32,494 nt of DNA from Streptomyces thermovulgaris. Lineage in GTDB: Bacteria; Actinomycetota; Actinomycetes; Streptomycetales; Streptomycetaceae. Below, one piece after another: positions 1 to 32,494 of the stretch. Positions within the stretch are counted from its first letter, which is position 1, and the number at the start of each line of letters is the position of its first letter. The translations under genes were made by a program, and so were the position numbers. The DNA is taken from positions 1 to 32,494 of the forward strand of contig NZ_MUME01000027.1 of NCBI RefSeq assembly GCF_002155915.1, written 5' to 3'. The notes under the pieces are model-generated. The model ran no database searches, was not told the DNA's origin, and saw only the letters and a list, made by a program, of their open reading frames with translations.

Positions 1-629
1 CCGACCTGGACGCCGCCGCCGACGCGGACGTCGTGGTCGAGGCCGTCTTCGAGAAGCTCGAGATCAAGCACGAGGTCTTCCGCACGCTCGACAAGCTCGT
101 ACGCGAGGACACCGTGCTCGCCTCCAACACCTCCGCCATCCCGATCACCAAGATCGCGGCCGTGACGGAGCGTCCGGAGCGGGTCGTCGGCGTGCACTTC
201 TTCTCGCCGGTGCCGATGATGCAGCTGGTCGAGCTCGTCCGCGGCTACAAGACGAGCGATCAGACGCTCGCCGCCGCGCGGGAGTTCGCCGAGTCGGTCG
301 GCAAGACCTGCATCGTCGTCAACCGGGACGTGGCCGGTTTTGTGACCACCCGTCTGATCTCCGCCCTCGTCGTGGAGGCGACCAAGCTGTACGAGTCGGG
401 CGTCGCCAGCGCCGAGGACATCGACCTCGCCTGCAAGCTGGGCTTCGGCCACGCCATGGGCCCGCTGGCCACCGCCGACCTGACCGGTGTCGACATCCTG
501 CTGCACGCCACCAGCAACATCTACACCGAGACCCAGGACGAGAAGTTCGCCCCGCCGGAGCTGATGCGCCGGATGGTTGATGCCGGTGACATCGGGCGCA
601 AGAGCGGGCAGGGCTTTTACACGTACTGA
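1..629 (+). CDS. 3-hydroxybutyryl-CoA dehydrogenase, 5'-truncated by the window edge
   Basis: This is the C-terminal 208 residues of a 3-hydroxyacyl-CoA dehydrogenase of about 280 residues. The reading frame is open from base 3, so the N-terminal Rossmann motif lies outside the window. The family oxidises 3-hydroxybutyryl-CoA to acetoacetyl-CoA with NAD(P), or the reverse, in the cytoplasm. Visible hallmarks are the end of the cofactor domain (VVEAVFEKLEIK), the SNTSAIPI segment, the catalytic-His motif VGVHFFSPVPMMQLVE, the NRDVAGFVTTRL segment that opens the C-terminal dimerisation domain, and the terminal GRKSGQGFYTY. The acetoacetyl-CoA thiolase at 17638-18855 would supply or consume the same intermediate. 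A GC-rich hairpin follows 8 bases after the stop. The family assignment is firm; the exact chain-length preference is inferred. Confidence 0.93.
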   Translation, partial: DLDAAADADVVVEAVFEKLEIKHEVFRTLDKLVREDTVLASNTSAIPITKIAAVTERPERVVGVHFFSPVPMMQLVELVRGYKTSDQTLAAAREFAESVGKTCIVVNRDVAGFVTTRLISALVVEATKLYESGVASAEDIDLACKLGFGHAMGPLATADLTGVDILLHATSNIYTETQDEKFAPPELMRRMVDAGDIGRKSGQGFYTY

Positions 630-636
630 CACCGCG

Positions 637-657
637 CCAGGGCCCCTGGGGCCCTGG
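637..657 (+). terminator. Intrinsic terminator after the dehydrogenase gene
   Basis: A 21-base near-perfect palindrome (CCAGGGCCC, CTG loop, GGGCCCTGG) starts 8 bases after the stop codon. There is no U-tract, which is usual for Streptomyces terminators. Confidence 0.7.
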
Positions 658-782
658 TGTCACCCGGCAGGGTGAATTCGGTATCGGTTTGCTTACGGCC
701 GGCAACCAGACTGTCGCAGAAACAGTCAAAGGTTGCACAGTCACCGTCAACGGAGTACGCCGCCGCATTCTCGGGAGTGCAT

Positions 783-1106
783 ATGTTCATCAGGGGCGAC
801 CACGCCGAGCTGGTCGTCGAGGGCCGCCTCGACGTCCGCAGCGCGGCGGACGCCCGTACGGTCCTGCACGCGGCCGTCGACAACGGCGTCGGCGACCTGG
901 TGCTCGACCTGTCCGAGCTCGACTCCTGGGATGCCACCGGACTCGGTGTGATCATGGGTGCCCACCGGCGGGCCGGCCGCTGCGGGCGGCGGCTGGTGCT
1001 GCGCGGCGTGCCGCCGCAGATGCAGCGCCTGCTGGTGGCCACCCGGCTGCACCGCATCCTCGCCATCGAGGGCGGCATCGGACTCGAGTCCCTGCCCCGC
1101 GTCTGA
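783..1106 (+). CDS. STAS-domain protein (anti-sigma factor antagonist-like)
   Basis: This 107-residue protein is essentially one STAS domain. In the SpoIIAA/RsbV family such proteins bind an anti-sigma kinase and release the sigma factor, and they are switched off by phosphorylation. The segment LDLSELDSWDATGLGVIMGA aligns with the family motif around the phosphorylated residue; Thr52 in DATGLG sits where SpoIIAA has its phospho-Ser. The ATG at 783 is chosen because GGGAG lies 5 bases upstream and the STAS fold begins directly after it; the frame is open further upstream to 657 but that part overlaps the terminator of the preceding gene. No anti-sigma kinase or sigma factor gene lies beside it, so its partner is unknown. 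A strong hairpin follows, suggesting a monocistronic unit. Confidence 0.85.
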   Translation: MFIRGDHAELVVEGRLDVRSAADARTVLHAAVDNGVGDLVLDLSELDSWDATGLGVIMGAHRRAGRCGRRLVLRGVPPQMQRLLVATRLHRILAIEGGIGLESLPRV

Positions 1107-1667
1107 AGAGGTGTCACCCAGGCGGGCTCGCCGGCCGGCGGCACCGTGCCCCGTCGCGGTGCCACCGGCCGGCGGACGAAATTCCGCCGCTCTTCTCCGC
1201 CGAGTGCTTCCCCTCCCCGCGGTCCGGAGGAGGTTCCCCGCCGTCCGAAGGGATGTGCCGCCGCCCGAGGGGGTGTGCCAAAGGGGGTGTGTCCTCCCCA
1301 AGAGGTGTGTCCTCGCCGCCCGATGGGGCGTGCAGGGCACCCGGCGCCGGACCCCGCCCCCGGGTCCGGCCAAGGCCGCGCGGAAGGTGCCGTCCGGCCC
1401 CCGAGTGTGCATGCGCGAACCCGGCCCCCGAAGAGCCGGACGCACGCCGTCGAACCGTACGTCAGGCGTAATTCTCACGAGACCATGACGTCTCGGACGG
1501 CTCGGTACCCTGGGCTGTCGGAGATACTGTGCGAAGGTTTAGGGTGCGGTCGCCCGCTGCCCAGAAACCCTCGAGCGGGCCCGGACCGGAGGCGACAGCG
1601 CGGTAGCGGCAAGGCCGGGAGGGGCCGGCCACGGTCGGCACACGACGCTTTTGGGGGCTTGGAACCT
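1107..1667 (+). other. 561-bp intergenic region with G-rich GTGTG repeats
   Basis: Apart from the hairpin at 1129-1174 I see no gene supported here. Open frames run through it only because stop codons are rare at this GC content. Between about 1250 and 1333 there are five degenerate copies of a GGGGTGTGYC-like element at irregular spacing (near 1250, 1269, 1283, 1302 and 1325). A possible -10 element TAGGGT near 1540 could belong to the downstream gene, but no convincing -35 accompanies it. Confidence 0.4.
1129..1174 (+). terminator. Hairpin terminator after the STAS gene
   Basis: Arms CGCCGGCCGG (1129-1138) and CCGGCCGGCG (1165-1174) pair over 10 bp. A second 7-bp stem (GGCACCG with CGGTGCC) continues inside after a C/A mismatch. 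It lies 23 bases after the stop codon. Confidence 0.65.
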
Positions 1668-4283
1668 ATGGACCCGACCACCCGGGAACCCGAGGACATG
1701 GGCCACGACAGCGACGGCCAGACGCCGCGTCAGCGCCCGCCCCGGGAATCCCTCGCATCCGACTTCACGTCGCAGACGCCCGCACCGGCCCGCACGGCAC
1801 GGATCGTCACGGGCGAGTTCCTGCTGACCGTCAACCCCGTCGACGGCAGCGAGATCGAAGCCCTCCCGCCCGGGGACGTCCTCCCGCTCGAAGGACCCGG
1901 AGGAGAACGCCCGGGGCGCCCGCGGAAGTACACCGAGGAAGAGCGTGCCGAGAGGGAGGCCGCGGCCGGGCCGCCCCACCCGCCGGGCCTGCCCTCGATC
2001 CCGCAGCCGCTTCTGGGGCGCCAGGACGAGCGCGAGCAGCTGGTGCGGCTGCTCGCCCGCGGCTGCTCCGTACGTCTGACCGGACCGGGCGGCTCCGGCC
2101 GCACCAGCCTGCTGGACCTCGTCGCCGACGACTGCGAGGACCTCGCCCCCGACGGCGTCGTCCGCCTCACCGGCTTCCGCCGCAGCGCGAGCGACCTGCT
2201 GTACGACCTCTTCCACGCCGTCTACCACGCGCCCGGGTACCGGCCCGACGAGGACGAACTGCGCGCCCACGTCCGTGAGATCGGCGCGATCGTCGTCGTG
2301 GACGACATCGAGTTCGGCGGCAGCGCGCTGGACGAGCTGCTGGATGCGACCCCCGAGTGCGCCTTCCTGATCAGCGCCACACCGGACGTGCCCGCGCCGT
2401 CCGCCGAGGCCGACTTCCAGGAGATCCGCCTCAGCGGCCTGGACCGGGCCGGCGGAGTGGAGCTCATCGAGCGGGGCGTGGGCCGCACGCTCACCGAGAC
2501 GGAGGCCACCTGGGCCGGCGACCTCTGGTTCGAGTCCGAGGGCCTGCCGCTGCGCTTCGTCCAGGCCGGTGCCCTGCTGAGCCAGCACGACCGGCTGCGG
2601 GCCAGCACCACCGCGGTCGACGAGTTCGGCGTCTTCGAGGACGCGCCGCCCACGGACGCCCCCCTCGAGGGAGGCGCCGGCGACGAGGTCCCCCTGCCGT
2701 CGCTCGGCGAGGCCGCCGCGCCCGCGCCGCTGCTCGCCTCCCGGCTGAGCGCATCCGCGCGGGAGACCCTGCGGTTCGCCGTCGCGCTCGGCGGCGAGGT
2801 CCCCCACCAGGCGCATCTGCCCGCGCTGGTCGGCGACACCCACGCCGACGCCGCGCTCGGCGAGCTGGTGAGCTGCGGACTGGTCTCCCCGGTCGGCTCC
2901 CGCTACCGGCTCGCCGCCGGAGTGCTGACCCAGCTGGAGGCCGCCGGCTACGGCGAGGACGCCGCGGAACGGGTCCTCACCGCCGCCCGGCACTACACCT
3001 GGTGGGCCGGGCATCCCTCGGTCGGCCCCGAGCGGGTGTGCGCCGAGGCGGACGCCGTGCTCGCCGTGCTGGGGGCGCTGGTGCCGGAGACCGGGCGGGC
3101 GGACGTGGACGAGGAGAGCCCCGCCGTCCGGCTCGCCCGCGCGGCCGCGCCCGCGTTCGCCGCGGGGCTCGACTGGAACGCCTGGGAGCGGACGCTGCGG
3201 TTCGGCGCCGAGGCCTCCCGGCTCGCCGGGAACGTCGCCGAACAGGCCTACTTCCACCACGAGCTGGGCATCCTCGCGCTCTGCGGCGGCCGGCTGGACC
3301 GGGCCCGCGCCGAGCTGGAGGCCTCCATCGGGCTGCGCGGTGCGCTCGCCGACAAGCGCGGCACCGTCGCCGGGCGCCGTGCCCTCGCCCTGGTCGCCGA
3401 CCGCTCCGGCACCACACCGGCCGACGCGGGCCCGATGGCCCTCGGGGCGACCGTGGGGGAGGAGGTGCCGGACGCCCGCACCGAGGAGTCGGCGTCCCCG
3501 CCGGGCGAGATCACCGTGCCCCTCCCGGCGCTCCGGCCGCCCGGCACCGCCCCCGCCGCGACCCCGGCGACCGCGGCGGGCGGCCCGGCCAAGCACCGCG
3601 TCGGCTTCAAGGGCCTGGCCCGGCGCAACCTCGTGGCGGCCGGCGCCGGCGCGCTGCTCGCGGCCGTCCTCGGCACGGTGGTGACCCTCGGCGCCACCTC
3701 CCACAACGACGCCAATCCCCCCGCCGACAAGGTCGGGGTGAACCCGTCCGCGGGCCAGGACACCGACGACGGCACCCTGGACGCCGACGCCCCGGACCAG
3801 GGCGACACCGGAAGGGCCACCAGCCGCCCGGCCGGCTCGGGTCCGGGCGGCACCCGCGAGGCGTCCGGCGACCCGGCCACGCCGGGGGACGCCGAGCCCT
3901 CGCAGAGCGCCAGGCCGTCCGGCACGGGCGAGTCCCCGGGATCCCCGTCCACGTCGCCTGGGGCATCGGGAGGTTCCGGCTCGTCGACCGGCGGCACGAC
4001 CGGCGGGGGCGGCAGTGGTTCCACGGGCGGCTCTTCCGGCGGGTCCCCCAGCAGTTCTCCCAGTGGGGGCACCGGCGAGCCCTCGGACGACACCGGCGGG
4101 CCCTCGGACGAGCCCAGTGAAGAGCCCACGGGAGAGCCCTCGGACGACACGACGGGAGGCTCCACGCCGACGACCAGCGCCTCGGCGAGCGCCCCGGTCG
4201 AGTCCAGCAGTCCGGCGAGCGCCCCGGCGACCGGCGGCACGGGCACGCCGGACGGCAGCGGTGCCCCCGACACGGTGATCTGA
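1668..4283 (+). CDS. Large membrane-anchored P-loop (STAND/NB-ARC-like) protein with degenerate Walker A
   Basis: This 871-residue protein has an acidic, disordered N-terminus (about 1-110), a P-loop NTPase-like domain (about 115-330), a helical region (about 350-560), one predicted transmembrane helix near 655-676 (NLVAAGAGALLAAVLGTVVT), and a C-terminal tail of about 190 residues made of Gly, Ser, Thr, Pro, Glu and Asp. The nucleotide site reads GPGGSGRTS at 139-147, with Arg where the Walker A Lys should be. A Walker B-like strand, AIVVVDDIEF, lies near 207-216. The layout resembles STAND regulators, with the tail probably outside the membrane like a wall-spanning stalk. The ATG at 1668 has GGA five bases upstream and begins the conserved part; the frame extends further upstream without support. 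Streptomyces annotations simply say ATP-binding protein. I do not know its function. Confidence 0.8.
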   Translation: MDPTTREPEDMGHDSDGQTPRQRPPRESLASDFTSQTPAPARTARIVTGEFLLTVNPVDGSEIEALPPGDVLPLEGPGGERPGRPRKYTEEERAEREAAAGPPHPPGLPSIPQPLLGRQDEREQLVRLLARGCSVRLTGPGGSGRTSLLDLVADDCEDLAPDGVVRLTGFRRSASDLLYDLFHAVYHAPGYRPDEDELRAHVREIGAIVVVDDIEFGGSALDELLDATPECAFLISATPDVPAPSAEADFQEIRLSGLDRAGGVELIERGVGRTLTETEATWAGDLWFESEGLPLRFVQAGALLSQHDRLRASTTAVDEFGVFEDAPPTDAPLEGGAGDEVPLPSLGEAAAPAPLLASRLSASARETLRFAVALGGEVPHQAHLPALVGDTHADAALGELVSCGLVSPVGSRYRLAAGVLTQLEAAGYGEDAAERVLTAARHYTWWAGHPSVGPERVCAEADAVLAVLGALVPETGRADVDEESPAVRLARAAAPAFAAGLDWNAWERTLRFGAEASRLAGNVAEQAYFHHELGILALCGGRLDRARAELEASIGLRGALADKRGTVAGRRALALVADRSGTTPADAGPMALGATVGEEVPDARTEESASPPGEITVPLPALRPPGTAPAATPATAAGGPAKHRVGFKGLARRNLVAAGAGALLAAVLGTVVTLGATSHNDANPPADKVGVNPSAGQDTDDGTLDADAPDQGDTGRATSRPAGSGPGGTREASGDPATPGDAEPSQSARPSGTGESPGSPSTSPGASGGSGSSTGGTTGGGGSGSTGGSSGGSPSSSPSGGTGEPSDDTGGPSDEPSEEPTGEPSDDTTGGSTPTTSASASAPVESSSPASAPATGGTGTPDGSGAPDTVI

Positions 4284-4305
4284 GAACCGGACCGGGAGCC
4301 GACAG

Positions 4306-4344
4306 GTTTCCGCCGCCGCGGCGCCCGGCCGCGGCGGCGGAAAC
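4306..4344. terminator. Bidirectional terminator between convergent genes
   Basis: A perfect 16-bp inverted repeat (4306-4321 with 4329-4344, arm GTTTCCGCCGCCGCGG) has a 7-base loop. It lies between the stop of the P-loop protein gene (4283) and the stop of nucS (4375), so it can serve both. Confidence 0.85.
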
Positions 4345-4374
4345 GGCGTGTGCCTCGGAACAGCCGCAGCCTCC

Positions 4375-5046
4375 TCAGAACAGCCGCAGCTTGTCGTCCT
4401 CGATGCCCCGCAGCGCGTCGTAGTCCAGGATGTGGCAGCTGATGCCGCGGTCGGTGGCGAGGACGCGGGCCTGGGGCTTGATCTCCTGAGCGGCGAAGAT
4501 GCCCCTCACCGGGGCGAGATGGGGATCGCGGTTCAGCAGTTCCAGATAGCGGGTGAGCTGCTCCACGCCGTCGATCTCGCCGCGCCGCTTGATCTCGACC
4601 GCGACCGTCTGTCCGTTGCCGTCCCGGCACAGGATGTCCACCGGGCCGATGGCCGTCATGTACTCGCGGCGGATCAGTGTGAAGCCCTCGCCGAGGGTCT
4701 CGATCCGGTCGGCGAGCAGCTCCTGGAGGTGTGCCTCCACGCCATCCTTGATCAGGCCCGGATCCACGCCGAGTTCGTGCGTGGAGTCGTGGAGGATCTC
4801 CTCCATGGTGATGATCAGTTTCTCGCCTGCTTTGTTGACGACCGTCCAGACGCCCTCCTGATCGCCTGTGCCCTCCTTCAGCGTGCACGGCGGTGACATC
4901 CAGTTCAGCGGCTTGTAGGCGCGGTCGTCGGCGTGGATCGAGACGCTGCCGTCCGCCTTGATCAGGATCAGACGGGGGGCTGGCGGCAGATGGGCGGTGA
5001 GCCGGCCCACGTAGTCGACGGAGCATCGGGCAATGACGAGACGCAT
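4375..5046 (-). CDS. nucS: Mismatch-specific endonuclease NucS/EndoMS
   Basis: This 223-residue protein matches NucS in length and sequence. In actinobacteria lacking MutS/MutL, NucS/EndoMS cuts both strands at mismatches and starts non-canonical mismatch repair. The N-terminal dimer/DNA-binding domain begins [16 protein letters not shown] and contains [16 protein letters not shown]. The C-terminal RecB-like nuclease domain shows the catalytic pattern GPVDILCRD...VAVEIKRRG, giving D, E and K, followed by QLTRYLELL. The protein ends KLRLF, which fits the C-terminal sliding-clamp binding motif reported for actinobacterial NucS. The ATG at 5046 is chosen from the conserved N-terminus; an open frame continues to 5163. 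No Shine-Dalgarno sequence precedes it and a TAGCGT hexamer lies 8 bases upstream, suggesting a leaderless mRNA. Confidence 0.95.
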
Positions 5047-5343
5047 GGTCGGCAACGCTACTCGACGCACGGCGGTGCGCGCGATTCGGCGAAGGACCCT
5101 CCCCCGGCGGCCGGCCGCGCCCCTGCGGACCGTCCCGTTTTTCCCTTGATAACCCGTGTTCACTCGTGGCCGATTGTGTGCCCAACCCGACCGGCGTGTA
5201 TGCGCATTCTCCTAGTGAGCCTTCCTTCTTGTGCCTACCGTAGTGAACGGGAGGTCGTGATCTGTGTACTTACCGTGTTCGGTATCGCGAGCCCCCATAC
5301 CTGTCAGGCGACCCCTGCTGTTTGGGGTGCGAGAGGAGAACTC
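5047..5343. promoter_or_regulatory. Divergent promoter region of nucS and the SCO5389-like gene
   Basis: The region contains the nucS -10 element at 5055-5060. Two TAGTGA hexamers lie about 28 bases apart (near 5213 and 5241). Near the SCO5389-like gene there is a 14-base inverted repeat (5271-5284) and a 5-bp hairpin (5311-5328). I see no gene in it. Confidence 0.4.
5055..5060 (-). promoter_or_regulatory. Putative -10 element for leaderless nucS
   Basis: On the minus strand the hexamer TAGCGT fits the Streptomyces -10 consensus TAGNNT. It ends 8 bases before the nucS ATG, which places the transcription start at or next to the A of the start codon. No good -35 is visible. Confidence 0.4.
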
Positions 5344-5736
5344 ATGTCGCTCGACGTCTCACCGGCCCTCCTCGAACAGGCCGAGCGAGGCGAGGTCGAT
5401 GAAGCCGCTTTCGTCGACTGCGTCCGGACCTCCCTGCCCTACGCATGGGAGATGATCAGTTCTCTGGTGGAGCGGCTGAAGGAGGACGGCGGTCAGTTCG
5501 CCGACAACCAGACGCCCCCGCCGGACGAGCAGGCACGCGGACAGCTGCTGCGCGCTCTTGCGAGCGACGCCATACGCGGTGCACTGCAGCGGCACTTCGG
5601 TGTGCGGCTGGCCTTCCAGAACTGCCACCGGGTGGCGGTGTTCCCGCAGGACCCCTCGGTCGACGAGACGCTCGCCCGGTTCACCTCGGTGCGCAGCCAG
5701 ATACTCAACCAGTCCCCGGAGCTGCGGGACTGCTGA
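5344..5736 (+). CDS. Conserved protein of unknown function (SCO5389-like family)
   Basis: This 130-residue soluble protein starts MSLDVSPALLEQAERGEVDE and contains FVDCVRTSLPYAWEMISSLV and a C-terminal HFGVRLAFQNCHRVAVF segment. It is highly similar to what I remember as the SCO5389 family, which has no established function. No transmembrane segment, nucleotide-binding motif or DNA-binding motif is apparent. GAGGAGAA just upstream of ATG 5344 decides the start; the frame is open upstream to 4933 but that part would overlap nucS. It is divergent from nucS and convergent with the oxidoreductase gene. The 5' region holds a 14-base inverted repeat (TACCG-TGTT-CGGTA, 5271-5284) and a small hairpin (ACCCC/GGGGT, 5311-5328) directly before the ribosome binding site. 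Confidence 0.85.
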   Translation: MSLDVSPALLEQAERGEVDEAAFVDCVRTSLPYAWEMISSLVERLKEDGGQFADNQTPPPDEQARGQLLRALASDAIRGALQRHFGVRLAFQNCHRVAVFPQDPSVDETLARFTSVRSQILNQSPELRDC

Positions 5737-5751
5737 CGCCGTGAGCCGTTT

Positions 5752-5800
5752 GCTTGCCGCTCCGTCCGCGGGAAGTACCAGGCACGCAGGGGCGGCAAGC
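5752..5800. terminator. Bidirectional terminator between convergent genes
   Basis: Arms GCTTGCCGCTCC (5752-5763) and GGGGCGGCAAGC (5789-5800) pair over 12 positions with one G-U wobble and a loop of about 25 bases. It lies between the stop at 5736 and the oxidoreductase stop at 5837. Confidence 0.6.
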
Positions 5801-5836
5801 CGTTCGTGAAACGGGGCAGTTCGCGGGTGTGTCCGC

Positions 5837-6877
5837 TCAGCGGAGACGGGGCAGCACCTCGGCGCCCAGCCGCCGTACGTTCTCCCCCGTCGTCGCCAGG
5901 TCGCCCGAGCCCTCCACGAGCAGGGCGAAGCGGGAGATGCCGGTCCGCTCGAAGGTGGCGGTGAGCCGGTCGGCGCACAGCTGCGGGGGGCCCACCGGGT
6001 GCAGACCGCACAGCAGCTCGGTGTACTCCAGGGGATCGCGCATCCGGCGGGGCCGGCCGTCCACGGTGACATGGGCGTCCAGGCCCCGTTTCAGCCATCC
6101 TGGCATCGCCTTCAGCAGCGTCTCCACCGCCTCCGAGCGCCGGTCCGCGATCTGGCAGACACCTGCCGAGACATGGGCGGCGCCCCGGATCTCCTCGTCC
6201 GTCCGGCCCGCCGCCCGCGCACACCGCTGCCACAGGGCGACCATCTCGGCCTTCTCCTCGTCCCCGATGTGCATGCCCAGCAGCATCGGCAGTCCGCGCT
6301 CCCCGGCCAGCCGGACGCTCGTCGGAGAGGTGCAGGCGACGACGACCTCGGGGCCCTCCGCCTCCGTCGAGCCGTCCGTCAACGCCTCCGACGGACGCGG
6401 CACGACGGGCACCTCACGGAAGGTGAATCGTTCCCCCGAGGCCGAGACCGAGGGTTCGCGCAGCCAGCGCAGCAGCAGGTCCAGCGACTCCGGGAAGCCC
6501 TTCTCGTACGCGTCCAGTCCCGTGCCGAACACCTCCAGGTCCACCCAGGGGCCGCCGCGCCCCACCCCCAGCGAGAACCGTCCGCCGCTCGTCACATGCA
6601 GCAGCGCCGCCTGCTCGCCGAGCGCGACCGGATGGGTGGTGGGCAGCACGCTGACCGCCGTCCCCACCCTCAGCCGGCGGGTGCGACCGAGCAGCAGCGC
6701 GGCCAGGGTGATCGCCGACGGACACGTCCCGTACGGGACGAAGTGGTGCTCGGCCAGCCAGACCGTGTCCAGCCCGGCCTCCTCGGCGATCTCGGCGGAG
6801 CGGACCGCCCGGTGCAGCGCCTCCCCCTGGCCCTGCCCCGGGAACTGGGCCGCCAGCACGAAACTTCCTACGCGCAT
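5837..6877 (-). CDS. LLM class (bacterial luciferase-like) flavin-dependent oxidoreductase
   Basis: This 346-residue protein belongs to the luciferase-like monooxygenase superfamily, whose members are TIM-barrel enzymes using FMN or F420. Typical features are the first strand MRVGSFVLAAQFPGQGQGEA, the segment AEEAGLDTVWLAEHHFVPYG, the strand RLRVGTAVSVLPTTHPV, and the SGGRFSLGVGRGGPWVDLEV segment, which usually contributes to flavin binding. The substrate cannot be read from the sequence. The ATG at 6877 is preceded by AGGAAG (minus strand) at normal spacing and opens exactly at the first barrel strand; the frame is open to 7144 but that part is not family-like. The gene is divergent from the small zinc-site protein gene at 7119. 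Confidence 0.9.
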   Translation of the reverse strand: MRVGSFVLAAQFPGQGQGEALHRAVRSAEIAEEAGLDTVWLAEHHFVPYGTCPSAITLAALLLGRTRRLRVGTAVSVLPTTHPVALGEQAALLHVTSGGRFSLGVGRGGPWVDLEVFGTGLDAYEKGFPESLDLLLRWLREPSVSASGERFTFREVPVVPRPSEALTDGSTEAEGPEVVVACTSPTSVRLAGERGLPMLLGMHIGDEEKAEMVALWQRCARAAGRTDEEIRGAAHVSAGVCQIADRRSEAVETLLKAMPGWLKRGLDAHVTVDGRPRRMRDPLEYTELLCGLHPVGPPQLCADRLTATFERTGISRFALLVEGSGDLATTGENVRRLGAEVLPRLR

Positions 6878-7118
6878 CGCTCTTCCTGTTTCCTCGGCTC
6901 CGACACGGAGCTCCCCGCCGGGCATAACCGCCCGACACGTGCCGAAGTCACGGCCTGGCGAAGAGATTTGCGGATTGTCTGCGGAATGGGAGGCAGGGCG
7001 GCCGCAACGGACGGCGTCGACGGGGAACTTGGAGGGATCGGTTCCGTGCGTCCGCCCCCACGGCGGCGCGTAGGCTGGAGAAGGTCCGTGTTCTCCGTAC
7101 ATGTCCGTGAGGTGTTCC

Positions 7119-7460
7119 GTGTCCCCGCGTCGCAACCGACCCAAGGGTGGAAGAGGTGCCGGCCGGCCCGGACGGAGCGCCGCGGACGACTCCGCGGGCC
7201 GTTACGGAGGCTGGCAGTTCACCGAGAGCTGGCAGGGCGAGGACTGGAGCGTGCGCCATGTCGCGGGCGCCAGCGCCCAGGGCAAGACCTACCGCTGCCC
7301 GGGCTGCGACCAGATGATCCCCTCCGGCGTCCCGCACGTGGTGGCCTGGCCGCAGTACGCGGGCGTGGACGACCGCCGGCACTGGCACAAGGCGTGCTGG
7401 AACGCGCGGGACCGCCGCACCGCCCGAGTGCAGCGCTCCCGCAACGCACCGCGGTTCTGA
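7119..7460 (+). CDS. Small basic protein with a Cys/His metal-binding signature
   Basis: This 113-residue protein has a very basic, Gly/Arg-rich N-terminus (SPRRNRPKGGRGAGRPGR), then YGGWQFTESWQGEDW, a CPGC motif (YRCPGCDQMI) and a later HWHKACW. The C-x2-C plus H-x-H-x3-C set could bind zinc and looks like a degenerate HNH or zinc-ribbon core. Homologs are often labelled ATP/GTP-binding protein, but I see no P-loop, so I do not accept that name. The GTG at 7119 is preferred: GAGG at 7109-7112 lies about 6 bases upstream, whereas the in-frame ATG at 7101 would contain that site. The tail RRTARVQRSRNAPRF is also basic, so nucleic-acid binding is plausible but unproven. Confidence 0.75.
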   Translation: MSPRRNRPKGGRGAGRPGRSAADDSAGRYGGWQFTESWQGEDWSVRHVAGASAQGKTYRCPGCDQMIPSGVPHVVAWPQYAGVDDRRHWHKACWNARDRRTARVQRSRNAPRF

Positions 7461-7464
7461 GAGG

Positions 7465-7504
7465 CTCCGGAAAAAGCTGGAAGAGGCCCGGCAAGAGTCC
7501 GGAG
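7465..7504 (+). terminator. Possible weak terminator
   Basis: A 7-bp inverted repeat (CTCCGGA with TCCGGAG) spans a loop of about 26 bases just after the stop at 7460. The rest of the interval to 7668, between convergent genes, shows no gene. Confidence 0.3.
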
Positions 7505-7668
7505 GGAAGCGCCGTCCGGATCCTGCCGCGGGGCTGCGGGCCTTCCCGTACGACACCGTTCGCCGGAGCCGGCCCGATGCCGAAGGACGCCCCGGCCACT
7601 GCTGCTTCTTCGCCGCACACCCGCACAAGGGGCAGAGGGGCGACGGCGGAACCGGGGCGCCGGGAGGG

Positions 7669-8535
7669 TCAGACGTCTCGTTTCTGCAGCAGTACGCAGG
7701 CGACGGCGAAGGCGGCGGCCGTCATGCCCAGGATGATCCACAGCGAGTCCCAGCCGGACGGGCCGGAGTCCCTGAGCGTGGCGCCGGTGTTGGCGTAGAA
7801 GACGGCCATCTGGCTGGGGATCGAGTAGTCGAACAGCGCGTCCCGCAGCTTCTCCAGCGACTCCACCTGCATGAACGCCGCGAGGACCAGCGGGGCGAGC
7901 ACCACACCGATCATGAGGGTGATGGCGCCCGCCGAGTGCCGCAGAATCGCGCCCACCGCCAGGGAGAGCAGGCCGAGCATGGCCAGGTAGAGGCTGATGC
8001 CGAGCGTGCCCCTGAGCCACTCCTCGCCGGTCGGCTGCCGGGCGCCGGTGCCGTCGAGCAGGGCCGTGTGCACCAGGGCGACGAGCCCGGCGGAGAACAG
8101 GGTGGTGGTGAAGGCGACGAGGAAGAACACCACGGCCTTCGCCGCGAGCACCCGGATGCGGCTCGGGCAGGCCGTCATCGTGGTGCGGATCATGCCGGTG
8201 CCGTACTCCGAGGCCACGGTCAGCACACCGAGCGTGATGATGCAGACGCTGCCGACCAGCAGCCCGAAGAAGCCGAACGCCAGCGGATTCTCGCTGCCGT
8301 GGAACTCCGAGGGCACCCTGACGATGGCCCAGGCGATCAGCGCCCCCATGCCGAGCACGATCAGCATGTAGATGCCGAGGGTCCACACCGTGGACCGCAC
8401 CGATCTGATCTTCGTCCACTCCGAGACGATGGCGTGTCCCAGATGGGCGCGCACCACGGGGATCGGCGAGGTGTAGCCGCTCTCCCAGGAGGGCGGCGCG
8501 GCCTGCTGCGGCAGCGGAGTCTGCGGTGTGCTCAT
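7669..8535 (-). CDS. ABC-2 type transporter permease (second pair)
   Basis: This 288-residue integral membrane protein is the permease partner of the ATPase encoded just upstream. It has a soluble Pro-rich start (MSTPQTPLPQQAAPPSWE), then SEWTKIRSVRSTVWTLGIYM, the usual entry of this actinobacterial permease family, and about six hydrophobic segments. These include FGFFGLLVGSVCIITLGVLT, VVFFLVAFTTTLFSAGLVAL and the last helix SLWIILGMTAAAFAVACVLL; it ends QKRDV. The ATG at 8535 overlaps the ATPase stop by four bases (ATGA), so translation is probably coupled. It is a paralog of the permease at 9815-10582. The substrate is unknown; similar pairs export peptides, drugs or lipids. Confidence 0.9.
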   Translation of the reverse strand: MSTPQTPLPQQAAPPSWESGYTSPIPVVRAHLGHAIVSEWTKIRSVRSTVWTLGIYMLIVLGMGALIAWAIVRVPSEFHGSENPLAFGFFGLLVGSVCIITLGVLTVASEYGTGMIRTTMTACPSRIRVLAAKAVVFFLVAFTTTLFSAGLVALVHTALLDGTGARQPTGEEWLRGTLGISLYLAMLGLLSLAVGAILRHSAGAITLMIGVVLAPLVLAAFMQVESLEKLRDALFDYSIPSQMAVFYANTGATLRDSGPSGWDSLWIILGMTAAAFAVACVLLQKRDV

Positions 8536-9701
8536 CGGGCGTCCTCGGACGGGGCGGAGTCGGCGGGGTCGGCGGCGGAGGCGGCGACCGGCGCGGACGG
8601 CTGCTCGGCCGGGGCGGCGGGCCGGCCGGACGTCCCGGAGGACTGGGCCGTGTCCGGGGCGGACGCACGCTCGTCCCGCTGCGGCGGCGGTGGGACGTAC
8701 CAGCCGGGCTGGCCCTGGCCGGGAACCGGCAGGGGCGGCTCGGCGCCGGGCGGCAGGGGCTGCATCAGACCGGCCTTCTGGTCGGCGGTCGAACGGTAGT
8801 CGACGGCCTCCTGGGTCATCCGCATGTACGCCTCCTCCAGCGAGGCCTGGTGCGGCGACAGCTCCCACAGGCGGACGCCCGCCTCGTGCGCGAGGTCGCT
8901 GATGCGGGGCAGCGGCAGCCCCGTCACCCGCAGCGCGCCGTCCTGCTCGGGCAGCACATGCGCGCCCGCCTCCGTCAGCACGGACGTCAGCTTCTCCCGC
9001 TGCTGCGGCTCGGTGTCGGGCGTGCGGACCCGGGCGAAGCCCGCGGAGTTCGCGGCGATGAAGTCCTTCACGCTCATGTCGGCGAGCAGCCGCCCCCGCC
9101 CGATGACGATCAGATGGTCGGCGGTGAGCGCCATCTCGCTCATGAGATGGCTGGAGACGAACACGGTCCGTCCCTCCGCCGCCAGCGACTTCATCAGATT
9201 GCGGACCCAGAGGATGCCCTCGGGGTCGAGACCGTTGACCGGCTCGTCGAACAGCAGCACCTGCGGGTCGCCCAGCAGCGCGGCGGCGATGCCGAGCCGC
9301 TGGCCCATGCCGAGGGAGAAGCCCCTGGACCGCTTCTTCGCCACGTCGTGCAGCCCGACCACGCCCAGCACCTCGTCCACCCGGCGGGCCGGGATGCCGG
9401 AGAGCTGGGCCAGGCACAGCAGATGGTTGCGCGCGCTGCGTCCGCCGTGCACGGCCTTGGCGTCCAGCAGCGCGCCGACCTGGCGGGGCGCGTTCGGCAG
9501 TTCGCGGTAGGGACGGCCGCAGATCGTCACCGTTCCGGCGGTGGGGTTGTCCAGACCCAGGATCATCCGCATGGTCGTCGACTTGCCCGAGCCGTTCGGT
9601 CCCAGGAAGCCGGTGACCGCGCCGGGACGCACCTGGAACGAGAGGTTGTCCACGGCGAGCTTGTCGCCGTAGCGCTTGGTCAGGCCGACTGCCTCGATCA
9701 T
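8532..9701 (-). CDS. ABC transporter ATP-binding protein (second pair)
   Basis: This 389-residue ATPase energises the permease encoded immediately downstream. It shows a complete nucleotide-binding domain: Walker A GPNGSGKST, ABC signature FSLGMGQRLGIA, Walker B VLLFDEPVNGLD, and H-loop VFVSSHLMSEM. A DUF4162-like region follows. The last 75 or so residues are a disordered Pro/Ala/Gln/Ser tail that the paralogous ATPase at 10586-11572 has only in short form. The start is MIEAVGLTKRYG at ATG 9701; a GTG three codons upstream (9710) is an alternative, and neither has a good Shine-Dalgarno. The upstream gap (9702-9814) separates it from the first pair. Confidence 0.92.
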   Translation of the reverse strand: MIEAVGLTKRYGDKLAVDNLSFQVRPGAVTGFLGPNGSGKSTTMRMILGLDNPTAGTVTICGRPYRELPNAPRQVGALLDAKAVHGGRSARNHLLCLAQLSGIPARRVDEVLGVVGLHDVAKKRSRGFSLGMGQRLGIAAALLGDPQVLLFDEPVNGLDPEGILWVRNLMKSLAAEGRTVFVSSHLMSEMALTADHLIVIGRGRLLADMSVKDFIAANSAGFARVRTPDTEPQQREKLTSVLTEAGAHVLPEQDGALRVTGLPLPRISDLAHEAGVRLWELSPHQASLEEAYMRMTQEAVDYRSTADQKAGLMQPLPPGAEPPLPVPGQGQPGWYVPPPPQRDERASAPDTAQSSGTSGRPAAPAEQPSAPVAASAADPADSAPSEDAR

Positions 9702-9814
9702 GCTCCGCACCCATCGAAAGGTTCAGGACAGCGGGACACACGCCCCCGCAAGGGTTAGGAGGATAACCGGGCGCCAATGGTTCCACCCAGGAGAGGAGAC
9801 AGGGCTCCCGGCCG
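9702..9814 (-). promoter_or_regulatory. Spacer between the two ABC pairs with a small inverted repeat
   Basis: The 113-bp gap contains GGTTA-ggagga-TAACC (9753-9768), a 5-bp-arm inverted repeat, and a short GCGGG/CCCGC pair nearby. A promoter or operator for the second pair may sit here, but no convincing -35/-10 pair could be assigned, so read-through from the first pair is equally possible. Confidence 0.3.
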
Positions 9815-10582
9815 TCAGGCGTCCCGCTTCCGCAGCAGCAGATAACCGCCGGCGAGCGCCGCGATCACCCACAGCGCCATGATCCCCAGCCCGCCCCAGG
9901 GGCCGTAGGGCGTGTCGTCCCCGGCCGGGATGACCACCTGCATGATGCGGCTGCCGGCCTGGTCGGGCAGGAACTGGCCGAACTTCTTCGTCGCCGGGAC
10001 GGCGCCGAGGATGCCGGAGATCAGGAAGAAGAACGGCATCAGGATGCCCAGCGACAGCATCGGCGAGCGCAGCATCGCGGCGATGCCCATGGAGAACATC
10101 GCGATCAGCGCCATGTACAGACCGCCGCCGATCACCGCCCGCAGCACGCCCTCCTCGCCGAGCGAGGTGCCCAGCGAGCCCAGCAGCGCCTGCCCGAGGA
10201 AGAACGCCAGGAAGCTGGTGACCATGCCGACCACGAGCGCCAGCGCGGTCGCCACCGCCACCTTGCTCGCCAGGAAGACGCCGCGCTGCGGCACGGCGGC
10301 CAGGGAGGTGCGGATCATGCCGGTGCTGTACTCGTTGGTCACCACCAGCACACCGAACACGATCATCGCCAGCTGGCCGAGCCCCATGCCGGCGAAGCTG
10401 ATGTAGGTCGGGTCGAAGGAGAGCCGGTCCTGCTCCCGCATGTTCTCGAACCCGTGCCGGGTCAGGGCCGACACCAGCATGCCGAGGGCGACGGTGACGA
10501 CCAGGGCCAGGGACAGGGTCCACACGGTGGACGCCACCGACCGGATCTTGGTCCACTCGGACCTGATGATCTGGGTCGTCAT
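9815..10582 (-). CDS. ABC-2 type transporter permease (first pair)
   Basis: This 255-residue permease begins MTTQIIRSEWTKIRSVASTV and has about six hydrophobic segments, for example LSLALVVTVALGMLVSAL, LGQLAMIVFGVLVVTNEY, LALVVGMVTSFLAFFLG and the last helix LGIMALWVIAALAGGYLLL, ending RKRDA. The SEWTKIRSV entry, the EYSTGMIRTSL motif and the RKRDA end are shared with the permease at 7669-8535 (EYGTGMIRTTM, QKRDV), so the two are duplicates. It starts 3 bases after the ATPase stop and has GAAGGAGAG within the ATPase 3' end as ribosome binding site. The substrate is unknown. Confidence 0.9.
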   Translation of the reverse strand: MTTQIIRSEWTKIRSVASTVWTLSLALVVTVALGMLVSALTRHGFENMREQDRLSFDPTYISFAGMGLGQLAMIVFGVLVVTNEYSTGMIRTSLAAVPQRGVFLASKVAVATALALVVGMVTSFLAFFLGQALLGSLGTSLGEEGVLRAVIGGGLYMALIAMFSMGIAAMLRSPMLSLGILMPFFFLISGILGAVPATKKFGQFLPDQAGSRIMQVVIPAGDDTPYGPWGGLGIMALWVIAALAGGYLLLRKRDA

Positions 10583-10585
10583 GGC

Positions 10586-11572
10586 TCAGCTCTCCTTCTT
10601 CGTGTCCGCGGCCACGGGCTGGGCGGGCACCACGGCGGGCCCGGTCCCACCGGTCTGCTGCGCCTGCCCGGTGTGCGCGTGGTACTCCACCGACCCGGCC
10701 GTCAGCTGCATGAACGCTTCTTCCAGCGAGGACTGCTGACTGCTCAGCTCGTGCAGCACGATGCGGTGCTCGGCGGCCAGCTCACCGATGCGCTCCGCCC
10801 TGCTGCCCTCCACCTCGAGCAGCCCGCCGTCCTTCTCCACGGCCGTGATCCCGGCCGTGTGCAGCACGTCGAGCATCCGCTCGCGCTCCGGGGTGCGGAT
10901 CCGGACCCGGCACTGGGAGTTCTGCGCGATGAAGTCGGCCATGGACATGTCCGCGAGCAGCCGGCCCTGGCCGATGACCACGAGGTGATCCGCCGTCAGC
11001 GCCATCTCGCTCATCAGGTGCGAGGAGACGAACACCGTGCGGCCCTGGGCGGCCAGCGACTTCATCAGGCTGCGGATCCACTGGATGCCCTCGGGGTCGA
11101 GACCGTTGACCGGCTCGTCGAACATCAGGATCCGCGGGTCGCCGAGCAGCGCGGCGGCGATGCCGAGCCGCTGGCTCATGCCGAGGGAGAAGTTCTTCGC
11201 CTTCTTCCGCGCCACCGGGGTCAGACCGACGATGTCCAGGACCTCGTCCACCCGGCGGGCCGGGATGCCGTTGCTCTGCGCCAGGCACAGCAGATGGTTG
11301 TAGGCGCTGCGTCCGCCGTGCACGGCCTTGGCGTCCAGCAGGGCGCCGATGTACGTCAGCGGATCCTTGAGCTCCTGGTAGCGCCGACCGTCGATGCGCA
11401 CACTGCCGGCAGTGGGGTGGTCCAGGCCGAGAATCATCCGCATGGTCGTCGACTTCCCGGCGCCATTGGGTCCCAGGAAGCCGGTGACGGTGCCCGGCCG
11501 GACGGTGAAGGTGAGGTTGTCGACCGCCAGCTTGTCCCCGTAACGCTTGGTCAGCCCCTCGAGCTCGATCAT
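10586..11572 (-). CDS. ABC transporter ATP-binding protein (first pair)
   Basis: This 328-residue ATPase carries Walker A GPNGAGKST at 34-42, signature FSLGMSQRLGIA, Walker B ILMFDEPVNGLD and H-loop VFVSSHLMSEM, followed by a DUF4162-like region and a short Gln/Gly/Pro-rich tail ending AADTKKES. It is closely similar to the ATPase at 8532-9701 over the whole NBD. The start is taken as MIELEGLTKRYG (ATG 11572); GTG 11581 is an alternative. It is the first gene of the minus-strand transporter cluster. A strong hairpin (11591-11635) lies immediately upstream, between it and filP, so a promoter in the usual position would have to overlap that hairpin. Confidence 0.92.
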   Translation of the reverse strand: MIELEGLTKRYGDKLAVDNLTFTVRPGTVTGFLGPNGAGKSTTMRMILGLDHPTAGSVRIDGRRYQELKDPLTYIGALLDAKAVHGGRSAYNHLLCLAQSNGIPARRVDEVLDIVGLTPVARKKAKNFSLGMSQRLGIAAALLGDPRILMFDEPVNGLDPEGIQWIRSLMKSLAAQGRTVFVSSHLMSEMALTADHLVVIGQGRLLADMSMADFIAQNSQCRVRIRTPERERMLDVLHTAGITAVEKDGGLLEVEGSRAERIGELAAEHRIVLHELSSQQSSLEEAFMQLTAGSVEYHAHTGQAQQTGGTGPAVVPAQPVAADTKKES

Positions 11573-11590
11573 GCGCCCCACGTTAGAACA

Positions 11591-11635
11591 GTCGTGAAGC
11601 TCCCCGCCAGTTGAATGGACGGGGAGCTTTACGAC
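11591..11635. terminator. Strong hairpin between filP and the ABC operon
   Basis: The 16-base arms 11591-11606 (GTCGTGAAGCTCCCCG) and 11620-11635 pair with a single G-U wobble around a 13-base loop. It lies 34 bases downstream of the filP stop and only 18 bases before the ABC ATPase ATG (9 before the alternative GTG). It is most simply the filP terminator. Confidence 0.75.
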
Positions 11636-11669
11636 ATATCAGCCCATGCCGGACATGGTGATGCAGTCG

Positions 11670-12605
11670 TTACCGGGACTGCTGGGCGGGAACGCTGCGG
11701 GAGGCCGACTCCTCCTCGGTCGGCGAGCCGGTGGCGGCCACCGCGGCACCGGTGAGGGTCGCCAGCATCTCGCGCACGTTCGTCAGCTGGGCGTTGATGG
11801 AGTCGCGGCGGTTGGTCAGGGCCGCGAGCTCGCGCTCGGACTCCGAACGGATGCGGTCCGCCTTGGCGTTGGCGTCGGCCACGATGTCCTCGGCCTGACG
11901 CTGGGCCGTCTCCACCGTCTGGCGGGCGCGGCGCTCGGCGTCGGTGCGCAGCTTCTCGGCCTCCAGACGCAGCTGCTCGGCGCGGTGCTCGATCTCCGCC
12001 AGCCGCTTCTCCGCCTTGGCCTGACGGGCCGCCAGGTCGCGCTCGGACTGCTCGCGCCGCTTGGCGAGGTTCGTCTCGAAGTCGGCGGCGGCCTGCGCGG
12101 CCTTGGCGCGGGTCTCCTCGAAGAGGGCCTCCGCCTCCTCCCGCTTGGACTGGGCGTCCCTCTGCGCCTCGGCACGCAGCTGGGCGGCCTCGGCCTGGGC
12201 CTTTTCGATGATCCGGATGCCCTCTTCCTCGGCCTTGGCCTTGCGCTCCGCGGCGTAGGCCTCGGCGTCGTTGCGGACCTGCTGGGCCGCGGCCTCGGCC
12301 AGTTCGCGCTGCTGCTCGGCCGCGCGCCGGGCCTCCTCACGCAGATCCTTGGCCTCCTCCTCGGCGAGGCGGAGGATCTTCTCGACCCGTGCGCCGAGGC
12401 CCGCGTACGACGGTTCCGCGTCGCTGAGCTGGGCCTGGGCGTTCTGCGTCTCGAGATGGAGCTCCTCGATGCGCTTCTCCAGGGCGCTGATGCGGGCGAG
12501 AGCACTGTCGCGGTCGGAGACGAGCTTGGCAATGCGTTCGTCCACCTGAGCGCGGTCGTACCCACGCCGCACAAGCTCGAAGCCGTAGGGGGAAGTGTCG
12601 CTCAT
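11670..12605 (-). CDS. filP: Filament-forming coiled-coil cytoskeletal protein FilP
   Basis: This 311-residue protein matches Streptomyces FilP, an intermediate-filament-like protein that assembles spontaneously into filaments, sits behind the hyphal tip, interacts with DivIVA and stiffens hyphae. The sequence is coiled coil from about residue 15 to 280, dominated by Ala, Glu, Arg and Lys (for example RAEAQRDAQSKREEAEALFE). The N-terminus SPYGFELVRRGYDRAQVDER resembles the DivIVA N-terminal motif. The rod ends NRRDSINAQLTNVREMLATL, a motif shared with the C-terminus of Scy, followed by a short Ser/Gln tail. Older annotations say cellulose-binding protein. The ATG at 12605 has AGGAA upstream. 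It lies downstream of scy on the same strand but with a 426-bp gap, so it probably has its own promoter. Confidence 0.95.
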   Translation of the reverse strand: MSDTSPYGFELVRRGYDRAQVDERIAKLVSDRDSALARISALEKRIEELHLETQNAQAQLSDAEPSYAGLGARVEKILRLAEEEAKDLREEARRAAEQQRELAEAAAQQVRNDAEAYAAERKAKAEEEGIRIIEKAQAEAAQLRAEAQRDAQSKREEAEALFEETRAKAAQAAADFETNLAKRREQSERDLAARQAKAEKRLAEIEHRAEQLRLEAEKLRTDAERRARQTVETAQRQAEDIVADANAKADRIRSESERELAALTNRRDSINAQLTNVREMLATLTGAAVAATGSPTEEESASRSVPAQQSR

Positions 12606-12645
12606 GGGGTTCCTGTCGAAAGAGACCGGTGAGGTGATAGGTGGA

Positions 12646-12672
12646 ATCCTAGGCGCCGAAGCGGTGTGTCAT
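12646..12672 (-). promoter_or_regulatory. Putative filP promoter with overlapping GACAC box
   Basis: Read on the minus strand, TAGGAT (12646-12651) fits a -10 and ATGACA (12667-12672) resembles a -35, but the 15-base spacer is short. GACAC, the core reported for the developmental regulator WhiA, is present on the minus strand at 12666-12670, over the -35, and on the plus strand at 12702-12706, giving a 7-bp inverted repeat (GTGTCAT/ATGACAC). Confidence 0.4.
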
Positions 12673-12962
12673 CGAGCGGATACGTGTTTGATCTGGAGAA
12701 TGACACCTCTTTTGAGTGGCTGACCGTCGGAAGCCTTGCCAAGAAGCAGGGCAAAGCCCCGCGAAGGGCAGGAATCCGGCCGTCCGGCGCGAGGGCCGCC
12801 CGGCGGATCCCGCCGCGGGCGCGGGGCCGGCATGCTCCGTCAGGGTTCTGCGGGCAGGGAGCCGTGGCGGTGTGCTGCCGCCGTCCGCCCCGGGCCCCAT
12901 GAGCAGGAGGACCCCATCGCGTCGACTTCCTCCTCCGCCGTGCCCGTGTCACGCACCGGACC

Positions 12963-12985
12963 CCGCCCGGAGCGCGCCCGGGCGG
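12963..12985 (-). terminator. Terminator candidate after scy
   Basis: An 8-bp perfect stem (CCGCCCGG with CCGGGCGG) with a 7-base loop, 46 bases beyond the scy stop codon. Confidence 0.5.
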
Positions 12986-13031
12986 CTGTGCCGGGCACCA
13001 CGGCCTTGTCCCGGCCCGCGCCGCCGGACGG

Positions 13032-16000
13032 CTAGCCCTCCGACGACTTGCCGCCCGACCGGGGTGCTCCCACGCCCGCCTTGATGCCGCCGTCCTTGCC
13101 GGACGGCGGGGCCTCGAACGACTCCAGCGCCTCCAGGACGTCCTGGACCCGGGAGATCTCGGCGTTGATGTCCTCGCGCCGGCGCATCAGGATCTCCAGC
13201 TCGCGCTTGCCCTCCTCGACCGTGCGCCGCGCCTCGCGGACCGCCTCGGCCTTCAGCTCCTCGGCCTCCTTGACGAGCTTCGCCTTCTTCTGCTCGGCCT
13301 CCTTCAGCAGCGTCTCGGCCTTCTTCACCGCGGCGATGCGCACCTTGCCGGCCTCGGTGTTGGCCTCCGAGACGATCTCCTTGGCCTTGGCCTGCGCCTT
13401 GGCCAGCTGCTCCTCGGCCGCCTTGATGAGCGCGTCGCAGCGGTCGCCGGTCGACTTCATCGTCTCGGCGGCCTCGCGGCGGGCCCGCTCGTGCAGCTCC
13501 TCGATCTCGCGGGTCAGACGCTCGCGCAGCTCCTCCGCGCGCTCCCGGATCTGGGTGGCGTCCCGGCGGGCACCGACGAGCAGCTCGTCCGCGTCCGCAC
13601 GGGCCTTCTCCACCGTCGCGGTGCCCTCGATCCTCGCCTCGGACAGGATCCGCTCGGCCTCCTTGCGGGCCGCGCCCACCATCGTGTCGGCCTGGGACTC
13701 CGCCTCCGCCTTCGTCTCGACCGCGCTCGCCTGCGCCTCGGCGAGCAGCTTGTCGGCCTCGGCCGTGGTCTCCGTGATGAGCTTGTCGACCTGCTCGGCG
13801 GCCTCCGAACGCCGCTTGTTGGCCTCCTGGCGGGCCTCGTCCAGGGTCCGCTCGGCCTCCGCGCGGGCCTCGGCGACCAGCCGCTCGGCCTCCTCCGCCG
13901 CCTCGGCCCTGACCCGTTCGGCCTCCTTGCGGATCCGCTCGGCGTGCGTCTGCGCGGAGCCCACCGTCTCGGCGGCCTCGGCACGCAGCCGCTCCGCGTC
14001 CCCGGTGGCGTCGGAGATCAGCTTCTCCGCCTCGGCGACGGACTCGGCCCGGATCCGGTCCGCCTCCGAGCGCGCCTCGGAGACGAGCGTGTCCGCCTGG
14101 GCCGCCGCCTCCGAGCGGATGCGGTTGGCGTCCTCGCGGGCCTCCGCGCGGGTGCGCGAGGCGTCCTGCTCGGCCCGGGCGACGGTCTCGGAGGCCTCCG
14201 TGCGCGCCCGCTGGGCGTGCTCGGCGGCCTCGGTGCGGATCCGCTCCGCCTCCGCGATCGCTTCGGAGACCGTGCGCTCGGCCTCGGCCTTGGCGGCCTC
14301 GGCCTCCTCCTGCGCCTCGCGCCGCATCCGGCTGGCGTCCTCGCCGGCCCGCTCCCGCTCGGCGTAGGCGTCGGTGCGGACCCGGTCCGCCTCCTCCTCG
14401 GCCTCCTTGCGGGTGCGCTCCGCGGCGTGCTCGGCGGCCGAGCGCAGCCCGGCGATCTCCTCCTGCGCCTGCTCGTGCAGCCCGGCCACGGAGTCCCGCA
14501 CCTGCTGGGCGTGCTGCTCGGCGGCGGACACCAGCTCGGTGGCGCGCCGGTCGGCCTCCTCCACCAGCCGGGTGGCCTCGGCCTCCGCCTCCTCCACGCG
14601 CTTGCGCGCGGAGGCCAGCAGCTCCTCGCTCTGCTCGCGGGCCCGCTCGCGCTCCTGGTCGGCCTCCGTCCGCGCGGCACCGAGCAGTTCCTCGGCCTCG
14701 CGGCGGCGCCGGGCCGCCTCCTCCTGGGCGGCGGCCAGCGTCTCGGACGCCTCCGTGCCCAGCCGCTCGGCCGCGGCCTGGGCCTCCGTACGGATCCGGT
14801 CCGCGGTCTCCTGGGCCTCCGTCCGGAGCCGCTCGGCCTCGGCGGCGGCCTCCGAGCGCAGCCGTACGGCGAGGGCCTCGCCCTCCGCGCGGGAGGCGGA
14901 GGCCTCGGCGGCGGCCTCGGTGCGCAGCCGTTCGGCCTCCTCCTCCGCCTGCTGCCGCAGCGTCCGGATCCGCTCGGCGGCCTCGGTGCGCAGCCGCTCG
15001 ACCTCCTCCGTGGCCTCCCGGCGGATCCGGGCGGCCTCCTCGCGGGCGTCGGTCAGCGCCTGCTCGGCGGCGGCGAGACGCTCCTCGGCCTCGGTGCGCA
15101 GCCGCTCGGCCTCCTCGGCGGCCTCCGCCCGCCGGGCCGCCGCCGCCTGCTCGGCCTCCTCGCGCAGCTCGCGTGCGGCCCGCTCGGCCTCCGTCCTGAC
15201 GGCCTCGGCCTGCTTCTCGGCCTCCTCGCGCTGCTTCTCGGCCTCCTTGCGGGTGCGCTGCAGGGTCTCCTCGGCCTGCCGGCGCAGCGTGGTGGCCCGC
15301 TCGATGGCCTCGGTGCGGACCTTCTCGCTGTCGGTCTGCGCGGTGGTGCGCAGCTCGTCGGCGTCCGCCTTCGCCTTGGCCAGCAGCTCCTCGGCGGACT
15401 TGGCCGCCTCCTCGATCTGCGCCACGGCCTCCTTGCGGGCCTCGGCGCGGATCTTCTCGCCCTCGGCGACCGCCTCGGCCCGCAGCTGCTCGGCCTCGCC
15501 GCGCAGCCGGCGGGCCTCCTCCTGCAGCTCGACCGTCTTGGCGCGGTACTCCTTGGTGTCGTCCTTGGCGGCGCCCTTGAGCTGCTCGGCGATGCTCTGC
15601 GCCTCCTTGCGGATCCGCTCGGCCTCCGCCTCGGCCTCCTTGCGGATCCGCTCGGCCTCCTCGGCCGCGGCCCGGGTGGTCCGCCGGGCGTCCTCCGAGG
15701 CCTTGTTCAGCACGTCCTCGGCGGTCTTCGCCGCCTTGGACAGCTGGGTCGCGCTCTCCTCGGCGGTGATCGTGCGGGCCTTCTCGGCGGCCTCCGCGAC
15801 GATCTTCTCCGCCTCGGCGCGGGCGTCCGCGATCACCTGCTCGGCCTCGGCCTTAGTGGCCTCGGCCTCCTTGGTGGCCTCCTCGACCAGCCGGGCGACC
15901 TGCTCCTTGGCCGTGCGCGTGCGCTGCTCGTTCGTGGCCTCGGCGGTGGCCAGCGTCTTGGCCGCGGTCTCCTTGGCCTCGGCGACCAGCTTCTCCGCCT

Positions 16001-16841
16001 CGGACTGCGCCTTGCGCAGCGCCTCCTCGGCCTGGGCCATGCGCTGCTCGGCGGCCCGGCTCAGCTCGGCGGCCTGGCGGCGGGCGGCGTCCGACTCGCT
16101 CAGCGTGGAGGTGCGCAGCTGCTCGGCGTGCTCGGCGGCCTCCTGGGCCTGCAGGGAGGCGGCGTTCAGCAGCCGCTCGGCCTCCGTCCGGGCACGGCGC
16201 AGGATCTGCTCGGCCTCCGCACGGGCCGCCTCGGCCTCGCTCTGCAGCCGCTGCCGGGCCTCCGCGGTCAGCCGCTCGGCCTCCGCGCGGGCGGCGGCCA
16301 TCGTCTGCTCGGCCTCCGCACGGGACTCGTCGAGCAGCCGGCGGGCCTGCTGCTCGGTACGGGCGCGCAGCTGCTCGGCCCATGCGACGTTCTCGTTGAC
16401 GTGCGACTCGACGGTCTTCCGGCGCTCGGCGAGCTCCTGGTCGAGCTGCTGACGCCGGCTGACGGCCTCGGCGTGCAGCTCGGCCTGCAGACGCGCGGCC
16501 TGCTCGGCGTGCTCCTGAAGGATGCGCTGGGTCTGTGCCCGGGCCTGGCTCAGCTCGCGCTCGGCGTCCGCGCGGATCTGATCGGCCTGCATCTGCGCAT
16601 TGCGCAGCAACTGCTCGGCCTGGTAGCCGATGTCGGCACTGTCGTAGGCGGGCCGGGACATGAGAGCGCGGCGCGCCTCGTGCAGCTTGGCGCGCAGCAC
16701 CTCGACCTGGTAGCCGAGGTCCTCGGCATGCTGGATCGCCTTGTCCCGCTCGGTTTTCAGCCGTTCCATCTCGGCCTCGAACCGAGAGAGGTGGTCGACG
16801 TCAGCCGCCGGCTCTCGCTCCTGGCGTTCGTAGCCCCGCAC
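13032..16841 (-). CDS. scy: Polarity scaffold coiled-coil protein Scy
   Basis: This protein of about 1,269 residues is almost entirely coiled coil and sits beside filP as in S. coelicolor, where Scy organises the tip-organising centre with DivIVA and FilP and controls where new tips form. Its N-terminal 50 or so residues look like canonical heptads (HLSRFEAEMERLKTERD). Most of the rest is Ala/Glu/Arg-rich and fits the hendecad-type 51-residue repeats described for this family, with phrases such as EAERIRTEA and EAERLRTEA recurring. The rod ends RREDINAEISRVQDVLEALE, then a Gly/Ser/Pro tail. The start is uncertain: GTG 16841 has GGGA seven bases upstream and begins RGYERQE, whereas ATG 16895 in the same frame lacks a Shine-Dalgarno. 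Old annotations call it cellulose-binding protein. Repetitive codons on this strand create spurious open frames on the other. Confidence 0.93.
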   Translation of the reverse strand: MRGYERQEREPAADVDHLSRFEAEMERLKTERDKAIQHAEDLGYQVEVLRAKLHEARRALMSRPAYDSADIGYQAEQLLRNAQMQADQIRADAERELSQARAQTQRILQEHAEQAARLQAELHAEAVSRRQQLDQELAERRKTVESHVNENVAWAEQLRARTEQQARRLLDESRAEAEQTMAAARAEAERLTAEARQRLQSEAEAARAEAEQILRRARTEAERLLNAASLQAQEAAEHAEQLRTSTLSESDAARRQAAELSRAAEQRMAQAEEALRKAQSEAEKLVAEAKETAAKTLATAEATNEQRTRTAKEQVARLVEEATKEAEATKAEAEQVIADARAEAEKIVAEAAEKARTITAEESATQLSKAAKTAEDVLNKASEDARRTTRAAAEEAERIRKEAEAEAERIRKEAQSIAEQLKGAAKDDTKEYRAKTVELQEEARRLRGEAEQLRAEAVAEGEKIRAEARKEAVAQIEEAAKSAEELLAKAKADADELRTTAQTDSEKVRTEAIERATTLRRQAEETLQRTRKEAEKQREEAEKQAEAVRTEAERAARELREEAEQAAAARRAEAAEEAERLRTEAEERLAAAEQALTDAREEAARIRREATEEVERLRTEAAERIRTLRQQAEEEAERLRTEAAAEASASRAEGEALAVRLRSEAAAEAERLRTEAQETADRIRTEAQAAAERLGTEASETLAAAQEEAARRRREAEELLGAARTEADQERERAREQSEELLASARKRVEEAEAEATRLVEEADRRATELVSAAEQHAQQVRDSVAGLHEQAQEEIAGLRSAAEHAAERTRKEAEEEADRVRTDAYAERERAGEDASRMRREAQEEAEAAKAEAERTVSEAIAEAERIRTEAAEHAQRARTEASETVARAEQDASRTRAEAREDANRIRSEAAAQADTLVSEARSEADRIRAESVAEAEKLISDATGDAERLRAEAAETVGSAQTHAERIRKEAERVRAEAAEEAERLVAEARAEAERTLDEARQEANKRRSEAAEQVDKLITETTAEADKLLAEAQASAVETKAEAESQADTMVGAARKEAERILSEARIEGTATVEKARADADELLVGARRDATQIRERAEELRERLTREIEELHERARREAAETMKSTGDRCDALIKAAEEQLAKAQAKAKEIVSEANTEAGKVRIAAVKKAETLLKEAEQKKAKLVKEAEELKAEAVREARRTVEEGKRELEILMRRREDINAEISRVQDVLEALESFEAPPSGKDGGIKAGVGAPRSGGKSSEG

Positions 16842-17022
16842 TGCGCGGTCCCATCCGTCCCCTGGTCGCAAGCCTGTCCAAAGAGCTCCGTCCATCCGCC
16901 GAACGGGGCCCCCGGGGAATGGTGTCAGATCAACGGCGGAGCGTGCGCTGCTGCCCCGGCGTTCGTCCCCCGAAACCGGACCCCGGAAAGCGGTCGCATC
17001 GCAGTGGACACGACCGCTCCCA

Positions 17023-17052
17023 ACCCTACCGGCCCTTTTGTACGTGGGTCAG
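17023..17052 (-). promoter_or_regulatory. Putative housekeeping promoter of scy
   Basis: On the minus strand CTGACC (17047-17052) and TAGGGT (17023-17028) are separated by 18 bases, a good match to the main Streptomyces sigma factor consensus. The -35 lies inside the last codons of the epimerase gene. A start near 17016 would leave a leader of about 175 bases before GTG 16841. Confidence 0.55.
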
Positions 17053-17489
17053 TGCCGATCCGACTCAACAGGCGCCGAAGTGACCAGTTCTGTCAGCACG
17101 CCATGACAGTCCTTGGGGTGCAGGAAGGTGATCCGTGACCCCATGGAACCGCGTCGCGGCTCGTCGTACAGAACGCGTACGCCCTTGCCGCGGATCTCGG
17201 CGGCGTCCGCGTCGACGTCCGCCGTGCCGAAGGCGATGTGGTGCACCCCCTCGCCGTTCTTCGCAAGCCACTTGGCGACGGGGGAGTCCTCGCGGATGGG
17301 CTCGAGGAGCTGGAGGTAGGACGAGCCGCCGTCGGAGGTATCGTTGATCTTGAGCATGGCCTCGCGCACGCCCTGCTCCTCGTTGACCTCGGTGTGGAAC
17401 ACCTCGAAGCCGTAGGTGGCCCGGTAGAACTCGACGGTGGCGTCGAGGTCGTGACAGGCGATCCCGATGTGGTCGATTCGCGTCAGCAT
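17049..17489 (-). CDS. mce: Methylmalonyl-CoA epimerase
   Basis: This 146-residue vicinal-oxygen-chelate protein interconverts (2R)- and (2S)-methylmalonyl-CoA, linking propionyl-CoA carboxylase to the B12-dependent mutase and to polyketide precursor supply. The metal and catalytic residues can be placed: His7 in RIDHIGIA, Gln60 in SSYLQLLEP, His83/84 in GVHHIAFG and Glu134 in VLTELV, in agreement with the His-Gln-His-Glu pattern of characterised epimerases. Length and the opening MLTRIDHIGIACHDL are typical. The ATG at 17489 coincides with the start of the fold. The gene is divergent from the thiolase-meaB pair (148 bp between starts); MeaB serves the mutase acting on the epimerase product, so the neighbourhood is coherent. 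Its 3' end carries the -35 of the scy promoter. Confidence 0.95.
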   Translation of the reverse strand: MLTRIDHIGIACHDLDATVEFYRATYGFEVFHTEVNEEQGVREAMLKINDTSDGGSSYLQLLEPIREDSPVAKWLAKNGEGVHHIAFGTADVDADAAEIRGKGVRVLYDEPRRGSMGSRITFLHPKDCHGVLTELVTSAPVESDRH

Positions 17490-17637
17490 GGGTTCAGTGC
17501 AACGCGCATCGGATGGTTACGCAACGTGCGCGCGATCACACTCACCGCCGGATGACGGGGTGCACGACCCCTCAGTACATTCGAGGTAAACCCTCGTTCA
17601 CTCCTCGGCTGTCCAGCCGGTAAGGGGATCGCAGCTC

Positions 17638-18855
17638 ATGTCTTCTGGAACCTCAGGAACGTCCGGAACGAACAGCTCGGTGATCGTCGCGGGCGCCCGT
17701 ACGCCCATGGGACGACTGCTCGGCTCGCTCAAGTCCTTCTCGGCCGCCGACCTCGGCGGCATCGCGATCAAGGCCGCCCTCGACCGTGCGGGGATCGGGG
17801 GCGACCAGGTGCAGTACGTCATCATGGGCCAGGTGCTCCAGGCCGGGGCGGGGCAGATCCCGGCGCGCCAGGCCGCGGTCAAGGCCGGCATCCCGATGAA
17901 CGTCCCGGCGCTCACCGTCAACAAGGTCTGCCTCTCCGGTCTGGACGCCATCGCCCTGGCCGACCAGCTGATCCGCGCGGGTGAATTCGACGTGATCGTC
18001 GCCGGCGGCCAGGAGTCCATGACCAACGCCCCCCATCTGCTCCCCAAGTCCCGCGAGGGGTACAAGTACGGCGCCGTCCAGGTGCTGGACGCCATGGCCC
18101 ACGACGGCCTGACCGACTCCTTCGAGGGCATCGCCATGGGCGAGTCCACGGAGAAGCACAACGCCCGTCTGGGCATCGGCCGCGCCGAGCAGGACGAGAT
18201 CGCCGCCCTGTCCCACCAGCGCGCCGCCGCCGCGCAGAAGAACGGCGTCTTCGAGGCCGAGATCACCCCGGTGGAGATCCCGCAGCGCAAGGGCGACCCG
18301 GTGCTGTTCACCCAGGACGAGGGCGTCCGCGGCGACACCACCGTGGAGACGCTGGCCAAGCTGCGCCCGGCCTTCGCCAAGGACGGCACGATCACGGCCG
18401 GCTCCTCCTCGCAGATCTCGGACGGCGCGGCGGCCGTGGTGGTGATGAGCAAGGCCAAGGCGCAGGAGCTGGGCCTGGAGTGGATCGCCGAGATCGGCGC
18501 CCACGGCAATGTGGCCGGCCCGGACAACTCCCTGCACTCCCAGCCCTCCAACGCGATCCGGCACGCGCTGAAGAAGGAGGGCCTGGAGGTCTCCGACCTC
18601 GACCTCATCGAGATCAACGAGGCGTTCGCCGCGGTCGCCGTGCAGTCAATGAAGGACCTCGGCGTGTCCACGGAAAAGGTGAACGTGAACGGCGGCGCCA
18701 TCGCCCTGGGTCACCCGATCGGGATGTCCGGCGCCCGTATCGTCCTGCACCTGGCCCTGGAACTGAAGCGGCGCGGCGGCGGCATCGGCGCGGCCGCGCT
18801 GTGCGGTGGCGGCGGCCAGGGCGACGCGCTGATCGTCCGGGTGCCGAAGGCGTGA
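17638..18855 (+). CDS. Acetyl-CoA C-acetyltransferase (acetoacetyl-CoA thiolase)
   Basis: This 405-residue thiolase condenses two acetyl-CoA to acetoacetyl-CoA or cleaves it. All active-site elements are present: nucleophile Cys98 in [17 protein letters not shown], His359 in [12 protein letters not shown] and the second Cys389 in [12 protein letters not shown]. The first 13 residues are a Ser/Gly/Thr-rich extension ([13 protein letters not shown]) not needed for the fold. AAGGGG lies about 10 bases upstream of ATG 17638. With the hydroxybutyryl-CoA dehydrogenase at the window start, it can feed the C4 acyl-CoA pool used by the ethylmalonyl-CoA route. meaB follows about 97 bases downstream on the same strand and is probably cotranscribed. 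A small 5-bp hairpin (CGAGG/CCTCG, 17582-17596) lies in the leader. Confidence 0.94.
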
Positions 18856-18952
18856 CGGACCCCGACGGCGCCAACCCCCTTCCCGACCGACCCCTCTCGT
18901 ACGACCCCCTCGTACGCGGACGGCGTACGAGGATCACGTGAACGGAGCTGTG

Positions 18953-19909
18953 ATGCAGGACGTCTCCTCTCTGGTGGCCCAGGCGAGGGAGGGCCGGCCG
19001 AGGGCCGTGGCCCGGCTGATCTCCTTGGTGGAGGGGGCGTCCCCGCAGTTGCGGGAGGTGATGCGGACGCTCGCTCCGCTCACCGGCAACGCCTACGTGG
19101 TCGGCCTCACCGGCTCCCCGGGCGTGGGCAAGTCGACGTCCACCTCGGCGCTGGTGACGGCGTACCGCAAGCAGGGCAAGCGGGTCGGCGTGCTGGCCGT
19201 CGACCCGTCCTCGCCCTTCTCCGGCGGGGCCCTGCTCGGCGACCGCGTCCGCATGTCGGAGCACGCCTCCGACCCGGGCGTCTACATCCGCTCCATGGCC
19301 TCCCGCGGCCACCTGGGAGGTCTCGCCTGGGCCACTCCGCAGGCGATCCGCGTGCTGGACGCGGCGGGCTGCGACGTGATCCTGGTGGAGACGGTCGGTG
19401 TGGGCCAGTCGGAGGTGGAGATCGCCTCCCAGGCGGACACCTCGGTCGTCCTGCTGGCCCCGGGCATGGGCGACGGCATCCAGGCGGCCAAGGCCGGCAT
19501 TCTCGAGATCGGCGACGTCTTCGTCGTCAACAAGGCCGACCGTGAGGGCGCGGACGCCACCGCCCGGGAGCTGAACCACATGCTGGGCCTCGGCGAGGCC
19601 CGCGCCCCCGGCGACTGGCGTCCGCCCATCGTCAAGACGGTGGCCTCCCGCGCCGAGGGCGTCGAGGAGGTCGTGGAGGCCCTGGAGAAGCACCGCGCCT
19701 GGATGGAGGAGCGCGGTGTCCTGGCGGAGCGGCGCCGGGCCCGTGCCGCCCGCGAGGTGGAGACGATCGCGGTCACGGCCCTGCGGGAGCGCATCGGCGA
19801 CCTGCACGGCGACCGCCGTCTGACCGCTCTCGCGGAGAGGATCGTGGCGGGGGAGCTGGACCCGTACACCGCGGCGGACGAGCTGGTGGCGGGTCTGACC
19901 AGGGAGTAG
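18953..19909 (+). CDS. meaB: Methylmalonyl-CoA mutase-associated G-protein chaperone MeaB
   Basis: This 318-residue GTPase of the MeaB/ArgK family protects and reloads B12-dependent methylmalonyl-CoA mutase. It has the P-loop GSPGVGKST, the conserved VLAVDPSSPFSGGALLGDRV segment, DVILVETVGVGQSEVEI and the guanine-specificity motif NKAD. The C-terminal part AARE...ELDPYTAADELVAG is the usual dimerisation arm. The ATG at 18953 has GGAG five bases upstream and gives MQDVSSLV, matching homologs as I remember them; GTG 18938, with GAGGA upstream, is an alternative adding five residues. No mutase subunit is adjacent: the only B12 mutase gene in the window is icmA at 27231, whose usual partner is a different G-protein. 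Two tandem hairpins follow. Confidence 0.93.
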   Translation: MQDVSSLVAQAREGRPRAVARLISLVEGASPQLREVMRTLAPLTGNAYVVGLTGSPGVGKSTSTSALVTAYRKQGKRVGVLAVDPSSPFSGGALLGDRVRMSEHASDPGVYIRSMASRGHLGGLAWATPQAIRVLDAAGCDVILVETVGVGQSEVEIASQADTSVVLLAPGMGDGIQAAKAGILEIGDVFVVNKADREGADATARELNHMLGLGEARAPGDWRPPIVKTVASRAEGVEEVVEALEKHRAWMEERGVLAERRRARAAREVETIAVTALRERIGDLHGDRRLTALAERIVAGELDPYTAADELVAGLTRE

Positions 19910-19935
19910 GACCCGGCAGGCGCACGGGAGGCCGG

Positions 19936-20015
19936 CGGCATCCGGCTCATCGGGCGGATGCCGGGCGCACGGAAAGGCGACAGGCGGGGCTCTTGAAAGA
20001 GCCCCGCCTGTCGCT
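19936..20015. terminator. Double hairpin terminator between meaB and the MarR gene
   Basis: A first stem (GGCATCCG/CGGATGCC, 19936-19963) is followed by a very strong one. In the second, 19979-19994 pairs perfectly over 16 bp with 19997-20012 and extends outward by several more pairs to 19976-20015. It lies between the convergent meaB stop (19909) and MarR stop (20069). Confidence 0.85.
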
Positions 20016-20068
20016 TCGTGCGGCGGCACCGGCGCCGGGACGGCGCGCTCATCCCGGCAGGCCGGGTG

Positions 20069-20545
20069 TCACGGACGTCCCCTCTGGTCCCGCAGGTGCT
20101 GGGCGACCGGCTTCAGCGCCTTGTCCAGCTCCAGCAGCACCTCGGGGTCCAGCAGGTCGATGAAGTGCCTCCGCACGGACGCCACATGGTGCGGCGCTAC
20201 CTTCTGCATGGTCTCCATGCCGTGCTCGGTGAGGACCGCGTACAGTCCCCGGCGGTCGGACTCGCAGTTCTCACGGCGCACCAGATTCGCGTTCTCCATC
20301 CGGGTGATCTGGTGCGAGAGGCGGCTCTTGGACTGGAGGGTGGCGGCCGCGAGGTCGCTCATCCGCATGCGCAGGTCCTCCGACTCGGAGAGATTCACCA
20401 GGATCTCGTAGTCGTTCAGCGTCAGGCCGAACGGCTGGAGGTCCTTCTCGAGCTGGTACGTCAACAGCCTGTTGACCTCCAGGTGGGTGCGCCAGGCGCA
20501 CTGCTCCGCATCGGTCAGCCAGCGGGTGGCCGTCTCGGTCTCCAT
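20069..20545 (-). CDS. MarR-family transcriptional regulator
   Basis: This 158-residue protein has a MarR winged helix-turn-helix: GLTLNDYEILVNLSESEDLR leads into the HTH segment MSDLAAATLQSKSRLSHQIT, then the wing ENANLVRRENCESDRRGLYA and helices EHGMETMQKVAPHHVASVRR. Such proteins are usually homodimeric repressors of a neighbouring gene that respond to small molecules. It is downstream of the three AIM24 genes on the same strand, but a hairpin lies between, so it may have its own promoter. The upstream region (20546-20590) contains a TAGACT hexamer and an AGTT/AACT inverted repeat (around 20565-20580) that could be an autoregulatory site. The ligand is unknown. Confidence 0.9.
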   Translation of the reverse strand: METETATRWLTDAEQCAWRTHLEVNRLLTYQLEKDLQPFGLTLNDYEILVNLSESEDLRMRMSDLAAATLQSKSRLSHQITRMENANLVRRENCESDRRGLYAVLTEHGMETMQKVAPHHVASVRRHFIDLLDPEVLLELDKALKPVAQHLRDQRGRP

Positions 20546-20590
20546 GAATGAAGTCTACCTAAGAAGTTGAAAAACGAACTAGTCAGGGTG

Positions 20591-20623
20591 GTGTGACGGG
20601 TGTGCACACGTTCGAGGTCACAC
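20591..20623 (-). terminator. Hairpin terminator after the AIM24 operon
   Basis: GTGTGAC (20591-20597) pairs with GTCACAC (20617-20623); a smaller palindrome GTGTGCACAC sits in the loop. It is 15 bases beyond the last AIM24 stop codon. Confidence 0.5.
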
Positions 20624-20638
20624 TCCGCAGACTACCGC

Positions 20639-21442
20639 TCACAGCCCGAAGCGGCGCCGGAGTCCTTCCACCTGTCCGGGAAGGCTCGGTGCACCGGATG
20701 GGTGTCCGCCGGTTCCGGCCGGGCCTCCGGCACCGGGCACTCCGGGGGCGTCCGGGAGCACTCCCGCGGCCTGCTCGGGCATGAGGGTCTCGCTCGACTG
20801 CAGCAGCACGGTGCCGGCCCCCGTGAACTCGAACTGGTGCTCCTCGCCGGAGACCGGCCCGAGGCCCGTCATCGCACGTAGACCGCCCCATACGCCGGTC
20901 AGATAGCCATGGTCGTAGTGGTGGCACGGAGAGGGGCAGTCGGCCCATCCGACGAGGGCCTGCGGATCCACCCGGATGGGGGGTTCCATGAACACCACCG
21001 GCCCGTTGGAGGCGGCCACGAACCTTCCGGTTCCGATGAGCGTCAGAAAGCCCGGCACGATCGACTGTTTGAGCGCAAGAGTTGGCTGAAAAGCGAGCAG
21101 ATTGCCGGAGCGAATGGTCAGATTGCCGTCGTCCAGATCGAAGGAGTTGACATCGAAGGCCCGGTCGGCGAGCAGCATCCGCCCCGAACCCTCGGCCACC
21201 ACCCAGTCGCTCGCGTGCAGAGGCGAATGAAAGGCGGTGCGGACCAGACGGTCCAGCCGGCCGTGCCCGATGCCGTTGAACTCGATCGCCCCGTAGTAGG
21301 CGATCATCTTCCCCTTCTGCAGGAACCACTGGTTCCCCTTGAGCTCCACGCAGAAGGTGTACGGGTTCACGTTGTCGTCGGCCGGCAGGGTCGCCGGGTC
21401 GTGGACCACGGGCCCGGCGCCGGGTGTTCCGTACGCGCTCAC
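20639..21442 (-). CDS. AIM24 family protein, third of three
   Basis: This 267-residue protein is of the AIM24 (TrpRS-binding-attenuation-like beta-barrel) family, whose function in bacteria is not established. The core shows the repeated beta-strand style of the family: FLQKGKMIAYYGAIEF, GRMLLADRAFDVNSFDLDDG, LTIRSGNLLAFQPTL and FEFTGAGTVLLQSSE. It differs from the two upstream paralogs in a CPSPCHHYDHGYL insert, with two Cys and three His that could bind metal, and in a Pro/Gly/Ala-rich tail of about 40 residues. It starts at a GTG (21442) that overlaps the stop of the previous gene by four bases, so translation is coupled. Confidence 0.85.
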   Translation of the reverse strand: MSAYGTPGAGPVVHDPATLPADDNVNPYTFCVELKGNQWFLQKGKMIAYYGAIEFNGIGHGRLDRLVRTAFHSPLHASDWVVAEGSGRMLLADRAFDVNSFDLDDGNLTIRSGNLLAFQPTLALKQSIVPGFLTLIGTGRFVAASNGPVVFMEPPIRVDPQALVGWADCPSPCHHYDHGYLTGVWGGLRAMTGLGPVSGEEHQFEFTGAGTVLLQSSETLMPEQAAGVLPDAPGVPGAGGPAGTGGHPSGAPSLPGQVEGLRRRFGL

Positions 21443-22089
21443 AGCTTCTCCTCCGACGCCTGGACGTAGACCGTTCCGCTGCCGCTCAGCTCCAGCTGGA
21501 AGCCCTCCCCCGAGCCGCGCCCCACCAGCTCGCGCCAGCCCAGCGCGGTGGACAGCCGGTTGCGGACGTCGCCGTGGTGGGCGACATAGGCCTGCGGGTC
21601 GACATGGACCGGACGCTGCGGGGTGATCGGCAGCTCGAAGACGCCGCCGTGCGCCATCACGGCCACCGAGCCGTGCCCCCTCAGCGTGGTCGTGAACAGC
21701 CCCTGGCCCGTCACCTGGCCGCGCACCAGGCCCATGACCCCGCCCTGCGAGCCCATGAACATCGTCCCCTGCTCCAGGGTGCCCTCGAAGGCGAGCAGCC
21801 GGTCCGCCTCCACGTACAGCGTGTCGCCCGTCAGGGTGATCACGTGCACATGGTGGCCGCCGTGCCCGAAGAGGACCGTGCCGTTGCCCTCCACGGTCAT
21901 CAGCGGGGCCGCCTCGCCCGCCACCCGGCGTCCGATCATCGACATCAGACCGCCCTGGCCGCCCTGGAGGTTGGGGGTGAAGGTGACGTCGCCCCGGTAG
22001 GCGAGCATCGCCCCGCGCTGGCTGAACAGCCGCTGCCCCGGCACGACCGTCGCCTCGACCATCATGGAGTTGATCTCACGGAACGCCAT
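21439..22089 (-). CDS. AIM24 family protein, second of three
   Basis: This 216-residue AIM24-family protein begins MAFREINSMMVEATVVPGQR. Family features are QRGAMLAYRGDVTFTPNL, a central Gly-rich turn, DRLLAFEGTLEQGTMFMG and the end FQLELSGSGTVYVQASEEKL, which matches the ends of its neighbours (FEGDGLVYVQPSE and FTGAGTVLLQSSE). It starts one base after the stop of the first AIM24 gene and overlaps the start of the third, making a tightly packed three-gene unit. No transmembrane segment or signal peptide is seen, so it is probably cytoplasmic. The start at 22089 is set by the junction and the conserved N-terminus; the frame is open further upstream but runs through the previous gene. Confidence 0.87.
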   Translation of the reverse strand: MAFREINSMMVEATVVPGQRLFSQRGAMLAYRGDVTFTPNLQGGQGGLMSMIGRRVAGEAAPLMTVEGNGTVLFGHGGHHVHVITLTGDTLYVEADRLLAFEGTLEQGTMFMGSQGGVMGLVRGQVTGQGLFTTTLRGHGSVAVMAHGGVFELPITPQRPVHVDPQAYVAHHGDVRNRLSTALGWRELVGRGSGEGFQLELSGSGTVYVQASEEKL

Positions 22090-22090
22090 C

Positions 22091-22723
22091 TCACACATCC
22101 CCCGCGATCGTGTTCCGCTCGCTCGGCTGGACGTAGACCAGCCCGTCCCCCTCGAACCGGATCTGCACGGCCTCCCCGCCGCCCTCCCCGACGAGGGTGC
22201 GGAAGGTCGCACCGGACTGGAAGGTCTGCCGCACGTTCCCCTGGTGCGCGACGTACGCGCCCGGGTCGACGATCAGCGGGTACTGCGGACTCACCCGGAG
22301 CACCACCGCCGGCCCGTCCGACAGGATCGCCGCCTGCCCGTGGCCCTCGACCGTGGTGGTGAACAGCCCGTGCCCCTGCGAGGCGCCGCGCAGGCCGGTG
22401 AACGTGGTTCCCGTCCTCAGCCCGGCCTCCGTCGCGAGCAGGTTGCCCGCCTCGACGTACAGCGTGTCCCCGGACAGCCGCACCAGGTTGATCTCCGACG
22501 CCCGGTCGGCGAACCAGCAGGTCCCGTGGCCGCGCACCTCCATCACGGTCATCTGCTCCCCGGTGAGCCGCCGGGTCACCATGCCGCGCAGCCCCTCGCC
22601 GCCCCCGGTCAGTCTCTTGAAGGACATCTGCCCGTCGTACGCGACCATCGACCCGTTCTTCGCCCTCACGGCGTCCCCGGTCATGTCGACGGCGAGCACC
22701 TTGCTGCCTTGAAGTCGGAACAT
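22091..22723 (-). CDS. AIM24 family protein, first of three
   Basis: This 210-residue AIM24-family protein begins MFRLQGSKVLAVDMTGDAVR and contains KNGSMVAYDGQMSFKRLTGG, the EVRGHGTCWFADRASEINLV strand pair, DTLYVEAGNLLATEAGLRTG and the terminal GDGLVYVQPSERNTI. It heads the three-gene operon. The start at ATG 22723 is chosen from homology with the family N-terminus; there is only a weak ribosome binding site (GTGGCG). The upstream region carries a perfect 23-base tandem duplication (22782-22827), and the divergent gene at 22939 shares the intergenic space. AIM24-like proteins recur beside stress genes in actinobacteria, but their role is not established. Confidence 0.87.
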   Translation of the reverse strand: MFRLQGSKVLAVDMTGDAVRAKNGSMVAYDGQMSFKRLTGGGEGLRGMVTRRLTGEQMTVMEVRGHGTCWFADRASEINLVRLSGDTLYVEAGNLLATEAGLRTGTTFTGLRGASQGHGLFTTTVEGHGQAAILSDGPAVVLRVSPQYPLIVDPGAYVAHQGNVRQTFQSGATFRTLVGEGGGEAVQIRFEGDGLVYVQPSERNTIAGDV

Positions 22724-22781
22724 CGCCACGCAGCGACGGTAACGGCGCGGAGGGAGGGCGGACAGGGCCCGGAGGAGGAGA

Positions 22782-22827
22782 ACGTCCCCGATCGCACCCG
22801 TACGACGTCCCCGATCGCACCCGTACG
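22782..22827. repeat. Perfect 23-base tandem duplication
   Basis: Two identical head-to-tail copies (22782-22804 and 22805-22827), each containing the palindromes CGATCG and CGTACG. It lies 59 bases upstream of the first AIM24 start and 112 bases from the divergent DUF3817 start. Confidence 0.9.
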
Positions 22828-22885
22828 GGTCTGCCACGGCCACCCCCCGGCCGCCCCCGCCGGACGGTTTGCCACAATGGGCGGA

Positions 22886-22907
22886 GCTTGTGCTCGCATT
22901 CACAAGC
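22886..22907. promoter_or_regulatory. Inverted repeat upstream of the first DUF3817 gene
   Basis: GCTTGTG and CACAAGC are perfect 7-bp arms around an 8-base centre, 31 bases before the GTG at 22939. A TTGCCA hexamer lies at 22869-22874. Operator or promoter function is inferred only. Confidence 0.35.
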
Positions 22908-22938
22908 CCTGTCGGACGTCTCCCTCTGAAGGTGACCT

Positions 22939-23283
22939 GTGGACATCAAGACCGCCACCGCCCTCCGCCGCCTCCGTCTGGTCTCCGGCCCCGAGGCGGT
23001 CTCCTTCCTCGTGCTGCTGGTCTGCTCGGTCCTGAAGCGGACCACGGACTTCAACGCGGTGCCCGTGATGGGCGCGATCCACGGCGTCCTGGTCATCCTG
23101 TACGTGATCTTCTGGGCCGACGCGTGGAACCGGGCGAAGTGGTCGTTCAAGACCGCCGCCCTCTACCTCGTCCTCTCGGTCCTGCCGGCCGGCGGCTTCT
23201 TCGCCGAACGCCGGCTCAAGAGGGAGGCCGAGGACGCGGTGATCGCCTCCCGCGCCCGTCGTGAGGGGATCGTGAACGCATGA
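22939..23283 (+). CDS. DUF3817 integral membrane protein (first copy)
   Basis: This 114-residue protein has three hydrophobic segments: [31 protein letters not shown], and [17 protein letters not shown]. The loop motif [14 protein letters not shown] and the end [12 protein letters not shown] are typical of DUF3817 proteins. Their function is unknown. The GTG at 22939 is preceded by AAGGTGA. Its stop overlaps the next start by four bases (ATGA), so it is translationally coupled to the thiamine-binding-type gene. A second, diverged DUF3817 gene lies at 26802-27143. Confidence 0.88.
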
Positions 23284-23606
23284 TCGTCGCCTTCTCCGTG
23301 ACGCCGCTGGGCGTCGGCGAGGACGTGGGGGAGTACGTCGCCGAGGCGGTCCGGGTGGTGCGCGCCTCGGGCCTGCCCCATCGCACCGACGCGATGTTCA
23401 CTTCCGTCGAAGGCGAGTGGGACGAGGTCATGGACGTCGTCAAGCGCGCCGTGGCCGCGGTGGAGGCACGCGCTCCGCGCGTCTCCCTGGTCCTCAAGGC
23501 GGACATCCGCCCCGGGGTGACGGACGGCCTCACGTCCAAGGTGGAGACGGTCGAGAGGTACCTCGCCCGGCAAGGGGAGCAGCAGGAGGACCGGCAAGAG
23601 GGCTGA
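23280..23606 (+). CDS. MTH1187/YkoF-like thiamine-binding family protein
   Basis: This 108-residue protein begins [20 protein letters not shown] and contains [20 protein letters not shown] and [12 protein letters not shown], which identify the MTH1187 (DUF77) ferredoxin-like family. Structural studies of relatives show ligand pockets, and thiamine has been proposed as ligand. A role in cofactor sensing or sequestration is inference. The start codon overlaps the stop of the DUF3817 gene (ATGA). The C-terminus is a charged Gln/Glu/Arg tail. A hairpin follows before the convergent regulator gene. Confidence 0.87.
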
Positions 23607-23665
23607 CGGGAGGACCACCGGGGGACCGGGCGTCCGGCGCCCCTGCGCGGCGGCCCGGACGAGGA

Positions 23666-23686
23666 GCGGCCGTCCGGCACGGCCGC
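23666..23686. terminator. Hairpin between convergent genes
   Basis: An 8-bp perfect stem (GCGGCCGT with ACGGCCGC) and 5-base loop, 60 bases after the stop at 23606. The rest of the 220-bp interval is extremely GC-rich with no gene evident. Confidence 0.5.
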
Positions 23687-23826
23687 CCGTGGTCCCGCCG
23701 AGGCTCCGCGGCCCGTGTGCGCGGCAGCGGCGGGGGCACACCCGCGTGCGGCGGGCCCCGGACGCGCCCCCCGGCCCCGGTCCCCGTCGGCGGCCCCGGC
23801 CCGCCCGCAGGCCGCGGGCGTCCGGC

Positions 23827-24807
23827 TCAGCCCCCGGAGGCCAGGGCCATCCCCAGCGGGGTCCGCTCGTAGAGCACCTGGTGCCCGTACCGCCGGGACG
23901 TCAGCAGCCCCGCGTCCCGCAGCACCGTCAGATGCGCCGACACCGAGGACGGCGCCAGCCCCAGCCGATGGGCCAGGGTCGTGGTCGTCGCCGGGTCCGT
24001 CAGCGCGCACAGCACCGCCGCCCGTCCCCGCCCCAGCAGCCGTGCCAGGGCCTCCCCGGCGTCGGACCCCCGCTCGGCCCACAGACCGCCCAGCCCCCGC
24101 GCGGGATACACCAGCACCGGCTGCCACGGCGGCTCGAACCCGCTGACCACGTCCGGCCAGCAGAACGCGCTGGGCATCAGCACCAGCCCCCGCCCGTCCA
24201 GCCTCCGTTCGTACTCCCCCGCCCAGTCCACCGTCAGGGTCCGCCCGTTCCACGACAGCCGCCGGTCCAGCTCCGGCAGCAGCGCCCCGAGCCCCACCTC
24301 CGCCAGCCGCCGCGAGTGGAAGGCGACGTCCGCCTCCAGCAGCGCCCGCAGCCGCGGCCACTCCGGCTCGACCAGGGCGTGCCACGCCGTCTCCAGCGCA
24401 TCGGCCAGCCTGTGCACCGCACGTTCCGGATCGGCGAGCAGCGCCCGCCCCCGCGAGGACTCCCGGGCCCCCGGCGTGGCGGCGAGCGCACGCGCCAGGT
24501 CCTCGCGGGCCACCGCGGGATCGGTGGCGCGCATCGCGGCGATCTCCTCCTCGAACGTGGTCGCAGGCCCGGTCCGCTGCGGCCCGAACAGGTCCGGGGT
24601 GTGCCCGCGCCGGGGCATGAGCAGCCACAGCAGGCTCAGGTCCAGCTCGTGCGCGGCCTTCCGGATGCGCCGCAGCCAGGGCGTGTGATACCCGTGCCGG
24701 TCCGGCCGCCGCAGGGTCCGCACCGCCTCCTGGGTCTCCCACAGCGGCGACACCGCGAACCGGCACCGCATGAGGTCCTCGTCCCCGAAGTACAGCCGAA
24801 ACGGCAT
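23827..24807 (-). CDS. ArsR-like regulator with N-terminal DUF5937-type domain
   Basis: This 326-residue protein has its DNA-binding domain at the C-terminus. The segment VLCALTDPATTTTLAHRLGL, followed by APSSVSAHLTVLRDAGLL and the wing TSRRYGHQVLYERTPLG, is an ArsR-type winged helix. The first 250 residues start MPFRLYFGDEDLMRCRFAVS and fit the DUF5937 sensor-like region. No Cys metal-binding motif is seen in the HTH, so an organic ligand is more likely than a metal. The ATG at 24807 is chosen because the family N-terminus begins there. It is divergent from the MFS gene with 82 bp between starts. That gap includes TTCG-n8-CGAA (24833-24848), a possible operator; the regulator probably controls the exporter. 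Confidence 0.85.
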   Translation of the reverse strand: MPFRLYFGDEDLMRCRFAVSPLWETQEAVRTLRRPDRHGYHTPWLRRIRKAAHELDLSLLWLLMPRRGHTPDLFGPQRTGPATTFEEEIAAMRATDPAVAREDLARALAATPGARESSRGRALLADPERAVHRLADALETAWHALVEPEWPRLRALLEADVAFHSRRLAEVGLGALLPELDRRLSWNGRTLTVDWAGEYERRLDGRGLVLMPSAFCWPDVVSGFEPPWQPVLVYPARGLGGLWAERGSDAGEALARLLGRGRAAVLCALTDPATTTTLAHRLGLAPSSVSAHLTVLRDAGLLTSRRYGHQVLYERTPLGMALASGG

Positions 24808-24889
24808 GTCACCCGCCCCCGTGCCACGAAGATTCGGCAGACGGCGAAACTCTATGCCGCCCGCCCCGTCCGCCCGCACGCTGCCGCCC

Positions 24890-26152
24890 ATGCAGCAGGC
24901 ACCCGCATCCGCCCCGACCCCGCCGGTACCGTCAACCGGCTACACCCGTCTCTTCGCCGTACCCGAGTTCCGCGCCGTCTTCGCCGCCCACGCCCTGTCC
25001 CTCCTCGGCGTGGTCGTCGGCGAGATCGCCCTGTCGGTCCTGGTCTACGGCCTCACCGGCTCGCCCCTGATGAGCGCCCTCACCTTCGCGCTGGGCTTTC
25101 TGCCCCATGCCGTCGGCGGCACCCTCCTGGCCGGGGTGGCCGACCGCTTCCCGGCCCGCCGGGTGCTCGTGGTCTGCGACCTGGTGTGCGCGGCCTGCGC
25201 CGCGCTCATGGCCGTGCCGGCGGTCCCCGTCGGCGCGCTGCTCGCGCTGCGCTGCGTCCCCGCCGTGGTCTCCCCCGTCTTCCAGGGCACGCGCATGGCC
25301 ACCCTCGCCGACGTCCTGGGCGACGGCGACCTGTTCGTCCTCGGCCGCTCCCTGCTGCGCATCGTCGCGCAGAGCGCCCTTCTCGCCGGCTACGGACTCG
25401 GCGGTCTGCTGCTCACCGCGGTCGCCCCCCGGCACGCCCTGCTGATCACCTCCGGCGCTTTTCTCGCCTCGGCCGCCCTGCTCCGCTTCGGCACCCGGCG
25501 CCGCCCCGCACGGGCCGGCCGGGCGGGCGCCCTGACGGGCGACTCGCTCAGGGGCGCCCGTCAGGTGCTCGCCGACCGCCGTGTGCGAGTGCTGCTCCTG
25601 CTGTTCTGGGTGCCGCCGATGTTCGTGGTCGTCCCCGAGGCGCTGGCGGCCCCGTACGCCGACGCGCTCGGCGCCGGCTCCACCGGCCTCGGCCTGCTGA
25701 TGTGCGCGCTGCCCGTCGGCGCGATCGCGGGCGAACTGTACGCGGGCTCCCGGCTGCGGCCCGCCGTGCGCGAGCGGATCGCCCTGCCCCTGGTCTGTCT
25801 CATGCTGCTGCCGTATCTCGGCTACGCTCTGCACCCGAACCTCCCCGTCTCCCTCCTCCTGCTGCTGCTCTCGGGCGCCGGGGCGGCCTACACGCTGGGT
25901 CTGGACCAGTGGTTCGTGCGGGCCGTGCCCCAGGAGCTGCGCGGCCGGGCGATGACCCTGCTCACCGCCGGACTCATGACGGTCCAGGGAGTGGGCATGG
26001 CGCTGGCCGGGGCGGCGGCGGAATTCGCGGGGGTGACGGCCACGGTCACCGGGGCCGGTGCACTGGGGACCGCCTGCTGCGCCGCCCTCGCCGTGGCCGC
26101 CCGCCGGACCGAGGAGCGAGACGGGGCTGACCGGAATATGACCGACAGGTAG
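24890..26152 (+). CDS. MFS transporter (probable efflux pump)
   Basis: This 420-residue protein has 12 likely transmembrane helices, starting with FRAVFAAHALSLLGVVVGEI, and the LAGVADRFPARRVLVVCDLV region, the MFS motif A loop between helices 2 and 3. Later segments include LLLLFWVPPMFVVVPEAL and VQGVGMALAGAAAEFAGVTA. The pattern matches drug-export MFS proteins of actinobacteria; the substrate is unknown. The start is uncertain: ATG 24890 gives MQQAPASAPTPP and is near the first helix, whereas ATG 24854 would add 12 residues; neither has a clear Shine-Dalgarno. The gene is divergent from the ArsR-like regulator and is followed 11 bases later by a MarR gene. Confidence 0.9.
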   Translation: MQQAPASAPTPPVPSTGYTRLFAVPEFRAVFAAHALSLLGVVVGEIALSVLVYGLTGSPLMSALTFALGFLPHAVGGTLLAGVADRFPARRVLVVCDLVCAACAALMAVPAVPVGALLALRCVPAVVSPVFQGTRMATLADVLGDGDLFVLGRSLLRIVAQSALLAGYGLGGLLLTAVAPRHALLITSGAFLASAALLRFGTRRRPARAGRAGALTGDSLRGARQVLADRRVRVLLLLFWVPPMFVVVPEALAAPYADALGAGSTGLGLLMCALPVGAIAGELYAGSRLRPAVRERIALPLVCLMLLPYLGYALHPNLPVSLLLLLLSGAGAAYTLGLDQWFVRAVPQELRGRAMTLLTAGLMTVQGVGMALAGAAAEFAGVTATVTGAGALGTACCAALAVAARRTEERDGADRNMTDR

Positions 26153-26163
26153 GGTCTGGTGAC

Positions 26164-26673
26164 GTGCCGAAGCCCCTCAGTCTTCCCTTCGACCCCATCG
26201 CCCGTGCCGACGAGCTCTGGAAGCAGCGCTGGGGAAACGTGCCCTCCATGGCCGCGATCACCTCGATCATGCGGGCCCACCAGATCCTGCTGGCCGAGGT
26301 CGACGCGGTGGTCAAGCCGTACGGACTGACGTTCGCGCGTTACGAGGCCCTGGTACTGCTCACCTTCTCCAAGGCCGGCGAGCTGCCGATGTCCAAGATC
26401 GGCGAGCGGCTCATGGTGCACCCCACGTCCGTGACGAACACCGTGGACCGTCTGGTCAGGTCCGGTCTGGTGGCCAAGCGCCCCAACCCCAACGACGGGC
26501 GCGGCACGCTCGCCGTCATCACCGACAAGGGCCGTGAGGTGGTCGAGGCGGCCACCCGCGACCTGATGGCGATGGACTTCGGGCTCGGGGTCTACGACGC
26601 CGAGGAGTGCGGGGAGATCTTCGCGATGCTGCGCCCGCTGCGCGTCGCCGCCGGAGATTTCCGGGACGAGTAG
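26164..26673 (+). CDS. MarR-family transcriptional regulator
   Basis: This 169-residue winged-helix protein has the recognisable MarR segments YGLTFARYEALVLLTFSKAG, the HTH MSKIGERLMVHPTSVTNTVD, and the wing LVAKRPNPNDGRGTLAVITD. It starts with GTG 26164, 11 bases after the MFS stop, so cotranscription with the transporter gene is likely. The next genes on the strand are DUF3817 and icmA. It is a candidate, unproven, for the factor binding the 24-bp palindrome in front of icmA. It is distinct from the MarR at 20069-20545. Confidence 0.9.
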   Translation: MPKPLSLPFDPIARADELWKQRWGNVPSMAAITSIMRAHQILLAEVDAVVKPYGLTFARYEALVLLTFSKAGELPMSKIGERLMVHPTSVTNTVDRLVRSGLVAKRPNPNDGRGTLAVITDKGREVVEAATRDLMAMDFGLGVYDAEECGEIFAMLRPLRVAAGDFRDE

Positions 26674-26801
26674 GGTTTTCGCAGGTCAGCACGCTGCTCC
26701 CGCCGAAGCGGAGGGGGTGCGAAGGCCGCGGCCGGGGCCGTGCCCGCCGGTGGCCGTGCCCTGCCGGAGCCGGGAGTTTCGGGGCGGTTACGCTCGTACC
26801 C

Positions 26802-27143
26802 ATGAAACGAAGCGTGCTGACCCGCTACCGCGTCCTGGCCTACGTCACCGGCGTGCTGCTGGTCCTGCTGACCCTCGGCATGATCGCCAAGTATGTGCTC
26901 CACCTCGACGGCGCGGTGGACTTCACGCGCGTGGTGAGCATCGCGCACGGCTGGCTGTACGTCATCTACCTCGTCTTCGCCTTCGACCTGGGCTCCAAGG
27001 CGAAGTGGCCGGTCGGCAAGCAGCTGTGGGTACTGCTGGCGGGCACCGTTCCCACGGCCGCCTTCTTCGTCGAACGCAGGATCACTCGCGAGCTCGAGGG
27101 CAAGTTCACGCAGAACGAGGCCCCCGCGGCCGCCAAGGCGTAG
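26802..27143 (+). CDS. DUF3817 integral membrane protein (second copy)
   Basis: This 113-residue protein begins MKRSVLTRYRVLAYVTGVLL and has three hydrophobic helices (VLAYVTGVLLVLLTLGMI; IAHGWLYVIYLVFAFDLG; LWVLLAGTVPTAAFFVE). The motif SKAKWPVGKQ and FFVERRITRE correspond to NRAKWSFKT and [10 protein letters not shown] of the DUF3817 protein at 22939-23283, showing common ancestry. The ATG at 26802 opens at the conserved N-terminus; the frame is open upstream within the MarR 3' end. Function unknown. It lies directly before icmA, separated by the palindrome region. Confidence 0.87.
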   Translation: MKRSVLTRYRVLAYVTGVLLVLLTLGMIAKYVLHLDGAVDFTRVVSIAHGWLYVIYLVFAFDLGSKAKWPVGKQLWVLLAGTVPTAAFFVERRITRELEGKFTQNEAPAAAKA

Positions 27144-27199
27144 CCGGACCGCCCCGCGGACACCTGCGAGAACGTCCGTACGGCGGTCTTGCCATCGAC

Positions 27200-27223
27200 A
27201 TTTACTAGGACGTCCTAGTAAAT
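27200..27223. promoter_or_regulatory. Perfect 24-bp palindrome before icmA
   Basis: The half-site ATTTACTAGGAC is followed immediately by its exact reverse complement, with no central spacer. The palindrome ends 7 bases before the icmA ATG, so a bound protein would block transcription or translation start. GAGG (27226-27229) follows. This is almost certainly an operator, but the binding protein is unknown. Confidence 0.85.
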
Positions 27224-27230
27224 TCGAGGT

Positions 27231-28931
27231 ATGGACGCTGACGCCATAGAGGAGGGCCGCCGCCGCTGGCAGGCCCGTTACGACGCCGCGCGCAAGCGCG
27301 AGGCGGACTTCACCACGCTCTCCGGTGACCCCGTGGAGCCGGTGTACGGACCCCGACCCGGGGACACATACGAGGGCTTCGAGCGGATCGGCTGGCCCGG
27401 GGAGTACCCCTTCACCCGCGGGCTGTACCCGACCGGCTACCGAGGGCGCACCTGGACGATCCGGCAGTTCGCCGGCTTCGGCAACGCCGAGCAGACCAAC
27501 GAGCGCTACAAGATGATCCTCGGCAATGGCGGAGGCGGTCTCTCGGTCGCCTTCGACATGCCGACGCTCATGGGGCGCGACTCCGACGACCCGCGCTCGC
27601 TGGGCGAGGTCGGCCACTGCGGGGTGGCGATCGACTCGGCGGCCGACATGGAAGTGCTGTTCCGGGACATCCCGCTCGGCGAGATCACCACCTCCATGAC
27701 GATCAGCGGGCCGGCCATTCCCATCTTCTGCATGTACCTGGTCGCCGCCGAGCGTCAGGGCGTGGACACGTCCGTCCTCAACGGCACGCTCCAGACGGAC
27801 ATCTTCAAGGAGTACATCGCCCAGAAGGAGTGGCTCTTCCAGCCCGAGCCGCATCTGCGCCTCATCGGCGACCTGATGGAGTACTGCGCCGCCAACATCC
27901 CGGCCTACAAGCCGCTGTCGGTCTCCGGCTACCACATCCGCGAAGCGGGGGCGACGGCCGCGCAGGAGCTGGCGTACACGCTGGCGGACGGCTTCGGGTA
28001 CGTCGAGCTGGGGCTGAGCCGGGGCCTGGACATCGACGTCTTCGCGCCCGGTCTGTCCTTCTTCTTCGACGCGCACATCGACTTCTTCGAGGAGATCGCC
28101 AAGTTCCGTGCGGCGCGCCGGATCTGGGCGCGGTGGATGCGCGACGTGTACGGCGCGAAGACCGAGAAGGCGCAGTGGCTGCGCTTCCACACGCAGACCG
28201 CGGGGGTCTCGCTGACCGCCCAGCAGCCGTACAACAACGTCGTGCGCACGGCCGTGGAGGCGCTCGCGGCGGTGCTCGGCGGCACCAACTCGCTGCACAC
28301 CAACGCCCTCGACGAGACCCTCGCACTGCCCAGTGAGCAGGCCGCGGAGATCGCGCTGCGCACGCAGCAGGTGCTGATGGAGGAGACGGGCGTCGCCAAT
28401 GTCGCCGACCCGCTGGGCGGTTCGTGGTACGTCGAGCAGCTGACGGACCGGATCGAGGCGGACGCGGAGAAGATCTTCGAGCAGATCAAGGAACGGGGGC
28501 TGCGGGCGCACCCCGACGGGCAGCACCCGATCGGACCGATGACGTCCGGGATCCTGCGGGGGATCGAGGACGGATGGTTCACCGGGGAGATCGCGGAGTC
28601 GGCGTTCCGGTACCAGCAGGCGCTGGAGAAGGGCGACAAGAAGGTCGTCGGCGTGAACGTCCACACCGGGTCGGTGACCGGGGACCTGGAGATCCTGCGG
28701 GTGAGCCACGAGGTGGAGCGGGAGCAGGTCCGGCTGCTGGGCGAGCGCAAGCGCAAGCGCGACGACGCGGCGGTGCGCTCGGCGCTGGACGGCATGCTGG
28801 CGGCCGCGCGCTCCGGCGAGAACATGATCGAGCCGATCCTCGAGGCGGTGCGCGTCGAGGCGACGCTGGGGGAGATCTGCGGCGCACTGCGCGACGAGTG
28901 GGGCGTGTACACGGAGCCCGCGGGGTTCTGA
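27231..28931 (+). CDS. icmA: Isobutyryl-CoA mutase large subunit IcmA
   Basis: This 566-residue protein is the catalytic TIM-barrel subunit of coenzyme-B12-dependent isobutyryl-CoA mutase, which interconverts isobutyryl-CoA and n-butyryl-CoA in valine catabolism and polyketide precursor supply. The length equals that of characterised IcmA. The two substrate-specificity residues that separate it from methylmalonyl-CoA mutase are Phe80 (TIRQFAGFG; Tyr in MCM) and Gln198 (EYIAQKEW; Arg in MCM). The mutase signature TSMTISGPA and the [17 protein letters not shown] region are present. The protein ends at the barrel, so the B12-binding small subunit (IcmB) must be encoded elsewhere, as in other streptomycetes. 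The ATG at 27231 is the homologous start. A textbook terminator follows. Confidence 0.96.
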
Positions 28932-28944
28932 GACAGGGACGCCG

Positions 28945-28990
28945 GGGCCGGGACGGCGCGGGGTCTCCCGCCCGCCGTCCCGGCCCTTTT
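28945..28990 (+). terminator. Intrinsic terminator with U-tract after icmA
   Basis: A 14-bp perfect stem (28945-28958 with 28973-28986, arm GGGCCGGGACGGCG) is followed directly by TTTT. It is the clearest classical terminator in the window and starts 14 bases after the stop. Confidence 0.9.
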
Positions 28991-29171
28991 CGTGTCTTCC
29001 TGTTCTCCTCCTGTGTCCTCCGGGTCTTCCGGGGCTTTCCGCGCCCTCGGGATTCCTCGGGGGCTTCGCCCGCCGCGGCGCGGGACAGACCGTGGCCCTC
29101 GGGCCCCTGCCCGTCCCGCGGGGGCTGCGGGGGTGCGGGGGTGTGCTCCCCGCGGTCCCGCCGGGGAGGGC

Positions 29172-29870
29172 TCAGTCCCCGGAATCCCCCTCGGCCCGGG
29201 CGGTCCCGCCCTCACGCCCTCCCGGATTCCTCGGGAGGGGAGAGGGCTCTGGCGGTCCGCCGGACCGCAACCCCGTCAGAAGGACCCGGGTGAAGTGCCG
29301 TACCCACGCCTCGTCCGCCGGTTCCGCGCTGACGAGGGTGCGGTGGACCACCGTGCCCGCCACCATGTCGAAGATCAGGTCGGCCGTGCGGGCGGCTTCC
29401 TCCGGGTCCGGTTCCCAGGGGAGTTCGCCGCGGGACTGGGCGCGGGCGCGGCCCTCCAGGACCAGTCGTTTCTGCCGGTCCACGATGGAGGCGCGAATGC
29501 GGTTCCGCAGGGCCTCGTCGCGGGTGGCCTCGGCTATCACCGCCATCAGGCCGCTCTGGGCCTCCGGCCGGGCCAGGATCCGGGCGAACTGCAGCACCAC
29601 GCCCTCGAGGTCGGCGGCGAGGCTGCCCCGGTCGGGGAGGCGGAGCTCGTCGAAGAGCCCGGCGACGGCGTCGACGACGAGTTCGCTCTTGCCCGCCCAG
29701 CGGCGGTACAGCGTCGTCTTGGCGACCCCCGCCCGGGTGGCCACGTCCCCCAGGGTGAGCTTGGACCAGCCCAGCTCGACCAGGGCCGCCCGGGTGGCGG
29801 CCAGGATCGCTGCGTCCGCGGCGGCGCTGCGCGGACGGCCGGCGCGGACGGACCGGGTGCGGCTCTGCAT
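29172..29870 (-). CDS. TetR-family transcriptional regulator
   Basis: This 232-residue protein has an N-terminal TetR helix-turn-helix: AAILAATRAALVELGWSKLT followed by LGDVATRAGVAKTTLYRRWA. A ligand-binding region then includes EAQSGLMAVIAEATRDEALR and a Pro/Gly/Glu-rich C-terminal tail of about 30 residues. TetR proteins are dimeric repressors released by a small ligand. AGGG lies about 8 bases upstream of ATG 29870. It is convergent with icmA and divergent from the thioredoxin gene. A 17-bp palindrome (29964-29980) between the two divergent starts is the obvious candidate for autoregulation. Its target genes are otherwise unknown. Confidence 0.92.
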   Translation of the reverse strand: MQSRTRSVRAGRPRSAAADAAILAATRAALVELGWSKLTLGDVATRAGVAKTTLYRRWAGKSELVVDAVAGLFDELRLPDRGSLAADLEGVVLQFARILARPEAQSGLMAVIAEATRDEALRNRIRASIVDRQKRLVLEGRARAQSRGELPWEPDPEEAARTADLIFDMVAGTVVHRTLVSAEPADEAWVRHFTRVLLTGLRSGGPPEPSPLPRNPGGREGGTARAEGDSGD

Positions 29871-29963
29871 GTCATGACCCTAACCGGGGCCGACTGGCCG
29901 ATCCCGTGCGGTCGTGAGGGAGATCACCGGGGCACGGTTTCCCGGGGCCGCCCGATGCCATTA

Positions 29964-29980
29964 CGCTACGAGTCGTAGCG
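29964..29980. promoter_or_regulatory. 17-bp palindrome, probable TetR operator
   Basis: CGCTACGA-G-TCGTAGCG is a perfect palindrome with one central base, of the size and form bound by TetR dimers. It lies 94 bases upstream of the TetR start and 170 bases upstream of the thioredoxin start. Confidence 0.65.
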
Positions 29981-30149
29981 AAAGCGCGGACACAAGCCCG
30001 CGCCCGAGCGACGACCACACGCACAACAACACGCACACCGCACGCGCGAACGACCACGCGCGGGGGCTGCCAGGCGCCAGGTGGGGACCGGCGCCCGGCC
30101 GCACATCACTGTTTTCACATGCGCGCGCCGAACGGGGGAGGATAGACGC

Positions 30150-31121
30150 ATGCAGCCACGGAACATGTCCATGAGCGGAGTCGTCGACCTCGCCGCGGTG
30201 AAGGCGGCCCAGGAGGCGAAGGCGAAGGCGGAGCAGGCGCGCGCGCAAGCAGCCAGGGAGGGCGGCGCGGGGGCGGTCTCCCCGGCCGATCTCGTCGTCG
30301 ACGTCACTGAGGCCACGTTCGAGCGCGACGTTCTCCAGCGCTCCGCCCAGGTGCCCGTCGTCATCGACTTCTGGGCCGAGTGGTGCCAGCCCTGCAAGCA
30401 GCTGAGCCCGGTCCTGGAGCGGCTGGCGACCGAGTACAACGGGCGCTTCCTGCTCGCCAAGATCGATGTCGACGCCAACCAGCTGCTGATGCAGCAGTTC
30501 GGGGTCCAGGGGATCCCCGCGGTCTTCGCGGTGGTCGCGGGCCAGGTCCTGCCCCTGTTCCAGGGGGCTGCGCCCGAGGCGCAGATCCGGCGGACGCTGG
30601 ACCAGCTGGTCCAGGTCGCCCAGCAGCGTTTCGGACTGACCGGCCTGACCGTCGACCCGAATGCCGAACCGGGCGCCGAGGCGGCCTCGAAGACCCCGAC
30701 CGGCCCGTACGCCTCGCTGCTGAGCGCGGCCGTGCAGGCCCTGGAGGCCGGGGACCTGGGCGGCGCCATCCAGGCGTACAAGAACGTCCTGGCCGACGAC
30801 CCGGCCCACCCGGAGGCCAAGCGGGGCCTCGCCCGGGCGGAGCTGCTCCAGCGGGTGCGGAGCATGGACCCGCAGAAGGTGCGCCAGGAGGCGGCCGACA
30901 AGCCGGCCGATGTGCAGGCGCAGATCGCCGCCGCCGACCTGGACCTGGCGGGCGGCCATGTCGAGGACGCGTTCGGGCGGCTCGTCGAGACCGTGCAGCG
31001 CACCGCCGGCGAGGACCGGGACGCGGCACGGCTGAGGCTGCTGGAGCTCTTCGAGGTCGTCGGGCCCGAGGACCCGAGGGTGACGGCGGCGCGCCGGGCG
31101 CTGGCGCGCGCGCTGTTCTGA
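30150..31121 (+). CDS. Thioredoxin-fold protein with C-terminal TPR region (YbbN/CnoX-like)
   Basis: This 323-residue cytoplasmic protein has an Ala/Lys-rich N-terminal helix (AAVKAAQEAKAKAEQARAQA), a thioredoxin domain at about 45-165 with active site WCQPC (Cys79, Cys82) and the cis-Pro loop GVQGIPAVF, and a helical TPR-type region from about 195 to the end (AAVQALEAGDLGGAIQAYKN). This architecture is that of YbbN/CnoX, a chaperone-linked thioredoxin; E. coli YbbN lacks the first Cys, but here both are kept, so redox activity is likely. ATG 30150 has GGGAGG about 9 bases upstream; the frame is open to 30081 without a better site. A perfect hairpin begins 3 bases after the stop. Confidence 0.92.
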   Translation: MQPRNMSMSGVVDLAAVKAAQEAKAKAEQARAQAAREGGAGAVSPADLVVDVTEATFERDVLQRSAQVPVVIDFWAEWCQPCKQLSPVLERLATEYNGRFLLAKIDVDANQLLMQQFGVQGIPAVFAVVAGQVLPLFQGAAPEAQIRRTLDQLVQVAQQRFGLTGLTVDPNAEPGAEAASKTPTGPYASLLSAAVQALEAGDLGGAIQAYKNVLADDPAHPEAKRGLARAELLQRVRSMDPQKVRQEAADKPADVQAQIAAADLDLAGGHVEDAFGRLVETVQRTAGEDRDAARLRLLELFEVVGPEDPRVTAARRALARALF

Positions 31122-31123
31122 AC

Positions 31124-31149
31124 CGGGATCCGGTCCGCACCGGATCCCG
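31124..31149 (+). terminator. Terminator after the thioredoxin gene
   Basis: An 11-bp perfect stem (CGGGATCCGGT with ACCGGATCCCG) and 4-base loop, beginning 3 bases after the stop codon. Confidence 0.85.
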
Positions 31150-31238
31150 TGCGCCGGCCGGGCCCCGTGTACCGGCCGGACGGCACACACCGGGGCGTTC
31201 GATGCCCCGGTGACAGAAGTGGCCGAGGACGCTCCCAT

Positions 31239-31276
31239 GCGGCCGCGCTTTACCAAAACTTGGTAATCGCGGCCGC
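31239..31276. promoter_or_regulatory. Extended inverted repeat flanked by NotI-type palindromes
   Basis: The core TTACCAA-aac-TTGGTAA (31250-31266) is enclosed by two copies of GCGGCCGC (31239-31246 and 31269-31276). The whole forms an imperfect 16-bp stem. Confidence 0.6.
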
Positions 31277-31277
31277 T

Positions 31278-31292
31278 GTTACTGGGAGTAAC
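31278..31292. promoter_or_regulatory. Palindrome GTTACT-n3-AGTAAC
   Basis: Perfect 6-bp arms around GGG. The same arms recur around AGCC at 31407-31422, so this is probably a repeated operator half-site. Confidence 0.6.
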
Positions 31293-31405
31293 TCGGAAGC
31301 GTTGTTCCGCTCTCATCTGTCCGGGCATCAGTGCTTTTGTTCCGCCTTGGACGGCAACCGAGCGTCGCCGTTCGGGACCGAGAGACCGGGTCCCGGTAAT
31401 CCGAC

Positions 31406-31423
31406 CGTTACTAGCCAGTAACG
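31406..31423. promoter_or_regulatory. Palindrome GTTACT-n4-AGTAAC
   Basis: Perfect 7-bp arms, counting the flanking C and G, around AGCC. It uses the same half-site as 31278-31292, about 129 bases downstream. Operator function is inferred from symmetry and repetition. Confidence 0.6.
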
Positions 31424-31531
31424 AACCCCCTTGTGCGGGCGGCGAGAATGCACCACGATCGGCGACGCTCGGTCCATTCCCGTACCCCGGCAGCCGGTCG
31501 GGGGACGGAGTGTCTGGGTCCCCACCGAGCA

Positions 31532-31595
31532 GGGCCGGCGGCAGTGGTGCCGGCCCTTGGACAGGGGGGTCTTCGCTCAATGGCGAAGCCTGTCC
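31532..31595 (+). ncRNA. Two adjacent stable hairpins in the DUF6230 leader
   Basis: The first stem is GGGCCGGC (31532-31539) with GCCGGCCC (31549-31556). Three bases later GGACAGG (31559-31565) pairs with CCTGTCC (31589-31595), enclosing a second stem CTTCGC/GCGAAG with a 6-base loop. These could be a transcription attenuator, an mRNA 5' stabiliser or part of a small RNA. No known riboswitch consensus was recognised. Confidence 0.4.
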
Positions 31596-31797
31596 GCAAG
31601 GTTGTGCGTGATGCGTGTCAGGCGCGACCAGTGGTTGTCGCTCGGGGGTGAACGCCGGTGATTCGGGCGCGATGCGCGTCACTGAGCGCGGGCGCTCTCC
31701 TTCCCGAGGGCGTAGCACTTCTCCCATCCCTGCCCGGCCGGACCGCCGACCGGCGGTGAGCCGTCGTCAGGAGATGTACGTCCGAGAAGGAGGAACT

Positions 31798-32427
31798 ATG
31801 GAGTCCCAAGTGCGTGGCGGGACCAGATGGAAGCGGTTCGCTGTGGTCATGGTGCCCAGCGTGGCCGCGACGGCGGCGATAGGCGTGGCCCTGGCGCAGG
31901 GTGCTCTCGCCGCGTCGTTCAGCGTGTCGGGCCAGTCGTTCAAGGTGACGGCCGAGAAGCTCGTCGGCAGCGGGTTCTCCCAGTACGGGGCGATCGACTC
32001 GGGCAAGAGCCTGGAGGGCAAGGACGAGCACCACCCGGTCGCGGTCTCGGCCTTCAAGAAGGCCACGATCAACAACCTGTGCCAGTCGGTCGTCACGCCC
32101 ACGCCCTTCGGCAATGTGAGCCTGCTTCTGAGGGCGGGCGGCGGTTCCAAGCCGGTCGAGGCCAGCAACCTCTACATCGACGTCGCTGACCTCAGCGCCG
32201 ACGCGACCTTCAACAACATCGACATCGGTGTGGCGGCCAAGGACGCCAGCAAGGGTCCGGGCATGAAGGGCGGCAGCGAGCAGGCCAACCCCTTCGGTTT
32301 CGCCCAGCAGGCCGACTCGGCCACGCTGACCGACGTGAAGCAGACGGCGTGGGCGACCACCGCCGGAACCTTCAAGCTCAGCGGCCTGAAGATGTCGCTG
32401 GCCACGGGCACCAAGGAGTGCTACTAG
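31798..32427 (+). CDS. DUF6230 family secreted or membrane-anchored protein
   Basis: This 209-residue protein has a Sec-type N-terminal signal or anchor: basic MESQVRGGTRWKRF, hydrophobic AVVMVPSVAATAAIGVALA, then QGALAASF, which offers an A-x-A cleavage site. The remainder is a polar beta-rich domain with VSGQSFKVTAEKLVGSGFSQ and two Cys (NLCQSV and the terminal KECY). Older Streptomyces annotations call such proteins cholesterol esterase, for which I see no catalytic Ser motif. The gene usually precedes a DUF6114 membrane protein gene, which would lie beyond the window. The start is firm: AAGGAGG lies 5 bases before ATG 31798. The leader is long and palindrome-rich. Confidence 0.88.
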   Translation: MESQVRGGTRWKRFAVVMVPSVAATAAIGVALAQGALAASFSVSGQSFKVTAEKLVGSGFSQYGAIDSGKSLEGKDEHHPVAVSAFKKATINNLCQSVVTPTPFGNVSLLLRAGGGSKPVEASNLYIDVADLSADATFNNIDIGVAAKDASKGPGMKGGSEQANPFGFAQQADSATLTDVKQTAWATTAGTFKLSGLKMSLATGTKECY

Positions 32428-32436
32428 GCACTCGGT

Positions 32437-32471
32437 GACGGGCGGGGGAGCCGGTGGCGCCCCCGCCCGTC
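32437..32471 (+). terminator. Hairpin after the DUF6230 gene
   Basis: A perfect 12-bp stem (GACGGGCGGGGG with CCCCCGCCCGTC) and 11-base loop, 9 bases after the stop codon. It could end or attenuate transcription into the expected downstream gene. Confidence 0.75.
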
Positions 32472-32494
32472 CCGCCCTTTGCCCACTGCTTCAC

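Follow-up and report, generated by a model that had tools for sequence, protein, structure and literature searches.

The window, by which we mean the whole 32,494-nucleotide (nt) stretch of Streptomyces thermovulgaris DNA that was analyzed, carries in order genes for an MM-CoA mutase, a TetR-type regulator (29172 to 29870, minus strand; Pfam TetR_C_11), a thioredoxin-TPR protein (30150 to 31121, plus strand; Pfam Thioredoxin and TPR_20, with the ATG at 30150 assumed within a frame open from 30081), and a DUF6230 protein (31798 to 32427, plus strand; PF19741, 201.5 bits). The DUF6230 gene is the first of a DUF6230-DUF6114 pair. The window ends before DUF6114, which comes next after DUF6230 in Streptomyces locus L035 and in L192 to L194; in L035, DUF6114 is followed in turn by a frame that has no Pfam match and by the genes for pyruvate kinase and acetate kinase. 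In two published studies, SCO5419 is trxA4 (PMC9952706) and SCO5423 is pyk2, and SCO5420, called a cholesterol esterase, is almost 37-fold up on Tween (PMC7494193). From the positions of trxA4 and pyk2, SCO5420 is therefore likely to be the DUF6230 ortholog by gene order.

DUF6230 genes were present in 61/61 and 45/45 of the Streptomyces genomes searched. The AlphaFold model of the protein (pLDDT 77.6) shows a helix at the N terminus and long beta strands; a fold search against the PDB returned nothing at an E value of ≤0.001, and the family profile matched no PDB sequence at an E value of ≤1. By name, DUF6230 turned up in the full-text literature only in a table of one paper. We set aside Sven_0933, whose 7.2-fold value denotes ammonium repression in PMC3087709, and the passages on a "cholesterol esterase" in PMC4098958 and PMC12772271, since any of them may concern another gene.

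The predicted leader of the DUF6230 gene contains a che1 RNA (Rfam RF02935; 31558 to 31657, plus strand) that scores 93.1 bits against a gathering threshold of 54.1 (E value, 8.3e-15). It clears the Rfam threshold as an element separate from, and downstream of, the palindromes described below. PMC11678152 and PMC8388888 attribute che1 to Weinberg et al. 2017, the former also stating that its function is unknown, and the S. lividans copy is listed before SLIV_11405 in PMC8079986. Directly before che1, at 31531 to 31557, is an inverted repeat (AGGGCCGGC/GCCGGCCCT) with covarying pairs; the Rfam match begins after it.

Upstream of this leader lie three palindromes, exactly where the first-pass annotation had placed them and within a span of 173 bp. 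Site 1 (TTACCAAAACTTGGTAA, 31250 to 31266) forms the tip of a longer inverted repeat at 31239 to 31276, site 2 (GTTACTGGGAGTAAC, 31278 to 31292) reads GTTACT-N3-AGTAAC in the window, and site 3 (GTTACTAGCCAGTAAC, 31407 to 31422) has the form GTTACY-N4-RGTAAC, or GTTAC-N6-GTAAC. The pattern GTTACT-N3/4-AGTAAC, with two matches in the window, averaged 0.00 matches in 100 dinucleotide-preserving shuffles. The genome-wide scan that the first-pass annotation had proposed gave sites 2 and 3 as the sole matches in 6.02 Mb, and relaxing the pattern to TTACT-N3/4-AGTAA added a single match, on contig C512. Site 1 is likewise unique in this genome: both TTRCCAA-N3-TTGGYAA and TTRCCAANNNTTGGYAA matched here only.

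Beyond this genome, the exact GTTACT-N3/4-AGTAAC pattern occurred in 71 of 150 genomes, 64 of the 71 being among the 91 Streptomyces genomes in that set; a reversed control pattern was matched in 6 of the 150. When 24 of the Streptomyces matches were retrieved with their surroundings (L009 to L032), all except L013, L020, and L026 lay upstream of a DUF6230 gene, these 21 loci being a biased sample, as they were picked by the pattern itself. Exact matches to the form GTTACY-N4-RGTAAC number 0 to 4 per genome and were present in 107/121 Streptomyces genomes and in 13/13 genomes of a second family of the order.

We next consider conservation across orthologous promoters, the absence of which the first-pass annotation had named as a finding that could overturn its proposal. 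The 80 loci that one scan ranked as having the closest DUF6230 relatives comprise 79 titled Streptomyces (one metagenome-assembled) and one titled "Actinobacteria bacterium." With L077 left out for having 16 nt of upstream sequence, the comparison set comprised 79 ortholog upstream regions plus the window, or 80 sequences. The arms and their spacing are kept in the 79 Streptomyces ortholog promoters: computed mean column conservation over the 80 sequences is 0.983 for the arms of site 1, 0.977 for site 2, and 0.997 for site 3. The spacers of the three sites lie at 0.646 to 0.888, and the sequence that separates site 2 from the GTTAT half-site described below has a value of 0.783. Neighboring sites are 28 and 129 bp apart in 79/80 sequences and 28 and 128 bp apart in the remaining one. 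The proposal of conserved cis-elements ahead of the DUF6230 gene thus stands, with arm conservation near 1, and the sites are, by sequence comparison, conserved in the manner of functional elements. The block from 31236 to 31475 is 240 nt long in 74/80 sequences, 239 in five, and 236 in one, and the leader downstream varies in length. A coding role for this block was rejected because stops occur in all six frames over the 74 equal-length sequences (in five frames some codon is a stop in 92 to 100% of sequences; in the sixth the maximum is 30%); no clear codon periodicity was seen in the same 74 sequences.

Site 1 probably differs in kind from the other two. The 38-nt inverted repeat that contains it (31239 to 31276, plus strand) is a predicted RNA hairpin of 9 outer and 7 inner pairs. 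A 46-nt fragment carrying the repeat folds at −28 kcal/mol (z = −6.05), with none of 200 shuffles as good. Across the alignment of 80 sequences (62 distinct), 96.0% of the cells in paired columns can pair, and 14 cells are changed on both sides, against 2.6 in shuffles, none of 500 of which reached 14. Double-sided changes fall in five pairs, a number that 6/500 shuffles also reached; two slid versions of the stem reach five pairs as well, but with at most 8 such cells and a covariation score of ≤0.015, compared with 0.088 for the hairpin itself. On a gene tree, 17 changes at these pairs lead to G-U and 3 to A-C (P = 0.0026); 13 exchange one standard pair for another, and 23 give other mismatches. 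The excess of G-U over A-C argues that the plus strand of the repeat likely acts as RNA, and site 1 is probably part of a plus-strand RNA hairpin. The first-pass grouping of the three palindromes into one cluster is not borne out, because site 1 behaves in this way.

The hairpin begins about 118 nt past the thioredoxin stop codon, which ends at 31121, and its source is probably the 3′ part of the thioredoxin transcript. Like intrinsic terminators it is a strong, GC-based, covarying hairpin after a stop codon; unlike them it lacks a T run. No T run follows the stem, so the hairpin departs from the classic definition of an intrinsic terminator, and our terminator scan called none at this place. 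An alternative is that site 1 is the 17-bp DNA operator of a separate homodimer, its outer GC arms being incidental. The inner core, CCAAA-N-CTTGG, is almost invariant. Base pairing alone would not require such conservation, and so a protein may bind there as well. However, the outer arms (31239 to 31247 and 31268 to 31276) covary too, and the 17-to-3 asymmetry is expected of RNA rather than DNA, which leaves a dedicated operator unlikely. Closer to the thioredoxin gene, directly after its stop codon, a perfect 11-bp inverted repeat spans 31124 to 31149, where most orthologs have a gap.

The first-pass annotation had also described sites 2 and 3 as sharing identical half-sites. This holds in the window but not generally: at site 2 the left half is GTTAC in 80/80 sequences, and the right half is GTAAG in 64, GTAAA in 15, and GTAAC in a single one, the window. 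The ortholog form of site 2 is therefore GTTACT-N3-RGTAA[G/A]; TTACT-N3-RGTAA is kept in 79/80 sequences, the spacer being 2 in L108. At site 3, GTTAC and GTAAC are both kept in 80/80. Position 6 of site 3 is T in 77/80 and C in 3/80 sequences, and C in 10/11 of the second family; in every ortholog examined within the order, position 6 is Y and position 11 is R. The suggestion that the sites might form part of a divergent element fails on gene orientation, as the upstream thioredoxin gene has the same direction as the DUF6230 gene.

A third half-site precedes site 3. Located 11 bp before the left half of that site, it reads GTAAT in the window (31396 to 31400, plus strand) and GTTAT in 73/80 sequences; GTAAT, GTCAT, GTGAT, GTTAC, GCTAC, GCCAT, and GACAT occur once each. 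Thus 77/80 sequences fit GTnA[T/C], where each of the four bases is seen at n, and three variants do not. Mean conservation is 0.975 here and 0.783 just upstream. In L247 the third half-site is GTGAC; none was evident in L175, L015, or L030, or in the second family.

Downstream of site 3 we find a promoter-like module with a predicted −35 element, TTGTGC (31431 to 31436, plus strand), and a predicted −10 element, CACGAT (31454 to 31459, plus strand), the latter with a mean conservation of 1.0 over the 80 sequences. From these letters we infer a core promoter at 31431 to 31459 with a start near 31465, which would center site 3 near −51; a consensus promoter scan did not call TTGTGC-N17-CACGAT. 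In a wider set, in which three genomes are counted twice and 21 rows were chosen by the GTTACT pattern, TTG[TC][AG][CT]-N17-CACGAT was present in 42/44 Streptomyces ortholog rows, along with 7/8 rows from genera g3 and g4 of the second family and 0/3 from g5. A recognizable site 2 is missing in 3 of those 44 ortholog rows; the 41 rows that have both sites place them 129 bp apart in 38 cases, 128 in two, and 130 in one. Site 3 was also followed in an independent family search of 29 loci, taken best matches first: it is present in 23/23 orthologs (in L175 as TTTACC..GGTAAC) and in none of the six other loci, a paralog group 50 to 54% identical. Six further Streptomyces loci carry it (L250 is from the same genome as L017).

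Site 3 extends to the second family (g3, g4, and g5). All 11 regions taken as orthologous there carry one site 3, for example GTTACCGGTCGGTAAC, in 11 genomes with 41 to 51% identity, gene order having been checked in three; neither site 1 nor site 2 was found in 13 loci of this family. The full site form is absent upstream of the extra second-family DUF6230 copies L189 and L190. The site lies upstream of the DUF6230 match by coordinates in G100 and on another contig in G105, and no DUF6230 match was found in G102. The sequence after the site in g3 and g4 is GAACCCCTTGT, and 7/8 of their rows have the whole TTG[TC]-N17-CACGAT module. Site 3 together with GAACCCC(C)TTGTGC-N17-CACGAT is thus common to Streptomyces, g3, and g4, nearly letter for letter; in g4 locus L178 the −10 element is kept, and the 17 spacer bases are unrelated in sequence, though equal in number. 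No che1 RNA was found in the four second-family loci scanned, though the family keeps site 3. Outside the order, the symmetric site was present in 0/14 DUF6230 loci; L254, from another order, has GTTACTGAATCGTAAC with the promoter context missing.

The second DUF6230 gene of the S. thermovulgaris genome (L118) has GTAAC-N5-GTAAC and GTTAC-N6-GTAAC upstream. We dropped this layout as supporting evidence because, among the 18 group A paralog loci (L119 to L136, where L119 is the L118 gene), GTTAC-N6-GTAAC is intact only in L119. The first motif is seen in 14 of these 18 loci, where GTAACCnnCGGTAAC lies within an apparent TTGACC-N18-TAACTT promoter. The 12 group B paralog loci have no such motif, except for an unrelated match in L138.

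What might bind site 3? One published box, GTnAC-n6-GTnAC, was derived from GlnR ChIP-chip in S. venezuelae (PMC3087709), and site 3 agrees with it at every defined base. We built a GlnR matrix from 39 printed sites, using the half-site columns only. Site 3 scores 17.0, the best in the 32-kb window; leave-one-out scores of the printed sites have their median at 13.25 and their 90th percentile at 16.3. The second-ranked place is a box at 26776. Third among distinct places comes the pair at 31396 to 31411, in which the third half-site is joined to the left half of site 3. The box at 26776 to 26791 (minus strand) is a GlnR-type GTAACCGCCCCGAAAC near the start of a small membrane-protein-like frame.

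MtrA reads a related sequence. Its site is given in PMC13189361 as GtnAcC-n5-GTnAcn, which is equivalent to GTnAC-n6-GTnAC, so the MtrA form fits site 3 only, and not site 2. Two further studies report an MtrA peak at −50 of its own promoter (PMC5487470) and competition of MtrA with GlnR (PMC9045223). Site 3 shares with MtrA sites (PMC13189361, PMC5650626) the 11-bp pitch and the position near −50, but MtrA sites are described as direct repeats with C after the first motif, while site 3 is a mirror image with T at position 6 in 77/80 sequences. Site 2 differs from them in its pitch of 10 bp. As GTTAC-N5-GTAAR it departs from GTnAC-n6-GTnAC, and it fits this type of box poorly because of that pitch (n5) and because its right half ends without the final C in 79/80 sequences. 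AfsQ1 is also among the response regulators that read GTnAC.

Likeness to a GlnR box extends to the bases of site 3, the 11-bp half-site pitch, and the location upstream of a predicted promoter; unlike such a box, site 3 has Y/R inner flanks and keeps its mirror-image arrangement in all orthologs examined. As a control we examined amtB GlnR arrays, which a strict triple-box pattern located in 0/30 loci, a second pattern in 6/30, and a looser pattern in 24/30. In those 24 loci every base is found at position 6, and C occupies position 11 ahead of GTAAC; the base after the first half-site, free in amtB arrays, is not free in site 3. The constraint on positions 6 and 11 relative to amtB implies that recognition may exceed GTnAC and be truly two-fold symmetric. 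Part of the palindromic look of site 3, on the other hand, arises because GTnAC is nearly its own reverse complement. No such gene is named among the 36 S. venezuelae GlnR peaks of PMC3087709, which would count against GlnR if that species carries the site. The main-text literature searched contained no account of MtrA, GlnR, or AfsQ1 acting here, and motif strings of this form gave a strict match only in an unrelated context. On balance, we tentatively favor, at somewhat less than an even chance, an OmpR-type response regulator reading GTnAC repeats (MtrA, GlnR, or AfsQ1) as the protein that would bind site 3.

The first-pass annotation had instead likened the sites to operators of TetR-type lipid regulators, and one candidate is encoded nearby. 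Between the TetR and thioredoxin genes, at 29964 to 29980, lies a perfect palindrome, CGCTACGAGTCGTAGCG, that is exact, with one free central base, in 44/78 Streptomyces loci (two too-short loci left out); it is the probable operator of the adjacent TetR. We rejected this protein as the sole binder of sites 2 and 3 because its own palindrome is different and because g5 keeps site 3 without a close ortholog. Seven g3 and g4 genomes searched encode a relative with at least 51% identity, and the g5 genomes G098, G099, and G101 have only distant TetR relatives (≤43% identity), yet all three keep site 3; the regulator and the site thus do not consistently co-occur, nor do they share a palindrome. 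Sites 2 and 3 are like TetR-type operators in that they are short, rich in AT against a GC-rich background, and two-fold symmetric, but they have unequal spacers, and the predicted −35 follows downstream of site 3. A rigid TetR dimer is not expected to tolerate two spacer lengths, here 3 and 4 bp. Of the earlier proposal, the conserved cis-elements are supported; the TetR-operator reading is weak, with the different palindrome of the neighboring TetR, the g5 genomes, and the unequal spacers against it. A link to lipids may nevertheless hold, given the Tween response of SCO5420.

A broader version, in which site 3 (and site 2) binds a symmetric, non-GTnAC homodimer encoded elsewhere, for example a TetR-family or lipid- or acyl-CoA-responsive protein with the half-site GTTACY that represses or activates the operon according to lipid supply, is a somewhat less probable alternative. 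The nearly invariant arms of site 3 and the TTACT/AGTAA shared by sites 2 and 3 are consistent with it. So is the change between families, where T6 to C accompanies A11 to G in most loci (GTTACT..AGTAAC to GTTACC..GGTAAC), as are the low number of GTTACY-N4-RGTAAC sites per genome, which would fit a narrow regulator, and the Tween response of the likely ortholog SCO5420 (PMC7494193). Besides the distant g5 relatives and the separate palindrome of the adjacent TetR, the unequal spacers speak against such a dimer, as does the location of site 3 upstream of the predicted −35 and not over the promoter, and it leaves the third half-site at 11 bp unexplained. Going further, sites 2 and 3 might be read by an undescribed Streptomyces regulator (half-site GTTACY) nearly dedicated to the operon, which would bind near −180 and −51, with a loop between them whose length hardly varies (129 bp in 79/80 sequences), and, with the che1 leader, form a two-step switch for a probably secreted, lipid-responsive protein without a known fold; we regard this elaboration as improbable. 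Lastly, sites 2 and 3 could be RNA hairpins of a crossing transcript, without a protein site, given that site 1 already behaves as a plus-strand RNA hairpin. Stems are possible, the fragments of sites 2 and 3 folding at −4 and −8.3 kcal/mol (z = −1.45 and −2.49), and the five inner pairs of site 2 show a single kind of change, T-A to T-G (two events), which would still pair in plus-strand RNA. However, the pairs of site 3 are invariant in the 80 sequences save three changes to C-A, which is unpaired in plus-strand RNA; half-sites and spacing are fixed, whereas the leader changes in length; and site 3 is tied to the promoter-like module in two families. We consider an RNA role for these two sites very unlikely.

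With a GTnAC-reading response regulator as the preferred binder, the best explanation we can offer treats this region as the conserved regulatory front of the DUF6230-DUF6114 operon. The plus-strand hairpin at 31239 to 31276 would end or insulate the thioredoxin transcript, in a terminator-like role. The response regulator would bind site 3 near −51 and recruit RNA polymerase to a weak promoter, TTGTGC-N17-CACGAT, acting by activation and not repression. Site 3 corresponds to the second and third members of a series of half-sites spaced 11 bp apart, GTnAT-N6-GTTAC-N6-GTAAC; site 2, 129 bp upstream of site 3, may be an auxiliary site. The transcript would carry a leader of about 330 nt from the predicted start, containing che1. 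The conserved promoter in this way suggests a testable class of regulator for the DUF6230 operon. Look-alike palindromes are now separated into one probable RNA hairpin and putative DNA sites, and the fragment of interest narrows to 31390 to 31460.

Dyads of the site 3 type at other genes are too few for a regulon to be defined. Three Streptomyces genomes have GTTACC-N4-GGTAAC ahead of an Exo_endo_phos gene (L242, 1481 to 1496; L245, 1521 to 1536; L241, 1492 to 1507), and the dyad in L245 adjoins a divergent MPAB/Lcp oxygenase gene. In genome G092, GTTACCTTCGGGTAAC is found upstream of an Rce1-like (CAAX protease family) gene (L243, 1478 to 1493); G100 has the same layout (L244, 1498 to 1513), and G097 has a GTTACC-N4-GGTAAC dyad too.
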